Origin: a virus
IMG/VR virus record: IMGVR_UViG_3300049043_000070
Span: 122,294-186,293 of that record
Reading direction: 5' to 3' (one strand)
DNA: 64,000 bases
Shown one piece after another: positions 1 to 64,000 of the stretch. The notes under the pieces are model-generated. The model saw only the letters and a list, made by a program, of their open reading frames with translations. It was not told the origin of the DNA and did not search any database. Positions within the stretch are counted from its first letter, which is position 1. Every line of letters starts with the position of its first letter. Both the position numbers and the translations under genes were made by a program.

Positions 1-1
1 T

Positions 2-1989
2 CATGAGGTGGGACACGCTCTGTTTACCCCTAACGAAGACTGGACTGCGAAAGTCAGATTGTCCCAAAGACTTCATCAACGTGGTAGAAGATGCCCGTAT
101 TGAGAAACTGATGAAGCGTAAGTATCCTGGTCTGCGTAAGTCGTTTGCTGGTGGTTATCAAGAACTGAACGCTAAGGATTTCTTTGATATTGCTGGTGAC
201 GACCTCTCTACCTATAGCTTGATTGACCGTATCAACCTTCACTTCAAGGTTGGTGCTAGTGCTTTCATTCCCTTTGCTGATAATGAGCAAGTGTTCGTCA
301 CTCGGACGGATGAGGCAGAGACCTTTGATGAGGTGCTCCAGATTGCTGTTGATATCTACAACTTCAGCAAGCAAGAGAAAGAGATGGAGCAATTGGATGC
401 TAATGTTGGACTTGAGCAAACTACTCAAGGTGGGGGTGGTATGACCCAATCTGGGGGTGATAATGAAACTGAAGGTGATGCTGACGAAGACCAACCTTCC
501 AGCAATTCTGATCAAGAGTGTCAGCAGACTGGTTCTCCTACTCAACCGAAAGGTGAGGATGGTGATAGTGCTGGTGATGAAGGTGATGACGAGAGTTCCC
601 AAACTCAAGATGCCTTTGATCGTGCTGCTGAACGTCTGACGAATACCTTTGCTGGCAATAACACCATCTATGTTGAGATCCCCGATAACGTAGTCCTAGA
701 GGATTATGTTGCTGACTGGACTGAAGTTCATGCTTGGATTGATGAGCAGCGTGAAGCTAATGAACAGATGCTTGCTAACGCTTATCGTGAAGTAGATAAT
801 GATTACGCTTCTTTCCGTAAACAGTCTCAGAAAGAAGTGAACTATCTGGTGAAAGAGTTTGAGTGTCGCAAATCTGCTGATGCTTATGCTCGTGCTGGTC
901 AATCCAAGACTGGTGTGTTGGATACTTCCAAGCTTCACACTTATCTTTACAACGAAGACATCTTCAAGAAAGTCACAGTCCTTCCTGATGGTAAAAATCA
1001 TGGTCTTCTGTTTCTGCTTGATTGGTCTGGCTCTATGCAGCGTGAGATCTTTGCTACTGTCAAACAACTCCTGAACCTTACTGCCTTCTGTAAGAAAGTT
1101 CAGATCCCGTTTGAAGTGTATGCGTTCACGAACGATTACTTCCCTGTTCGTCGTATCAAAGAAGGTAAGTCTCAGTATGTTTCTAACGATGAATACTTTG
1201 CTGCCAACGGTTGTCATGATGGTAAGATCTACCTTCAGAAAGGTATGTTTCATTTGATGAACTTTATTTCGTCTCGCTCTAACGGTAAAGACTACGAACG
1301 TATGTGCCGTAATCTATATCGTGAGGCATACACTTACACTTACCACACTTACTATGGTGCCACTACTGGTCTGGGTTTGTCTGGCACTCCTTTGAATGAA
1401 GGTATCGTGATGCTCAATTACATCATCCCCCAGTTCAAAAAGAAGAACGATCTTCAGAAAGTGAACGTCTGTATTCTTTCTGACGGCGAAGCTTGCCAAA
1501 CTGCCTATGGTCATAAGATGTATGATGAATACAGGGATCGCAACTATATTCGCCCTCGTCGTTTGGATAGTGGCGCGGTTCTTCGTGACCGTCAGACCTG
1601 GCCGTGTTTACAAATCATTTGAGGGTTGGGATAACAACACCAACACTTTTATTCAACAGGTTCGTGACCGTAACCCTGGCGTGAATGTGCTTGGTTTCCG
1701 TATTCTTTCTGGTTCTCAACTGTCTAACTTTGTCAGTTCCTATGCTGACCTTGCTTATTACGGTGAAGTCCAGAAACAGTGGCGAAAAGACAAGTCCGCT
1801 ATTCTTCCTCACCCGAAAGCATTTACTGCTCTGTATGCTATTGCTAACAGCTCTCTTGAAGAGAATGCTACGTTTAGTGTAGAGGATGGTGCTAACAAAG
1901 CAGATATCACCAAAGCATTCAAAAAGATGCTAAACTCTAAGACCGCCAACAAAAAACTTCTCAATTCTTTCGTGGAGTATGTCGCATGA
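2..1989 (+). CDS. CobT-like metallopeptidase / VWA-domain protein (5' partial, frameshifted)
   Basis: The 5' end is outside the window. The first 60 bases, read from base 2, encode HEVGHALFTP, an HExxH zinc-protease signature. The frame then shifts near base 60 and continues with NVVEDARIE, the usual downstream acidic ligand region. An acidic low-complexity linker follows, then a von Willebrand A domain with a MIDAS motif (LLDWSGSM) encoded near base 1020. A second frameshift near 1585 joins to a C-terminal segment ending at 1989. In T4-like cyanophages this protein is paired with CobS; the pair resembles the CobT/CobS chaperone of cobaltochelatase, but no CobN is present. A MoxR/VWA-like protein remodelling role is an alternative. 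The substrate is unknown. Confidence 0.8.
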
Positions 1990-2495
1990 ATATCTTTGTC
2001 ACCTCGCCATTTCCTGCCGAGAGTGCCATTTGTTTACCTGACAAACATATTGTGAAGATGCCACTTGAGTGCTGCCAGATGTTATCCATCGTGGCATCCA
2101 AGTGGTATCACAATTATGGACCAATTCATAAAGCAGACGGTGTAGCATACCGCACAGAGAAAGGTGCGTTTCGTAATCACCCATGTACAAAATGGGCAGC
2201 AGAAACTATAGATAATGCCTACTGGTTGATCAAGTGGGGTATGAACTTGTGTGATGAATACTCTGTTCGTTATGGCAAGTTTCATTTTTGCTATAATACT
2301 TTGCTGGAAGCATATTACCTTTTCCCCAAAGGTAAGATTACAAACGTAACTCCATTTGCTAGAGCTATGCCAGATGAATACAAATATGATACGAGCATCA
2401 CTACGTTTGATGCTTACAAAATGTATATCGCTAGTAGACCCTCGGTCTCAAGCAACTACCTCCGTATGCCAGTTCGCAAACCGTCCTGGGTCTGA
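1986..2495 (+). CDS. conserved phage protein of unknown function, 169 aa
   Basis: The ATG overlaps the stop of the preceding VWA gene (ATGA-type coupling), so it is probably translated in the same operon. The product is soluble with no membrane segment, and starts MNIFVTSPFPAESAICLPDKH. It is rich in aromatic residues, with conserved-looking DKHIVKMPLE and NHPCTKW segments. I recognise it as a type seen in T4-like and other large phages but cannot assign an activity. The reading frame is intact. The following cobS ATG is 43 bases after the stop. Confidence 0.7.
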   Translation: MNIFVTSPFPAESAICLPDKHIVKMPLECCQMLSIVASKWYHNYGPIHKADGVAYRTEKGAFRNHPCTKWAAETIDNAYWLIKWGMNLCDEYSVRYGKFHFCYNTLLEAYYLFPKGKITNVTPFARAMPDEYKYDTSITTFDAYKMYIASRPSVSSNYLRMPVRKPSWV

Positions 2496-2538
2496 CGCCA
2501 AACCGACCCGCCTGCCCTATAATAACTACATCAACGAA

Positions 2539-3683
2539 ATGACTTCCATGCCTGCCAAATCCGATGTGACCACCGAGCAGCTGACTTCTTATCTATCCAG
2601 CAACTTCGGCAACGATATCAACGCTGCTCAAGTTCAAGATGCTTGCGGCGTGTTTGGTATCACCTATGCTACTGCTACTAAGCGTCTGCGTGACTTTTAT
2701 GTGAAGCGTGGCACTTGGAACCTGACTGTTCAGGAGCGCCTTGAGCAGACCTTCAAGGCACCTGCCGCTGCTCCTGCTGTTGCTGTTACCGCTCGGGAAA
2801 ATCAGAACCTTGTTCCTGACAAAGACCCCCATTATGTCCCGTTCGGGAATTTCTCGGATGTGAAAAAGATTATCCAATCTGGTCTGTTCTATCCTACTTT
2901 TATTACTGGTCTCTCTGGTAACGGTAAGACTTTCTCTGTTGAGCAAGCATGTGCCAAACTAAATAGGAGCTAATCCGTGTGAATATCACGATTGAAACTG
3001 ACGAGGATGATCTTATTGGTGGGTTCCGTCTTGTTGCTGGCGAAACTGTCTGGCATAATGGACCCGTCGTGGAGGCTCTGGAACGTGGACCTATTCTCCT
3101 TCTAGACGAGGTTGACCTGGCATCTAACAAGATCCTGTGTCTCCAATCTATTCTTGAAGGTAAGGGTATCTTCCTGAAGAAGATTGGTAAGTTTGTTCAA
3201 CCCGCTGCTGGTTTCAATATCTTCGCCACTGCCAACACCAAAGGTAAGGGTTCTGAGGATGGGCGTTTCATCGGCACCAATGTGCTGAACGAAGCATTCC
3301 TTGAGCGTTTTGCTCTGACCTTTGAGCAAGACTATCCTACCGTCACGATTGAGACTAACATTCTCAAGAAAGTTTCTGCCTCTCTGGGTATTGATGATGT
3401 AGAGTTCTGCGAGAACCTTGCCAACTGGGCAGACATTATCCGTAAAACTTTCAAGGATGGTGGTATTGATGAGGTGATCAGCACCCGCCGTCTGGTACAC
3501 ATCGTTCGTGCTTTTGCGATCTGGCAGGATCGTATCAAAGCTATCAAGGTCTGTGTCAATCGTTTTGATGATGAGACCAAGCAATCTTTCATCGAACTGT
3601 ATGATAAGATTGATGCTAAGGTTGAAACTAAAAATGAATTAGAAGGAACCATGGAGATTGGTAATGCCAGCGATCCGTTCTGA
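2539..3683 (+). CDS. cobS: CobS-like AAA+ ATPase (frameshifted)
   Basis: The product is a MoxR/CobS-type AAA+ ATPase of about 381 aa. The N-terminal region (from MTSMPAKSDV) has a helix-turn-helix-like stretch. The Walker A GLSGNGKTF lies near residue 125 and the Walker B LLLDEVD near residue 185, followed by an N-x-K sensor-like FATANTKGKG. The gene breaks at about 2965, where AGGAGC probably should read AGGGAGC; restoring one G gives NRELIRVNITIE without a stop. CobS is a common cyanophage auxiliary gene, usually linked to cobalamin biosynthesis. The adjacent VWA/metallopeptidase gene argues for a two-component ATPase machine. Confidence 0.88.
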
Positions 3684-3840
3684 TGAATTCCACGGTTACG
3701 TGGATCGTCTTGCCGTCCTCAAAGACGGCAGGACCGTTCGTATCCTAGGTGGCGAGGGTATGAAATTATTTGTCAAGGACCTTGACGGGAACCTTGAAGA
3801 ATGCTACCATGATAACATTGAACACATTTGGTCTGAATGA
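3664..3840 (+). CDS. small hypothetical protein, 58 aa
   Basis: This short ORF begins inside the 3' end of cobS and ends overlapping the next ATG (TGAACT at 3838), so it fits the tightly coupled operon. The product MPAIRSDEFHGYVDRLAVL is followed by a glycine-rich RILGGEGMKL turn and an acidic end. It looks like a small beta-barrel such as an SH3- or KOW-like fold, but this is only inference. A TTG at 3658 is an alternative start. Confidence 0.6.
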   Translation: MPAIRSDEFHGYVDRLAVLKDGRTVRILGGEGMKLFVKDLDGNLEECYHDNIEHIWSE

Positions 3841-4124
3841 ACTACAAGTATAATGAAGACGCAATCCTTGAAGAGTTGCGCCAATACATCACCAATACTT
3901 ACCAGCAGCATTATTCTGCTGGCGATGATAAAATCCAAACTCTTGATTTGATTGAAGCGTGTGGTGATGGTGAAGCTTTCTGTCGTAGCAACATCCTGAA
4001 GTATGCTTCTCGCTATGATAGGAAAGGATCTGCTAGAATGGACATCATGAAAGTCCTACACTACGCAGTTCTTCTTCTGAACTTCAACGACAAAAATGCC
4101 AAACGTGAAGATTACAACCGATGA
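3837..4124 (+). CDS. DUF3310-like protein
   Basis: The 95 aa product has the pattern of the DUF3310 (SaV-like) phage family: IEACGDGEAFCRSNILKYAS, then RYDRKG, then a D-x-x-K-x-L helix. Distant relatives include T7 gp1.7 nucleotide kinase. The role here is unproven but may be in nucleotide metabolism, given the replication neighbours. It overlaps both neighbours by 4 bp, giving ATGA coupling with gp45. Confidence 0.7.
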   Translation: MNYKYNEDAILEELRQYITNTYQQHYSAGDDKIQTLDLIEACGDGEAFCRSNILKYASRYDRKGSARMDIMKVLHYAVLLLNFNDKNAKREDYNR

Positions 4125-4786
4125 GTAAAGTAACCCTATCCAAGAAGACCTTTGATGTCCTCAAGAATTTCTCCAGTATCAATTCCTCCATCGTATTCCG
4201 CAAAGGAAGCACGTTACGCACTATTAGCAACGCAGAGAACATTCTCGCAGCGTTCTCTAGCGAAGAAGTATTTCCAATGGACTTCGCAATTTATGATCTC
4301 AGCCAGTTTCTTTCTGGGATCTCTCTGTTTAACAATCCTGAACTGGAGTTCTCATCCAGCGATTTTGTTAGCATCCGTGGCGGTGGTAAGTCTGCTCGCT
4401 ACTATTTTTCTGATCCTGAAATCACCCTTAAGTCTGCGCCAGAAAAGAACGTAAAGTTTCCTGGTTCTGATATTCAGTTCAACATTACTGGTGAAGATCT
4501 CCTTTCACTTCAAAAAGCATCTGCTGTTTATACGCTTCCTGACCTGACTTTCCAGAGCGAAGATAACCAAATCAAACTCATCCTTCGTGACAAAGAGAAT
4601 GATACCAGCAATACTTACGAGCAATCCATTTCTGGTGATTGTACTGGCGACTATTCATTGGACGTTAAGATTGACAACATTCGTTTGTTCCCTGGTGACT
4701 ACGTTGTTAAAGTATCCAAACATTTGATTTCTGAATGGACAAATCAAAATTTAGACCTTAAATATTACATTGCGTTGGAGCCATGA
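4121..4786 (+). CDS. gp45: sliding clamp gp45
   Basis: The 221 aa product matches the T4 gp45 processivity clamp in length and pattern: MSKVTLSKKTFDVLKNFSSI at the start, repeated beta-sheet/helix modules, and a C-terminal KYYIALEP. The clamp encircles DNA, tethers polymerase gp43, and in T4 also activates late transcription together with gp33 and gp55; gp33 is encoded at 54.85 kb here. The gene leads the replication cluster gp45-gp44-gp62-regA-gp43 in the T4 order. The reading frame is intact. Confidence 0.93.
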   Translation: MSKVTLSKKTFDVLKNFSSINSSIVFRKGSTLRTISNAENILAAFSSEEVFPMDFAIYDLSQFLSGISLFNNPELEFSSSDFVSIRGGGKSARYYFSDPEITLKSAPEKNVKFPGSDIQFNITGEDLLSLQKASAVYTLPDLTFQSEDNQIKLILRDKENDTSNTYEQSISGDCTGDYSLDVKIDNIRLFPGDYVVKVSKHLISEWTNQNLDLKYYIALEP

Positions 4787-4789
4787 CTA

Positions 4790-5125
4790 TTGAAACACAT
4801 TCTTTTTACCCTGAAGGGGTGTGCCGCTGATGATCTAGATGACGAAGGTTTTATCAGAGATGTGCTTTATCAAGCATCTATCAGGTGTAAATCAACGATG
4901 CTACATTTGAAATCGCACAAGTTTGAACCGCAAGGTGTTACAGCTGTTGCTCTGCTTGCTGAAAGTCATATTAGCATTCATACGTGGCCAGAGAATGGTA
5001 CAGCAGTTTGTGACATCTTTACTTGTGGAGATCACACAGATCCTGATGCTGGTGTAGAATACATGCGGGCAGAATTGAATGCCACCAATATTGTGTCACA
5101 AACTATTTTGAGAGAGTTGGAATGA
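4790..5125 (+). CDS. speD: S-adenosylmethionine decarboxylase
   Basis: The 111 aa product is a prokaryotic-type AdoMet decarboxylase. The self-processing site AESHISIHTWPE is clear; the Ser becomes the pyruvoyl cofactor after cleavage. CDIFTCG carries the conserved downstream Cys. The enzyme supplies decarboxylated AdoMet for polyamine synthesis, and speD is a known cyanophage auxiliary gene. The start is TTG at 4790. An ATG at 4783, overlapping the gp45 stop, lies one base out of frame, so the true start may be that ATG with one base missing near 4800. Confidence 0.9.
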   Translation: MKHILFTLKGCAADDLDDEGFIRDVLYQASIRCKSTMLHLKSHKFEPQGVTAVALLAESHISIHTWPENGTAVCDIFTCGDHTDPDAGVEYMRAELNATNIVSQTILRELE

Positions 5126-5129
5126 GTAA

Positions 5130-5688
5130 TTAGCGATTTACTAATCTAAAACAATTTGGATAATTTTTACTATCAATTCTATATCTAACCTTTTTTTCAC
5201 TCCATCCAAGAATACTCATAGCATCTTTTATACTATCATATTCAATTCCATCTATACTCACTGGGGATGAATTTGATTTTTTGATCGCATCAAAAAATTT
5301 TTTTGATTGCTGTTTTCCTCTCATTCCGCGAGTGGCATATTCTTTTTTTGGTTTTTTATTATGATACTCTTTCATAGATTTTATAAAATTTGGAGATAAT
5401 GAAGTATTCCCACCTTCACCGCCAGTAGTCATGTTATACTTTGGATTTAGTTTGTTTATCCAAAACATTTCTCTATCATTTAAACTTTCTTCTGGTACTT
5501 CTGTTTCTATTTCTTCTATGATAAAATTTTCGCGTCCATATTTTCTTATTGCTCTATGAAGATATGTTTGTGAATTGTATGTATGTAGATCTATAGAAAT
5601 GTTCTCTTAATCTTACTTCTTTTTTCTTGGTGGTCTTTCCGATGTAAAAATCTCCATTTGTTTGATTGATTATTTTGTATATAATCAT
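5130..5688 (-). CDS. GIY-YIG homing endonuclease (frameshifted)
   Basis: On the minus strand the ATG at 5688 opens MIIYKIINQTNGDFYIGKTT, the hallmark Y-x-I...YIG core. After a frameshift near 5580 it continues YLHRAIRKYG, then ENFIIEEIE and NDREMFWINKLNPKYNMTTGG, the R-x3-Y...E pattern of Seg-like enzymes. The C-terminal part (SPVSIDGIEYDSIKDAM) is a NUMOD-like DNA-binding repeat. It is oriented against the replication genes and sits exactly between speD and gp44, so it looks like a free-standing mobile gene. Local base composition is more AT-rich than its neighbours. Confidence 0.85.
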
Positions 5689-5717
5689 GGTTGAAAAGTA
5701 ACGCCCTAAATTTATTT

Positions 5718-6683
5718 ATGAAAATTATGAACTCGTCTGATAAAAAACCATTCCTGTGGGTTGAAAGTTATAGGCCAACTACTGTTGAAGATTGTATCCT
5801 ACCAGAAAACATCAAAGAGGTATTCAAAGGATTTGTCGCACAAGAAGAGATCCCTAACCTTCTACTTACTGGCACTGCTGGTGTCGGAAAGACCACGATT
5901 GCCAAAGCGTTATGTAATGAGATCGGGCTTCCTATATCGTCATCAACGGTTCGGACGAGGGGCGGTTCCTTGGACACGGTACGCAATCGGGTCCGTCAGT
6001 TCGCCACAACGATCTCTCTGACCTCTGGGGCGTCCCACAAGGTCGTCATTATTGATGAGGCAGACAATACCACCAACGACGTTCAACTGTCCCTCAGGAC
6101 CGCCGTGGAGGAGTTCCATGGCAACTGCCGCTTCATCTTTACCTGTAACTTCATCAACAAGATTATTGAACCTCTTCATTCTCGCTGTACTGTTGTTGAT
6201 TTCCGTATCAAACCCGACCAGGCAATTCAACTTCAGGGAGAGTTCTTTACTCGTCTGAAAACTATCCTGACCCATGAATGTGTAGAGTATGAAGATAAAG
6301 TCATCGCCAAACTTGTCAAGAGATACTATCCAGACTGGAGACGCCTCATCAACGAATGTCAACGTTATGCTGCGACTGGCTCTATCAGTTCCGCTATTCT
6401 TGTTGATGTTGCTGATGTCAATTTGGACGCTCTACTCACTTCATTAAAGAAGAAAGAGTTTACAACTGTGAAAAACTGGGTGGTTCAGCATCTTGATAAT
6501 GACCCTAGCATGATGATGCGTAAAGTCTATGATAGTTTGTATGATGTTCTCAAACCAGCTTCTATTCCAGAAGCAGTTTTGATCATCGCAAAATATATGC
6601 GAGACATTACAATTGTGCCAGACCAAGAAGTAAATATGCTAGCATGTCTTACAGAACTGATGATGAGTTGTGAATTCAAATGA
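5718..6683 (+). CDS. gp44: clamp loader large subunit gp44
   Basis: This is an AAA+ clamp-loader ATPase of about 321 aa. It has WVESYRPTTVEDCILP at the N-terminus, Walker A LLTGTAGVGKTT, Walker B VVIIDEAD and an arginine-finger SRC-type motif (LHSRCTVVDF). With gp62 it loads gp45. Between about 5935 and 5985 the frame slips and returns: the alternative frame reads YIVINGSDEGRFL, as expected for this family, so two compensating indels are likely. ATG 5718 is preferred over the in-frame TTG at 5691, because conserved sequence begins just after it. Confidence 0.92.
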   Translation: MKIMNSSDKKPFLWVESYRPTTVEDCILPENIKEVFKGFVAQEEIPNLLLTGTAGVGKTTIAKALCNEIGLPISSSTVRTRGGSLDTVRNRVRQFATTISLTSGASHKVVIIDEADNTTNDVQLSLRTAVEEFHGNCRFIFTCNFINKIIEPLHSRCTVVDFRIKPDQAIQLQGEFFTRLKTILTHECVEYEDKVIAKLVKRYYPDWRRLINECQRYAATGSISSAILVDVADVNLDALLTSLKKKEFTTVKNWVVQHLDNDPSMMMRKVYDSLYDVLKPASIPEAVLIIAKYMRDITIVPDQEVNMLACLTELMMSCEFK

Positions 6684-6934
6684 ACCCATTTAAAATTAAT
6701 AAGTGGGATTTATATGAGGTTCCAGTGAAGACAAATCCTGATAATGTAAAAGAGGCAAACGAAGGTCTCTTTCGTGCTAAAATGACCTTACCTGCTGCTG
6801 CCAAACATTGTGGTATGACGCAGAAAGAAATGAAACTTACCTTTAGAGAGTATCTTAAATATCATGCCCCAGACTTTGAAATCACTGAAGACACCTTTAA
6901 GATATCCTGGAGGGAAGAGCAGAGCTCTGCCTAA
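6680..6934 (+). CDS. hypothetical protein with HTH-like segment
   Basis: The ATG overlaps the gp44 stop. The 84 aa product contains KMTLPAAAKHCGMTQKEMKL, which looks like a helix-turn-helix, followed by FREYLKYH. Similar small proteins occur next to gp44 in cyanophages, but I know no function. The last 24 codons overlap the start of the Dam-like gene in another frame. Either the overlap is real or a local indel has extended this ORF. Confidence 0.6.
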   Translation: MNPFKINKWDLYEVPVKTNPDNVKEANEGLFRAKMTLPAAAKHCGMTQKEMKLTFREYLKYHAPDFEITEDTFKISWREEQSSA

Positions 6935-7706
6935 ACTCTTTCAGTTCATGCCTGATCTGAAAGATTATACAGAATATCGTGAACCTTTCCTTGGTGGTGG
7001 TTCTGTAGCACTTGAAGTAACCAAGCGTTATCCTGGCATTCAAGTGTGGGTGAATGATCTTTACGAACCTCTGTATAACTTCTGGTGTATTCTTCGTGAT
7101 CGCCCAGAGGATCTTTATGAAACTCTGCGTGACGAAAAGAATTATTGTAATACTCCTGAACTTGCCCATGGTCTTTTCAATCAAATGAAGATTGAATTGA
7201 ACACGCCAGAAACTTCAGATCTTTGGAGAGCAGCAGCATTTTATATCATCAATAAGTGTAGCTTCTCTGGTCTGACTGAGAGTTCTTCATTTAGTCCTCA
7301 GGCAAGTGAAAGTAATTTCTCTATGAATGGTATTGAAAAGATCCCTGGGTATGGAGAACTAATCAAGGATTGGAGGATTACTAACTATTCATATGAAAGT
7401 CTTTTGATGGCGGATGATAAATCTGTATTTGTTTATCTTGATCCTCCTTATGATATTAAGGACAATCTCTATGGGCGTAAGGGATCAATGCACAAAGGAT
7501 TTGATCACGATAAGTTTGCTGCTGATTGCGATAAGTATATTTGTCATCAACTGGTATCTTACAACAACTCTCAGTTAGTCAAGGAGCGGTTCCGGGGGTG
7601 GACAGTTGGAGAATTTGCACATACCTATACCATGCGGTCGGTCGGATCGTATACAATAGATCAAGCAGAACGAAAGGAACTCGTCCTTTACAACTATGAA
7701 AATTAA
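6864..7706 (+). CDS. dam: DNA adenine methyltransferase (D12 class)
   Basis: The product is about 280 aa. The AdoMet-binding motif TPLRYPGGKSRA is near the N-terminus, FLGGGSVALE follows, and the catalytic DPPYD motif (FVYLDPPYD) is near residue 190. This is the order of T4 Dam and the D12-class N6-adenine methylases. It probably methylates GATC-like sites to protect phage DNA or to mark it. The exact start is uncertain because the 5' end overlaps the preceding ORF by 71 bp; conserved sequence begins a few codons after 6864. Confidence 0.92.
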   Translation: MPQTLKSLKTPLRYPGGKSRALPKLFQFMPDLKDYTEYREPFLGGGSVALEVTKRYPGIQVWVNDLYEPLYNFWCILRDRPEDLYETLRDEKNYCNTPELAHGLFNQMKIELNTPETSDLWRAAAFYIINKCSFSGLTESSSFSPQASESNFSMNGIEKIPGYGELIKDWRITNYSYESLLMADDKSVFVYLDPPYDIKDNLYGRKGSMHKGFDHDKFAADCDKYICHQLVSYNNSQLVKERFRGWTVGEFAHTYTMRSVGSYTIDQAERKELVLYNYEN

Positions 7707-7839
7707 AGTCCAACTCTACGTTAACGGTCGTGTCTTTGATGAGATCGTTGAAGCAGCCAACTATCAAGATGCTCGTGTTACTGCTCTTGCTCGTAACCCT
7801 ACCGCTAAAGTTGTAAATGTAACTGCTGTATTTAAATAA
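7696..7839 (+). CDS. small conserved hypothetical, 47 aa
   Basis: ATG 7696 overlaps the end of dam, and the stop overlaps the gp62 ATG (TAATG), so the three genes are translationally coupled. The product MKIKVQLYVNGRVFDEIVEA is followed by NYQDARVTALARNPTAKVV, a small alpha/beta protein. Its presence between dam and gp62 with perfect packing supports a real gene. The function is unknown. Confidence 0.65.
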   Translation: MKIKVQLYVNGRVFDEIVEAANYQDARVTALARNPTAKVVNVTAVFK

Positions 7840-8233
7840 TGTACCAACTAAAAGATTATCTATACAGCATCAATCAATCTAAAAAAAGTATTCTTAACGA
7901 TGACGTTGATGCTGAAAAAGCATATCCACCATATATTATTAATCGTTGTCTTAGCTCTTTTACTGACACTATATTATTTGCAAATGAGATGAACAAGAAT
8001 TCTCATTTGCCAAAGAGACTTCAGTATGATTTCTTACTAAATAGTCTCAAACCTAGAAAGAGATTTTCTCCCTGGGCAAAAAAGATTCGATTGATTATCT
8101 TGATGTAGTCAAAGAGTATTATGGTTATAATGACGATAAATCTCTACAGGCACTTAGGGTTCTCACAAAGGATCAGTTAGATCATATTAAAAAAGTGTTA
8201 GATAAAGGTGGAAAGAATGACCGCAGAAACTGA
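7839..8233 (+). CDS. gp62: clamp loader small subunit gp62 (frameshifted)
   Basis: The product starts MYQLKDYLYSINQSKKSI and has the cyanophage gp62 core AEKAYPPYIINRCLSSF, DTILFANEMN and KRFSPWAKK. The frame breaks near 8085, and the next frame carries the usual ending VVKEYYGYNDDKSLQALRVL, then LDHIKKVLDKGGK. The rejoined length of about 130 aa is usual for cyanophage gp62, which is shorter than T4 gp62. It assembles with gp44 to load gp45. The end overlaps regA. Confidence 0.85.
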
Positions 8234-8639
8234 AATCCAGTGGAAACAATCTGATATGGTTGAAGTACTTCTTGGAGAACCTGATGATTTTCTAAAGGTG
8301 CGAGAAACTTTGACCAGAATTGGTGTAGCTTCTCGTAAAGAAAAGAAAATTTATCAGTCTTGTCATATTCTGCATAAGCAGGGTAAGTATTATATTGTTC
8401 ATTTCAAAGAGCTCTTTGCCTTAGATGGAAAGAATACTAATCTATCTTTGAATGATGTGCAAAGACGTAATCGTATTATTCAACTTCTCAGTGATTGGGG
8501 ATTGATTACGATTGTAACACCTGATAAAATTGCTGACCTTGCCCCTCTCAATCAAATCAAGGTTCTTGCTTTTAAAGAAAAAGACGAATGGACTTTAGAA
8601 AGCAAATATAATATTGGTAGAAAAAAAACTGTTGAGTAA
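8217..8639 (+). CDS. regA: translational repressor RegA
   Basis: The 140 aa product matches T4 RegA: DDFLKVRETLTRIGVASRKE, YQSCHILHKQGKYYIVHFKE and QLLSDWGLITIV. RegA binds ribosome-binding regions of early mRNAs, including clamp and clamp-loader messages, and represses their translation. ATG 8217 lies inside the end of gp62. The gene is followed at once by an intrinsic terminator, closing the gp45-regA block. Confidence 0.92.
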   Translation: MTAETEIQWKQSDMVEVLLGEPDDFLKVRETLTRIGVASRKEKKIYQSCHILHKQGKYYIVHFKELFALDGKNTNLSLNDVQRRNRIIQLLSDWGLITIVTPDKIADLAPLNQIKVLAFKEKDEWTLESKYNIGRKKTVE

Positions 8640-8650
8640 ACCGTAGTATT

Positions 8651-8679
8651 AATGGGGGTTTTTACGACCCCCATTTTTT
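8651..8679 (+). terminator. intrinsic terminator after regA
   Basis: An AATGGGGGT / ACCCCCATT stem with a short T-rich loop is followed by a T6 run, 11 bases after the regA stop. Confidence 0.85.
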
Positions 8680-8745
8680 GTCGTTGATGTATAATTAATT
8701 GTGTGATGCCGAATGGGTCACATGTAAACGTCGCTTTTTAGGACA

Positions 8746-9147
8746 ATGGTAACATTTAATTGGGAAACATATACACCTTACGGAATTGGTTTTGATGAAG
8801 CATTCAATAGATTGGAAGCTATTGCAGGAGGTGGATCAAGCTACCCTCCTTACAATGTCATTAACGGAGATGATGGCAAGACCATACTTGAAGTCGCTAT
8901 GGCAGGATTTTCAGCTGAAGATATTGAGGTCGAAACTGAACGAAATGTTCTGACAATCAAAGGTAAAAGATCAGACGATAAAGAAGTCAGATATGCCCAC
9001 AAAGGTATCTCTAATAAATCATTCTCAAGGAACTGGCAACTAGCAGATAATGTAGAAGTTGAAGATGTAAAGTATCATAATGGGTTACTGACTGTTACAT
9101 TGGTCAAAGAGTTGCCAGAGAAACAGAAGAAAAGAAAATGGTTCTAA
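8746..9147 (+). CDS. hsp20: Hsp20 / alpha-crystallin small heat-shock protein
   Basis: The 133 aa product has an alpha-crystallin core: ILEVAMAGFSAEDIEVETE, LTIKGKRSD, SFSRNWQLADNVEVEDVKY and the hallmark NGLLTVTL. It is an ATP-independent chaperone and a usual T4-like cyanophage gene. The C-terminus (KQKKRKWF) lacks a clear IxI tail, as in other phage forms. A TATAAT-like -10 at 8690 lies 56 bases upstream without a good -35. It stands as a single gene between two hairpins. Confidence 0.93.
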   Translation: MVTFNWETYTPYGIGFDEAFNRLEAIAGGGSSYPPYNVINGDDGKTILEVAMAGFSAEDIEVETERNVLTIKGKRSDDKEVRYAHKGISNKSFSRNWQLADNVEVEDVKYHNGLLTVTLVKELPEKQKKRKWF

Positions 9148-9154
9148 ATATTCG

Positions 9155-9177
9155 GGGCACTTGACGGTGCCCTTTTT
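9155..9177 (+). terminator. intrinsic terminator after hsp20, loop contains a -35-like hexamer
   Basis: The stem GGGCAC / GTGCCC encloses the loop TTGACG and is followed by T5. It lies 8 bases after the hsp20 stop. The loop itself reads as a -35 element for the next gene block. Confidence 0.8.
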
Positions 9178-9188
9178 GATGCTAAACT
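9161..9188 (+). promoter_or_regulatory. candidate promoter overlapping the hsp20 terminator
   Basis: TTGACG (9161) sits in the terminator loop; 16 bases later is TAAACT (9183), a 4/6 match to TATAAT. The start ATG of the next gene is at 9211. Confidence 0.5.
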
Positions 9189-9210
9189 AATATCAAACAT
9201 ACAATATCTT

Positions 9211-9557
9211 ATGGCAGTATCAATCGTTACACTCAAGACGGGTGATCGTGTCATTACAGAACTTAAAGAAGTCTTTGATGGTGAAGACGATAATAAAAAA
9301 GGAATTTGTCTTTTGATGGACGAACCTTATGTTTTAAGTTTGGATGGCACAACCCCCAATATCTGACTGAATCTCATGGAATGGAATATCAGGTTCGCTT
9401 TAGTAAATGGAATCCATATTCTCCTGATACTATGTTTAAAATTCCATATGATTGTGTCATGACAATTAGTAGTCCAGAACCAGGATTACAAAAAGCTTAT
9501 GAAAATAAAATCACCCAAAAGAAGGAACTAGAAAATGACCGAGCAACTGAAGACTAA
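9211..9557 (+). CDS. Sm-like cyanophage protein, paralogue A (frameshifted)
   Basis: ATG 9211 opens MAVSIVTLKTGDRVITELKE. The frame shifts at the C5 run near 9352 and continues QYLTESHGMEYQVRFSKW, then YSPDTMFKIPYDCVMTIS. The order (short strand with TGDRV, acidic loop, PYVLSL strand, KWNPYSP, then a strand pair) is shared with the next two genes, so the three are tandem paralogues. I recall a structure in the literature of an Sm-like protein of putative cyanophage origin. On pattern alone I assign an Sm-like beta-barrel that may bind RNA. It is probably transcribed with gp43. Confidence 0.65.
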
Positions 9558-9918
9558 TCATGGAATTCGTATCGTAACTCTTGCTACGGCAGAAAGAGTT
9601 TTGTGTATGTTTGGTGAAGTCAAAAATGATGAGGAAAATGTTATCGGATATAGGATGCTGTATCCGTTTGTTCTAAGTCTTGGCACTCCAAACGAAGATG
9701 GAACTGTTCCCATTCAATATGAAAGATGGTGTCCATTTAGTCCAATTGAAGAACATCGCTTGAGCGGAGATCATATTATCAGTGTTGTTTATCCTGATAA
9801 TAATATTCTTGATAATTATGTACTCAAATTGAAAGAGTATGGATTTACTGATGAACAACTTTTCTTTGAGGTGAACCAAGATGGAAATAACAGCGAACTT
9901 GCTGAAGTTAGCGAATGA
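9535..9918 (+). CDS. Sm-like cyanophage protein, paralogue B
   Basis: The ATG lies 20 bp inside the end of paralogue A. The 127 aa product repeats its layout: IVTLATAERVLCMFGEVK, then LYPFVLSLGTP, then YERWCPFSPIEEHRL, HIISVVYPDN and a C-terminal helix. IVTL, PFVLSL and WCPFSP align with IVTL, PYVLSL and WNPYSP of A. Hfq/Sm-type RNA binding is inferred, not shown. The end overlaps paralogue C by 38 bp. The frame is intact. Confidence 0.6.
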   Translation: MTEQLKTNHGIRIVTLATAERVLCMFGEVKNDEENVIGYRMLYPFVLSLGTPNEDGTVPIQYERWCPFSPIEEHRLSGDHIISVVYPDNNILDNYVLKLKEYGFTDEQLFFEVNQDGNNSELAEVSE

Positions 9919-10162
9919 GTGGATTATCGCTCAGGTAGAGGAGGTTGAGGGTGCCACTTCAATAGGTGACCCCGACTGTGTTTTACGAGAACCATATGTG
10001 GTAGAATGTGATGGTGAGATCTATTCATGGCCTCGTCATTCAAATGATCGTGAGGTGATTGTCAGATCTTCTGATATTACCACACTTGTCAATCCAAGTA
10101 CCAAGTTGCTTGCTACTTATCTACTCAAAGTTGATCCTCCAAAACCGCCAAAGTCTGAATGA
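9881..10162 (+). CDS. Sm-like cyanophage protein, paralogue C
   Basis: The 93 aa product is the shortest of the three paralogues. LKLANEWIIAQVEEVEG corresponds to the first strand pair, LREPYVVECDGEIYSWPRHS to the PYVLSL...WNPYSP region, and VIVRSSDITTLVNPS to the closing strands. The overlap with B and the 4 bp overlap with gp43 show a compact operon. It might form mixed rings with A and B; this is inference. Confidence 0.6.
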   Translation: MEITANLLKLANEWIIAQVEEVEGATSIGDPDCVLREPYVVECDGEIYSWPRHSNDREVIVRSSDITTLVNPSTKLLATYLLKVDPPKPPKSE

Positions 10163-12659
10163 AGTTTTATACTAATGTTGAACAAGCTGGCAACCGATTG
10201 CTGGTACGTGGTTATGAATGTGGTAAAAACACAGAAGCGAGATATAGTGTTAGGGTTCCATTTAATCCTACACTATATCTCCCTTCAAAAAATTATTCTG
10301 AGTGGAGAACCCTTGAAGGAAATTGTGTAGAACCTCATAAGTTTGGATCTATTTCTGAAGCACGAGATTTTGTAAAAAAGTATGATCAAGTAGAAGATTT
10401 TCAAATCTACGGCAATACCAGATTTTTGTATCAATACATTGCTGAAGAACATCCGGAGGATGAGATTAAGTTTGATAGCAGTAAGATCCGTGTCTTCACA
10501 ATTGATATTGAGACCTCAGCAGAAAATGGATTTCCTGATGTAGCATCTGCCGATCAGGAAATTCTTGCGATCTCTATTAAAGATAGCTTTACTGGTCGCA
10601 TTACTGTTTGCGGTGCAGACCATTTGATAACAAAGATCCAATGGTTGATTACATGCATTTCCGTCAAGAAGAAAGCATGTTAACCGCTTTTCTGGATTAT
10701 TGGCAAGAGAACTATCCAGATGTGATTACTGGATGGAATGTACAGTTGTTTGACATGCCGTACATTCACAATCGGATTGATCGCATTTTGGGTGAAAAAT
10801 ATACAAAACTTTTATCACCGTGGAAACTTGTATCTCGCCGTGAGATCTTTATTAAGGGTCGCAAGCAGTTTGCCGTAGATACTCTTGGTATTTCTACTCT
10901 TGATTATCTTGAATTGTATAAGAAATTTACTTATACCAACCAAGAGAGTTATCGTCTTGATTACATTTGTAATGTAGAATTAGGTGCCAAAAAACTGGAT
11001 CACAGTGAGTTTGATACCTTCAAAGAATTCTATGAGAATGACTGGCAGAAGTTTATTGAATATAACATTCATGACGTTCGCCTTGTTGATCAATTGGACG
11101 ACAAGATGAAACTTCTTGATTTGGCATTTACTATGGCATATGACGCTAAAGTAAATTACGAGGATGTGTTCTCCCAGGTTCGTATGTGGGACAATTACAT
11201 TTTTGTAGAATTGTTGAAGCGCAAGATTGCCATTCCTCCCAAAAAAGAAGCTGTTAAAGATGCTAAGTATGCCGGAGCATATGTGAAGGAACCTATTCCT
11301 GGTTTCTATGACTGGGTTGTGTCTTTTGACCTCAATAGTTTGTATCCGCATTTGATCATGCAGTATAACATTTCCCCTGAGACTCTTATTAGACGAAAGA
11401 CACTCTGAGGCAAATGTTGATGATCTTCTAAACAAAAAAGTAGAAATCAATGGTGATCATTGTGTTGCTGCTAACGGCGCACAGTATCGTAAAGACATTC
11501 ATGGTTTTCTACCTCAGATGATGCAGAAGATGTATGACGGTCGTGTGATCTACAAAAAGAAAATGCTTGCTGCCAAGCAGCAGTATGAGAAAACACCCAC
11601 AGTGGAACTCATGAAGGATATTGCCAGATACAATAATATTCAAATGGCAAAAAAGATTTCTTTGAACTCTGCCTATGGCGCTATTGGTAACGAGCACTTC
11701 CGCTATTACAAACTGGCAAATGCTGAAGCGATCACTCTATCTGGTCAGCTCTCTATCCGCTGGATTGAGAATAAAATGAACCAGTATCTAAATAAGGTGT
11801 TGAAGACTGGTGACGTTGATTATGTGATTGCTTCTGATACTGATAGCATCTATCTGTGTCTTGATGCTCTTGTTCAAAATGTCTTTAGTGACACATTACC
11901 AGAGAAAGCAAAGATCGTTTCTTTCTTGGACAAGGCATGTCAAACACAGATTGAACCTTTCATTGAAAAGTCCTATCAAGAACTGGCTGATTATATGAAT
12001 GCGTATGATCAGAAGATGCAAGATGAAGCGGGAGAACATTGCCGACCGTGGCATCTGGACAGCAAAGAAGCGTTATATTTTGAACGTATGGGATAGTGAA
12101 GGTGTGCGATATACTGATCCAAAGATGAAAATCATGGGTCTTGAAACTGCTAGGTCTTCAACTCCAGCATACTTCAGAGACAAATTGTATGAAGCCTTCA
12201 AGATTATTATCGGCAAAACAAATGATGAACTCATCAATTTCATCAATGATGTCCGTGATGAAACCAGAAAGCGACCCTATTCCGAAGTTGCCTTCCCCAG
12301 AGGCGTCAACAATTTGGCAAAGTATCGCCACCCCACGGAGATTTACAGGAAAGGAACCCCCATTCATGTAAGAGGTGCTCTGCTCTATAACCATTATGTT
12401 AAAAAGCATAAGATTGAGCATAAGCATCAACTTATTCAAGAGGGTGAAAAGATTAAGTTTATGTATCTTAAAACTCCAAACATAATTCATGAAAACTGTA
12501 TCGCTTCTTGGTGAATTGCCACCAGAATTTGGATTGGAAAAGTATGTAGACTACCAGACACAATTTGAAAAATCTTTTCTTGAACCGCTCAAAAATGTGT
12601 TAGAATGTATTGGATGGAAACATGAAAAGGTGATCACGATTGGGAGCTTCTTTGAATGA
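10159..12659 (+). CDS. gp43: DNA polymerase gp43, family B (frameshifted at four places)
   Basis: The rejoined product is about 833 aa. The exonuclease motif FTIDIETSAENGFPD is near residue 115, polymerase motif A FDLNSLYPHLIMQYNISPE near 390, motif B KISLNSAYGAIGNEHF near 500, and motif C SDTDSIYL near 560. The C-terminus [13 protein letters not shown] is the clamp-binding tail. Breaks fall near 10605, 11395, 12070 and 12500. At the last, one T added to CGCTTCTTGG restores IAFLGELPPEFG. All fragments abut, so an intron is unlikely. It replicates the phage genome with gp44/62/45. Confidence 0.95.
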
Positions 12660-12826
12660 ATATCTGGATTGTGTGTTGGACCAATCATGTCGTTGGGCAG
12701 ATTGGTCCAAATAACATCAAATGTTTTGAGGAGTATGAAACTGCCAGAGCATTTGCTAAGATGATGAGCAATGATTATTCTTATGTTAATATGTACGAGG
12801 ATGAGGCAAAACAATGGGATTTTTAG
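12656..12826 (+). CDS. small hypothetical protein, 56 aa
   Basis: The ATG overlaps the gp43 stop, and the stop lies 13 bp inside uvsX. The product starts [17 protein letters not shown], with [17 protein letters not shown] further on. Its coupling to both essential neighbours supports it as real. The function is unknown. Confidence 0.6.
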
Positions 12827-13827
12827 ATTTAGTTATTAAAGACAGTGGCAATGAATATGCTGCTTTGGTTAGCGATGGTGTTGCCGCTGGCGACATTACT
12901 ACTTTTGTTGATACAGGTTCTTTCATTTTTAACGCACTGGTTAGTGGATCTATCTTTGGTGGTATCCCATCTAACAAAGTTACAGCTCTTGCTGGGGAAA
13001 CAAGTACAGGTAAAACATTTTTTGCTTTGTCTCTTGTTCGTAGTTTTCTTAATGCTAACCCTGATGGTGGCGTCATTTATTTTGAAAGTGAGTCTGCTAT
13101 TTCCCGCGATATGATTGAAAGTCGTGGAATTGATAGTAAGCGTATGGTAATCTTTCCTGTTGGAACAATTGAAGAGTTTAGAACACAAGCAGTTCGTATT
13201 CTTGATAAGTACCTTAAAGAACCAAAAGATGAACGCCAACCATTAATGTTTGTCTTGGATAGTCTTGGTATGCTTTCTACCAGCAAAGAAATGGAAGACG
13301 TTGCTAATGACAAACAAGTTCGTGATATGACTAAATCGCAACTGATTAAGGGTGCGTTTCGTGTTCTAACTCTCAAGCTTGGTCAAGCGAACGTGCCTAT
13401 GATCGTAACTAATCATACATATGATGTGATTGGATCGTATGTTCCACAAAAAGAAATGGGCGGTGGTACTGGATTAAAGTACGCAGCATCAACGATTATA
13501 TACTTGTCTAAATCAAAAGAGAAGGATGGCACTGAGGTGGTTGGTAATATCATCAAGTGTGAAGCAAAAAAATCACGATTAACCAAGGAGGGTAGTAAAA
13601 TTGCCACAAGACTTTTCTTTGACGAGCGTGGACTGGATCGCTATTACGGATTACTGGAATTGGGTGAGGAGCACGGAGTATTCACTCGTAAAGGAAATCG
13701 TATCGTTGTTGGCGAATCCTCTGTTTATCCTTCTGTTATTCTTGCCGATCCCGAGAAGTATTTCACGGAAGAAATAATGGCTCAACTTGAAGAAGCAGCA
13801 AGGAAAGAATTTGGTTATGGCAACTGA
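12814..13827 (+). CDS. uvsX: recombinase UvsX (RecA-like)
   Basis: The 337 aa product is a RecA/UvsX recombinase. Walker [18 protein letters not shown] is near residue 60, Walker [13 protein letters not shown] near 145, and a loop [12 protein letters not shown] near 215. It drives strand invasion for recombination-dependent replication and repair. The frame is intact. It overlaps gp41 by 11 bp. Confidence 0.94.
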
Positions 13828-15203
13828 ACGTATTGAAGAAACTATCTTGCGTAATCTTCTCTTCAATGAGGAGTATTACCGCAAGGTAGTTCCATTTCTA
13901 AAAGCAGATTATTTCAACGAATATCATGAACGCATCATCTTTGAAGAGATTGCTGACTTTGCCAGTAAGTACGACAAAGTACCTACTCAAGAAGTTCTCT
14001 CAATCAACCTCCAATCTAGAAACGATCTTACAGAAGACACATTCCAAAGTTCCTTATCTACACTCAAGTCCCTCGGAAACGATTGGATTGACTATGGCTG
14101 GTCCTTGATGCCACAGAAAAGTGGTGTCAAGACAGAGCAATCTATCTCGCTCTCATGCTATCCATCAAGGTCGCAGATGGAGGTGATAAAAAACTATCAA
14201 AAGATGCGATCCCAGGTATCCTTCAGGAGGCCTGGCAGTATCGTTTGATGAACACATAGGACACGATTATATTGAACAAGCAGAAGAACGATATGATTTT
14301 TACCACCGTGTTGAAGAAAAAATCCCGTTTGATCTTGAAAAGTTTAATTTCATTACCAAAGGTGGTCTCCCCAATAAAACTCTCAATATCGCTCTTGCTG
14401 GCACGGGCGTCGGAAAAAGTCTATTCATGTGTCATATGGCTAGTGCCGCTCTCACACAGGGACGCAACGTACTCTATATTACATGTGAAATGGCAGAGGA
14501 GAAAATTGCTGAGCGAATTGACGCAAACTTATTGAATGTCAATGTCAAAGACATTGCTGAATTGCCTGAAGTTCTCTTTACTTCTAAAGTTCAAGAGATT
14601 GCTAGAAAGACTAGAGGAAAACTTATCATCAAAGAATATCCAACAGCATCAGCACACGTTGGACATTTCAAGGCATTACTCTCAGATCTTTCCTTGAAAA
14701 AAAGTTTTAAACCTGATATAATCTTTATTGATTATTTAAACATCTGTGCTAGTGCGAGGTACAAAGGTGCGATTGTCAATTCTTACACGTATGTCAAAGC
14801 GATTGCTGAAGAGCTGCGTGGTCTTGCTGTGGAGAACAATGTACCAATTGTCTCTGCTACTCAAACTACTCGCAGTGGTTATGGTAATAGTGATCCTGAC
14901 CTTACCGATACTTCTGAGTCTTTTGGTCTTCCTGCCACTGCTGACTTTATGTTTGCCCTTATTTCTACTGAGGAACTTGAACAACAGGGTCGCATCATGG
15001 TCAAACAACTTAAAAACCGATACAATGACCCAACTGCCTCTAGAAAATTCATGGTGGGAATTGACAGAGCGAAGATGAAGCTGTATGATGTAGCAGATGA
15101 TGCTTCTGCTATCAGTATAGATGCTGAAGACCCTGGCGAAGAGTTCGCCCAATTTGCCCAAACACAAAACCGTTTATCTAAATTTGCTGAGTGGAATGTA
15201 TGA
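13817..15203 (+). CDS. gp41: replicative helicase gp41 (frameshifted)
   Basis: This DnaB-family helicase is about 462 aa. The N-terminal part starts [17 protein letters not shown]. The middle segment is in another frame between about 14105 and 14240 ([18 protein letters not shown]). The ATPase domain has Walker [14 protein letters not shown], Walker [21 protein letters not shown] and the arginine-finger region KNRYNDPT. It unwinds the fork with primase gp61. The stop overlaps the mazG ATG (ATGA). Confidence 0.93.
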
Positions 15204-15606
15204 CTATTGATTTTAATCGTTACAAAGAATTTGTTGCTGCCGTCACTTCAGATGCCTCAACAAACTTTGTTGATTTTGCCGATCGTATTGTAGAACTTGA
15301 TCGGCAAGGAGACTTAGCATTGAACGACTGCTTACTGCTGGAGTTGGAATTAATGCTGAAGGTGGCGAGTTTCTTGAGATTATTAAGAAGATGATTTTTC
15401 AGGGAAAACCTTGGAATGAGGATAATAAGGAGCATCTGATTATTGAATTGGGTGATATTATGTGGTATGTCGCTCAAGCAACCCTAGCACTTGGAATTTC
15501 ATTTGACGAAGTGCTTGAGCGAAATGTTAAGAAACTTGAAAAACGGTATCCAGGTGGACAGTTTGACATCTACTACAGTGAGAACAGAGCAGAAGACGAC
15601 CTCTAA
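15200..15606 (+). CDS. mazG: MazG-like nucleotide pyrophosphohydrolase (frameshifted)
   Basis: The product starts [19 protein letters not shown] frameshift near 15330 leads to RLLTAGVGINAEGGEFLEII, then NKEHLIIELGDIMWYVAQA, which carries the metal-binding E-x-x-E and E-L-x-D signature. The length of about 135 aa is usual. MazG hydrolyses NTPs and (p)ppGpp-like nucleotides, and cyanophages commonly carry it; a role in lowering the host stress alarmone has been proposed. A terminator follows directly. Confidence 0.88.
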
Positions 15607-15610
15607 TTAC

Positions 15611-15647
15611 AAACCTCCCTCTAAATACTAGCAGGGAGGTTTTTTTC
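15611..15647 (+). terminator. intrinsic terminator after mazG
   Basis: The stem AAACCTCCCT...AGGGAGGTTT encloses a 12 nt loop and ends in a T7 run. It closes the uvsX-gp41-mazG block. Confidence 0.9.
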
Positions 15648-15649
15648 TT

Positions 15650-17149
15650 ATGACTAAACAAATAGATTTATCTGGATTTGGTGCTGAATATAAAAAAGCA
15701 ATCAATGATATTATGGATTCTCTCGGGGATGAAAATTTCTCTTTTTATAATTTTGACGTAACAAAAATTGCTGATCCTACAGGCAGATCAAAAATTTTCT
15801 TTGCTCTTAAAGTAATTGTTCCCAGAGCAAAGAGAACAAAAGCAGCATCCATGATCGCACAAAATGTTGGTAGTAAAGGATATAGTGCGGTTGATACTAA
15901 AGGAACTGGAAATCAATTAGATATTTCTGTTGCTGGTAAAACTTTAAGAATTGATATTAAACCAGAAGGTGGTGGCTCGGGGTGGAGGCGCCGCTGAAAC
16001 TGCAAGAAATGAAGCAGCACAGTGTCTTTATGCTGCTCTTGCTTTTAACGTATACAGAAGAGAAATAGATGAAAATCTTCCTGTTTCATTAAGTGATCTT
16101 GAAAAAGCATCAACGACAATTGACGTTGATGTGCCCTTTGAGCAATTGCTTCCAGATGAATTGTCAAGAGAATGGCAGATATCTTCTATCAGGGGAGCAA
16201 ATAAACTGTGGCAAACTTTTCATAATTCGGGTAAACATTATATTTTTTGTAGAGGTGGTGGACCAGACGACAAGGAAATTAAAAGAGCATACCAACGAGC
16301 TAGAAGAAGTATGATGAAAGACCCTAATGTTAGGGTAAATTTTTCTTCTGAAGACAAATGGAATCCAGCAGATATCTGGATGGTATCGTCTACATTTAAT
16401 CCCAGTGATTTAGATAAGTATAAAACTGTTGATACAATAAACGAATTTATAAAAGAAAAATACGAAGAGAGAGAACTGATTGGTGTTTCTTTAAAAAAAT
16501 AAAAGATCAAGCAAAGTTAAAAGTTTTGAATTATGATCCAAATGATAAAATGAAAGAACTTGAAGATGTTAAATGGGGACAATATTGGGTAAAATTTAGA
16601 GATAATAAATTACTTGGCGGCGAAGATGCCTTCCCAATGGATGTGTATCTTTATTGGGTAAAAAATGGAAATCAAAGTCAAAGATTTCAATCAAGAAATT
16701 TTGGTGGAGCATCATCTCCATCTTGGCAGATAGAGAAGAAAGGAGCATCTGCAGCACAGGGTCGTTGTGGTGGTGGTAGCATAGTTGAAATTTTAAAATC
16801 TTTGGGTGTTTCTTATAGTGGCATTACAACTGGTTGGAATAATAGAACGTTGTGGCCGACTTGCAAACCAACAAATAAATCCAAGAAAGATCGTATCAAT
16901 GATCAATTAGTTGAATTGCTTGACAAATATTGCGGCACAAATACAGACACTGGATATCCTGGAAAAATACAAGCAAGAGTCGAAGTTGCTAATCAAACTC
17001 AATCTTACAGATATAGTAAGTTGATGGGTCTTCGTTTGTTGGATTGTATTTTAACTTCTGGAAAAGCAGATGAGATTATGAAAGCATTATATTGTTATGC
17101 TGGATCACAAACTGATAAATCATCGGTTCATGTAAAATTGATGGATTGA
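15650..17149 (+). CDS. large hypothetical protein, possible PD-(D/E)XK fold (frameshifted)
   Basis: The rejoined length is about 500 aa. Breaks fall near 15975 (GC-rich) and at the A7 run at 16493, where one added A restores SLKKIKDQAKL. The N-terminal part contains NQLDISVAGKTLRIDIKPEG followed by a glycine stretch and an acidic helix. The centre contains KWNPADIWMVSS and ELIGVSLKK, which together look like the D...(S/E)xK core of restriction-endonuclease-like folds. The C-terminal half has no motif I recognise. Homologues occur in many T4-like cyanophages as unassigned proteins. Nuclease activity is only a hypothesis. Confidence 0.7.
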
Positions 17150-17211
17150 TGGACAGTTTGAAACTGTCCCATACTTCGCACTCCCCAACCAAAATCGTGT
17201 ATTATAGATAG

Positions 17212-18416
17212 ATGGCAAACGTAACTCAACTCAAACACTTAGAACACCTTGAAGATGAGATGCTCAACTATGGAGTTGAGGGATGTGAATCTGCTGTATC
17301 TTTCTTGAAAGAATTGAGGAAGATGATGGGTCATCAAGAAAGCACTGGATTTATGCAAACGAAATGGGATGGTGCTCCTTCGGTTGTTTGTGGTGTGGAT
17401 CCTTTATCTGGAGTATTTTTTGTTGGCACGAAGTCTGTGTTTAACAAAACCGAACCTAAATATGTGCTACTGAAAAATCAGTTGATGACTATTACGATGG
17501 TGATCTAGCAGAAAAACTTAAATATTCTCTTCGTTACTTTAGTAAACTTGGTATCAAAGGAGTTATTCAGGGTGATTTATTATTTACTGATTCCACCAGA
17601 CACATTGAAACTGTAAATAAAGAACAACTCTACACCTTTAGACCAAACACTATTACTTATGGCATTCCTACTGACCACGATATTGGTAAAGAAGTTGGCA
17701 GAGCAAAAATTGGAGTAGTATTTCATACTCATTATACTGGTGATTGTCTTGCTGAAATGCAAGCACGAGCTGGTGCTCCCATCAATACTTTCAATAAAGT
17801 TCCTGAAGTAGCAGTGATTGCTAATGATACCCCCATGGATCGTGTTGGATTTTCAAGAGCAGAGATGGCACGATTTGATAGGTATATTGCTAAAATCAAT
17901 AGGATGTCTCAACTATGTGGAGACTTTCTGGATGATCTTGTCAGTAACTTTGGTACTACTGGTGATGCTAAGTTCCATATCTCTTCTTATCTAAAGCAGT
18001 TTTTTAATAGTGAGATCAAGAATGCTCGCAGCATTTCTAATATTGATGAGACCATAAACGAACTGGTTAATTTCTATCATGATAAAATGAGTAAAGAACT
18101 TGCCAAGATAAAGACACCAGCAAATCTTGTGACAAAAAGAAACCTTGTTTATAAAAGTGAGAACTACTTGTTGGATAATGTTTATAAGTTCAAGACCATG
18201 ATTGCTCTGTACAAAGAACTACAGGCAGTCAAGCAAATGGTTATAGATAAACTAGACCATCTTGAAGAGTTCAGAACTTTTGTTCAGACCGAGAAAGGAT
18301 ACAAGGTCACAACTCCTGAAGGTTATGTTCTTCATAAAGACGGTAGCATGATCAAGTTTGTCAATCGTCTGGAGTTTGCTTACAACAACTTCACACTACA
18401 AAAGCAATGGCGATAG
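17212..18416 (+). CDS. ligase-like protein with KxDG motif (frameshifted)
   Basis: The product is about 400 aa. GFMQTKWDGAPSVVCG near residue 50 matches motif I (KxDG) of nucleotidyltransferase-type DNA/RNA ligases. GVIQGDLLFTD after the frameshift near 17470 resembles motif III/IIIa, and TTPEGYVLHKDGSMIKFVNR near the C-terminus resembles motifs IV and V (EG...K-x-K/F). Related T4-like proteins are generally unassigned. An AMP-dependent ligase or a degenerate relative is inferred. It overlaps the next gene, itself a nucleotidyltransferase, by 10 bp. Confidence 0.7.
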
Positions 18417-18967
18417 GAAAATGCTGCTACTTTACATTTGGTAGGTTTCAACCACCTACCACTGGACACAAAGAAAACTTTGATGGTGTGAAGCAAGCAG
18501 CTGGATCGCATGATTACAGGATCTATATCTCCCAAACAGTTGATACAAAGGGGAGCAATCCGTTGCCACCAGATGTAAAGCTTAGTTACATGAACAAGAT
18601 GTTTCCTGAGCATAACGGTAAAATATATTCTGGTCCTAAACAACCAGTAGAAATTTTACAAGATCTTATGCTAGCGGGTTATGATGAAGTGGTATTTCTT
18701 GTGGGGTCTGATCGGGTCAGTGCCATGCAATTCCTCCATAAATACAACGGAAAAGACTTTTCTTTCAGAAACATTGAGATCAAATCTTCTGGAAGTAGAG
18801 ATGCTGACGGTGATACATTCGCCATCTCAGGAACAAAAATGAGAAGAGCAGCGTTTGCTGGAGATTTCAAGACATTCCGTTCTGGTATTCCTAGAGCTTT
18901 GAATGATAAAGAATGTATGAACTTGATGAACGAAATACAGAGTAGGTTACCGAAAACATTTAAATGA
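18407..18967 (+). CDS. cytidylyltransferase-like nucleotidyltransferase
   Basis: The 186 aa product has the two signatures of the alpha/beta-phosphodiesterase nucleotidyltransferase superfamily: FGRFQPPTTGHKENF ((H/T)xGH) at residues 11-25 and ISGTKMRRA (ISSTxxR type) near residue 140. The family includes NMN and pantetheine-phosphate adenylyltransferases; the substrate here cannot be told from sequence. It is coupled to the KxDG ligase-like gene upstream, which suggests a joint nucleotide-transfer function, perhaps NAD- or RNA-related. Confidence 0.82.
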   Translation: MAIGKCCYFTFGRFQPPTTGHKENFDGVKQAAGSHDYRIYISQTVDTKGSNPLPPDVKLSYMNKMFPEHNGKIYSGPKQPVEILQDLMLAGYDEVVFLVGSDRVSAMQFLHKYNGKDFSFRNIEIKSSGSRDADGDTFAISGTKMRRAAFAGDFKTFRSGIPRALNDKECMNLMNEIQSRLPKTFK

Positions 18968-19996
18968 AAGATTTCAAAAAACTACGAGAAGAAGCCTGCG
19001 CCAACAGCAACGACAGCAGGAAGTTTTTAAGGAAGGTGATGTTGTCATGTCTTCCCGTAACGGGGAGAAAGGAATTATTCACAGAGTTGGTGGAAACTAT
19101 GCGATCATCATTACCGAAGATGGTGAGATGTTTAGAGAATGGATCAGAAATGTAAGATCTATAAATAGTCAAAAGAGAACCTTTCACTACAACAATGAAG
19201 TATCAGAAGCCCAGTTAATACAGTTAAAAATAATGATGAGTTTTCTTCCGAATTGATGGAAGCATTTAGTCGTTGGATGGAGGGAGAAGGTTTCCAAACT
19301 CCAAATACAATCAGCGAAGCACCATTTGATGGCATGGATCCTCAGTCACATGGCGCAGAAATTGAGCATACTACTACCAAGAAAAAGAGTGCTAAGAAAG
19401 AAACTCCAAAGCAGCAACTAGCAACTAAGGAAGAGTACGAAGTTCTAGAGACTGAGGAGTATGAGATTGATGGTGAAGTCTATGTTCTTGAGAAAGTCAA
19501 GATGGACGGCAAAGATGACAACGGTTTCAAAACTTGTTGGAAAGGTTACAAAAAGCAAGGCACCAAGGTCAAGGGTGGTAAAGAAGTCAACAACTGCGTG
19601 AAAGCTGGTTACGAAGCAGAAGGCGAGGAAGACCTCCAAGAAAAGGCACCTCCTGGTGAAAAGTATGAGCGTATGGTCAAGCACATCAAGAAAGGTTATT
19701 CAAAAGATGGTTTGAGTGATAAAGAAAAGTCAATTGCTTATGCTACTGCTTGGAAAGCAAAGAATAAGATGAAGAAAGAAGAGTATGAATGTGAGAGTGG
19801 TGAGAAGGAAGAGAAGATGGGTAAGTCTTCCAAGAAAAAGCATGAGAAGATGGAGATGAAGAAGGAAGGAATGGATCCAGTTGGCAAGGAAGATGGCGAT
19901 ATTGATAACGATGGTGATAAGGATAAGTCAGATAAGTATCTTGCTGCTCGTCGCAAGAAGATCGGTAAAATTATGGCAATGAAGAAAAAGTCATGA
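18964..19996 (+). CDS. hypothetical protein with EF-hand-like C-terminus (frameshifted)
   Basis: Three fragments form one gene of about 343 aa. MKDFKKLREE leads, after a shift near 19000, into EVFKEGDVVMSSRNGEKGII, a small beta-barrel-like unit. After a shift near 19210 it continues NNDEFSSELMEAFSRWMEGE. The C-terminal half is very rich in Lys and Glu, and includes LSDKEKSIAYATAWKAKNK and DGDIDNDGDKDKSDKYL, a DxDxDG pattern like an EF-hand or dockerin calcium loop. It is conserved in cyanophages without a known role. It overlaps both neighbours by 4 bp. Confidence 0.7.
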
Positions 19997-20391
19997 AATC
20001 CTTTAAAAAATTCTGTGAAGAATGTGGTTGCGAAAAGAAAGAACCAAAAAGTAAAAAGAAAGCATCTGTAGAAGTGATGCCAACAATAAATGATGGGCAG
20101 AAGGGTATGACTACAAAACCCACCAACGAAGGTTTTGCTGGCAACTATAAAGGACCACTATACGCACCTCATCCTGACATCAAGAAAGAAAATTATGATA
20201 AGGGTGAGTATGATTATGAAGGCGATATGGCAAAGACGCAATTGAAAGGAATTATTCGTAATGCCCAGGAACTACATGATATGTTACAACCTGCTGACAA
20301 TCTTCCTGAGTGGGTTCAGTCTAAGATTACAATGGCAGCAGACTATATTCAGACATCTACAGATTACATGATGAGTGTCAGAGGTAGATAA
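19993..20391 (+). CDS. hypothetical protein, 132 aa
   Basis: The ATG overlaps the preceding stop (ATGA). The product starts MKSFKKFCEECGCEKKEP and has a lysine-rich linker. The conserved-looking C-terminal helix bundle includes KTQLKGIIRNAQELHDML and NLPEWVQSKITMAADYIQ. The N-terminal MKSFKKF repeats the MKDFKKL of the gene before it, so the two may share a targeting or assembly segment. The function is unknown. A late promoter lies just after it. Confidence 0.7.
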   Translation: MKSFKKFCEECGCEKKEPKSKKKASVEVMPTINDGQKGMTTKPTNEGFAGNYKGPLYAPHPDIKKENYDKGEYDYEGDMAKTQLKGIIRNAQELHDMLQPADNLPEWVQSKITMAADYIQTSTDYMMSVRGR

Positions 20392-20393
20392 AT

Positions 20394-20401
20394 CATAAAT
20401 A
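20394..20401 (+). promoter_or_regulatory. T4-type late promoter CATAAATA
   Basis: CATAAATA lies 26 bases upstream of the ATG at 20427, the spacing and form of cyanomyovirus late promoters (NATAAATA). Confidence 0.65.
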
Positions 20402-20426
20402 ATTTTGTAGATTTTGGTCTCTAATC

Positions 20427-20642
20427 ATGCTAGGTCAATTTGTAGAACTTGTTAAACCACTTTTATTTGCTGCTCTTTCTTCTTGTCATACAAAAAAACT
20501 TGTATGTGATCTTCTAGATCGTTACGTATCATCAACTGATAATGACGTTGATAACGTAATTGCTGCAACTGTAAGAACAGTTTTCTCAAGAACTGTAAGT
20601 AATAGGGGAGGGGATCTAATCCCCTTTATAAATAAATTTTAG
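20427..20642 (+). CDS. hypothetical protein, 71 aa
   Basis: This small ORF has its own late promoter. The product starts MLGQFVELVKPLLFAALSSC, a hydrophobic helix, followed by KKLVCDLLDRYV and DNVIAATVRTVFSR. The C-terminal codons (GGDLIPFINKF) run through a terminator hairpin and the next late promoter, so the very end may overlap regulatory DNA. I do not recognise it. Confidence 0.55.
   Translation: MLGQFVELVKPLLFAALSSCHTKKLVCDLLDRYVSSTDNDVDNVIAATVRTVFSRTVSNRGGDLIPFINKF
20609..20626 (+). terminator. hairpin at the end of the 20427 gene
   Basis: A perfect 7 bp stem AGGGGAT / ATCCCCT has a 3 nt loop, followed by TTATAAATAAATTTT. It overlaps the last codons of the gene and directly abuts a late promoter. 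Confidence 0.6.
20627..20634 (+). promoter_or_regulatory. T4-type late promoter TATAAATA
   Basis: An exact T4 late -10 (TATAAATA) lies 35 bases before the ATG of the structural gene at 20670. Confidence 0.75.
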
Positions 20643-20669
20643 AAATCGGTAAATATCTGGAGAGTATCC

Positions 20670-21615
20670 ATGTCGCTGTATAGTCGTGCGGAAACAAACG
20701 CACAAAGTCTAAAAGTCCAAAACACTACTGAAGTTAATTCTGTAGATAAGTATGACTGGGACAACACCCTAATCGTTGATGGTGATAGCACGGTGGCTGG
20801 TGCTCAAGGTTATGCTACTGCTGCCCGCAGAACAATTTTTATTGATGCTGTGGAAGCAACACTTCCAGAAAATGCAGAGCGTGGATTGAATGCTCCTGGT
20901 TGGTGGGAGTATATGACTTATACAGATGCTGCTGGCAATACTCGCCATAAAGTGGATCACTTAGTAGCATTCAAGAGTGCTCCTGCTAATACTGCTGACC
21001 TTGATGATAACGTTGCTGCTGACGTAGCATCTGCTATCACAATTTCTGGTCAACCATCTAATCAGACAACTAGAACTCCTGCTGGTGCTATCTTAACTGT
21101 AACTCATGCTGGAATATCAACGGGTAGTGGATCAACAACTGTCAATAGCTCTACTGCTGGTATTGTAGTAACCAACGTTTCTGGTGGTGCTGCTCCTGCT
21201 GCTACTGGTTATGAATTTACAGTTGCTCGTTCTGGTGGAACTTACACCGTTACCGTTGTAACTGGTGGTTCTGGATTTGCTGCTACAGATACAATTACTA
21301 TTCCTGGTAGTTCTTTGGGTGGCGCTGATACGACTAATGATCTTGTTATTACAGTTGCTACTGTTGCTACTGCTGCTGCTACATTCTCTGTTACTGCTTC
21401 TGCCACAACAGGATCTCTTGTTTATCAATGGCAGCGTAGAACCACCAGTACTGCTAAGTGGACAAATGTTTCTGGAGCCTAACAGTTCTTCACTTGCTCT
21501 TACCTCACTTACAACAGCATCTAATGGATATGAGTATCGTGTCAAACTTACATCATCTGCTGGTGCCGAGGAAGTTATTTCTGCTGCGGCAACTCTAACT
21601 GTTACCGCAGCATGA
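20670..21615 (+). CDS. virion structural protein with Ig-like domains (frameshifted)
   Basis: About 315 aa. The N-terminal MSLYSRAETNAQSLKVQN and YDWDNTLIVDGDS form a conserved cyanophage structural start, followed by NAPGWWEYMTYTDAAGNTRH. The rest is Thr/Ser/Ala/Gly-rich beta-sandwich, and the last part (SLVYQWQRRTTSTAKWTNVS, then YEYRVKLTSSAGAEEV) is a typical Ig-like fold. The frame breaks near 21478. It has its own late promoter. A decoration or head/tail structural role is inferred. Confidence 0.8.
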
Positions 21616-21620
21616 TCTAA

Positions 21621-21977
21621 ATGAAGATTAGTGAACTGAACCATGAGAATTGGTTATTCTTTGCCATTCAAAACTATAACAACCCGTCGTCAGTAACTTA
21701 TAGTGATTTTGAAGAAGACCTCAAACGCTTCAAATACATCAAAAGATTACTCAAGAGATACGAAACGACGGGTGAATTGAAAACTCATCTCATTCTAAAT
21801 CATGTGATAGTATTGTATAATGTATTTGATGACGCAGCAACACCGCTGTTATTTTACAAAACTGAAGCAACATACTGGTCTCAAATCAAGGCGTTTATGT
21901 TGTTTCTAAATAGATTACCACCTTTATTGAACAAGGATGTTGACCAAGAATGTCTGAAAAGTTTGAACCTAATATGA
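21621..21977 (+). CDS. conserved cyanophage hypothetical, 118 aa
   Basis: It starts 5 bases after the structural gene. The product MKISELNHENWLFFAIQNYN, then EEDLKRFKYIKRLLKRYE, HLILNHVIVLYNVF and CLKSLNLI, is an all-helical protein widely present in cyanomyoviruses. No motif reveals a role. It overlaps the next gene by 28 bp. Confidence 0.75.
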   Translation: MKISELNHENWLFFAIQNYNNPSSVTYSDFEEDLKRFKYIKRLLKRYETTGELKTHLILNHVIVLYNVFDDAATPLLFYKTEATYWSQIKAFMLFLNRLPPLLNKDVDQECLKSLNLI

Positions 21978-22288
21978 ATGAAATGGTTGCTGGTGATGGT
22001 TCTACCCTCCAGCTTCCTCCAGCATTTGTTCTTGTAAATCCAAGACAACATCGTAGATATAAAAAGAGTAATCAAGATAAAGTAGATGGTCGCAGCAAAG
22101 GCGCCCGTGCCCTTTTCAATCGTATCCAACGCAGAAAAATGAAAGAAGAATTAGAAACACAAATTGATGAGGCGATTGTGTCTGATACCGAAAGGGCACA
22201 AAAGCAAATCTCACAGCAAAAGAAACTCAATCGTCAGAAAGAGCTTCAAAATAAGCGCAAAGAAGCGAAAGAAGAAGCTGATGAGTAA
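21950..22288 (+). CDS. conserved hypothetical, possible upstream part of a longer gene
   Basis: The 112 aa product starts MSEKFEPNMNEMVAGDGSTL, then PPAFVLVNPRQHRRYKKSNQ, followed by a charged coiled-coil-like tail. After the TAA at 22286 the same reading frame stays open to 22612 without another stop, with a continuing Q/K-rich coil (RLSDFKKKASEQQKKVQQQK). So either the stop is a sequence error or nonsense change and this gene is fused to the next one, or two genes are adjacent in frame. Confidence 0.65.
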   Translation: MSEKFEPNMNEMVAGDGSTLQLPPAFVLVNPRQHRRYKKSNQDKVDGRSKGARALFNRIQRRKMKEELETQIDEAIVSDTERAQKQISQQKKLNRQKELQNKRKEAKEEADE

Positions 22289-22402
22289 GACAAAAGAGAT
22301 GGACACTCTTATGAAAGTCGTCTTTCCGATTTCAAAAAGAAAGCATCTGAGCAACAGAAAAAAGTTCAGCAACAAAAAAATTCATTTGAACCACAGGGAA
22401 AT

Positions 22403-22612
22403 ATGATGATGGAAAATCAAGATGTTATTCAGGTTGCTTTAGACGTAGCAACATCTGAGTTGAACCCATCCGGTGAAGCTTCTTTTGCTAAAATTAAATT
22501 TAGCGATGGCAGCACCCAAAACTTAGATAACTTCTCGGCAAAACGTATTGCCGCTTGTTATGCTCAATTAGATGATGAGAAGCAAAACCAGTTCCGTTAC
22601 CTATTGAAATAA
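22403..22612 (+). CDS. hypothetical protein, 69 aa
   Basis: The product starts MMMENQDVIQVALDVATSEL, then GEASFAKIKFSDGSTQNLDN and DDEKQNQFRYLLK. It could be an independent small protein or the C-terminal domain of the preceding gene, since the frame is shared. AGGGAAAT before the ATG is a weak ribosome-binding site. The function is unknown. Confidence 0.55.
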   Translation: MMMENQDVIQVALDVATSELNPSGEASFAKIKFSDGSTQNLDNFSAKRIAACYAQLDDEKQNQFRYLLK

Positions 22613-22681
22613 GGATGCTTCCACATTCCAATCTGCTCTTTGACTTTGCTGTTCGCAACGTTTAAGGGGGAGATTACTACA

Positions 22682-23116
22682 ATGCCATTCAATTTAGACA
22701 AGCAAAAAGATCTTGCTGTTCTAGAAGGAAAATTTCAGATCTATGAAGATCTCTCTAAAGAGATGCTTGACAAACTTGAACGAGCAGTAGAAAAAATCAG
22801 CGAAGGAAATCAAAAAGTTGCTCTTATTCTCGCAAAGCACGAGGAAAAAATTGAGCAAGGTATTCGCGCAGACGAACTGATTATTAAAATGGTAGATGAA
22901 ATGCGCGAAGCAAATACAAGAGAGCACACTGCTGTCTTAGATAGAATTGAAAAACTTGAAAATAAAGTAAGTGATATTTCTAGATTTAGGTGGGTTGCTG
23001 CTGGTGTGGTAGCTGCTGCCATAATGATAATCGGATCATCAGAATTTTTTGGTAGCATATTGACAATGCCTCAGCGCGATGCTAACATAGAGAGTAGTGT
23101 TGACCGTGCCAAGTGA
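22682..23116 (+). CDS. coiled-coil protein with C-terminal membrane segment, 144 aa
   Basis: ATG 22682 has a strong ribosome-binding site (AAGGGGGAG) 10 bases upstream, so this start is preferred to upstream in-frame codons. A long heptad-rich coil (LEGKFQIYEDLSKEMLDKLE ... LDRIEKLENKVSDISRF) precedes one transmembrane helix (WVAAGVVAAAIMIIGSSEFF). The topology resembles XhlA/hemolysin-type holin accessories, but no function is established. The end overlaps gp61 by 4 bp. Confidence 0.7.
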   Translation: MPFNLDKQKDLAVLEGKFQIYEDLSKEMLDKLERAVEKISEGNQKVALILAKHEEKIEQGIRADELIIKMVDEMREANTREHTAVLDRIEKLENKVSDISRFRWVAAGVVAAAIMIIGSSEFFGSILTMPQRDANIESSVDRAK

Positions 23117-24144
23117 GTTCTTTTATTGATGTAAAGTATATTCAACTCGTATCCTCTCGTCTTATTCTGTTTACACGCAAAAAAGCAGACCTGTATAATT
23201 TCAGGTGTCCATACTGTGGAGATAGTCAGAAGCGCAGAAATAAGGCAAGAGGATATTTGTTTAAGATCAAGAATGATTTTGTGTTTAAGTGTCACAATTG
23301 TGGAGCAGGCAGAACCCTCTCCAACTTCCTAAAGGACCAGGACACATTCCTTCATGATCAATACGTGATGGAAAAGTTCAAAGATGGTAAGACTGGCAAA
23401 GGAACTACAATTCCAAACCCAGTCTTTAATTTTCAGGAACCAAAGTTTTTCACTAAAATTGAAAATTCAGTTGATCTTGAAAAAATTTCAGACCTAAATA
23501 TTTCTCACCCGGCGAGAGAGTATCTTGAAAATAGAGGTATCAAAGATTTAGATTATTTTTATTATTGTCCAAAGTTCAAAGAATGGACAAACAAACAAAA
23601 GAAAACTTTTGATACCTTGCGCCAAGATAGTCCCAGAATTATCATTCCTTTCCGAGACAAAGATGGTAACCTTTTTGGATACCAAGGCAGATCGCTAGCT
23701 CCTAAAGCAAAACTCAGATACATCACGATCATGCTGGATGAAGGACAATCAAAAATTTTCGGACAGGATAGAGTAAATTACGATGAGAGATTATTTGTAA
23801 CAGAAGGACCCTTTGATAGTATGTTCATAAAGAACGCATTAGCAATGGCAGGTTCCGATGTTTCACTGTCTCAATTCTCAAAAGATACTGTATTTGTATT
23901 TGATAATGAACCACGCAATAAAGAGATTGTAGCAAAATATGAAAAGGTAATCAAAGCAGGATACTCAGTCGTGATTTATCCTAGCGGTATAGTAGAAAAA
24001 GATTTGAACGATATGTGCTTATCTGGACGTGATGTTCAAAGTATAGTAGAATGTAATATCTACAGCGGATTAGAAGCAACTCTTAAATTAAACAATTGGA
24101 AAAGGTATGACAAACGGATACAACATTCAAGTTCGCAAGCGTAA
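23113..24144 (+). CDS. gp61: DNA primase gp61
   Basis: About 335-343 aa. The zinc ribbon is CPYCGDS...CHNCG near residues 32-62. The Toprim core has RLFVTEGPFDSMFIKNAL near 235 and VFVFDNEPRNKE near 265. It makes RNA primers with helicase gp41. The last residues (after LNNWKR) overlap nrdA in another frame and may be an artefact of a missed stop caused by an indel near 24105. The frame is otherwise intact. Confidence 0.93.
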   Translation: MSSFIDVKYIQLVSSRLILFTRKKADLYNFRCPYCGDSQKRRNKARGYLFKIKNDFVFKCHNCGAGRTLSNFLKDQDTFLHDQYVMEKFKDGKTGKGTTIPNPVFNFQEPKFFTKIENSVDLEKISDLNISHPAREYLENRGIKDLDYFYYCPKFKEWTNKQKKTFDTLRQDSPRIIIPFRDKDGNLFGYQGRSLAPKAKLRYITIMLDEGQSKIFGQDRVNYDERLFVTEGPFDSMFIKNALAMAGSDVSLSQFSKDTVFVFDNEPRNKEIVAKYEKVIKAGYSVVIYPSGIVEKDLNDMCLSGRDVQSIVECNIYSGLEATLKLNNWKRYDKRIQHSSSQA

Positions 24145-26431
24145 CGGGTCTGTAGAACCCATCAATCTTGATAAGATCCATAAGATGGTAGAAGAGGCTT
24201 GCGATGGGTTAGGGAGCGGCGTGAGTGCCTCTCAGGTGGAAATGAATTCCGGTCTTCAGTTCTTTGATGGAATTGAAACCAAGAACATTCAGGAAATTCT
24301 TGTTCGTTCTGCTAGCGATTTGATTAGTCTTGATAGTCCAAACTATCAATATGTTGCTGCTAGATTACTTTTGTTTGGACTTCGCAAACAAGTATTTGGT
24401 TCTGCCTGGTTGAATGGTTATCCTCATGTATTAGATCATACCTTTAAATGTGCGACAAAAGGAATTTATGACAAAGAAATTCTTGGTAAATATACCAAAG
24501 AAGAATGGGATAAGATCAACAGTTTTATTGATCATGAGCGAGATTTTCTCTTTACATATGCTGGTCTTCGCCAGGTAGTTGATAAGTATCTTGTTCAAGA
24601 TCGCAGTAGTGGAGAAGTCTATGAAACTCCACAATACATGTATATTATGATTGCTGCGACTTTGTTCCAGAACTATCGCAAAGACAGGTTAGAGTATGTC
24701 AAAAAATACTACGACGCAATCTCAAAGCACAAAATCAACATCCCTACCCCCATTATGGCGGGCGTTAGGACACCACTCAGACAATTTGCTAGCTGTGTTT
24801 CTTGTTGATGTTGATGACACCCTCGATAGCATCTTTAGCAGTGACATGGCTGATTGGCTGACTATGTTAGTCAAAGGGCAGGAATTGGCATCAACGCAGG
24901 TCGTATCCGTGGCATCAACAGCAAAATCAGAGGGGAGAAGTTACTCATACAGGTGTTATCCCATTCCTCAAAAAGTTTGAAGCAACTGTTAGATGCTGTA
25001 CACAAAACGGGATTCGCGGTGGAAGTGCTACTGTCCACTTTCCAATCTGGCACAAAGAAATAGAAGATATTATTGTATTAAAAAATAATAAAGGAACCGA
25101 AGATAATCGTGTTCGTAAGTTAGATTACTCAATTCAAATCAGCAAACTGTTCTATGAGCGTTTCATTCAAGACCAAGAAATCTCACTCTTCTCCCCACAT
25201 GATGTTCCTGGTTTGTATGATGCTTTTGGCACTGATAGATTTGACGAGTTATATGTGGGTTATGAACGAGATACATCTATTTCAAGAAAGACTATTGGAG
25301 CTCAAGAACTCATTTTGGACCTCTGAAAGGAGAGAGCAGAGACCGGTCGTATTTACATCATGAATATTGACCACTGCAACTCTCATTCTTCATTCAAAGA
25401 TAAGGTCAACATGTCCAATCTTTGTCAAGAGATTACACTACCAACAGATCCAATCAATCATATTGATGATAAGGAGGGAGAAATTGCTCTCTGTATTTTG
25501 TCTGCGATTAATGTTGGTAAGTTAAAAACTCTTGATGATCTTGAAGAACTTTGTGATCTTACTGTTCGTGGTCTTGAAGAACTAATTGATTATCAGAAAT
25601 ATCCTGTTGCAGCTGCCAGAAAATCTACTCTTGCTCGCCGTTCTCTTGGCATTGGTTACATTGGACTAGCACATTATCTGGCAAAAAATGGAGTAAAATA
25701 TGAAGATCCAACAGCATGGCAACTCGTCCATGACCTTACTGAAGCCTTTCCAGTACTATCTCCTCAAATCTTCCAACGCAATTGCCAAGGAGAAAGGAGC
25801 ATGTGAATACTTCCCAAGAACCAAATATGCTGACGGTATCCTGCCAATTGACACTTACAAGCGCGACATTGATGAGTTCTGTGATTCAACATTGAAGTAT
25901 GATTGGGAAGTACTACGTGCCGAGATACAAGCATCTGGACTACGACATTCAACATTGTCCGCACAAATGCCATCGGAAAGCAGTTCCGTTGTGTCAAATG
26001 CCACAAATGGAATTGAACCACCACGAGGATACATGTCCACTAAGAAAAGTAAAAAAGGGCCTCTTAAGCAGATTGTTCCGCAGTATGGGTCTCTTAAAAA
26101 TAACTATACTCTTCTTTGGGACATGAAAGATAATGATGGTTACATTAAAATTGTTGCCGCCATGCAGAAATTCTTTGACCAAGCAATCTCTGGAAACTGG
26201 AGTTATAATCCAGAAAATTATGATGACAACGAGGTTCCAGTATCTGTGATGGCAGGCGACCTTCTGAAGACCTACAAATATGGTTGGAAAACTTCATATT
26301 ATCAAAACACATATGACATCAAGAGTGATGAGCTTCTATTAACAGAAGACGAAAAGAAAAACTCAATCAAAGATCTACTAGACGACATTTTCAAAACGGA
26401 GGAAGAAGATTGTGACAGTTGTAAAATTTAG
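24107..26431 (+). CDS. nrdA: ribonucleotide reductase large subunit, class Ia (frameshifted)
   Basis: About 770 aa when rejoined. The N-terminal ATP cone starts YNIQVRKRNGSVEPINLDKI. Key cysteines are visible: CVLVDVDDT (near 24795), MSNLCQEITLPT with the radical cysteine (near 25415) and IALCILSAINVG. The substrate region is FPIWHKEIEDIIVLKNNKG. The C-terminus ends EEEDCDSCKI, the redox CxxC tail. Breaks are near 24800, 24860, 24940, 25165, 25325, 25765 and 25925. It reduces NDPs to dNDPs with NrdB. The stop overlaps the nrdB start. Confidence 0.94.
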
Positions 26432-27590
26432 AGTTACAGAACCACAAAACGTAGAAGGTATGACAGTATTCAATACAAATAAAGTTGATACCACAAAACA
26501 GAAAATGTTTTTTGGACCTCCTTTGGGGGTTCAGCGTTATGATAAGTTCAAGTACCCTGTATTTGACAAACTGACACAACAGCAACTTGGATATTTTTGG
26601 AGACCTGAAGAGGTATCCCTTCAGAAAGATCGTGCTGATTATCAAACATTAAACGCAGCACAAAAACATATCTTTACTTCTAATCTCAAGTATCAAATTC
26701 TTCTTGATAGTGTTCAAGGTCGTGGTCCTGGTATGGCGTTTATGCCATATTGTTCTCTTCCCGAGCTAGAAGGTGCCATGAACATCTGGCAGACCATGGA
26801 AATGGTTCATAGTCGCTCATACACTCACATCATCAAGAATGTGTATGCTGATCCCTCTGAGGTGTTTGATAGAATTCTTGAGGATGACAAGATCCTTCAA
26901 CGTGCTCGTTCGGTAACTCGTTCATATGATGAATTCCTCCAAGCAGCAACAGAATGGGGAGCAGGAAACCAGTGGCAGCATCAGTTAGAAGGAACACCCG
27001 CAGCAAAGGACACTTTGTATGATCTCAAAAGAAAATTATATAGAGCAGTTGCGAACGTATATATCCTCGAAGGAATTCGGTTCTACGTATCGTTTGCCTG
27101 CTCTTTCGCTTTTGGTGAACTTAAACTCTTGGAAGGAAGCGCCAAAATCATCGGACTTATCGCAAGAGACGAAAGCCAACACATGACAATCACCCAGAAC
27201 ATTCTAAACAAATGGAAGGAAGGTGATGATCCTGAGATGGTTGAGATTGCTAAGGAAGAGAAAGAGAATGTCTATCAGATGTTTAGAGACTGTGTAGAAG
27301 AAGAGAGGCTATGGGCAGAGTATCTGTTCAAGGATGGATCTATCATTGGTCTCAACGACAAACTGTTGGCAAAGTATGTTGAATGGACTGCCAATCGTCG
27401 TCTCAAGTCCATTGGTCTCAAGGCAATCTTTGATACTCCTATCATTAACAATCCTCTTCCTTGGACAGAGCATTGGTTATCTTCTAAGGGCATGCAGGTT
27501 GCTCCGCAAGAGACAGAGGTTGAAAGTTACTTAATCGGGAGCATAAAACAGGATGTTAAGAAAGATACTTTCGCTGGTTTCAAACTTTAA
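26412..27590 (+). CDS. nrdB: ribonucleotide reductase small subunit
   Basis: The 392 aa product is intact. The diiron/tyrosyl-radical motifs are EMVHSRSYTHIIKNV (the Tyr in SRSY is the radical residue) and LIARDESQHMTI. The start is GTG 26412 inside the nrdA 3' end; ATG 26460 is an alternative that would remove 16 residues. It generates the radical used by NrdA and needs iron, which is relevant to the iron-uptake genes near 33-37 kb. Confidence 0.95.
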   Translation: MTVVKFRVTEPQNVEGMTVFNTNKVDTTKQKMFFGPPLGVQRYDKFKYPVFDKLTQQQLGYFWRPEEVSLQKDRADYQTLNAAQKHIFTSNLKYQILLDSVQGRGPGMAFMPYCSLPELEGAMNIWQTMEMVHSRSYTHIIKNVYADPSEVFDRILEDDKILQRARSVTRSYDEFLQAATEWGAGNQWQHQLEGTPAAKDTLYDLKRKLYRAVANVYILEGIRFYVSFACSFAFGELKLLEGSAKIIGLIARDESQHMTITQNILNKWKEGDDPEMVEIAKEEKENVYQMFRDCVEEERLWAEYLFKDGSIIGLNDKLLAKYVEWTANRRLKSIGLKAIFDTPIINNPLPWTEHWLSSKGMQVAPQETEVESYLIGSIKQDVKKDTFAGFKL

Positions 27591-27740
27591 TGGAAGACTG
27601 GAAAGAAAAAGCACTGAAGTACGAAAAACTATCAGAGCACAACAAACGAATACTCAGGGAGGGACCGGAAAGCTCTATCGGAAGCATGGTTCCTCGGCGC
27701 AATGAAAAACAAATACCAGACCCCTGGTTCAACTGAATAG
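27590..27740 (+). CDS. small hypothetical after nrdB (probably frameshifted)
   Basis: The ATG overlaps the nrdB stop (TAATG). The first frame reads MEDWKEKALKYEKLSEHNKR. A second frame from about 27670 reads KALSEAWFLGAMKNKYQTPG and ends at 27740, and looks more protein-like than the first frame's end at 27736. About 49 aa. The function is unknown. It is the last gene before a terminator. Confidence 0.5.
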
Positions 27741-27747
27741 ATAAATA
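27740..27747 (+). promoter_or_regulatory. T4-type late promoter GATAAATA
   Basis: GATAAATA begins at the stop codon of the small gene after nrdB and abuts a terminator stem; the next ATG is at 27772. Confidence 0.5.
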
Positions 27748-27769
27748 CCTCCGTGAAGGAGGTTTTTTA
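27747..27769 (+). terminator. intrinsic terminator after nrdB block
   Basis: The stem ACCTCC / GGAGGT encloses a 5 nt loop and is followed by T6. Confidence 0.85.
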
Positions 27770-27771
27770 TT

Positions 27772-28113
27772 ATGCGTCCACAATCAGCAAAAGCAAAGGG
27801 TCGCCGCCTTCAACAATGGGTGCGAGAAAAATTGATAGAATGTCTTAATATTCATCCAGAAGACATTGAAAGTCGTAGTATGGGTGCGGGAGGTGAGGAC
27901 TTAATCATGGCACGGGATGCCAGGTCAAAGTTCCCTCATAGTATTGAGTGTAAAAATGTGGAAGAAGCTGAATATCTGGGAGGCATACAGACAAGTGTTG
28001 CCAACAAAGGAAATTATGAACCAATTGTGGTTATAAAGAAGAATGGAGAAAGTCCATTAGTTGTAGTTGATGCTGAATATTTTATAAACCTCTATGGAGA
28101 AACCAATGCCTAA
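27772..28113 (+). CDS. PD-(D/E)XK endonuclease
   Basis: The 113 aa product starts MRPQSAKAKGRRLQQWVREK. It has a catalytic-type core, SRSMGAGGEDLIMARDA followed by SIECKN, i.e. the E...D...ExK pattern of small phage nucleases of the Holliday-junction-resolvase or VRR-NUC kind. Such genes are common in cyanophages and are usually called endonuclease. It may process recombination or packaging intermediates. It overlaps the endolysin gene by 8 bp. Confidence 0.75.
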   Translation: MRPQSAKAKGRRLQQWVREKLIECLNIHPEDIESRSMGAGGEDLIMARDARSKFPHSIECKNVEEAEYLGGIQTSVANKGNYEPIVVIKKNGESPLVVVDAEYFINLYGETNA

Positions 28114-29305
28114 GATTGATCTTCACAATTTTTTTAAACATTATGATGAAAATAACCCAAAACATGTTGCTGCTGTAGAAGAACTGGAGAAAGACGCTAA
28201 GTGGAAAAGCGCCTGCAATGAATTTAGAAGATACAGCAAACTGGGTGAGAATTTATAGATCAAAACCAGACAAACCAAAATCAAATATTCTTGATGTCCC
28301 TTTCTTTCCTCAGACAGATAATTACAGAGATGCTAATCGCACCTGTAACTCATCTGCCTGTGCTATGGTATTAGAATACTTTAAACCAGGCACACTTAAA
28401 GGAACAAAAGGCGATGATGCTTATGTCCAAAAAGTTTTCTCAATCGGTGACACAACTGATCACGTTGTTCAAACCCGTGCTGTTGGCGTCTTATGGTATT
28501 CAGTCACACTTTAGCTACAGGTTATCTTTTGATGACCTTGATCGTGAGCTTGCTGCTGGGAGACCAGTGGTTATTGGTATTCTCCACCGTGGTCCTTTAT
28601 CTGCTCCTACTGGTGGGCACATGGTTGTAGTCATCGCCAAGACATCTTCTGGTGATTATGTTGTTAATGATCCTTATGGTGCATTGAACGATGGTTATAC
28701 TGGTGCCGTAACAAATGGTAAAGGTGCTGTATATAAACATGGCAGATCTTGCTGCGTAGATGGTGTCCCAATGGTAAGTGATGGATGGGGGAGAATTTTT
28801 GACGTAAAAAAGTGACAAGTTCTACTTCTGAAACAAGTAAATACGCTTTACCAGTAAAAGGAGTAGAACTCATTAAACAATTTGAAGGATGTGAATTATC
28901 TGCCTATCCAGACCCTCGTACTGGCGGGTCACCTATTACTATAGGATGGGGAAGCACCAGAGATTTTAATGGAAACCCATTTAAACTTGGACAAAAGATT
29001 TCTCAAAAGGTTGCTGATGATCTGCTAATTTCTCAAATTAAAAAAGAATACATTCCTACACTCACAAAAATACCATATTGGGGAGAGATGAATGAAAACC
29101 AGCGCGGAGCATTATTATCTTTTGCTTACAATCTCGGGCTAACTTTTTTAACAGTTCTGGGTTTGACACGATCTCAAGAATACTCAAAGATCACAAGTGG
29201 AATGATGTACCAAAAGTTTTAGAAATGTATCGTAATCCTGGCAGCAAAGTTGAAGCAGGATTACTTAGAAGAAGAAAAGCAGAAGGTAAACTTTGGATTT
29301 CTTAG
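28106..29305 (+). CDS. two-domain endolysin: C39-like peptidase plus GH24 lysozyme (frameshifted)
   Basis: About 400 aa rejoined across shifts near 28205, 28470, 28812 and 29145. After MPKIDLHNFFKHYDE comes a papain/C39-like domain: TCNSSACAMVLEYF (Cys), GGHMVVVIAK (His) and VVNDPYG (Asp). Then follows a GH24 lysozyme: GVELIKQFEGCELSAYPDP with the catalytic Glu, TIGWGSTRDFNG, NQRGALLSFAYNLG and the basic ending AGLLRRRKAEGKLWIS. It should cleave both peptide and glycan bonds of host peptidoglycan. The C39 part may be substrate-binding only. The stop meets that of a convergent minus-strand gene. Confidence 0.85.
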
Positions 29306-29541
29306 TCTTCTACTTTTGTTCTTAGAGCAATTACAGTCGTTAAAATTGCCAATAAAGTTTCATATCCTCTTCTCTCGGATTCTTTACAATCCAAGGGAGG
29401 AGGATTTTTTAATCCACCCAATACATTAGCACTAATGATAGAGCCTGGTATCATAAAGTTACAGGCAATAAAATTCAATCCAACAAAACCAACCGCTGAT
29501 ATACAGACAATAAAGATAAGTTTACTTAGATTGAGTTTCAT
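29302..29541 (-). CDS. small membrane protein, holin candidate
   Basis: The 79 aa product starts MKLNLSKLIFIVCISAVGFV, with a strong N-terminal membrane helix (to about residue 32). A polar segment (CKESERRGYETL) follows, then a second hydrophobic helix (LLAILTTVIALR). The size, topology and position tail-to-tail with the endolysin fit a class II-like holin, but no family motif proves it. It is coupled to the upstream minus-strand gene by a 4 bp overlap. Confidence 0.6.
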   Translation of the reverse strand: MKLNLSKLIFIVCISAVGFVGLNFIACNFMIPGSIISANVLGGLKNPPPLDCKESERRGYETLLAILTTVIALRTKVED

Positions 29542-29729
29542 CTTCCCTCTTGCCTATGTATCCAGGTTTTTAACTCGTGTAGATATTGCCTGAGTTCGTC
29601 TGCTTTTTCTAGATGCCAAATGTCGCCACTCTTGAAATACTCTTGAGTGTGGTTGTCTATTGCTTTTAAAGTATTATGGATGGGAGCATTCCATGGCTCC
29701 CTGATTGGAGTGTTCCACTCTCTTGGCAT
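29538..29729 (-). CDS. small hypothetical protein, 63 aa
   Basis: This is the first gene of a two-gene minus-strand unit. The product starts MPREWNTPIREPWNAPIHNT and is followed by an amphipathic helix (KADELRQYLHELKTWIHRQE). A minus-strand late promoter lies 27 bases upstream. The function is unknown. Confidence 0.65.
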   Translation of the reverse strand: MPREWNTPIREPWNAPIHNTLKAIDNHTQEYFKSGDIWHLEKADELRQYLHELKTWIHRQEGR

Positions 29730-29755
29730 ACAATATTGCGCCCCGCCACCGTAAG

Positions 29756-29763
29756 TATTTATG
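29756..29763 (-). promoter_or_regulatory. minus-strand late promoter CATAAATA
   Basis: The reverse complement of TATTTATG reads CATAAATA, 27 bases upstream of the minus-strand ATG at 29729. It supports late expression of the small membrane protein pair. Confidence 0.7.
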
Positions 29764-29769
29764 AAAATA

Positions 29770-29798
29770 TTGACAAATCCTAAATAATCACTTATAAT
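29770..29798 (+). promoter_or_regulatory. consensus sigma70 promoter
   Basis: TTGACA (29770) and TATAAT (29793) are separated by exactly 17 bases, both perfect hexamers. The start point would fall about 29805, at the foot of a hairpin. Confidence 0.85.
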
Positions 29799-29804
29799 GT
29801 TTTT

Positions 29805-29830
29805 AACCCATGAGATTTCATGGGTTTTCT
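29805..29830 (+). terminator. hairpin directly at the transcription start
   Basis: A 9 bp stem AACCCATGA / TCATGGGTT with a GATT loop and four Ts lies immediately downstream of the consensus promoter. It could be an attenuator, a 5' stabilising hairpin, or the end of upstream transcription. Confidence 0.55.
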
Positions 29831-29930
29831 CATAATGAGAAGGTGAGTGACAATTAGAGCCCAGGAGATTGCCCTCTGAGAAGAGGGAAGTGCGCTTTCT
29901 CTATTGGGATGTAGAGTTCTATTAATTTTA
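29831..29930 (+). other. structured 5' leader of the RlpA-like gene
   Basis: This 100-base untranslated region contains a strong hairpin CCCTCT-GAGA-AGAGGG (about 29870-29886). It is nested inside pairing between GCCCAGGAGA-type sequence and TCTCTATTGGG. It resembles a compact RNA element but matches no riboswitch class I can name. Confidence 0.4.
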
Positions 29931-30293
29931 ATGCTTTTTAAAACACTTTCAATTCTTGCTTTTGGTCTCGTCGGATTGGCACCCGTAACAGCAAAGGCAG
30001 CGAGCGGATGTTCCCTCGCATCACATTATGGAGTTGGTGACGGATATCATGGGCAAACAACTGCTAACGGTGAACGATATAACGCATATGGAAAATCTGT
30101 GGCGCACAGATGGCTTCCATTCGGAACTAGATTACGAGTTACGAATCAACGAACTGGAAAGTCAGTACTTGTGCGTGTAAATGATCGTGGACCCTATGTT
30201 GGAGATAGGGATCTTGACTTGTCTTATGGTGCTTTCTCTTCTATTGCTCACCCAGGGCAAGGTGTAGTAAGTGTTTGCTATAGTAGAATTTGA
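29931..30293 (+). CDS. RlpA-like double-psi beta-barrel protein, secreted
   Basis: ATG 29931 opens a signal peptide (MLFKTLSILAFGLVGLAPVT, cleavage probably after AKA). The mature part begins SGCSLASHYGVGDGYHGQTT and has the RlpA DPBB signature: NGERYNAYGKSVAHRWLPFG, RVTNQRTGKSV, RVNDRGPYVGDRDLDLS. In bacteria RlpA acts on naked glycan as a lytic transglycosylase, and related DPBB proteins occur in cyanophages. A role in host envelope breakdown is inferred from the adjacent endolysin and lipoprotein. ATG is chosen so that the signal peptide is at the terminus. Confidence 0.88.
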   Translation: MLFKTLSILAFGLVGLAPVTAKAASGCSLASHYGVGDGYHGQTTANGERYNAYGKSVAHRWLPFGTRLRVTNQRTGKSVLVRVNDRGPYVGDRDLDLSYGAFSSIAHPGQGVVSVCYSRI

Positions 30294-30310
30294 TCAATTT
30301 TACTTTTCCT

Positions 30311-30318
30311 AATAAATA
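30311..30318 (+). promoter_or_regulatory. late promoter AATAAATA
   Basis: AATAAATA lies 35 bases before the ATG at 30353, followed by a hairpin. Confidence 0.5.
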
Positions 30319-30352
30319 AGGAGGAGTGGTGCTAGCAACTCTTCCTTTTTTT
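30319..30352 (+). terminator. terminator between RlpA-like gene and lipoprotein gene
   Basis: The stem AGGAGGAGT / ACTCTTCCT (one G-T pair) encloses a 10 nt loop and ends in T7, just before the ATG at 30353. Confidence 0.7.
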
Positions 30353-30751
30353 ATGTTTAATTTTAATTTTGGCAAAAAGAAAACATCTATAAAAACTATA
30401 CTAATACTTACATTAGTTGTAGCATCACTCTCATCTTGCCTAAGGATAGAGGATAAACATATCTGGGATATTATTTACGAAGCACTAGTAAAGTATCAAC
30501 CAGATTCTACTTTAATACCAGAACTACAGAAAGATCCTGGCATCATAGAACGCAAAGTAAAAAGAACTGTTGATAAAGCGATCAGAGATTATGAACGCTT
30601 GACAGGTGACGATGGAACTGTTAAGATACTATCTCCAAGATACTCAGAGAAACCAGTGGACACTTCTGTGTGCTATACTGATGATTGTAAATCACTTGGA
30701 GGGGAAATCAGGATGTGTGCCCCGTGGATTGACACCTGCCCCAAACAGTGA
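30353..30751 (+). CDS. putative lipoprotein, 132 aa
   Basis: After a basic start (MFNFNFGKKKTSIKTIL) comes a hydrophobic stretch ending in a lipobox VASLSSC. The mature chain has a helical region (LQKDPGIIERKVKRTVDKAI) and a Cys-rich end (CYTDDCKSLGGEIRMCAPW...CPKQ). The lipobox, helices and position next to lysis genes make an outer-membrane spanin-like partner possible, but this is inference. Confidence 0.65.
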   Translation: MFNFNFGKKKTSIKTILILTLVVASLSSCLRIEDKHIWDIIYEALVKYQPDSTLIPELQKDPGIIERKVKRTVDKAIRDYERLTGDDGTVKILSPRYSEKPVDTSVCYTDDCKSLGGEIRMCAPWIDTCPKQ

Positions 30752-30765
30752 TATACTTCTTACAT

Positions 30766-30838
30766 GCCTCAGTAACTCAGAGGACAGAGTATCCGCCTTC
30801 TAAGCGGTTAACCGTTGGTTCGAATCCAACCTGAGGCG
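30766..30838 (+). tRNA. tRNA-Arg(TCT)
   Basis: The acceptor GCCTCAG / CTGAGGC, anticodon loop CTTCTAA and a normal T arm are visible. It reads AGA. Confidence 0.9.
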
Positions 30839-30840
30839 TT

Positions 30841-30855
30841 GAGTTTTTTAAACTC
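30841..30855 (+). terminator. small hairpin after tRNA-Arg
   Basis: GAGTTT-TTT-AAACTC forms a perfect 6 bp stem, directly before a late promoter. It may be a processing signal or weak terminator. Confidence 0.45.
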
Positions 30856-30856
30856 T

Positions 30857-30864
30857 TATAAATA
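30857..30864 (+). promoter_or_regulatory. T4-type late promoter TATAAATA
   Basis: TATAAATA lies 22 bases upstream of the small ORF at 30887. Confidence 0.65.
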
Positions 30865-30886
30865 AACACATTAAAGGTCGAACATC

Positions 30887-30988
30887 ATGTCTAACTTCAG
30901 CAAGCAAATTGAGATTTTTATGGAAAGTGATTGCCGTTATTGGCATATTGCTCAGTCCCCCGTGCTTGCTCATAAGTGGAAACGATGA
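30887..30988 (+). CDS. tiny hypothetical protein, 33 aa
   Basis: This ORF encodes MSNFSKQIEIFMESDCRYWH... ending HKWKR. It has a late promoter upstream and a strong terminator 30 bases downstream, i.e. a complete single-gene transcription unit. That supports it despite its size. The function is unknown. Confidence 0.5.
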   Translation: MSNFSKQIEIFMESDCRYWHIAQSPVLAHKWKR

Positions 30989-31017
30989 CCGACATCTGAC
31001 ACATAAGCAAGATTTAT

Positions 31018-31055
31018 CAGGGGGGCAGTTGACAAAACCGCCCCCCTTATTTTAT
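31018..31055 (+). terminator. intrinsic terminator with TTGACA in its loop
   Basis: The stem GGGGGGC / GCCCCCC (31020-31026 / 31040-31046) is followed by TTATTTTATT. The 13 nt loop contains TTGACA (31029); a weak TATTGT lies 18 bases later. It could act as terminator and promoter for the tRNA array. Confidence 0.75.
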
Positions 31056-31105
31056 TGTAAATTCATCGGTGGGTGATCCACCAGCACCTTGACAATTTAA
31101 TCTTT

Positions 31106-31178
31106 GGGTCTGTAACTCAGTTGGTAGAGTAGCGGGCTTTTAACCTGTAAGTCGTCGGTTCAAGCCCGACCAGACCCA
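31106..31178 (+). tRNA. tRNA-Lys(TTT)
   Basis: Acceptor GGGTCTG / CAGACCC; anticodon loop CTTTTAA. Confidence 0.93.
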
Positions 31179-31182
31179 TTGT

Positions 31183-31264
31183 GGGAGGATTTCCGAGTGG
31201 TTAAAGGAATCTGACTGTAAATCAGACGGCTCTGCCTTCACAGGTTCAAATCCTGTTCCTCCCA
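31183..31264 (+). tRNA. tRNA-Tyr(GTA)
   Basis: Acceptor GGGAGGA / TCCTCCC; loop CTGTAAA; long variable arm as expected for bacterial tRNA-Tyr. Confidence 0.93.
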
Positions 31265-31268
31265 CCTT

Positions 31269-31340
31269 GGCCCTATAGTGAAGTGGTTATCACGCATCTC
31301 TGTCCAAGATGTATCACGAGTTCAAATCTCGTTAGGGTCG
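31269..31340 (+). tRNA. tRNA-Asp(GTC)
   Basis: Acceptor GGCCCTA / TAGGGTC with one G-T pair; loop CTGTCCA. Confidence 0.92.
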
Positions 31341-31343
31341 CCT

Positions 31344-31415
31344 GGTCTCATCGTCTAGTGGTTAGGACAACACTCTTTCACAGTGTAGACACGGGTTCAA
31401 GTCCCGTTGAGACTA
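31344..31415 (+). tRNA. tRNA-Glu(TTC)
   Basis: Acceptor GGTCTCA / TGAGACT; loop CTTTCAC. Confidence 0.92.
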
Positions 31416-31417
31416 TT

Positions 31418-31492
31418 GGGAACATAGGCTCCAATTGGTAGAGCACATGGTTGAAGACCTTGGTGTTGTTGGTTCAAATCCAACTGTTCCCG
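31418..31492 (+). tRNA. tRNA-Phe(GAA)
   Basis: Acceptor GGGAACA / TGTTCCC; loop TTGAAGA. The anticodon stem has one T-T mismatch. Confidence 0.88.
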
Positions 31493-31495
31493 CCT

Positions 31496-31569
31496 GGAAA
31501 CATAGCTTAGTTTGGTAAAGCATTCGACTGATAATCGAAAGACCACTGGTTCGAGTCCAGTTGTTTCCA
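31496..31569 (+). tRNA. tRNA-Ile(GAT)
   Basis: Acceptor GGAAACA / TGTTTCC; loop CTGATAA. Confidence 0.92.
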
Positions 31570-31572
31570 CTT

Positions 31573-31655
31573 GGAAGATTGGCAGAGCGGTTAATGCAGC
31601 GGTTTGCTAAACCGTGAGGGTAACACCTCCGTTGGTTCGAATCCAACATCTTCCG
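31573..31655 (+). tRNA. tRNA-Ser(GCT)
   Basis: Acceptor GGAAGAT / ATCTTCC; loop TTGCTAA; long variable arm. Confidence 0.93.
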
Positions 31656-31657
31656 TT

Positions 31658-31729
31658 GGCAGTGTAGTTCAGTGGTAGAACAAGAGATTCATACCCTCTA
31701 TGTCGGTAGTTCAATTCTACCCACTGCCT
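31658..31729 (+). tRNA. tRNA-Met(CAT)
   Basis: Acceptor GGCAGTG / CACTGCC; loop TTCATAC. The CAT anticodon could also be a lysidine-modified Ile tRNA; sequence alone does not settle it. Confidence 0.85.
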
Positions 31730-31730
31730 T

Positions 31731-31802
31731 GTGTCGTTAGCCTAGTGGTTAAGGCAGTGGTTTGTGGAACCACCCAGATGGGTTCAATTCCCATACGTCA
31801 CC
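31731..31802 (+). tRNA. tRNA-His(GTG)
   Basis: Loop TTGTGGA in a perfect GTGGT / ACCAC stem. The acceptor GTGTCGT / ACGTCAC has one T-T mismatch. Confidence 0.88.
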
Positions 31803-31803
31803 C

Positions 31804-31873
31804 GTTTCAGTCGCCAAGTGGTAAGGCGGAAGTCTGCAACTTCCATGCGTTGGTTCGATTCCAACCTGAAACT
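31804..31873 (+). tRNA. tRNA-Cys(GCA)
   Basis: Acceptor GTTTCAG / CTGAAAC; loop TCTGCAA in a GGAAG / CTTCC stem. Confidence 0.92.
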
Positions 31874-31877
31874 CTAA

Positions 31878-31948
31878 TGAGAAATCGTCTAATGGTAGGA
31901 CACCTCCCTTTGAAGGAGTTTATCTAGGTTCGAGTCCTAGTTTCTCAG
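31878..31948 (+). tRNA. tRNA-Gln(TTG)
   Basis: Acceptor TGAGAAA / TTTCTCA; loop CTTTGAA. Confidence 0.92.
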
Positions 31949-31951
31949 CCA

Positions 31952-32023
31952 GTTGGGTTGGTGTAATTGGTAACATCTTGGTCTCCAAAACCAAAGTTCA
32001 GAGTTCAAGTCTCTGGCCCTTCG
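31952..32023 (+). tRNA. tRNA-Trp(CCA), imperfect acceptor
   Basis: Loop CTCCAAA in a TTGGT / ACCAA stem and a good T arm. The acceptor GTTGGGT / GCCCTTC has two T-T mismatches, so an indel or substitution in this sequence is likely. Confidence 0.8.
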
Positions 32024-32026
32024 CCT

Positions 32027-32101
32027 GTCCTCTTCAGCTCAGTGGAATAGAGCAATCGGCTACGAACCGATGTGTCGTAGGTTCAAATCCTACAGAGGAC
32101 G
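32027..32101 (+). tRNA. tRNA-Arg(ACG)
   Basis: Acceptor GTCCTCT / AGAGGAC; loop CTACGAA in an ATCGG / CCGAT stem. Confidence 0.92.
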
Positions 32102-32117
32102 CTTTTCAAAAAGGAGC

Positions 32118-32146
32118 TTGACAAGACAATCTAAATACCTTAGAAT
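32118..32146 (+). promoter_or_regulatory. sigma70-type promoter inside the tRNA array
   Basis: TTGACA (32118), 17 bases, TAGAAT (32141). The start would fall just before tRNA-Leu. Confidence 0.75.
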
Positions 32147-32160
32147 TACTCAGTAATTAT

Positions 32161-32244
32161 GCTCCAGTGGTGGAACGGTAGACACAGCGGACTTAGAATC
32201 CGCCGCCCTGAAAAAGCGTGGAAGTTCAAATCTTCTCTGGAGCA
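32161..32244 (+). tRNA. tRNA-Leu(TAG)
   Basis: Acceptor GCTCCAG / CTGGAGC; loop CTTAGAA; long variable arm. Confidence 0.93.
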
Positions 32245-32247
32245 CCA

Positions 32248-32319
32248 GGGCGATTAACTCAGTGGTAGAGTGGCCTCCTTACAAGTGGTAAGTCACTGGT
32301 TCGAATCCAGTATCGCCCA
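32248..32319 (+). tRNA. tRNA-Val(TAC)
   Basis: Acceptor GGGCGAT / ATCGCCC; loop CTTACAA. The anticodon stem has one mismatch. Confidence 0.88.
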
Positions 32320-32335
32320 TTTTTCATCATAAATT

Positions 32336-32497
32336 ATGAAAAAGAAAACTTTTAATAAACTTATCCAGGGACCCTTGCGGTTTCATCATCAAGATATTCA
32401 CGAAGAACTAGAAGACATTAAGGGAATGTTGAAAAATGTTATCAGTCAGATGCAAGAATTGCGGGAAGGAGTTAGAGGCTCACCCAACGAAAACTAG
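32336..32497 (+). CDS. small coiled-coil protein, 53 aa
   Basis: The product starts MKKKTFNKLIQGPLRFHHQD, then a heptad-like helix (IHEELEDIKGMLKNVISQM). It overlaps the following zinc-ribbon ORF by 62 bases in another frame. Both look protein-like, so the overlap may be real. The function is unknown. Confidence 0.5.
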   Translation: MKKKTFNKLIQGPLRFHHQDIHEELEDIKGMLKNVISQMQELREGVRGSPNEN

Positions 32498-32687
32498 ATG
32501 TTGTGGATGTCCAAACATGACATCTGTTAGAGGAGACCAAATATCCGCAGTTGATCTATCCAAAGTTGTATTAATCAATTCTGAAAAGAATATTAAGAAA
32601 CAACCATTGTTATCAAATGCTGACCTAAAATACCAGGAAGAACGACGCAAACGCAAAGTTCGCAAACTAGACTTTGAGGTACGCTAA
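32436..32687 (+). CDS. small zinc-ribbon protein, 83 aa
   Basis: MLSVRCKNCGKELEAHPTKT is followed by RCCGCPNMTSV, a CxxC...CxxC-type zinc knuckle (one extra Cys), then a basic tail (RRKRKVRKLDFEVR). A nucleic-acid or RNA-polymerase interaction is possible but unproven. The stop overlaps the next ATG (TAATG). Confidence 0.65.
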   Translation: MLSVRCKNCGKELEAHPTKTRCCGCPNMTSVRGDQISAVDLSKVVLINSEKNIKKQPLLSNADLKYQEERRKRKVRKLDFEVR

Positions 32688-32902
32688 TGATCAATCTCCA
32701 TCAACGTTATAATCATTATCTTCACACCGACAAAAAACATGATCGGGTGAATGAAAATATTATAGGTTATGGGTGGACTGATGATGGTTCAGAATTGACT
32801 GGGTATTATGTCTTGACAGAACATCACAAGTTGTTCTATAATCTTCAAGAACAATTTCAATATATGGAAGGGTGGCCGAGTGGTTTAAGGCAACAGTCTT
32901 GA
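32687..32902 (+). CDS. hypothetical ORF running into tRNA-Ser
   Basis: It is coupled to the zinc-ribbon gene. MINLHQRYNHYLHTDKKHDR then NIIGYGWTDDGSELTGYYVL looks like real protein. The last codons (MEGWPSGLRQQS) are the tRNA-Ser gene translated, and the tRNA promoter lies within the ORF. Either the C-terminus overlaps the tRNA or a stop has been lost by an indel. Confidence 0.45.
   Translation: MINLHQRYNHYLHTDKKHDRVNENIIGYGWTDDGSELTGYYVLTEHHKLFYNLQEQFQYMEGWPSGLRQQS
32813..32842 (+). promoter_or_regulatory. consensus sigma70 promoter for tRNA-Ser(TGA)
   Basis: TTGACA (32813), 18 bases, TATAAT (32837), both perfect. The expected start is about 8-20 bases before the mature tRNA. Confidence 0.8.
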
Positions 32903-32949
32903 AAACTGTCGTGTGACGAGCACCGTGGGTTCGAATCCCACCCCTTCCG
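32866..32949 (+). tRNA. tRNA-Ser(TGA)
   Basis: Acceptor GGAAGGG / CCCTTCC; loop CTTGAAA in an ACAGT / ACTGT stem; long variable arm. Confidence 0.94.
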
Positions 32950-32993
32950 TTCCCTATTATTAGGGATGACATGTCGTTCAAATAATAAAAACT

Positions 32994-33875
32994 ATGTTAA
33001 TTCGTTCATTTATTGCTGCTGGTGTTGCTGTTGCTTCTATTGCTGCTCCTGCCATGGCACAAGTCACCAGTGTTTCACAACTGAAAGACGTTCAACCTAC
33101 TGAGTGGTCTTATCAGGCAATCTCAAATCTGGTTTCACGTTATGGTTGCGTTGCTGGTTATCCTAATGGCACTTTCCAGACCGGTCGCACCGCCACCCGT
33201 GCTGAACTTGCTGCTCTCACCAATGCTTGCCTTGATAACATCACTACCTTCTACAGTGAAGCAGATGCTCGTCTTGCCTCCGCTCTTCGTGCTGAGTTCT
33301 CCCGTGAGATTGCTGCTACGAACAAGCGTGTGACTGCTCTGGAAGTTGCTGCTGCTCAAAAGGCACAAGGCGTTGGTAACTATGTTGGTGTTGGCGTTCT
33401 TCTCAATCAGCAAGGCACTGCTGGTAATGGGTTCAGTGCTCAGCGTACCATCTCTGGTGCTACCGTTCAGGCACGTTATGCTGTGAAGAACTTCACCAAC
33501 CTGAATGCTGTTTCGGTTCGTCCTTATGCTAGCTTCGTAGGTACTCCTGCTGGTCAACTGGGTTCTGGTGGTGGCGCTCTAGTGTCTTATGATTGGAGCA
33601 TTTCTCGTGCCAAGTCTGGTGTGAGCCGTGCTAACGTCTACACTGGCGTTGGTTATCAGATCCCCTTCGTGAACAACACTGCTGCTAACTATCAGTCTGC
33701 TGTTGGTAATCGTGGTCAAGTTGTTCTTGCCATTGGCGTTGAAGGTCGTATCACCAACTCTCTGGTTGGTTTTGCTGATCTGAAGTTCCCTACGACCAAT
33801 GCCGCTAACAGCTACGGTGCTACTAACGGGACTTATTCTCCTGTGTTCACCACTGGACTTGGTTTCAAGTTCTGA
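32994..33875 (+). CDS. SLH-domain outer-membrane porin (cyanobacterial iron-uptake porin type)
   Basis: The 293 aa product has a signal peptide (MLIRSFIAAGVAVASIAAPA, cleaved after AMA). An SLH domain follows (SVSQLKDVQPTEWSYQAISN, CVAGYPNGTFQTGRTATRAE) that in cyanobacteria anchors the outer membrane to peptidoglycan. A coiled linker (LRAEFSREIAATNKRVTALE) and a beta-barrel ending in GLGFKF complete the layout of cyanobacterial Som/iron-uptake porins. At 293 aa it is shorter than host porins, which are usually 450-550 aa, so the barrel may be small or truncated. It directly precedes the Fe transporter genes. The codons look GC-richer than the neighbours, suggesting host origin. Confidence 0.85.
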   Translation: MLIRSFIAAGVAVASIAAPAMAQVTSVSQLKDVQPTEWSYQAISNLVSRYGCVAGYPNGTFQTGRTATRAELAALTNACLDNITTFYSEADARLASALRAEFSREIAATNKRVTALEVAAAQKAQGVGNYVGVGVLLNQQGTAGNGFSAQRTISGATVQARYAVKNFTNLNAVSVRPYASFVGTPAGQLGSGGGALVSYDWSISRAKSGVSRANVYTGVGYQIPFVNNTAANYQSAVGNRGQVVLAIGVEGRITNSLVGFADLKFPTTNAANSYGATNGTYSPVFTTGLGFKF

Positions 33876-33885
33876 TATAATGGGG

Positions 33886-33900
33886 AGAAATCCCCTAATA
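33886..33900 (+). other. intercistronic hairpin between porin and permease genes
   Basis: GGGGA-GAAA-TCCCC forms a 5 bp stem with a GNRA tetraloop, 11 bases after the porin stop. No T run follows, so it is more likely an mRNA-stability or partial-termination element. Confidence 0.5.
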
Positions 33901-33902
33901 TT

Positions 33903-35211
33903 ATGATCTGGATTGATTCTATTTTTAACACTGGTCTTCTTATTGTGATGACCAGTGTTATTTCTGTTTTTATAGGAACTTTCACTGCTCTGTTTGCATG
34001 GAAAAGTAATCAACGATGGGCATACTTTCTCCCTCTGACGTAACACTTGCAGTTCCTCCTTGGTTGTTTACTTTTTACTTTAGTGAAACTTTTGGTATTG
34101 TAGATCCTTGGATTGGCGCTGCTATTAGCTTGGGAGTTTGTTGTAGTGTATATCCCCATAGTATTATCTCAAGCAGTTTAGCAAACCGAGCATATAAAGA
34201 TTGGGAAATGCTTCAGGTTATCAAAGGAAAGAACCTGAAGAGCTTAGCAATGGCAGTATATCCATCACTCAAAATTAGTTTACTTCCGAGCATCGCTATC
34301 GTTGCTGCTGAATGCATTACTGATTTCGGTGTATCAAACTTCTATGGATTGAATACCGTCACCATGCTCACGTATAATTTGTGGACGAGCACATGGAACT
34401 TTGGTTCTTTGGTGTGGGGTATATTCATTCTGTTGGCGATGGGTATATTGATTAGTCGTTTGGAAACGAATACGATTGTGAGTTTGACAAGTTCAAACAC
34501 CACACGAAAATCAAATGTTTATGGTATCATTGCTGTGCTGCCCACATTATCATTGTTATTATTTGGCATGGTAAAATCTATTGAATGGATTGTAATGCAG
34601 GGTAGTATTGATGTTGGTGATTTACTTTTTGAAGTTGGTAACACAATGCTCTTGGTTGGTATTGTAGTAGCAACTTGTATACTTGTTCTGATTTCTTATC
34701 TTGGTGGATTTGCTAAATCATTTACAAGGAGATTAGGATTGGCTTCGTATGCCATTCCTGGCACTGTAGTTGGTTCAGCATTTGTCTACCTATTGGGCGG
34801 CAAACTACCACTGATTATTCTTTTGACTTCAGCAATTACTTTCCGATACTTTGGTTTGATAATTCATTCGGTCTCAGTATCTGAAAAGGAAGTAAGAAAT
34901 ACTTTGAAGTAATTGATTTTTATACTCGTTCTAGATGGAAACAGTTAAATCAAAAGTTTAAACTGATCCTCTCTAGCATCATGATTGGAATGAGTTTGAT
35001 TATCTTAGATGTTTTAAGAGAGCTACCAATCTCAATGGTTCTTCAACCTGTAGAGTTTCAAACTCTCGCTATGAGGATGAGTTATATTGCCAAGACAGAA
35101 AATCCCACTCTTCTTGGATTTCATAGTATAATACTTTTACTGTTGGGAATATTTTTTAGTTTAGTCGTTGTGTGGATTACCTATGATAAAAGTAAAAAAT
35201 CTCATCATTGA
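33903..35211 (+). CDS. futB: Fe(III) ABC transporter permease, FutB/FbpB-like (frameshifted)
   Basis: About 435 aa after rejoining at about 34045 and 34912. It has about ten hydrophobic helices and two copies of the binding-protein-dependent permease module. The first coupling region is YKDWEMLQVIKGKNLKSLA followed by ECITDFGVSNFYGLNTVTM. The second is DVLRELPISMVLQPVEFQTL followed by MRMSYIAKTENP. This DFG...FG and ELP...LRP-type pattern is that of FbpB/FutB iron permeases. Host FutB is usually over 500 aa, so this is a compact version. The next gene begins within its 3' end. Confidence 0.85.
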
Positions 35212-36140
35212 GAAACCAGATTTACAAATTAAAGACCTTGAAATAGATGAACACACAGTCATCATCGGACCCAGTGGTGCTGGTAAAACAACGTTCCTTC
35301 GTTGTGTTGCTGGTCTTGAGAACTATACTGGGGAGATTTACATTGATGGTGAACTGAAAACCGAAGTCGGATTAAATCGTGGTGTGAGTATGGCATGGCA
35401 GGATGGTAGGTTGTTGCCAAACTCTTCTGTTCGTGCTAATATTGAGTTGGGTGGCGATCCTGATTTAATTGAACACATGTGCAATCTATTCAAGATCGAC
35501 CATCTTCTTGATAAGATGCCTCACGAACTTAGTGGGGGTGAAGCACAACGAATAAATATCATACGAGCAATTTGTTCACCCGCAAAGGTGGTCTTGTTGG
35601 ATGAACCGATGCAGGGCATTGACCCTATCATTGTTCGTAAAACATTGAAACAGTTGCTCCATGAGCTGAAAGAAATATGATAAGATAGCATTGTTAGTCA
35701 CTCATGAACTTTATCAAGTTTATGGATTGTTTGATCGTGCTATCGTTATTAAACATGGTGAAACGATTGCACACGACGAACTTCGTTCGTTGTATGACAA
35801 TCCTTTATCACCTTGGATGGCTAACTTCTTTGGTGCATATACTGTATTGAATAAAGAAGACCTTAAAAGTTTTGAACACCATTCTAACGAAGATCCATGT
35901 ATGATCCGACCAGAATGGTTTAAAATCAAAATGCCTCCTTTTAAGAAACCTTTGGAGTTCAATGCTACTGTCACTGGCGTACATTGGGATGGTCCCAGTA
36001 CAAAAGTTTCCTTAGTGCTTGACGGCACAAACAAACCACTCGCTGTGGAGTTATACGCAGATTACGAAATCAAAAAAGGAGACAGAGTTTATGTCAATTT
36101 TAAGAAAAGCAGTCGCCCTACTTGGGTGCTTAACCGTTAG
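35183..36140 (+). CDS. futC: Fe(III) ABC transporter ATPase, FutC-like (frameshifted)
   Basis: About 318 aa. Walker A IIGPSGAGKTTFLRC is near residue 33, the ABC signature HELSGGEAQRINIIR near 115, Walker B KVVLLDEPMQGID near 135, and H-loop LLVTHEL near 170. A one-base shift at about 35675 joins the halves. The C-terminal extension (CMIRPEWFKIKM...KKGDRVYVNF) is the regulatory beta-domain of Fbp/Pot-type ATPases. ATG 35183 lies 29 bases inside the permease gene. It energises iron import. Confidence 0.87.
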
Positions 36141-37138
36141 CATCGGAGCAGTTCTACCTGCTGCCGCTGCCCCTAAGAAAACCGTTACCGTGATTACTGA
36201 CCGTAGCGATTTTCACCTAAAGCCTATCTTTGAGGCTTTTGAAGAAGCAACAGGTGTTGATGTTAAAGCAGTATTTGTGGATCAAGGATCTCTTCCTGCT
36301 CGTCTAGCATCTGGAGCAGACAAAGCAGATCTATTCATCACTACAGATCTTCCTACGATTGCTACAGCAAAAGAACAAGGATATACTCAACCAATTCTTT
36401 CTGGAAAAATCAGAACTCTTGATAGAGGATTTGTAGATCCACAAAGTCATTATGCTGCTATCAGTTTCCGTGGCAGAACGATTGTTTATAATCCTAAAAA
36501 AGTAGATGTAAAAACTTTGAGGGGTTATGATGATCTTGCTGATCCAGAATACAAAGGTCGTGTATGCATTCGTCCTTTCACTCATGTTTACAATGTAACT
36601 ATGCTGAGTGAAATGATCGTTGATCGTGGTGAAGCATATGCTCGTAACTGGGTGAATGGTGTGAAGAATAATCTTGCTGTGAAACCATCTGGTAATGATC
36701 GCAACCAAGCAAAACTGAGTTGCAAATGGAATTTGTGATCTTGCTTTGATGAACACTTATTACTATGGTCTACTTCTTTCAAATAAAGCTCAAAGACCTA
36801 TCGCTAATGCTACAGAACTCTTCTTCCCCAATCAGAGTGGGAAGGGAACTTATACGCTTTACAGTGGCGTAGCAATGGCAAAAACTGCCAAACACACCAA
36901 AGAAGCAATCCAATTGGTCGATTACCTGTTGGGTAATGTCGGACAAAATCATATCGCTCAAACTACATTTGAATATCCTGTAAATCCCAACATTAAACTT
37001 TCAGTTATTGCTGAAGGTTTTGGTGAGGGTCAACCTGGCATCAAAGATGGCAAAGCAAAATTTGCACGTATGAACCCCGCTAGAGTTGCTAAATATCGTG
37101 AGACCGCTGCTAAGATCTTGGCAGAGGCAAGCAAGTGA
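36091..37138 (+). CDS. futA: Fe(III)-binding periplasmic protein, FutA-like (frameshifted)
   Basis: About 348 aa. The signal peptide is MSILRKAVALLGCLTVSIGA... cleaved after AAAA. The mature start KKTVTVITDRSDFHLKPIF, then GSLPARLASGADKADLFITT and AISFRGRTIVYNPKKVD, follow FutA/FbpA proteins. After a frameshift near 36735 comes LALMNTYYYGLLLSN, where the tandem Tyr residues are the expected Fe(III) ligands. The end is YRETAAKILAEASK. It overlaps futC by 50 bp. A terminator follows, so the porin-futBCA set ends here. Confidence 0.9.
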
Positions 37139-37149
37139 TATAATGATCT

Positions 37150-37173
37150 GGGGGTTGACAAAACCCCCTTTTT
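37150..37173 (+). terminator. intrinsic terminator of the iron cassette
   Basis: The stem GGGGGTT / AACCCCC encloses GACAA and is followed by T5, 12 bases after the futA stop. Confidence 0.88.
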
Positions 37174-37183
37174 AACTTATGAT
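37155..37183 (+). promoter_or_regulatory. promoter overlapping the futA terminator
   Basis: TTGACA (37155) spans the hairpin loop; 17 bases on is TATGAT (37178). It would drive tRNA-Pro and the glutaredoxin gene. Confidence 0.7.
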
Positions 37184-37194
37184 GAAACTTATAA

Positions 37195-37266
37195 CGGGGC
37201 GTAAGTCAGCGGTAGACGGCTTGCTTTGGGAGCAAGAAGACACTGGTTCGATCCCAGTCGCCCCGA
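37195..37266 (+). tRNA. tRNA-Pro(TGG)
   Basis: Acceptor CGGGGCG / CGCCCCG; loop TTTGGGA in a CTTGC / GCAAG stem. Confidence 0.94.
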
Positions 37267-37294
37267 TCTTTCCTATATAATTTTTTAGGTGCCG

Positions 37295-37540
37295 ATGTCT
37301 TTTACCATCTACTCCAAAACAGGTTGTCCTTTCTGTGAGAAATGTATTGCTGTCATGGAACATGAAGGTTTCACACATGTAATTTATCAATTAGATAAAG
37401 ATTTTACCATTGATGAATTCTATGCTGAATTTGGCGAAGGATCCACATTTCCACAAATTACCTTGGATGGCATTCAACTTGGTGGATGTCAAGAAACTGT
37501 TAAATATTTACAAAAAAACAATGTCTGCTGCAATGTCTGA
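37295..37540 (+). CDS. glutaredoxin 1
   Basis: The 81 aa thioredoxin-fold protein starts MSFTIYSKTGCPFCEKCIAV with the active-site CPFC. The cis-Pro is in STFPQITLDG and a GG loop in QLGGCQETVKYL. It probably recycles ribonucleotide reductase; a second glutaredoxin is at 49.8 kb. ATG 37295 is chosen over the GTG two codons upstream. The end overlaps the next gene by 20 bp. Confidence 0.9.
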   Translation: MSFTIYSKTGCPFCEKCIAVMEHEGFTHVIYQLDKDFTIDEFYAEFGEGSTFPQITLDGIQLGGCQETVKYLQKNNVCCNV

Positions 37541-37781
37541 AGAAACTACTGAAATCACTGAACTTGAGCTTGAAAAAAACTTTGATGAAATTATTGAACG
37601 TGTAGAAGCAGGAGAAACATTCATCATTCGTAGAGATGATGGGTCTGCGGTTGCCATGGTTCCGGCATCTTTAGTAGAAGAAGCTGGAGTTGATCTGAAG
37701 ACACTTTCTAAAGTGGCACAACCACTTGACAACGACGATGAATTGTGGGATAATATATATGATCACGATGATGCTTCATGA
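37521..37781 (+). CDS. Phd/YefM-like antitoxin-fold protein
   Basis: 86 aa. ELEKNFDEIIERVEAGETFI followed by IRRDDGSAVAMVPASLVEEA is the N-terminal DNA-binding fold of Phd/YefM antitoxins. An acidic C-terminal tail follows (LDNDDELWDNIYDHDDAS), the region that would wrap a toxin. No recognisable Doc or YoeB partner lies next to it. It may autoregulate, or act as an orphan antitoxin against host or superinfection systems. Confidence 0.7.
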   Translation: MSAAMSEETTEITELELEKNFDEIIERVEAGETFIIRRDDGSAVAMVPASLVEEAGVDLKTLSKVAQPLDNDDELWDNIYDHDDAS

Positions 37782-38014
37782 CCAAACCCACTGTAATTCT
37801 TGAACGTTACCCTTATCGCTATGTTCAGTGCGGTCTCCTAGAGATCAACGGCAAACCCGATTATCGTATTCAAAAAGTCAACGAATGGACCAAGCGTTAC
37901 GCTGATATGTACTTCCTTGACAACCACATGCAACTTGATGTATGCTTGGAAGACCCTGAGTATTCTAAGTGGCTAGATCCAGATGGTGTCCCTGCTTACC
38001 GTAAATACAATTAA
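37778..38014 (+). CDS. conserved hypothetical, 78 aa
   Basis: It overlaps the Phd-like gene by 4 bp (ATGA). MTKPTVILERYPYRYVQCGL, then YRIQKVNEWTKRYADMYFLD and YSKWLDPDGVPAYRKY. It is compact, aromatic and seen in cyanophages, with no toxin signature. Coupling to the antitoxin-like gene is its only functional clue. Confidence 0.65.
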   Translation: MTKPTVILERYPYRYVQCGLLEINGKPDYRIQKVNEWTKRYADMYFLDNHMQLDVCLEDPEYSKWLDPDGVPAYRKYN

Positions 38015-38019
38015 TTACT

Positions 38020-38319
38020 ATGACTATTCGTTCCCATATTGAAACTGCCGAAGAAGCACTGCGTCAAGCACTGATTAATTCTCTTGCTGAAAAACAAGAT
38101 GCTCAATTGACAGAACTGTTTGATGCCCTTGGTAAAGTGAAGAGTATTCTGAATGCTTACCCTATTCGCGTTACTGATAACACAAGTGATTATAAGTTCA
38201 AACTGACTTCTGAATACTTAGATAGTGGATACATCAATTACAATCTCAGTCAAAATGATAATGTGATTAGCTTTAGTAATGTTCGTGGTGGTATGTCTGA
38301 TGACATTCTGAAACTTTGA
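38020..38319 (+). CDS. conserved hypothetical, 99 aa
   Basis: MTIRSHIETAEEALRQALIN, then a helix (LTELFDALGKVKSILNAYPI) and a beta-rich end (YKFKLTSEYLDSGYINYNLS). It starts 5 bases after the previous stop. I do not recognise it. Confidence 0.65.
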   Translation: MTIRSHIETAEEALRQALINSLAEKQDAQLTELFDALGKVKSILNAYPIRVTDNTSDYKFKLTSEYLDSGYINYNLSQNDNVISFSNVRGGMSDDILKL

Positions 38320-38320
38320 T

Positions 38321-38450
38321 AGATAGTCCTGGAATGACTATAAACTTATCCTGGTGGAGTCATCCCCGTAAATGCCCGTGATGGAGACACGTAAACAACC
38401 CTGGTCGGGACCCCCCTCGATAACACACACATACACACAGGAGATACAAA
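38321..38450 (+). other. structured 5' leader upstream of the 38451 gene
   Basis: 130 bases without an ORF. It contains TAGTC...GACTA pairing (38332-38349), CGTG-ATGGAGA-CACG and GGTGGAGTCATCCCC-like arms. A CA-repeat (ACACACACATACACACA) and AGGAGA ribosome-binding site follow, before the ATG. No known RNA class is recognised. Confidence 0.4.
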
Positions 38451-38660
38451 ATGTCCAAAACACCTTACGAGCTTCGCTTTGAAATCTTCAAGCAAGCATA
38501 TCATATGCTGAACGATGAGTTCTGCGTGAAATATGATACTGCTAGAGAATGGAATGAAAAAACTGGAAAGCAGGAACTCAAACTTCCTGAGTTTCCTACA
38601 CTAAATGAAGTTCTCAAACAAGCAGATATCATCAATACCTTCGTTTCCGAACCGAAGTAG
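38451..38660 (+). CDS. conserved cyanophage small protein, 69 aa
   Basis: MSKTPYELRFEIFKQAYHML, then EFCVKYDTAREWNEKTGKQE and PTLNEVLKQADIINTFVSEP. It has a good ribosome-binding site (CAGGAGATAC) and its own long leader, which suggests dedicated control. This is a common cyanomyovirus protein of unknown function. Confidence 0.75.
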   Translation: MSKTPYELRFEIFKQAYHMLNDEFCVKYDTAREWNEKTGKQELKLPEFPTLNEVLKQADIINTFVSEPK

Positions 38661-38777
38661 GTTTCCAATTTCCTCAAAGAATTGGTGGTGCGGATGGGAC
38701 TCTCTCCCGCCTGTTTCCTAGTTCAGTAAAAACTAGGTGGCGAGCCTGGCACGGGAGGAATGACCACCTCCCACCTT
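38661..38777 (+). other. structured intergenic RNA region before tRNA-Gly
   Basis: No ORF. Three stems are visible: GGG-ACTCTCT-CCC, a perfect CCTAGTT / AACTAGG with a 7 nt loop, and GGGAGG / CCTCCC around AATGACCA. It could be a terminator plus a small RNA. No T run follows the last stem. Confidence 0.45.
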
Positions 38778-38849
38778 GCGGAATTAGTTCAGTGGTAGAA
38801 CGCTATCCTTCCAAGTTAGATGTCAGGGGTTCGAATCCCCTATTCCGCT
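38778..38849 (+). tRNA. tRNA-Gly(TCC)
   Basis: Acceptor GCGGAAT / ATTCCGC; loop CTTCCAA. Confidence 0.93.
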
Positions 38850-38870
38850 TATTCAACAAATATACTGAGC

Positions 38871-38878
38871 CATAAATA
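38871..38878 (+). promoter_or_regulatory. T4-type late promoter CATAAATA
   Basis: CATAAATA lies 28 bases upstream of the fibre gene ATG (38907). Confidence 0.75.
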
Positions 38879-38906
38879 AACCTGAGAACTAGTATCATTT
38901 GGTTAA

Positions 38907-41900
38907 ATGGTTGACCGCTTTCCCTTAATTGTTAATGCTGTTTCCAGAAAAATTGAAGAAGTAGCATCTGGAGATAGATTAGAACTAACTGGTAATGGAA
39001 TTGTTATCAGTGGAGATGGTGGTAATGGAAAATATTTAACAAGTGATGGCAATACGGTTTTTTGGGGTAATCCTGGTAACGTTTACTTAACTCAAAATCA
39101 AACTCTTACAAATAAAACATTTGAAACTTGTATTATTTCTGGTTCTCTTAACACATTAACAAACATTCCCAATAGTTCTCTTGTTAATTCTGGAATAACT
39201 GTTAATGGTGTTACGATCCCGTTGGGAGGAACAGTAACAACTCCAGATAATAACACAACTTATTCTGTTTCTGCTGTTGATGGTTTATCTGCTGCTTCAA
39301 AAAGAATTCGTTTAACTTCTGGTGGTAATTCTGGTGCTGGTGTAACTGATGATATTACTATTGCTGTAGCATCCCCAGCAACAGTTCCTGCAGGATCTAA
39401 TGCTCTGTCATTATTTTTAGATAGAACAGATGATACAATTAGTATTTCTGGTCATGTAGTTGATAACAATACAATTACATCAATTCAATCTGCTGTTGGT
39501 GGAACTGCTCAAACTGGGGCAATTACAATCGCTGCTACTGGAGCTTCTACTGTATCTCAGGACTCTGGTACTAAAACTATTACTATTAATACAGTAGATA
39601 ATGATACAATTACTAGACTTCGTGCTGGAACTGGTCAAGCATTTAATCCTGGAGACTTCACATTTCTTGCTGGAACAGCAATCAGTCTTACTCAGGGTGT
39701 AGATGGAAGTAGTAAACCAACAATTACAATCACTTCTTCTGATACCGTTACAAGATTGAAGGGTGGTGGAGCAGGAAGTTTCCAGTCTGGCGATATAACA
39801 ATTCAAGGTGGAAGTGGAGGTAATGTAACTGTATCCCAGAGTGGTAATACAATCTCTATTGATAGCACAGATACAAATACTGTTACTCAATTAGCCTCTG
39901 GACCAACAAATACTCTTGCTGCTGGAAACTTTAGATTTATTGCTTCTGGAGCATCTAGTATTTCACAGACTTCTGCTGGTGGAGTAACAACAATTGAAAT
40001 TAGTTCTGTTAATACTGATACTGGAGCTTCATTTACTGCTGGTGAGGGTCTTACTTTAACTGGAGGAACCCAATATTCTATTAAAAACGCAGCAAACTTA
40101 ATTGATAACAGGATTATTAAATGGGATAATTCAAACAATCAATTGACGAATGGAATTATAACTGATGATGGAACAACTGTTACTGTAAATGGAAACTTTA
40201 CTGTTACTGGAACTAATACTGTTATTGAAACAACTACTTTATCTGTTTCTGATAATATTGTTGAGTTAAGAAGAGGAAATAATTTAACAGGTACTGATGC
40301 TGGAATTCAGGTCAATAGAACAACAAACTCTTCTGGATCTGTAACTAGTTTTAACAGAATGGAGTGGTACGAAGCTGGAGCATACTGGAGGTCATATGAT
40401 GGATCTGTTGCTGTAGATTTGTAACAGAAACAGAAACTCAAATATTAACAAATAAAACTTTAACATCACCAACACTAACATCACCAAGTCTTGGTGCTGC
40501 TACTGCTACAAGTATTAATGGTTTAACTATTACTTCAACAGTTAGCGCAACTGTTACCGTTGCTAACTTAAAAACAGTAACTTTAAATAATACTCTTACA
40601 TTTAATGGTACTGATGGATCTACAATTAACTTTGGAAGTGGTGGTGGTGCTGGAGTCAAGTAGCATACTCTTCAAATACTCTTGCTTCCTTTGCTACCAC
40701 AACTTCAACGCAGTTAAGAGGTATTGTATCTGATAGTACAGGAACTGGTGTTCTTGTATTCTCAGCAAGTCCTCAGTTTAATACAAGCGTTACTACAAAT
40801 AGCAGTACATTTGCTGTATTTGATACTTCAGCAACTACTGTAAATGCTTTTGGAGCTGCTACAGCACTCAACTTTGCTGCTTCAACTGGTACTACAACAA
40901 TCAATAATTCACTAACAGTTGCTAAGAACTTTACTGTTAATACAATTGTTGGTGACACATTTACAGTTAATGGTACAGCAAACTTTGTGAATGCTGATAT
41001 CACTATTCGTGGTGGCAGCGGTGCTCCTATGAAGATTGGTAGAGGTGGTGGAGCAATCAACACTAATACTAGAATAGGATTTAGCGCATTAGAAAATAAT
41101 TCAACTGGATCACAAAATACTTCAATCGGTTATGAAGCACTATTAGCAAATCTATCTGGAGCAAGTAATGTTGCTGTTGGACATAGAACATTACGTTCCA
41201 ATTCTTCTGGATTTGCCAACATCGCTATTGGTAAAGACTCACAACTTTCTAAATTCAGATGGAGATGGAAACGTAGCAATTGGTTCTAGCTCTTTGGAGT
41301 CAAACGTTGGTGGAAATTACAACGTTTGTATTGGACATTTTGCTGGATATGGATTGGTTGGTAGTGGTAATGTTATAATCGGTGCTGCTCCTGATGAGAA
41401 CGGTACAAATGCCACTTATGTTCCTCCTAGTGCTGCTGGGAATAATCAATTAGTTATTGCTTCTGGAACAGAAGCATGGATTCGTGGTGATAGTTCTTTC
41501 AACGTTACCATTCCAAAAGATTTTAGAGTAAATGGTGCCACTATTATTGATGGTAACCTGACTGTAAACGGTACAACAACAACAGTTAATTCAAACGTAA
41601 TGACTGTTGATGATAAAAATATTGAACTTGCTGCTGTTGTAACAACTACATTTACATGTAACGTTCAGAACGGTCAAACTAATATTACTGCTGTTACTCC
41701 AACGGCAGGATTAATTGCTGGTATGACGTTGGTATCACAAACTGGTGGTATTAGTGTTCCTGCTGGCACATACATCGTTTCAATTACTAATAATACTGCT
41801 GTTCTTTCTGCTGCTGTTTCTGGATCTACTGGAACTGCTACATTTGAGGCAACTGGTCCAACAGATCTTGGAGCTGATGGCGGTGGAATTATTCTGAAGG

Positions 41901-42496
41901 GCGCTTCAAACAAAACAATTTTGTATGACCACAGCAGAACGGATAAGTACTGGGTCATGTCTGAAAACCTAGAACTTGCGCCTGGTAAGAAGTTTGTTAT
42001 TGGTAACCAGCTTATTCTGAATACCACAACTCTTGGTACTACAGTTGTTAATTCTTCTCTAACATCAGTTGGAACTCTAACAAATCTAACGGTTGATGGG
42101 TTTGTCAAGATTGGTGGAGTTGTAACAGAAAAAGTATTCAATAGTTTTAATACAACTCTCACTCCAACATCAAATACTCTTACAATTAGTACTGCTGGTG
42201 CTAACACAATTCTTGGAAAACCAACTACTACTGCTATTAACACCTGGGCATTTACTGGTGTTGGATTGTCTAACGGTCAGTCTAAAACTATCACTTTAAT
42301 TCTTGAAGGAAATACTGCTGCTACATACGGTGATGCTTGTTCAGTAGATGGAACAGCAGTATCTAATGGTGTTCGTTGGTCTGGTGGTTCACCTCCACTT
42401 TCTACATCAAACACAGATATTCTAACATTTGTTATTGTTCAAGATGCTTCTGGTACTGTTAGAGTATTTGGTCAGGGCAATACAAACTTCAGCTGA
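38907..42496 (+). CDS. tail fibre-like structural protein with YadA-head-type repeats (frameshifted)
   Basis: About 1,195 aa rejoined across shifts near 40420, 40660 and 41248. MVDRFPLIVNAVSRKIEEVA is a usual cyanophage fibre start. A long Thr/Ser/Gly/Ile beta-rich shaft follows with repeated DNNT...I and TNKTL-type units. From about residue 700 come left-handed beta-roll repeats (NTSIGYEALLANLSGASNVAVG, broken here as NTSIGYEALL and NVAVGHRTL, then NIAIGKDS, NVAIGSSSL) as in YadA/Hep-Hag head domains. It probably contributes to host binding. A late promoter precedes it. Confidence 0.82.
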
Positions 42497-42506
42497 GGAT
42501 AGATAA

Positions 42507-44600
42507 ATGCCAGTAGGTTTTAACAGTCCCGCTAGAAATCTATTTCTGTTGGGGTCCACAGGAGCACAGGTAGTAACAAACTTTTTTAGAAAACTTGACT
42601 TATCAGCAGGAACTGATGGTGTTTATGTTCCTGATGAAATCAAATATAATATTCTTGATCAGAAATATATTCTTGCTGGATCGGATCAGAATAGTTCTTC
42701 TAAAGGAAAAGGATGGTTTGAGAAAAGAAACGATGCTGGAACTCGTGATTGGTTAGTTGAAATTGAATCAACTCTCAACTCTACTAACACTACACTTAGA
42801 GCTTTAGAAATTGATAGCAATAATAATTTGATTGCTTGTGGAAAGACAGGAACAGTTCCTTGGATTGCCAAGTATACAAATGGTGGCAGCATTAGTTGGC
42901 AAGTAACATCAAATACAACTGGGTTAGGATATACAGGAATAGCGATTGATTCTAGTAACAACATTTATGCTTGTGGTTCTACATCTACACGAGCATATAT
43001 TGAGAAAGTTGATGGTACTGGTTCTTATTCTTGGGGAAAGTATAGCACTACTACTGCTGGAGCAATTACATTTGCCAAGTGTGGTGCTAACTCTAGAGGT
43101 GAAGTTGTTGCCGTTGGAAAGATAGAGGATACTATCAAAGATAAAGGATATATCGCTAAAGTGAATACAACAACTGGTGCTCTTTTGTGGGACAGAACCG
43201 TAGAAGATCCTAGACTAGCAACATCATCTTCATACTGGCAGACGGAATGTACTGATGTCTATATTGATAGTAAGGATCAAATCTATGTCGTCGGAACAAT
43301 ACGTGATACTGTTGGAAATCTTTCTAAGGGATTTCTAATCAAATATTCTCCAGAAGGAAATATTGTATGGCAAAAAGAAACAAAATTAGATAGAAATTTT
43401 GAATTCTATGGTGTCAAATCTGATGGTGAAACACAACAAACAATTGTTGCTGGAAGATTTAGATACAATAATGATGATTTTGTGATGCTAAACAAGTATT
43501 CACAAGATGGAACGCTTATTGTGGTCTAGAACTTTGTATAGTATGCATGAGATCAAACGATTGCTAATGTTTCTTCGGATGCTGATGCTTCTTTCTACTA
43601 TTTGTTGTTCACGGATGAGACTACTAATGCTGTAATTAATGAACCAAACAGTTATGTGTTTGGCAAAGTGAGTAGTTCTGGTAATGGTTTTCGAGTGCTT
43701 TTCCAGTATTCTTCTGGTGGTGTCAATTATGATTATGTGATTCTAAACATCACAGATAATATTGGCAGATTGACAGATGGTTCTGTTAGACAAGATAGTA
43801 GTGATCTAATTACATATCCATTTGAAGCTAACAAGATTATGTTTGATGATCTTGCCACTCAAGTTGCCAACAAGAAAGTTCAAGTTGATGAGGCGGGTAC
43901 TTACTCAGATCCTACTTATAGTATTACTACTGGGTATCCAAAAATTTCCACAGAAAGTATAACAACCGATGGATTGGTTTTTTATATAGAACCATCAATC
44001 TCATATCCAAGTCCCAGAACTGGAAGCACTTTATATGATTTGAGTAGTGGTGATAGAAATGCTACACTAGTAAATAGTCCAACGTATAGTAGTTCTAATG
44101 GTGGATATCTTGTTTTTGATGGTACTAACAAGTATGCTACTGTAGCGTCTAATGCTGCTTGGGGTTTTGGTGCGAATGGAACTGTCGAACAGTGGGTATA
44201 TGTTGCTGGTAATGACGGACAAAACAATAGATTTTTCTGTACAAATAATAATGCATCATCTTTAGATGCTTATTTGAATGGGTTTACTTATAACGTATAT
44301 TTTCATGGTAGTTCTTTTTCAACAAATAATCCTATCACACAAAATACATGGGTTCACTTTGTTGTTAGGTATATTGCTGGAGCTGTAACCGTGTATTTTA
44401 ATAATGTTGCCCAAGGAATTAATGGAACAACAACTGGATATAATATTACTACAACATCAACACTTTACATTGCTAACTATACTACTCCTGGGTATGAATT
44501 GAATGGTAGAATTGGTGCCATGAGAATATACAATAAAGGATTGTCGGCAACTGAGATATCTAATAATTTTAACGCTTCTCGTGCTAAGTATGGTGTCTGA
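42507..44600 (+). CDS. virion adhesin: beta-propeller plus LamG-like lectin domain (frameshifted)
   Basis: About 697 aa; paired shifts near 43518 and 43550 separate two fragments in the same frame. The N-terminal MPVGFNSPARNLFLLGSTGA is a phage-structural start. Repeats of the I/VACG-type blade (NNLIACGKTGTVPWIAKY, NNIYACGSTSTRAYIEKV, DQIYVVGTIRD) form a propeller. The C-terminal LVFYIEPSISYPSPRTGSTL, then YLVFDGTNKYATVAS and GRIGAMRIYNKGLSATEI, is a LamG/concanavalin-like lectin fold. Carbohydrate binding on the host surface is likely. Confidence 0.8.
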
Positions 44601-44606
44601 TAAATA
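44599..44606 (+). promoter_or_regulatory. late promoter GATAAATA
   Basis: GATAAATA overlaps the stop of the lectin gene and lies 37 bases before the ATG at 44644. Confidence 0.6.
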
Positions 44607-44643
44607 GATAGAGCAAAGAATATCTATCCAGAGGCACTGAGTA

Positions 44644-47600
44644 ATGGCGAGAAAATCCATTCTAAACAATTACTACATTTTTGATCCAGCATCAAGACAA
44701 GTTGTTATTCCTGGCGGCATTACTAGAGAAAGCTTGTATTGATTACTAACGTTACGAAGAACAAGGTAATCTACAACTTCTCGGATCCAGAACTAACTGC
44801 TAGTGCCTATCAGATTGCTACTGATATTCGTAACGTCACTACGACCAGAGTTACTCTGACGTATGATACAACCACGATGTCATCAACGGACAAACTACAG
44901 ATTGTCTATGATGAATTTGAAGAGAGCTCTCGCCATCAGAAACATACCACGATGCTGTAAACAAACTCAGAATTTCGCAGCCTCAATCCCAGATGGATAC
45001 CGACTTTGAGTATGGCACTCGAAAGCGCCAAATGGGAAGGATTGGCGATGATCAATAACAACCCATTTGCTTATAAGGGTGATACTCCATATGCTGTTAC
45101 TGATGTTCAGGTAACAACCAATAGTAAAGTAGTTACTGTATCTGTCAACACATTAGTTACTGCTCTCCCTGCTGCTGGAGCTGCTATCTTTGTACAAGAT
45201 ACTGATTTCCCTGGTGCTAACGGTGTGTTTAGTCAACAGCGTACAGGCTGGACAAAGTACATTCAAATACACAGCATCATTCCCATGGACTGCTGGTAAT
45301 GGCGGCATTTATGATTCTTCCAGGACTGCTATTTATGCTGGTGTTCATTACAGTTCGTCTGATATTGGTGGAACTCTTACGTTTACAGCAATTGCTGCTG
45401 GCGTAATGAACGGATCAGTTCGCGTTGATTGTACAAATGCTCATGGTTTAGAAGTTGGTAATGAAATTGCTATTACTGGTTCTTCTGGAACAAATGTAAA
45501 TGGTTCATGGACTGTAGCAAGAGTTGAAAGTCCTACGAGATTCTATTATTTTCCAGATGCTGCTCCTTCTGGTTCTGTTGATAGTGGAACTAAAAAATTA
45601 TATCCAAGACCACAAGGTAACTCAATTCACAGAGCATTTGATGGTGGTGTAAAGTTCTCTACTAATTCTTTCTCTGCTAATCAAACAGCTATTCGTCAGA
45701 CAAAACGTTACTTCCGCTATCAATCTGGTAAGGGTGTAGCATTCTCTACTGGTTCTATTCTTGCTCCAGTTATTGAAAATATTGATAGCATCTCCGCATC
45801 TGGCAGTACTGTTACTGTTGTTTGTGCGGTTGCTCATAACGTAACAAGAGACACAATTGTTGATGTTCGTGGTGTAAATGACAACAATTATAATGGACAG
45901 TATCAAGTAAGTAACGTTACTGATCCATATACATTCCAATATACTGCTTCGTCAGCACCACAAGAATCAACTGCTGCTGGAAATTACACAATTTCTCCAG
46001 TCAATTCTTATGGAACTAAACTTGAAATTGGTATGATGGATCAGCAAAACGGTATCTTTTTCCGTTATGCTAATGGTCATCTAAGTGCTGTTCGTAGATC
46101 TTCAACATTCCAATTATCTGGCAAGGCAACAGTAACTGCTGGTAGTTCTCTTGTCTCAAGCTACACCACACCAAATGGACAAGGTACTAAGTTTGGTAGA
46201 CAATTGGTTCCTGGTGATTATATTGTTATCCGTGGTGTTTCTTACCGTGTTGATGGTGTTATTTCTGACACTCAAATTGTAATCTTCCCAGACTATCGCG
46301 GTCCTTCCGCTAATAATGTTCCAGTATCTAAAACACAGGAAGTAGAATGGAAGCAATCTGAGTGGAATATTGATCGTTGTGATGGTACTGGTAAGTCTGG
46401 TTATGATTTAGACCTTACAAGAATGCAGATGTTCTACATGGACTATTCTTGGTATGGTGCTGGATTTATTCGTTGGGGATTCCGTGGTACAGATGGTAAC
46501 GTAATCTATGCTCACAAGATCCCAAACAACAACTTCAACACAGAAGCATACATGAGATCAGGTAACTTGCCTGCTCGTTATGAAGTAAATACTATTCCGC
46601 CATTTGTTACGGCAACAACTTCAATTGCTTCTGGTGATAGTACAATTTATGTCAACAGAGCACCTTATAGTTTCCCAACTTCTGGAACACTAAAGATAAA
46701 GCAAACAACTGGATCAACAACTGGTGTAATTGAATATGTAAACTATACTGGTAAAACAGAATTCAGACAGGATATTATCTCAGCAAATGCTTCTGGTAAT
46801 GTATTGACAGTTGCTTCTACGACTGGTTTAGCTCCTGGTGGAATTCAAACTATTGTATTTGATCGTCCATTCTCTAATATTGTTTCTGAAAAGACATATT
46901 ATGTTGCTTCTGTTCCAAGCGCAACAACTTTTACAATTACAACTGTTCCTGGTCACGTCAACTCCAGCATCTTATTACAACTGCTACAGGATCTGCTCTA
47001 TCTCCACTAGCAGTTGCCGAGAGTGGTTCATTTACTGGAGTAACAAGAGAACAAGCAGGAGCATCTGGTGTAAACCTAACGATGGCATCTGGAGCATCTA
47101 CTGGTACTGTAAGTTCTGGAACTGGTATCCAGAAGGGACAAACAGTTCACGCAGCAATATTCCAGATGATACTTTTGTACATCTATTTCTGGAACTAACA
47201 TTACACTTAGTAAAGCAGTTACAGCAGCAAACCCAACCTCTGTTACTTTCTCTACTTGGGGAGCTGGTTCAGCACAGACATTCACTTATAGTTCTACAAG
47301 ACCAATTGGTATTGAATTACTGAGGGCAACTTCTGTTCCAACTATTTCACACTGGGGTTCCTCTGTTATCATGGAAGGACGTTACGATGATGACCGTGCC
47401 TATGTTTACACCGTAGGTTCTAGAAGTCAGAGAGCAATTCTTCCTGGAGCTTCTATTGGTATTGTTGCTCTTCGTGTCGCACCTTCTGTTGATAACAGTA
47501 TAATTGGAAACTTTGCTACCAGAGAATTGGTCAACAGAATGCAGGTGGTTTTACGAGGAATTGATACTTCATCTACTGGTAAGTTCTTTATTGAAGTTTT

Positions 47601-47944
47601 ACTAAATCCAATTCCTAGTGCCAACAACAACTGGACAAATGTTGGAGGTACAAGTCTTTCTCAATATTCCATTCTTTCTACAACAACTACTCTATCTGGC
47701 GGTGAAGTTATCTATGGATTCTTTGCTGATACTGGTGTAAACGCATATGATCTTTCAATTGTAAAAGAAATTTCCAATTCTATTCTTGGTGGTGGCGGAA
47801 CCAGTTATGCTACTTCAACTTCTCCAAACCCAACTGGCATCTTCCCAGATGGTCCTGAAGTTATTGTTATTAAAGCAACGAATATTGATACTGTTTTATA
47901 GAAATATTGACGCTAGAATTTCTTGGACTGAAGCTCAAGCTTGA
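44644..47944 (+). CDS. large virion structural protein (frameshifted)
   Basis: About 1,100 aa. It starts MARKSILNNYYIFDPASRQV, then, after a shift near 44740, VIYNFSDPELTASAYQIATD. Characteristic central segment: TRMQMFYMDYSWYGAGFIRW. Multiple repeated beta modules have the pattern GSTVTVVCAVAHNV...VRGVNDNNYNG. Shifts also lie near 44930, 45015, 45235, 46970-47300 and 47895; after the last, the frame reads NIDARISWTEAQA and stops at 47944. It is a common cyanomyovirus structural protein, perhaps whisker or fibre-linked. Its exact location in the virion is unknown. Confidence 0.8.
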
Positions 47945-47947
47945 TCC

Positions 47948-47976
47948 TTGACAAGTCTTTACAATTGCTATATAAT
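47948..47976 (+). promoter_or_regulatory. consensus sigma70 promoter of the hli cluster
   Basis: TTGACA (47948), 17 bases, TATAAT (47971), both perfect hexamers; the hli ATG follows at 48004. Confidence 0.88.
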
Positions 47977-48003
47977 TATGTAACAATTCTTTATGAATGT
48001 AAC

Positions 48004-48207
48004 ATGACTGTAACGACAAATGATCGTGGGCAACAAAACATGTGGGCAAAAGAACCCCAGATGGTCTACCAAGAATACAACCGCAAGGGTCTTCTGACCC
48101 CTATGCAAGATGACGGAGATGTACAATGGACGTTGGGCAATGCTCGGCATTATTGCTGGTGTTGTTTCTTATACTTTCACTGGCAAGTCTTCTTCGGTGT
48201 CTTCTGA
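48004..48207 (+). CDS. hli: high-light-inducible protein, long form (compensating indels)
   Basis: About 68 aa. The N-terminal MTVTTNDRGQQNMWAKEPQM is typical for marine Hli proteins. Between about 48127 and 48188 the protein continues in a shifted frame, NGRWAMLGIIAGVVSYTFTG, the chlorophyll-binding helix with the ExxNGRxAM-type motif, and then returns to end IFFGVF. Hli proteins bind chlorophyll and carotenoid and protect photosystems under stress. It is followed in overlap by a tiny membrane peptide. Confidence 0.85.
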   Translation: MTVTTNDRGQQNMWAKEPQMVYQEYNRKGLLTPMQDDGDVQWTLGNARHYCWCCFLYFHWQVFFGVF

Positions 48208-48293
48208 TGACTGAAGTAATCTTTACTGTCACTGCTGTTGCTTTTTTTGTGACACTGTGCTATGCTGTAGAACAACTCGCTGAAACTTATTAA
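48207..48293 (+). CDS. 28-residue membrane peptide
   Basis: TGATG overlap with the first hli gene. MTEVIFTVTAVAFFVTLCYA then VEQLAETY is one membrane helix. Small single-helix peptides are common photosystem or cytochrome b6f subunits, but this one matches none that I can name. It sits between two hli genes and ends 11 bases before the second. Confidence 0.55.
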   Translation: MTEVIFTVTAVAFFVTLCYAVEQLAETY

Positions 48294-48304
48294 GGAGAAC
48301 AACT

Positions 48305-48424
48305 ATGAAATTCGGTTTTACCCCCGAGGCTGAGATCCTCAACGCTCGCCTGGCAATGCTCGGTTTTGTGATTGCCGTTGGCACCTATGCTACCACTGGT
48401 CAAGTAATCCCAGGTATTTGGTGA
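48305..48424 (+). CDS. hli: high-light-inducible protein, short form
   Basis: The 39 aa product MKFGFTPEAEILNARLAMLG then FVIAVGTYATTGQVIPGIW is a complete minimal Hli protein. It has the chlorophyll-binding ExxNxRxAMxGF motif and the usual G-x-IPGIW end. A strong ribosome-binding site (AAGGAG) is 7 bases upstream. The frame is intact. It should act with D1 encoded next door in photoprotection. Confidence 0.92.
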   Translation: MKFGFTPEAEILNARLAMLGFVIAVGTYATTGQVIPGIW

Positions 48425-48456
48425 TAAATAATAATTGAATATCGTCGTCGCAAACT

Positions 48457-48494
48457 AAAGGGACCTCTGCCAACTTACAGAAGGTCCCTTTTTT
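48457..48494 (+). terminator. intrinsic terminator after hli
   Basis: A 10 bp stem AAAGGGACCT / AGGTCCCTTT is followed by more Ts. Confidence 0.9.
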
Positions 48495-48547
48495 ATGTGC
48501 CACTTTTTAAACTGGTTTAATTGAGTATTTATACCAGTCTTTGGGGA

Positions 48548-48576
48548 TTGACCTGTCCGATGTGTTGTGCTATACT
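48548..48576 (+). promoter_or_regulatory. sigma70-type promoter of psbA
   Basis: TTGACC (48548), 17 bases, TATACT (48571). Confidence 0.82.
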
Positions 48577-48663
48577 AAATAAGTTAACAAATGTTACGGA
48601 TCCCTCATAATTCGTAACATTCTGTTCCTTATACATTCCCACAATTACTCGGAGTATTATCCT
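48577..48663 (+). promoter_or_regulatory. psbA 5' leader with conserved-type hairpin
   Basis: The leader has a perfect 9 bp stem AATGTTACG / CGTAACATT (48590-48598 / 48613-48621) around a 14 nt loop. PhotoRC RNA motifs are known upstream of psbA in cyanobacteria and cyanophages; this leader is a candidate member, not verified. Confidence 0.5.
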
Positions 48664-49749
<1,086 letters not shown>

Positions 49750-49777
49750 CAGATAAGTTAAACTCTGATAAACTACC

Positions 49778-49801
49778 GGGGAGAGAAATCTCCCCATTTT
49801 A
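49778..49801 (+). terminator. intrinsic terminator after psbA
   Basis: GGGGAGA-GAAA-TCTCCCC then ATTTTA; a 7 bp stem 29 bases after the psbA stop. Confidence 0.85.
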
Positions 49802-49819
49802 TACATATAATAAAAAGTT

Positions 49820-50077
49820 ATGGAAATTACTGTTTATACATCTCCTGGATGTACTTGGTGCTTAAAAATTAAGGAATTATTTGCTAGAGCCAATGTTGAA
49901 TTTAATGAAGTTTCTTATGGGGAAATGACGGAAAACGAAAGAGAGGCATTTCGGGAACAATATCCACAAGTAGAAAGTTTTCCTGTTACTATTATTGATG
50001 GAGAATTCATTGGTGGTCTTGTCCCAGTTGCCAAATTGTTCTTAGAACTTGGTTTAGTATCTGCTCCCAAAAAATGA
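49820..50077 (+). CDS. glutaredoxin 2
   Basis: The 85 aa product starts MEITVYTSPGCTWCLKIKEL with active site CTWC. cis-Pro in ESFPVTIIDGE, and the glutathione-binding GG in FIGGLVPVAKLF. It differs clearly from the glutaredoxin at 37.3 kb (CPFC), so the phage has two. A likely electron donor to NrdAB. Confidence 0.9.
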   Translation: MEITVYTSPGCTWCLKIKELFARANVEFNEVSYGEMTENEREAFREQYPQVESFPVTIIDGEFIGGLVPVAKLFLELGLVSAPKK

Positions 50078-50089
50078 AGGAATTGAAAA

Positions 50090-50254
50090 TAAATAGAGGT
50101 GTCGAACTCATGCTTAGGGGGAGAGACCAAACAAAGAAGATCCTCCACCTGGGGGGATAGTAATCAACAAAGTGTTTTCTTTCCTAAGCAGACAGGTTTA
50201 TTTCAACTTAGAACTTAGGTGGGACAAAGAAGAAAAATAGTTCGGAGTTGAACA
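50090..50254 (+). other. structured intergenic leader
   Basis: 165 bases without an ORF. Possible pairings: AGGTG / CACCT closing GGGGGAGAG / CCTCC-type arms, and CCTAAG (50187) / CTTAGG. GGAGTTGAAC gives the ribosome-binding site of the next gene. No known RNA family recognised. Confidence 0.4.
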
Positions 50255-50494
50255 ATGGCACAATCAGTAATCGTTTACTTCTCGGCAACAGTCTCGTTCA
50301 TTTTCCTTTGTATTGGTGTGATCGCTGGATGGACGGCAAACGAGAAGATGCACGAATTTCTTTATGCCAATCAGGAGGAAGATCAAAGATTACATCCAGA
50401 AATGTATGATGAAGACGGTCAGTGGATTAATGAAGAATTGCTATCTGTCCGTTTTGTTGAAGAGGATGAGGAGGAAGAAGAATACGAAGAATAA
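50255..50494 (+). CDS. single-pass membrane protein with acidic tail, 79 aa
   Basis: MAQSVIVYFSATVSFIFLCI then GVIAGWTANEKMHEFLYANQ: one N-terminal membrane helix. An acidic cytoplasmic or periplasmic tail ending EEDEEEEEYEE follows. Similar proteins occur in cyanophages with unknown role. It has its own long leader. Confidence 0.7.
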   Translation: MAQSVIVYFSATVSFIFLCIGVIAGWTANEKMHEFLYANQEEDQRLHPEMYDEDGQWINEELLSVRFVEEDEEEEEYEE

Positions 50495-50497
50495 ATA
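50490..50497 (+). promoter_or_regulatory. late promoter AATAAATA
   Basis: AATAAATATACATATG overlaps the stop of the membrane-protein gene, 24 bases before ATG 50522. The same 16 bases occur before gp26 at 60183. Confidence 0.65.
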
Positions 50498-50521
50498 TAC
50501 ATATGTTACCAATATTAGGTC

Positions 50522-50952
50522 ATGCAGTTATTAATTAATGAAGTGCTACAAAAAGTAAGCAACGCAAAAACAAAAGCGGAAAAAATTACTCTATTACAAG
50601 ATTATAATACTCCAGCACTTAGATCTATTCTAATTGCTAATTTTGATGAGAGTATCATTTCTATGCTACCAGAAGGAGACGTGCCATACACCCCTAACGA
50701 GGCACCAGAGGGCACGGAACACACCAAACTGGTACACGAGTATAGAAAGCTTTATCTCTTTTCAAGGGCGGCGCAAACATCTCTCAGAACCGCCGTGAAA
50801 TGCTTTTCATTCAACTTCTAGAAGGACTTCAGAAAGGTGAAGCAGAAGTGCTTTGTCTTATGAAGGATAAGAAACTTGGTAAGCGTTGGAAGATTACAAA
50901 ACAATGTGTTGAAGAAGCTTTCCCACAAATTCAATGGGGCAATAGAAGTTGA
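50522..50952 (+). CDS. DUF6433-like conserved cyanophage protein (frameshifted)
   Basis: About 143 aa. MQLLINEVLQKVSNAKTKAE, then LLQDYNTPALRSILIANFDE, PYTPNEAPEGTEHTKLVHEY. After a shift near 50765: NRREMLFIQLLEGLQKGEAE, KLGKRWKITKQCVEEAFPQI. It is a well-conserved T4-like protein of unknown function. A late promoter lies directly upstream. Confidence 0.75.
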
Positions 50953-51200
50953 GTATAAAAATTATTCATCAAAACTGTGATCCGGCATTGGCAGAAGACA
51001 AAAATCTGCCATATAATGCGTACATAGTAAAATATGATGACAGCAATCAATACAATTATGATATTGTCATCGCAAATAAAAGAGTAGATATTTTTGATTA
51101 TTATTGGGACAAGTATAGAGAAGGTTTGGTGTCATTTAAGCAAACAGAAGGAAGAGTAAATCCCAAAATGTGGAACCAAAATCAAAAGAAAAGAAAATGA
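50949..51200 (+). CDS. hypothetical protein, 83 aa
   Basis: TTG start overlapping the previous stop. MSIKIIHQNCDPALAEDKNL, YNAYIVKYDDSNQYNYDIVI, then KRVDIFDYYWDKYREGLVSF. The frame is intact and coupled at both ends. No recognised family. Confidence 0.6.
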   Translation: MSIKIIHQNCDPALAEDKNLPYNAYIVKYDDSNQYNYDIVIANKRVDIFDYYWDKYREGLVSFKQTEGRVNPKMWNQNQKKRK

Positions 51201-51498
51201 ATTCAGATCCTCGTGGCAATTGGTGTATTCGTTATTGTAAAAGACAAGATCCAACTAACTGGTATGTAATGAAGTTACAACGCAGTGATGGAGTTCTTGT
51301 ATCAGCAAAGACATATGATGATGTCTTTAAGTTTGTGAAGTACCATGATGCGTGGGAGTTTGCTAAGAATTTAATTACTGCGGAACCAGAACCAAAATAT
51401 GATGCTGAAGTTAAGCGTGTATGTTTGGCGAGAAGGTTCTTCTTTTTATCTCTCTGGCAACTAAAACGGTATTACATTTTACAAAATTTATGGTATAA
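51197..51498 (+). CDS. hypothetical protein, about 100 aa (frameshifted)
   Basis: ATG overlaps the previous stop. MNSDPRGNWCIRYCKRQDPT, NWYVMKLQRSDGVLVSAKTY. A shift near 51418 gives the more plausible end FGEKVLLFISLATKTVLHFT, stopping at 51498. The end of the gene contains the promoter of the following riboswitch-like RNA. Unknown function. Confidence 0.55.
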
Positions 51499-51499
51499 T
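51471..51499 (+). promoter_or_regulatory. promoter of the Downstream-peptide RNA
   Basis: ATTACA (51471), 17 bases, TATAAT (51494); the RNA element starts about 9 bases later. Confidence 0.7.
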
Positions 51500-51507
51500 T
51501 AGATATA

Positions 51508-51600
51508 CGTTCATCGCTATATGCGACGGAAGTAAGTCGCGGAACGGATCGTTCATTCGCTATTTGGAAATAGCGAACGCAAACGACTGAAGGAACGCTC
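51508..51600 (+). ncRNA. glutamine-type / Downstream-peptide RNA motif
   Basis: The core contains CGTTCATCGC, GCGACGGAAGTAAGTCGC, a second CGTTCATTCGCTATT hairpin, and GACTGAAGGAACGC. The conserved CGTTCA, GACGGAAGTAR and GAAGGAACGC boxes are those of the glnA/Downstream-peptide family, known to bind glutamine and found in marine cyanobacteria and their phages. It lies directly upstream of a short DUF4278-like peptide, the classical arrangement. Ligand binding is inferred from the family. Confidence 0.82.
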
Positions 51601-51628
51601 TTTAACCTCAAAATTAAGGAGAACCCTA

Positions 51629-51787
51629 ATGTCACAAGCAACTTACCGTGGTTGCCAGTATAATACTGACACCGCCAAGCAAGAATATCAGCATTGGTAT
51701 TCACAAACTCACGCACCAGCACATCCCACCAACACTTATCGTGGTGTTGCTTATCGTCCTTGTAACAATAATAAGGAGGTAGTATGA
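51629..51787 (+). CDS. DUF4278-like short peptide under the Downstream-peptide RNA
   Basis: 52 aa. MSQATYRGCQYNTDTAKQEY at the start and NTYRGVAYRPCNNNKEVV at the end contain two copies of the TYRG-x-x-Y motif typical of DUF4278. AAGGAG lies 8 bases before the ATG. Peptides of this kind are the regulated targets of the RNA motif. They have been linked to inhibition of glutamine synthetase in cyanobacteria for related small proteins, but this is not certain for this one. Confidence 0.78.
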   Translation: MSQATYRGCQYNTDTAKQEYQHWYSQTHAPAHPTNTYRGVAYRPCNNNKEVV

Positions 51788-51873
51788 TGAACTGGTTAGT
51801 GATTATTCGTAGACAAATTCAAAAACAAAATAAACTAAAACAGGCACAGCTTGTCATGGCAATGAAAGTGTGA
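51784..51873 (+). CDS. 29-residue basic peptide
   Basis: ATGA overlap with the DUF4278-like gene, with AAGGAGG just upstream. MMNWLVIIRRQIQKQNKLKQ then AQLVMAMKV. Coupling and the ribosome-binding site favour translation; function unknown. Confidence 0.45.
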   Translation: MMNWLVIIRRQIQKQNKLKQAQLVMAMKV

Positions 51874-51904
51874 TATAATATACTTCCGTGTGAAGGAAGT
51901 TATC

Positions 51905-51931
51905 GGGGAGGGTAACACCTCCCCTTTTTTA
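51905..51931 (+). terminator. intrinsic terminator
   Basis: GGGGAGG / CCTCCCC with a 6 nt loop, then T6. A second hairpin (ACTTCC / GGAAGT) precedes it at about 51882. Confidence 0.88.
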
Positions 51932-51968
51932 TACTATAATATGTGTTAAATAATATTGTATGCTGACC

Positions 51969-52127
51969 ATGAACAAAGACAGACTTAAATTAATTGTAAA
52001 AAATCTAAAACTTCTTGTCCAATCTTTGGAAGCAGAAATTTATTCAGACCCGCAATCTTACACATCCAAAATAAGTTCAGATAAACCTTATTCCATATCG
52101 GATGATGACGATGGATATCCAGACTAA
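51969..52127 (+). CDS. small hypothetical protein, 52 aa
   Basis: MNKDRLKLIVKNLKLLVQSL then EAEIYSDPQSYTSKI, acidic end SISDDDDGYPD. An in-frame ATG at 51960 would add three residues. It overlaps the next gene by 17 bp. Unknown function. Confidence 0.55.
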   Translation: MNKDRLKLIVKNLKLLVQSLEAEIYSDPQSYTSKISSDKPYSISDDDDGYPD

Positions 52128-52326
52128 AGATCTAAATTTTCAAAAGAGATCTTTTATATTAAGTGGATTTACAAGAATGAGAATATCAATTACTCAAAAT
52201 GTTAGAAATTTTTGTGACTATATGATTGACAAAAACTACCAGTTTGACTTAGGATCCTTAGATGTCGTTGACAGACAGATACTCGCAGAGTATAAACTAT
52301 ACATGGAGAATAGAAATGGTGATTAG
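52111..52326 (+). CDS. hypothetical protein, 71 aa
   Basis: MDIQTKDLNFQKRSFILSGF, then RMRISITQNVRNFCDYMIDK and DRQILAEYKLYMENRNGD. ATGs at 52102 and 52105 are possible alternative starts. Overlaps both neighbours. No recognised motif. Confidence 0.55.
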   Translation: MDIQTKDLNFQKRSFILSGFTRMRISITQNVRNFCDYMIDKNYQFDLGSLDVVDRQILAEYKLYMENRNGD

Positions 52327-52591
52327 GGATGTCATTAAAGCAGCAAAGAAAGCATTAAAGCTTGCTGAAAAGAACCCGATGCTTTATAGTAATGAAGAGA
52401 TTATTTACATGAAGAAATCTTTGCGAAAAGCAAAGATGGATCTTCAAGAAACCCGAGACCTCATGAGTAAAGGATTTAAACCAAATGCGACAGAATGGAC
52501 TAGTAAAACTCTTATCAGTGACACCACAAGCGGAACAGACGATGGGGTATGTGGCGAGAGTGAGCAATCCACAGAACCAGGAGAACCCTAA
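52316..52591 (+). CDS. hypothetical protein, up to 91 aa
   Basis: MVIRDVIKAAKKALKLAEKN, then MLYSNEEIIYMKKSLRKAKM and DLMSKGFKPNATEW. The helical first 65 residues look genuine. The part after 52485 overlaps thyX in another frame and may be an extension caused by a lost stop. Confidence 0.5.
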   Translation: MVIRDVIKAAKKALKLAEKNPMLYSNEEIIYMKKSLRKAKMDLQETRDLMSKGFKPNATEWTSKTLISDTTSGTDDGVCGESEQSTEPGEP

Positions 52592-53132
52592 TGTGGCTGG
52601 TCTGCTCAAGTACTGTATCAAGCACAATCATTGGTCAGTATTTGAGCAGGCACATATGACACTTGAGATTGAAACAACACGAGGCATCGCAGCTCAAATT
52701 TTGAGGCATCGTTCGTTTACATTTCAAGAATTTTCACAACGCTATGCTGATACTAATTTAATTACAGATAGTATTCCCATTCCCGATCTTCGCAAACAAG
52801 ATACCAAAAATCGTCAAAACTCTACTGATGATCTTGGTGATTATGTCAAACTTAAATTTCAGACAGAGATTGCTGAACACTTCACCGCAGCTAACAACCT
52901 CTACAAGCGCCTGCTAGAGGCAGGAGTAGGTCAAGAGTGTGCCCGTTTCGTACTACCCCTGGCAACTCCTACAAGGATTTACATGACAGGATCTGTGCGT
53001 TCCTGGATCCACTATATACAATTGAGGACTGCGAATGGAACTCAAAAGGAACATATGGATATTGCTAAAGAATGTCAATGTATTTTTGCTGGTCAATTTC
53101 CTATTTGTGCTGAAGCATTGGAGTGGTTATAA
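52485..53132 (+). CDS. thyX: flavin-dependent thymidylate synthase
   Basis: The 215 aa product contains the ThyX signature RHRSFTFQEFSQRY near residue 83 (RHRxxSxNExSxRY type). Typical segments are GYVARVSNPQNQENP, IKHNHWSVFEQAHM, and SVRSWIHYIQLRTANGTQKE. It makes dTMP from dUMP with FAD/NADPH and methylene-THF, and works downstream of NrdAB. The frame is intact. The start overlaps the previous ORF. Confidence 0.95.
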   Translation: MRQNGLVKLLSVTPQAEQTMGYVARVSNPQNQENPNVAGLLKYCIKHNHWSVFEQAHMTLEIETTRGIAAQILRHRSFTFQEFSQRYADTNLITDSIPIPDLRKQDTKNRQNSTDDLGDYVKLKFQTEIAEHFTAANNLYKRLLEAGVGQECARFVLPLATPTRIYMTGSVRSWIHYIQLRTANGTQKEHMDIAKECQCIFAGQFPICAEALEWL

Positions 53133-53398
53133 TGGCAACATATCCAGTTTATAATAGAGTTACAGGAGAACAGAAAGAAGTTGTCCTTAGTGTTCACGAT
53201 TGGGAACGGTGGAAAACCGATAATCCAGATTGGGAACGAGATTGGAGTGACCCATCTACTGTTCCTGGTTCTGGGGAGGTTGGTGAATGGCGTGACAAGA
53301 TGGCAAAAACCCATCCTGGTTGGTCAGATATTATGAGAAATAAAATCAAACCAAAAGCAGCTCGCTACAACAACAAAACCATCACAGATAAGTACTGA
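53132..53398 (+). CDS. conserved cyanophage hypothetical, 88 aa
   Basis: MATYPVYNRVTGEQKEVVLS, WERWKTDNPDWERDWSDPST, then a basic end PKAARYNNKTITDKY. The layout (YPV-N-x-x-TGE-x-KE...NPDWERDWS) is like FmdB-type zinc ribbons without the cysteines, and is usual next to phoH in cyanophages. Function unknown. Confidence 0.75.
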   Translation: MATYPVYNRVTGEQKEVVLSVHDWERWKTDNPDWERDWSDPSTVPGSGEVGEWRDKMAKTHPGWSDIMRNKIKPKAARYNNKTITDKY

Positions 53399-53399
53399 T

Positions 53400-54152
53400 A
53401 TGCCCGTAAGAAAGAAAACTGTAAAATCGCCTGGACAGGGTATGAGTTCCAAACAAAAGAAGCGTCGTAAACCAATTAGCGAAGAATTCATGGTTCAGGT
53501 AGAACCACTCACTCATAATCAAAAAATATTTTTTGATGAGTGGGATAAAGGCAACATGCTTTATGCTTATGGTGTAGCAGGAACAGGAAAAACATTCATT
53601 GCTCTATACAAAGCACTCAAAGATGTTTTGAATGAATACACACCATATGAAAAGATTTATATTGTTCGTTCTCTTGTAGCAACAAGAGAGATTGGATTTC
53701 TCCCTGGCGATCACGAAGACAAATCTTCTTTGTATCAGATCCCTTATAAGAACATGGTTCAATCCATGTTTGAAATGCCAGATGACAATTCATACGAGAT
53801 GCTTTACAGTAGTCTAAAGCAGCAAGAAACAATTTCTTTCTGGAGCACAAGCTTTATTCGTGGAACCACTCTGGATAATTCAATCATTATTATTGATGAG
53901 TGTCAGAACTTGAATTTTCACGAATTGGATAGTATAATTACTCGTGTTGGTCAAGACACCCGAATTGTTTTCTGTGGAGATGCGTCTCAAACAGATTTGA
54001 TCCGAGTAAATGAACGCTCTGGTATCTTAGATTTCCAGAGAATTCTACAAAATATGCCCGAGTTCTCTCTTGTTGAATTTGGTATTGATGATATTGTTCG
54101 TTCTGGTCTTGTCAAGTCTTATCTTATTAATAAAATCAATCTTGGTCTATGA
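53400..54152 (+). CDS. phoH: PhoH-like ATPase
   Basis: The 250 aa product has a basic N-terminus. The PhoH ATPase domain has Walker A YGVAGTGKTFIALYKAL near residue 58, IYIVRSLVATREIGFLPGD, Walker B SIIIIDECQNL near 165, and RIVFCGDASQTDLI. It is widespread in marine phages; host phoH belongs to the phosphate regulon, but the phage role is unsettled. The frame is intact. It overlaps the next gene by 4 bp. Confidence 0.94.
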   Translation: MPVRKKTVKSPGQGMSSKQKKRRKPISEEFMVQVEPLTHNQKIFFDEWDKGNMLYAYGVAGTGKTFIALYKALKDVLNEYTPYEKIYIVRSLVATREIGFLPGDHEDKSSLYQIPYKNMVQSMFEMPDDNSYEMLYSSLKQQETISFWSTSFIRGTTLDNSIIIIDECQNLNFHELDSIITRVGQDTRIVFCGDASQTDLIRVNERSGILDFQRILQNMPEFSLVEFGIDDIVRSGLVKSYLINKINLGL

Positions 54153-54845
54153 AATTATTTAATCATGTTGGTGGTCTGACGCCAATTGAATTGGATGCTA
54201 TAATGGTAGATGGCAAACGCCTTTATCCAACACCAGAAGGTCAGTTTACGTCAGTCACCACCGTGATTAGTAGCAATCGTGAAAAGATGGCAGGCATTGC
54301 TCGTTGGCGTGAACGAGTTGGAGAAGAAAAAGCAAATAATATTTCTTCTCGGTCTACTAACCGTGGAACAAAGTATCATTCTATCGTAGAAGATTACCTC
54401 AAGAATGCTCTTGACCTCAAGAAATATCAAAAGTTTTCCTTTACCTGTGTTAATGTTTCAACACAGTAGGGAAATTTTGGATCGTATAAATAACATATAC
54501 CTTCAAGAAGCAACTCTTTATTCTAAACATTTAGAATTAAGCTGGGAGGGTTGATTGTATTGCGGAATTTGATGGCGAATTGTCCATCATTGATTTTAAG
54601 ACAGCATCAGAACCAAAAAAGAACAATATCTTTACGACTATTTTGTTCAAGAAACAGCATATGCTTGTATGCTTCAAGAACTATATGGGTTACGAGTAAA
54701 ACAACTTGTAACTATCGTTGCTTGTGAAAATGGAGAAACTCAAGTCAAGGTGCTTCCACCAAAGAAAGAATATTTCATCAAACTGATGGGTTACATCTCA
54801 GAATATCAGGAACGATATGGACAAAAAACAACTTTTAGAGGATAG
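54149..54845 (+). CDS. RecB-like PD-(D/E)XK exonuclease (frameshifted)
   Basis: About 230 aa. MKLFNHVGGLTPIELDAIMV, GTKYHSIVEDYLKN (H of motif), and, after shifts near 54450 and 54555, VDCIAEFDGELSIIDFKTAS, the D...DxK catalytic core. Then QETAYACMLQELYG, the Q-x-x-x-Y motif of RecB/Cas4-type nucleases. It probably processes DNA ends during recombination or host DNA breakdown. Confidence 0.82.
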
Positions 54846-54849
54846 ATTT

Positions 54850-55072
54850 ATGACATCTGCGAAATTTTCGCAGGAAGTGGGAGAAGATTGCTTTGAGCAA
54901 TCCAGATATGAATTATATTGATTCGGTTATCCATTACTGCGAAACTAATGAAATTGAACTAGATAATGTAAATAAATTGATTAGCAAACCTTTGAAGGAA
55001 AAACTTCGTCACGAGGCACAGCAACTCAATTTTATTAAAAAAACAAGTCGTGCCAAATTAATGTTAGTATGA
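54850..55072 (+). CDS. gp33: late transcription coactivator gp33 (frameshifted)
   Basis: About 74 aa. MTSAKFSQEV, then after a one-base shift near 54890 KIALSNPDMNYIDSVIHYCE, ELDNVNKLISKPLKEKLRHE, AQQLNFIKKTSRAKLML. This is the pattern of cyanophage gp33. In T4, gp33 binds the RNA polymerase flap and connects it to clamp gp45 for late promoters. It fits the NATAAATA promoters seen here. Stop overlaps the next ATG. Confidence 0.85.
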
Positions 55073-55413
55073 AATTCTTTCAATCAGAATTAGTGCGTGG
55101 TGACATTCAAAAAATGATAGAATTACAGCAGTTCTGTTTTCGTTCTGCCATGAATTTTGTTCTTTTGGATGAAGAAAGAAAACTTGAATATTTTGAGGCA
55201 CTTGAAACATTAATTGAAAAACAAAAAATATTTTTATGCTCGCATTAAGTTGTAGCGATGATCCCGAAGCTAAAATCAGTTGCCGAAACAATGAAACAAG
55301 GAATAATTATGTTAGGAGCAACTCCAGACACTCCAATTGAAAATATGTTTGACGAGCTACTTGAAAGAGTAAAAGTTATGAAATCCAAATTGGAAAGTGG
55401 CACAGGGGATTGA
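55069..55413 (+). CDS. DUF1825 family protein (frameshifted)
   Basis: About 113 aa. MKFFQSELVRGDIQKMIELQ, FVLLDEERKLEYFEALETLI. After a shift near 55220: LCSDDPEAKSVAETMKQGII, MFDELLERVKVMKSKLE. This is the cyanobacterial DUF1825 pattern, found in hosts and cyanophages; function unknown. Its stop codon lies within the -35 element of the gp32 promoter. Confidence 0.82.
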
Positions 55414-55438
55414 CACCCGACCCTGTGCCTGTTATGAT
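55399..55438 (+). promoter_or_regulatory. gp32 promoter with -35 inside a hairpin loop
   Basis: GGCACAGGG / CCCTGTGCC (55399-55407 / 55421-55429) is a perfect 9 bp stem. Its loop holds TTGACA (55410). TATGAT (55433) follows at exactly 17 bases. Confidence 0.85.
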
Positions 55439-55494
55439 GAGTAAGTGATTGGGCGTCACAAAGACCAAATCCAAAACAAATCCGAGGTAATCCT

Positions 55495-56406
55495 ATGTCC
55501 TTTGCTGATCTTAAGCGTAAATCCCAGAACAACTTTGAGTTTCTTCAAAAAGAACTTGAGAAGTCTGCCAGTGGCAAGAACGTTGATGAACGTTTCTGGA
55601 AACCAGAAGTTGATGCTGCTGGTAATGGTTACGCTGTTGTCCGCTTCCTGCCCGCTCCCGAGGGGGAGACTGTTCCCTGGGCGAAAGTCTATTCCCATGC
55701 CTTTCAAGGTCCTGGTGGATGGTATATTGAAAACAGTTTGACTACTCTTAACGAGAAAGATCCTGTTGGTGAGATCAACCGCCGCCTCTGGAACAGCGGC
55801 AGTGATGAAGACAAAGAGACTGCTCGTAAGCAGAAGCGCAAGCTCTCCTACTACAGCAACATCTATGTCGTGAAAGATCCTAAAAACCCTGAGAATGAGG
55901 GTCGTGTATTCTTGTATAAGTATGGCAAGAAGATCCATGATAAGATCCTTGCTGCGATGCAACCCGAGTTTCAAGATGAAGAACCCGTGAATGTGTTTGA
56001 TCTTTGGGAAGGTGCTAACTTCAAACTGAAGATCAAGAAGGTTGCTGGTTACTGGAACTACGACAGTTCTGAGTTTGATAGTGTCTCTGCTCTGTTGGCA
56101 GATGATACTGAACTTGAAAAAGTTTGGAAGAGTGAATACTCTCTCGCAGCCTTCACTGCTCCTGATAGTTTCAAGACCTACGAAGAACTTGAAGCACGTC
56201 TGAACCTCGTGTTGGGCGCTACTTCTCGTCCTGCTCGTCAATCTTATGATGAAGATGAGGAAGAGTTTGAACCTGTGGCAGAAGAACCTGCTCAGACTTC
56301 ATTCCGTTCTCGTGTTGCTGCTGTTCCCACTCCTGTGAAGGAAGCAGCAGTTGTGGATGATGACGATGCTCTTAGTTACTTTGCTCGTCTCGCTGAAGAC
56401 GACTGA
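55495..56406 (+). CDS. gp32: single-stranded DNA-binding protein gp32
   Basis: 303 aa, intact. MSFADLKRKSQNNFEFLQKE, YAVVRFLPAPEGETVPWAKV, the OB-fold core KLSYYSNIYVVKDPKNPENE, RVFLYKYGKKIHDKI, and an acidic C-terminal tail ending DDDDALSYFARLAEDD that contacts other replication proteins. The Cys/His zinc ligands of T4 gp32 are missing, as in other cyanophages. It coats ssDNA at the fork. Its own promoter and terminator make it a single-gene unit. Confidence 0.94.
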   Translation: MSFADLKRKSQNNFEFLQKELEKSASGKNVDERFWKPEVDAAGNGYAVVRFLPAPEGETVPWAKVYSHAFQGPGGWYIENSLTTLNEKDPVGEINRRLWNSGSDEDKETARKQKRKLSYYSNIYVVKDPKNPENEGRVFLYKYGKKIHDKILAAMQPEFQDEEPVNVFDLWEGANFKLKIKKVAGYWNYDSSEFDSVSALLADDTELEKVWKSEYSLAAFTAPDSFKTYEELEARLNLVLGATSRPARQSYDEDEEEFEPVAEEPAQTSFRSRVAAVPTPVKEAAVVDDDDALSYFARLAEDD

Positions 56407-56431
56407 ACTGAAAATTAAAAACTGATTTTCA

Positions 56432-56465
56432 TTGGCGGGGAAAAAATTTTCCGCCAATTTTTTTG
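56432..56465 (+). terminator. intrinsic terminator between convergent gp32 and gp53
   Basis: TTGGCGG / CCGCCAA stem (56432-56438 / 56451-56457) with a GGAAAAAATTTT loop and a T run. The A/T runs on both sides allow it to serve both strands. Confidence 0.85.
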
Positions 56466-56475
56466 TCTAAAAAGT

Positions 56476-57105
56476 TCAACCAGTTTTCTTAAGTTGCTGC
56501 GAGATATAATTACCAGATTTCTTGTAGAGATTTTGTTTTCTGAAATCATCTACAAATGCCTGTAGGTATCCTGGCTTCAGCAAATAGATTTCGCGTTTCT
56601 TTTCATTTTCTGCTGTATAATGCTCAATAATTGTAATAGGTTTAGATAATTCGTTACCATTTTTAGTTACAATTTCACCATTGATGTTTAATTTGTGAGT
56701 TCTGTTGTAGAATACACTATCTACATGTAATCCTGCTGGATATGGACCATACTCATAGGTTTCGTAGTGATGAATGGTTCCATATGGATCATCAAATTCT
56801 TTCTCAATGACTTTACTCAAGGTGTAATTTGTCATCGGCAAATCATATTGAGAATTGACAAGATTGTTTGTCAGAAGAATGACCCAATCATAAAATGGAT
56901 CACCATAAAGTCTTTGGGCAAGTGTATCTGGTCTATCACCATCTACGATTGTATATTTTACGAAGAATACAACGTATGAAAAAATTTCGTCGTTAACTTT
57001 GTATCTACGGAAGAAGTTCTTGGCAGTAATAAAGTCTGCTTCTGAAAAAGGATAACTGATTGGTTTCTCATCGTATGAGATATTAGGAACGATTGAAAAA
57101 AACAT
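56476..57105 (-). CDS. gp53: baseplate wedge subunit gp53
   Basis: 209 aa, intact. MFFSIVPNISYDEKPISYPF, RPDTLAQRLYGDPFYDWVIL (LysM-like ExxA..YG.P..W pattern of gp53) and the C-terminal YLLKPGYLQAFVDDFRKQ. In T4, gp53 joins the wedges to the hub during baseplate assembly. It is the last gene of the minus-strand structural block. Confidence 0.9.
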   Translation of the reverse strand: MFFSIVPNISYDEKPISYPFSEADFITAKNFFRRYKVNDEIFSYVVFFVKYTIVDGDRPDTLAQRLYGDPFYDWVILLTNNLVNSQYDLPMTNYTLSKVIEKEFDDPYGTIHHYETYEYGPYPAGLHVDSVFYNRTHKLNINGEIVTKNGNELSKPITIIEHYTAENEKKREIYLLKPGYLQAFVDDFRKQNLYKKSGNYISQQLKKTG

Positions 57106-57106
57106 T

Positions 57107-58247
57107 TTAGTAACCTGCCTTTACGTCTTCTCTGAAGATGAGTTTTGTTTCTTGGAAGTTTAGTGAAAGTTGATACGCAACCATGCGCCCATCTTGTGTG
57201 ATAGCGTATGCTCCGTCTGGAGTATAACTCACATCAACTTGAGTAAGAGCGCAAGTTTTATATTGAGGAACGTTTTTATTTAATGCTCCACCTCGCATAA
57301 ATGATACTCGGCAGACATCTGGAACTTTTATGTAAGTTTGCTGCTAAGGAGTTATTTCTCCTCCAAATAATGCTCGAAGATCTACTGTCAAGCGCATTTC
57401 CAAAAACGGATCCGCCTGGATCTCTATAATCAGAGTTTCCATATGGAAGCATTCCCATTTTGAATGTTTTTATAATATTTTCTATGTTTGTTGCTTCGTC
57501 CGGACTTCTTGGTACTAATTTATAATTTAGTGAGAAGTTACGCATATCTAATCCAGAAAATAGTCAGCTCTGCGTTAGGATTTAGAATAACTCCTCGCGT
57601 GCCACCAAAAAATTCATCAAGTGAGATACTTTCGCCTGTAATTTTGCCAATCGCAGCATTAACTAACTGTGCTCCAGCTATAGGAACAGCATTTAGTTAA
57701 AGCTTCATCAATAGTTGTTAAACCTTGCGTTAGTTTATCTAACGCTGTTTCACCACCAGCGGTTTTCATTATATCCTGCGATCCAATATTACTGAAGTTT
57801 TTGCCAGTCCAATTTGTTTTAAATCCAGTACTTATATCTTCTGGCATGTATAGAAGAATATTTGGTAAATCAGATGGATCATATTCTTGTGCTGAAGAAT
57901 TATAACTTGCTGTTGGGTTTACATTTCTACTTACATCATTACTATCTGCTTTAAACGGAGGACTATACTTAAAAAATTGAAATAAAACATAATCTGTGTC
58001 AGCAGCAATTTCTGGATCACTTGGATATCTCAATAATCCTTTTTTGTTTAAAGTTGGATTTTTTGGTCCGCTAACTTTTAATTTTTCTTGGTCTTTCTTC
58101 GCTTTATCTTGTTCCTCTTTTGCTTTATCAGCGAGCTGCCTGAGAAGGAGCAACAACTGGTTTGCCAGAAGTGTCTGTGAACTGTGTTTGGGGTGAGATT
58201 GTTCCGCCTAAAGGAGGTAATCCTTCTTGCCCTGGTTCATATACCAT
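57107..58247 (-). CDS. gp48: baseplate tail-tube cap gp48 (frameshifted)
   Basis: About 380 aa. ATG at 58247, MVYEPGQEGLPPLGGTISPQ. After a shift near 58135, YPSDPEIAADTDYVLFQFFK and PNILLYMPEDISTGFKTNWT. After shifts near 57680 and 57345, MRNFSLNYKLVPRSPDEATN, FKMGMLPYGNS, and QVDVSYTPDGAYAITQDGRM then QLSLNFQETKLIF. This is the order of cyanophage gp48, related to the tube/baseplate junction proteins gp48/gp54. Its start overlaps the preceding gene's stop. Confidence 0.85.
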
Positions 58248-58933
58248 TATTTGCTCATCTCCCTACTTTGCTTTGTTCCGTATCCTTTTATAATTCTGTG
58301 ACCAGTGATTTTGTCATAATATTTTTCGCTCGTTTCCTTCCAAACCTCTTCTTTATTGATTGGAAACTTTACTCCTCTAACATCTTTCACAAAATCTTCA
58401 GTTGGCAATAGAATGGCAGTGTCCCATTCAACCGTAGCGAGATCAATATACAAACCATCAACATGAGCGTGTATATATTTATGGAAACATGCTTTGGGTA
58501 TGTCAATCTTTCCTTCCATTAATTTCTTAACACAGATTATTCTCTTTTTGATTGGTAGATAGTGTAAGTTAGCACCCCAGAATTCTTCTTTTTGTGATTT
58601 GATTACATAAACGAGAGGAAATCTGTCATAGTAAGGTAACCATTTCATTTTTGCTTTATATTCATACATGTATAAGTGACCTTCAACGACATATCTTCTA
58701 AGTTGGTTTTGATCTTGTTCTTCTACAAGTCCACCCTTATCTCCCTTCTCGTCTAAAATATATTTGTTGAAGTTTTTCTTATACTTTCCTGCTTCTGCTT
58801 TAACAGCAGCAAGATACCAACTATAACTTTTCTTTTCTCCGCCAGTTGCTGCTGTCACACGTTCAAACAATGTTTTATATCCTGGTTCTTCATTAACGTT
58901 ATTGCGTTGGATATTTCCAAATCCTTGTGCCAT
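58247..58933 (-). CDS. conserved T4-like structural protein, unassigned, 228 aa
   Basis: MAQGFGNIQRNNVNEEPGYK, then EKKSYSWYLAAVKAEAGKYK, RRYVVEGHLYMYEYKAKMKW, and the conserved core EFWGANLHYLPIKKRI. It is intact and located between gp4 and gp48 in the minus-strand block. In T4 the neighbourhood is 3-2-4-53-5, so a gp2-like (DNA end protector) or neck/baseplate identity is possible, but I cannot decide. Confidence 0.7.
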   Translation of the reverse strand: MAQGFGNIQRNNVNEEPGYKTLFERVTAATGGEKKSYSWYLAAVKAEAGKYKKNFNKYILDEKGDKGGLVEEQDQNQLRRYVVEGHLYMYEYKAKMKWLPYYDRFPLVYVIKSQKEEFWGANLHYLPIKKRIICVKKLMEGKIDIPKACFHKYIHAHVDGLYIDLATVEWDTAILLPTEDFVKDVRGVKFPINKEEVWKETSEKYYDKITGHRIIKGYGTKQSREMSK

Positions 58934-58935
58934 TG

Positions 58936-59367
58936 TTATACTCCTAAATGGTCTTCGGTGAGTATCAAGAAGTTCATTTGCCTATCTTCACAATACTCAC
59001 GCGCAGCAGACCATTTGACTTGGTTTTTTGCGAATGTTAAAACTGCCTCACGATAGGCACTGGTTCGTCTATTTTTTTCATTCGGTGGTTGAGTTTGTCT
59101 TTTGGGTTTGATCTCAATAATATATTTGGTGATCTTGCCATCCTTCTCACGAACTTTGATATAGAAGTCTGGATAATAACGTCTCACTTTACCATCAGGA
59201 GCACGATAAGGAATGATTACCTCTTCGCTGCCCCATTCAATGATGCTGGGATTGTTATCACAAAATACCATGAACTTTCGTTCCCATAGCGATCTATAGA
59301 TAACACGAGTTGGATTACCACGATACTTTCCGGGATTTACGGGTTTGTATAATCCAGAGTATGCCAT
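58936..59367 (-). CDS. gp4: head completion protein gp4 (gp50)
   Basis: 143 aa, intact. MAYSGLYKPVNPGKYRGNPT, SLWERKFMVFCDNNPSIIEW, then RRYYPDFYIKVREKDGKIT and KYIIEIKPKRQTQPP. This gives the E...PDF...ExK arrangement of TnsA/PD-(D/E)XK nucleases characteristic of T4 gp4. The protein finishes filled heads before tail joining. First gene of the minus-strand block. Confidence 0.92.
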   Translation of the reverse strand: MAYSGLYKPVNPGKYRGNPTRVIYRSLWERKFMVFCDNNPSIIEWGSEEVIIPYRAPDGKVRRYYPDFYIKVREKDGKITKYIIEIKPKRQTQPPNEKNRRTSAYREAVLTFAKNQVKWSAAREYCEDRQMNFLILTEDHLGV

Positions 59368-59372
59368 AAATA
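59365..59372 (+). promoter_or_regulatory. plus-strand late promoter CATAAATA
   Basis: CATAAATA overlaps the first codon of minus-strand gp4 and lies 26 bases before the GTG at 59399. Confidence 0.7.
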
Positions 59373-59390
59373 TAGTTGGACCAACATAGG

Positions 59391-59398
59391 TATTTAGT
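59391..59398 (-). promoter_or_regulatory. minus-strand late promoter candidate ACTAAATA
   Basis: The reverse complement reads ACTAAATA, 23 bases upstream of gp4. One mismatch from NATAAATA. The two promoters face away from each other across 20 bases. Confidence 0.5.
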
Positions 59399-60122
59399 GT
59401 GTCTATTAATTAGCTTCATCAACACGGTAGCTAAGTATGGCGGAATGTCATTTAGCAATAATTTTGAAGTAAAAATCATTAATCCACCGGTAGAATATGC
59501 TGGAATTAATGAGATTGTTTCATTGTTTTGTGACGAAGCGCAACTTCCAAACACAAACACTGCTCAGGGGTCCATTAATGGTTTGTATCTGGGTAGCGGA
59601 TCCGTTCAGTATCCTCACACTAGAGTATATACAGAAATCCAATTTGGATTTATGTTAGATGCTAATTTATCTGCTTTGAAATTTTTAAATAAATGGATGG
59701 ACTTCATTTTTAGCGGTCAAAGTAAAGAATTTAGCGATCAACTGACTAACAAATCTCTCACACAAATTCAGTCTTTGGCGTCCACAAATCCACGAGCAAA
59801 AAACAGATCAATTAGACTTAGATATAAGAATGAATACGCAAGAACCATCTTGATTAGTAAAACAGAGCAAGGTCCGTATTCTCCCAATCAGAGAGTTCCT
59901 CTCACATATGTTTTAGAAGAAGCATATCCATACGCAGTTGATGCTGTTCCATTGGCATATGGCAACTCACAGATAGCAAAAGTCTCGGCGCAATTTTCAT
60001 ATGCGAGACATTATACAATACCAAATGATATTACTTCTGTGGCAGGAACACTCAATGGAATGTATAATCCATCTCAAAAGAAAGACGTAGAACAAAAGGT
60101 TGTTCCTGGAAAACGAAATTGA
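59399..60122 (+). CDS. tail tube/baseplate structural protein (start frameshifted)
   Basis: About 240 aa. GTG 59399 gives MSIN and, after removal of one T at about 59411, SFINTVAKYGGMSFSNNFEV. The open frame also reaches a TTG at 59376 and an ATG at 59445. NPPVEYAGINEIVSLFCDEA, GLYLGSGSVQYPHTRVYTEI, MLDANLSALKFLNKWMDFIF resemble gp19/gp54-like tube-fold proteins. It lies ahead of hub genes gp26 and gp51; gp54-type tube initiator is one possibility. Confidence 0.72.
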
Positions 60123-60182
60123 TATTTGAATTCCTTAAAACCCGAAAAATTTTTTCCGCTAAAAAATCGTCAAAAAAGACGC

Positions 60183-60190
60183 AATAAATA
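60183..60190 (+). promoter_or_regulatory. late promoter AATAAATA
   Basis: AATAAATATACATATG, 24 bases before the gp26 ATG, identical over 16 bases to the promoter at 50490. Confidence 0.7.
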
Positions 60191-60214
60191 TACATATGAT
60201 CTGATTTAAGTATA

Positions 60215-60932
60215 ATGGCATTACCACAACATGCTCTCCCGACTTATGAGTTAGAAGTCCCATCAACTGGTAAAAAAATAAAATATCGTCCATTTGTAGT
60301 AAAAGAGGAAAAACTTCTTTTGCTGGCATTAGAAGCAAATGATGAAAAACAAGTAGAACAAGCACTTAAGACTTTATTAAAAAATTGTATTCTTACAAAA
60401 GGTATCAAAATAGAAGAATTGCCATCTTTTGACTTAGAATACATTTTTCTTCAAATTCGTGCTGTTTCTGTTGGAGAAACAATTGAGATGAACATCACTT
60501 GTAGAGATGATGAAGAGACTATTGTAAAATATGTCTTAGATCTCACAAAAGTCACTGTTACTAAACCAGAGAGGGCATAGCAATAAAATCGTGCTATCCG
60601 ATACAATGGGTATGATCATGAAATATCCGGCATTTGATGATTTTGTCAGAAATTCAATTCTTGGTGCTTCACCAACAGCAGATAGTGTAATTGAAGCAAT
60701 GGCATCTTGCGTTGATCAGATATTTGATAATGAAGAAGTCTATGATGACTCAACTACAAGTAAGAAAGAATTTATTGAATGGATTGAAGGTCTTACGAAT
60801 AAAGAATTTGAACAAGTTAAAGAATTTTTTGATGAAACTCCAAGATTAGAGCATACATTTTCTCTTAAAAATCCAAAAACTGGAGTAACATCAGAATATA
60901 CGATTACGGGGTTAGCAAATTTTTTCGGATAG
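60215..60932 (+). CDS. gp26: baseplate hub subunit gp26 (frameshifted)
   Basis: About 238 aa. MALPQHALPTYELEVPSTGK, KYRPFVVKEEKLLLLALEA, then YIFLQIRAVSVGETIEMNIT: the T4 baseplate-protein family (gp26). A shift near 60570 leads into LSDTMGMIMKYPAFDDFVRN, EFIEWIEGLTNKEFEQVKEF and LANFFG. It ends at a T6C run from which the -1 frame opens into gp51. Confidence 0.85.
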
Positions 60933-61116
60933 CACTCTTCCATAACAGTTTGGAAGGGTATTATAAAACCAACTTTTCTTTGATGCAGCACCATAAATAT
61001 CAGCCTTGACTGAGATTGAAAATATGCTGCCTTGGGAGAGACAGGTTTATACCACTCTCTTGATGCCATATCTAGAACAAGTTAGACAAGAACAAGAAAA
61101 AGCAGCACAACGCTAA
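60925..61116 (+). CDS. gp51: baseplate hub assembly protein gp51-like (frameshifted)
   Basis: About 63 residues with no obvious ATG start. IALFHNSLEGYYKTNFSLMQ HHKY, then after a shift near 61003 LTEIENMLPWERQVYTTLLM and PYLEQVRQEQEKAAQR. The HHKYS-x-x-EIE-x-M-x-PWER signature is that of gp51. The frame overlaps gp26 at TTTTTTCGG, so it is either started at a TTG (60950), or made by a -1 shift from gp26, or its start was lost by an indel. Stop overlaps the next ATG. Confidence 0.75.
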
Positions 61117-64000
61117 TGGCACACGGTTTTCTTACACCACAAGCAGTATCGGGAGATAACTTCTGGAAAAACGTTGAATGGTTGTGGAAAAAATTAAACA
61201 AGGAAAAAAAAGAAAAGGAAGAAAAAGAAAAGGGTGGTGGTTTAGCAACAACACCAAAAAATGATTACGTTGATGACGGTCTAAAAGCAGTAAGAGTTAC
61301 TGATGTTACTACTCCAAAAGCACAAAGAAATCCACCTCCAGTAGCAAAAATGTTGAAGCAATCAGCTGTTGCTGGTGCTTTAAATGCTGGAACTGATGCT
61401 ATTGTTAAAAAAGAGCAATTAGCACTACCGCCTGGAGGACCAAGACTTCCTGGTGGGGCATCACCAACAAAAGGTGGTACTTTTACGAATATCCCTGGTA
61501 TTTCTGCTGCTCCTAAAAAATTAGATAGTGAAGCATTTTTCAAGGCAGCACAAACTGGCGTTCATCCAGAAACTGGTAAGTATCTTCAGCAGTGAAGAAA
61601 GGAAGGATTATCTAAAAAAATCAAAAGCACAAATGAATGCCCCCGCGAGTGTGGCATCTGCTGGAGCTTCTGGAATTTCAAGTGCTTCTTTGGTAACTAA
61701 AGGAGATGAAGCGGTTGTAGGATCAGTAGAAAATTTAACTAAAGTAGTAACGTCACTTGTTGATGCTGTGAAGGCACAGACAGCAGCGCAAAAACAAATT
61801 TCAGATAAAGAAGCAGCAAAAGCAGACACTTTAGCAAATAGAGCACTAGCAAGAGAAGAAGAAAAATCACTAGAAGGAGGATCAGATAATTCTGGATTTC
61901 TTACTCCATCTGGTGGCATTCAATTGGGTGGAAATGCTGCTCAAGGTGGCATGGGGGCTGGTGGTGGTCCTGGTTTCGGTATTGGTGGAAAAGTAGCAGC
62001 AAATGCTATCGCAAAACGTGGCGTTGGCAGAATGGCTGGTAGAGCAGGAGCACGTATTGCCGGAAAGCAAGGTGCTAAACTAGGTGGAAAAATCGCAGGG
62101 AAATTAGGTCTCAAGGCAAGTGGTCTTGCTGGTAAAAAAATTCCATTGCTTGGATTGGGTCTTGGTGGTATATTTGCTGTTCAGAGAGCGATGCGCGGCG
62201 ACTGGGCAGGTGCTGGAATGGAACTGGCATCTGGTGCCGCAAGTACAGTTCCTGGTCTTGGAACTGCGGCTTCTCTTGGACTAGATGCTGCTTTAATGGC
62301 AAAAGATGCTGCTTCCGGAAATGGCTGAGAGGTGGTCTTGTTACTGGTGGTAAGAAGAGTGTTGTTGATGATGTTCCCATTCGTGCTGATGAAGGCGAAG
62401 TTGTGATGAGCAATGCTGCTGGCAATGCCTGGGGAAGAGGCACATTATTGGCAATGAACGCAATGGGCAGGAGGATCCAATAATCCTACAGGAGGTAAAG
62501 GATATGCTGAAGGTGGTTTAGTTGGTGGCGATAAAGCAAAATCTAAACAAATGTTCAAAATGTTTGGTGAGGGTATGATTGATGCCCAAAAATCAAATAG
62601 TAGAGATTTTGCTAAGATACAATCACAGGGTTTAAGGCAATATTATGAAAATGAAGGTGGTGGAGAAAGATTAGGTAAAAGTCTTGCTAGTGTTTGGGGT
62701 AAAATTAGCGGCGTTCTTGGAGGTCTCTTTAGTGGCACTCTAACTTCTCTCTTGGGGGGATCTGCGGGTGCTACTGAACTGGGCAATCCAGCAGATTATT
62801 TGGACAGTGGAATTGGTGGAAGCACCGCTGAAAGAAATGCCGCAGCATTTTTATCTACTTTAGAAGGTGGGGGAGGACAAACTGCCGCTGATACTTTCCA
62901 GGTTATGTTGAATAGAACTGCTAACGCAAAATCTGGTGGTTCTATGAAAGCATACGGAACTACTTTATTTGATCAAATAACAGCACAAAGTCAATTTAGT
63001 CCATTTTCTGCTGCTATCAATGATAGACCAACTGGAGATAAAGCTGCCGATGAAAAATATGGCAAAATTAGAGCAAAACTTGGAAAAAATGCGGCAGAAA
63101 GAAAAGCAAAACTTCTAGAAATTGCTGGTGGTCCAAATGGATTAGCAGCATTACAAAAGTTATTTGGAGCCTGGTAGTGGAGCAGAAGCAGCAAAAGTTC
63201 TTGCTGATTTTAAATCTGGTGGCGTAATGTCAAAATCTTCTGCTCAATTTGTTGGAGCAGCAATGTCATTTCGGGGTTATGAAACTTCTGGATCAAGAAG
63301 AAGATCTCAGGGTGGAAACTATTTCTTTGGGGCGGCACAAGGAACAAAAGCTGCTTCACTAAATGCTGTTTCTGCTGCTCCTACTGAAACTTTAAGATAT
63401 GTCTAGACTTCCAAAACTTCCAGATACTGGTACAGCACATGGACAAAATTATGGAGCAAATAGAGAAGGTGGAAGAAAACATGCTGGTGTAGATTTTGAT
63501 ATACGTGGAAATCAAAAGTTTTTCAGCAGAATTGGTGGAACTGTTACTAAAGTTGGATACGATCCAAATGGATATGGAAATTATGTTGACATTTACAATG
63601 ATCAACTAAAAGTTACAGAAAGAATTGCTGAGGGGAAAACAGTATTAGTAAAACAAGGACAAAAAGTTTCTCCAGGAACTCCTGTCAGCTCAAGGAGAAA
63701 CTGAAACTGGAGTTATACATTATGAAATTAGAAAAGATGGCGGTGGATTTGGATTTGCTGGAACAGTAAATCCGTTGAACTTTTTAGCATCTGTTTCATC
63801 AAAAAATAAAGATATTGCTTCTTCTGGTGGAGGAGGTGGTGGAAGAAGAGGAAGCGGATCTTCTCCTGGTTCTTTACAAGCAGCACCAGCAAATCCAAAT
63901 ACAGGAGCAAGTCTGGCACAAGCATCTGGGCAAGTTTCTATGATGGCTATGGGCATGAACACTCCAACCGGCAATATCATTAATAACATTTACGGTGGTC
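61116..64000 (+). CDS. giant tail/baseplate protein with SleB-like and M23 peptidase domains (3' partial, frameshifted)
   Basis: Over 960 aa in the window and open at the end. The N-terminal MAHGFLTPQAVSGDNFWKNV is followed by Lys/Glu-rich and Ala/Gly-rich regions, with a hydrophobic glycine-rich segment (LLGLGLGGIFAVQRAMRGDW). From about 62860: GGGGQTAADTFQVMLNRTAN then TLFDQITAQSQFSPF, a SleB-type hydrolase pattern. From about 63460: GGRKHAGVDFDIRGN and VIHYEIRKDGG, the HxxxD and HxxxR/HxH-like motifs of M23 (LytM) endopeptidases. Breaks near 61590, 62325, 62465, 63170, 63395 and 63690. It probably digests peptidoglycan during genome entry. Confidence 0.78.

Follow-up and report, generated by a model that had tools for sequence, protein, structure and literature searches.

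A candidate phage operon for a compact ferric iron ABC importer in an S-PM2-like cyanophage and two distant T4-like phages

Introduction

Much of ocean photosynthesis is iron-limited. The closest described counterparts of the locus reported here are the ferric importers of the FbpABC/FutABC type, which have the same three parts: a binding protein with the Tyr/Tyr-Tyr pattern, a two-module permease, and an ATPase carrying all of the expected motifs. Phages have been connected with host iron uptake before, in that they raise or lower host iron-uptake transcripts; pelagiphage HTVC027P, for example, increases the level of host afuABC transcripts and encodes a 2OG-Fe(II) oxygenase (PMC12753301). 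Virus-encoded transporters of iron complexes are also listed in the ocean exoproteome (PMC8889253), and the annotation of one soil viral contig includes a ferric iron ABC transporter (PMC8240259), but the passages concerned describe neither a complete and conserved B-C-A operon, nor a lytic cyanophage, nor a phage clade. A search of the open-access literature (subscription papers and preprints lay outside its scope) found no description of a complete, conserved phage FutBCA operon.

Here we describe three consecutive genes in a T4-type cyanophage (33903-37138) that we consider likely to be a phage operon for a complete, compact importer of this type, drawn from a phage lineage and sustaining iron import by the host. 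The 'window' is the whole 64,000-nucleotide stretch analysed, i.e. bases 122294-186293 of a 186,293-base IMG/VR virus record (G000).

Results

Source virus and layout of the locus

The window comes from an S-PM2-like cyanophage of the T4 type. Over the length of G000 there are matches to S-PM2 proteins at 40-94% identity, orthologues of the S-PM2 genes psbA, nrdA/nrdB, gp43 and gp23 are present, and the phage has 19 tRNA genes. Between tRNA-Ser and tRNA-Pro lie four genes on the same strand, encoding an SLH-domain barrel protein, a permease, an ABC ATPase and a binding protein (Table 1), so that the run of four consecutive co-directional genes proposed in an earlier note on this DNA stands, at 32994-37138. 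Its estimate of 28-50 bp for the overlaps among the transporter genes agrees with the two that we measured, a terminator-like hairpin with a T-run does follow the last gene, and the Walker A/B, LSGGE and NTYYYG motifs are all there. A Shine-Dalgarno sequence (AGGAGA) lies immediately 5' of the ATPase/binding-protein overlap. A search for a Fur box gave nothing beyond chance: the best site scored 14/19, as did the top one in a single shuffled sequence of 64 kb.

Table 1. Features of the importer locus and its flanks (positions in the window).
Feature	Position	Strand	Remarks
tRNA-Ser(tga)	32865..32950	+	5' flank; phage tRNA cluster
SLH-domain outer-membrane barrel gene ('porin'), 293 aa	32994..33875	+	intact; signal peptide, one SLH domain, long helix, predicted 8-stranded barrel
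Compact putative ferric ABC permease (futB-like), ~434 aa through two frameshifts	33903..35211	+	ATG at 33903; identity to intact copies
Permease/ATPase overlap, 29 nt	35183..35211	+	genes of L164 and L165 also overlap here
ABC ATPase (futC-like), ~318 aa through one frameshift	35183..36140	+	Pfam ABC_tran E 2e-24
ATPase/binding-protein overlap, 50 nt	36091..36140	+	encodes ATPase C-terminus and signal peptide; near-identical DNA in three phages
Putative secreted Fe(III)-binding protein (futA/fbpA-like), ~348 aa through one frameshift	36091..37138	+	ferric PDB matches; Tyr triad
Terminator-like hairpin GGGGGTTGACAAAACCCCC, then TTTTT	37150..37168	+	downstream of the binding-protein gene
tRNA-Pro(tgg)	37195..37266	+	3' flank
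NrdC-type glutaredoxin	37289-37540		after tRNA-Pro; tRNA-Pro/NrdC1 pair also in S-PM2

Frameshifts and integrity of the window copy

Four frameshifts interrupt the raw window sequence of the locus, in every gene but the SLH-barrel one (permease near 34040 and 34900, ATPase near 35680, binding protein near 36720). Four such breaks within 3.2 kb could signify that this copy is a pseudogene in decay, or that host DNA was joined to it during assembly. Using S-PM2 proteins as the yardstick, however, we counted 61 frameshifts in 94 kb of the contig (~0.65 per kb), and essential phage genes bear the same load: gp43 (4), gp23 (2), gp41 (2), nrdA (3), psbA (3) and terminase (1). They cannot all be non-functional, so errors of sequencing or assembly are the most likely source of the breaks. 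The load in the operon is somewhat above the contig mean, but not significantly so (Poisson P ~0.16), which leaves a small probability of genuine decay in this copy; in view of the contig-wide count we do not read the frameshifts as decay. The operon is, moreover, intact in two other phages (see below), and S-PM2-type tRNA/NrdC sequence lies on both flanks. Among the cellular matches found to the binding protein, the closest has 39% identity, which leaves no known host contig as a source of joined sequence. No sign was found of a host-contig chimera, which the earlier note had named beforehand as counting against its reading. We therefore regard a pseudogene or chimera as very unlikely, and the earlier note's proposal of a phage-encoded, three-part ferric ABC importer appears, from the predicted proteins, to hold in a genuine S-PM2-like cyanophage.

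The binding protein and its likely substrate

PDB searches with the binding protein, by phmmer as well as by profile, place ferric binding proteins on top (7li0, FutA1 2pt1, FbpA 1y4t and 1q35). A profile built from the three phage binding proteins gives 34 PDB matches, the best 28 of which are all iron binders, while PotD (polyamine), a 2-aminoethylphosphonate binder and ThiB (thiamine) trail in the searches at E values of 1e-6 to 1e-3. A grouping with non-iron substrates was the other outcome that the earlier note had set against its own reading; the protein groups instead with the iron binders.

Mannheimia haemolytica FbpA (1q35/1si0/1si1), at 34% identity, resembles the phage protein in an N-terminal motif and in three aligned tyrosines. 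The phage Tyr of HVYN and Tyr-Tyr of NTYYYG align with positions 142, 198 and 199 of 1q35; Tyr142, Tyr198 and Tyr199 are the iron ligands of FbpA, and the triad is invariant in all three phage binding proteins. In contrast to the Mannheimia protein, the phage proteins have an extended, conserved C-terminal region (GQPGIK.G..K) and make up a clade of their own. They also lack the His-Tyr ligand pair (RHY) of FutA1; at that site they read R-S/T-D-F-H.

For some parts of the importer the best partial NCBIfam names are those of 2-aminoethylphosphonate transporters, all far under the cut-offs. Those low-scoring matches, to PhnS, PhnT and PhnU2, are what would favour an importer of another substrate, whether 2-aminoethylphosphonate, polyamine or thiamine. 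Set against this are the lead of 28 iron binders over the aminoethylphosphonate, polyamine and thiamine binders in the PDB profile search, the retention of the tyrosine triad, and the fact that an iron permease is the sole PDB match of the permease. Transport of any of these other compounds is thus highly improbable, and iron is the best-supported substrate on grounds of homology only.

Permease and ATPase

The phage permease is a two-module protein of the FbpB type. The one PDB match of its profile, 9j4r ('Iron ABC transporter permease'; E 4e-8), spans 404 of 435 positions, and cellular FbpB-type permeases located beside iron SBPs match it with E values down to 1e-17. With the permeases of cellular loci examined around the best-matching iron binding proteins, the phage permeases share ~20% identity, and the phage forms are much the shorter (434-436 aa versus 514-621 aa). 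Across 398 Pseudomonadota genomes the best permease match scored 63 bits and, among the matches listed, open frames were at least 505 aa long. The ATPase motifs (Walker A GPSGAGKTT, signature LSGGE, Walker B LLDEP and H-loop THE) are invariant in three phages; searches of nine bacterial genomes with the ATPase returned general ABC ATPases only.

The phage importer therefore differs from cellular FbpABC/FutABC systems in its shorter permease, in binding proteins that form their own clade and lack the FutA1 His-Tyr pair, and in a B-C-A gene order; the cellular loci examined put the permease gene after the binding-protein gene.

Sister operons in distant T4-like phages

Among 2.9 million IMG/VR contigs, two contain relatives of the operon: 3300005077_000572 (L164, 75 kb) and 3300046804_001189 (L165, 23 kb). 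Both were detected with the ATPase as query. Scans of IMG/VR with the binding protein alone, with a PDB-mixed alignment or with the permease alone gave no matches; phage-only alignments of the ATPase, binding protein and permease each return just these two contigs. The operon is thus known from three contigs in the collection, the window's included, a rarity that we count against our preferred explanation, and a search of 50,697 deposited phages with the binding protein gave nothing beyond one 28% match.

L164 and L165 both carry permease, ATPase and binding-protein genes in the order and with the overlaps seen in the window, and with zero frameshifts. Sizes are likewise similar (permease 436 and 434 aa; ATPase 318 aa, with a short extension in L165; binding protein ~341 and 343 aa), and identities to the window in L164 and L165, respectively, are 47 and 53% for the permease, 70 and 69% for the ATPase, and 63 and 58% for the binding protein. 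That order, sizes and overlaps recur intact in two other phage contigs indicates that the arrangement in the window is not due to chance. Substitutions at codon positions 1, 2 and 3 (0.34, 0.20 and 0.59-0.65, respectively) point to selection at the level of the protein.

L164 and L165 carry T4-like terminase and tail-sheath genes, and these T4-like phages are distant from that of the window; those S-PM2 core proteins that find a match in them do so at only ~24-46% identity. Conservation is mostly higher in the importer than in the core genes, which suggests exchange between phages. We are inclined to think, with some reservation, that phage-specific, size-reduced ferric ABC importers pass as a three-gene module among distant T4-like phages of different hosts, and that they would give the infected cell virus-made iron uptake.

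The neighbours of the operon vary. ClpS, IF-3 and Hsp20 genes are found near it in L164, and a row of 2OG-Fe oxygenase-like genes lies directly upstream of it in L165. Downstream of the L165 operon is another gene, distinct from the SLH-barrel gene, that weakly matches a beta-barrel; its fold model has a pLDDT (34) too low for use.

Phylogeny and origin

The phage binding proteins form one clade (support 100/99), and a topology that unites them with FutA1, FutA2 and Trichodesmium FutA is rejected (AU p 0.006); in this tree, FutA of Synechocystis and Trichodesmium stands in for that of marine Synechococcus and other picocyanobacteria. The nearest branch is a gammaproteobacterial sequence (L150), on a long branch and with unsure placement. 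The name FutABC, as used in the earlier note, is therefore unsupported in the sense of cyanobacterial ancestry, because the binding protein falls outside the cyanobacterial FutA clade so represented. The best explanation of the sequence relationships is a lineage of compact, putative ferric importers common to phages and not recently taken from a cyanobacterial host.

The adjoining SLH-barrel gene

Could the gene upstream belong to the same system? The earlier note had proposed a full route from outer membrane to cytoplasm, with the SLH porin and FutBCA as a single cassette carrying iron over both membranes. The four genes adjoin and are co-directional, with 27 nt between the barrel and permease genes. 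The SLH domain is clear (Pfam E 1.3e-9), and the NCBIfam model for iron uptake porins (por_somb, NF033921) matches at 97.8 bits, barely below its cut-off of 100, although over N-terminal positions only (107/485), i.e. the SLH part. The weak beta-barrel match downstream of the L165 operon could be counted on the same side.

The predicted structure leans against a porin. Som/NF033921 porins are pore-forming barrels of ~16 strands, whereas an AlphaFold model of the phage protein (39 sequences; mean pLDDT 58, thus of modest confidence) comprises eight strands in addition to the SLH domain and a long helix, and Foldseek matches the barrel to OmpA, OmpW, Ail and OmpX. Eight-stranded barrels of the OmpA/OmpX type mostly have no wide pore, which makes a role as an iron channel doubtful; on the model, an envelope or surface role is more likely than an iron channel.

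Genomic context tells against a single cassette as well. Homologues of the barrel gene are common in cyanophages (at least 146 IMG/VR stretches); those of S-PM2 and S-CREM1, annotated 'putative S-layer protein' or 'iron uptake porin', are ~75% identical to that of the window but have no adjoining Fut genes. None of the 80 porin loci kept from viral contigs has Fut genes beside the porin homologue, and in three loci (L055, L059 and L070) porin, tRNA-Ser, tRNA-Pro and NrdC follow one another uninterrupted, the Fut site being empty. In S-PM2 itself, tRNA-Pro and NrdC1 occur with no Fut genes, and the SLH gene follows tRNA-Gly at another place, distant from the Fut site. Neither L164 nor L165 has an SLH porin adjoining its operon. 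The empty sites, together with porin loci lacking Fut genes, indicate that futBCA is an insertion beside a resident gene of the cyanophage tRNA cluster. A single cassette across both membranes is thus improbable, and the SLH-barrel gene is probably the operon's neighbour, not a component of it. Of the route that had been proposed, the FutBCA-type importer is retained, while the outer-membrane half is unproven and probably wrong.

Discussion

How might such an importer serve the phage? We propose that an S-PM2-like cyanophage acquired the operon between its resident SLH-barrel gene and tRNA-Pro, and that the operon derives from a phage transporter lineage common to distant T4-like phages. The binding protein would be exported to the host periplasm, where its tyrosine triad would capture Fe(III), and the iron would be handed to the two-module permease powered by the ATPase. 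Iron import into the infected cell could thereby continue during the shut-off of host genes.

A working importer might instead serve chiefly to load virion parts and iron enzymes (tail iron, 2OG-Fe oxygenases, class I NrdB), not host photosynthesis. The 2OG-Fe oxygenase-like genes next to the L165 operon are in keeping with this, as is the presence of nrdA and nrdB in G000 and G001, and HTVC027P combines raised host afuABC transcripts with a 2OG-Fe(II) oxygenase gene (PMC12753301). Such a role is, however, unspecific, as cyanophages have these enzymes without the operon, and we consider it possible but rather unlikely. A direct link to photosystem I was also considered and set aside: no match to psaA or psaB was found on the contig, so that any link would run only through the host.

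Our preferred reading thus remains that of a phage importer sustaining host iron import, and viruses bearing the operon probably supply iron to the cells that they infect. The compact permease illustrates the degree to which an iron importer can be reduced in size. If the importer works, viruses would directly add iron-uptake capacity to infected cells, linking infection to the iron cycle and making the matter testable with three genes.

Sequence context of the probable iron importer

Compared with the reference cyanophage S-PM2, the window and the upstream part of its record contain roughly 0.65 frameshifts per kb. These extend across the record, and even psbA and the genes for DNA polymerase are affected. 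The assembly thus appears to be error-prone, and any 'broken gene' call on it requires a contig-wide frameshift control.

The 50-nt overlap between the ATPase and binding-protein genes is doubly coding, specifying both the C-terminus of the ATPase and a signal peptide, and its DNA is almost unchanged across three divergent phages. Promoter-like sites occur on either side of the importer operon (see table).

The gammaproteobacterial binding protein adjoining the phage clade (locus L150) shares with the phage proteins a C-terminal GIKDGRPK region, and the permease of this locus is full size (546 aa). The operon also occurs in two contigs of distant T4-like phages, L164 and L165. In the latter, the secreted protein weakly matches an outer-membrane beta-barrel family (Pfam OMP_b-brl, under the cut-off), and the iron uptake genes adjoin genes for iron enzymes.

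Features in and around the importer loci (bare coordinates, window)
Feature	Position	Remark
ATPase/binding-protein overlap	36091-36140	
Promoter-like site, exact TTGACA-18-TATAAT	32813-32842	5' of tRNA-Ser(tga) and SLH-barrel gene
Second promoter-like site, near-consensus	37155-37183	ahead of tRNA-Pro
Iron binding protein, gammaproteobacterial MAG	L150:4631-5965	long branch adjoining phage clade
Consecutive phage genes IF-3, Hsp20, ClpS	L164:5003-6731	immediately 5' of importer
Tryptophan halogenase fragment, several consecutive 2OG-Fe(II) oxygenase-like genes	L165:22-3423	adjoin importer, upstream side
Secreted protein, 228 aa	L165:6801-7487	immediately 3' of operon
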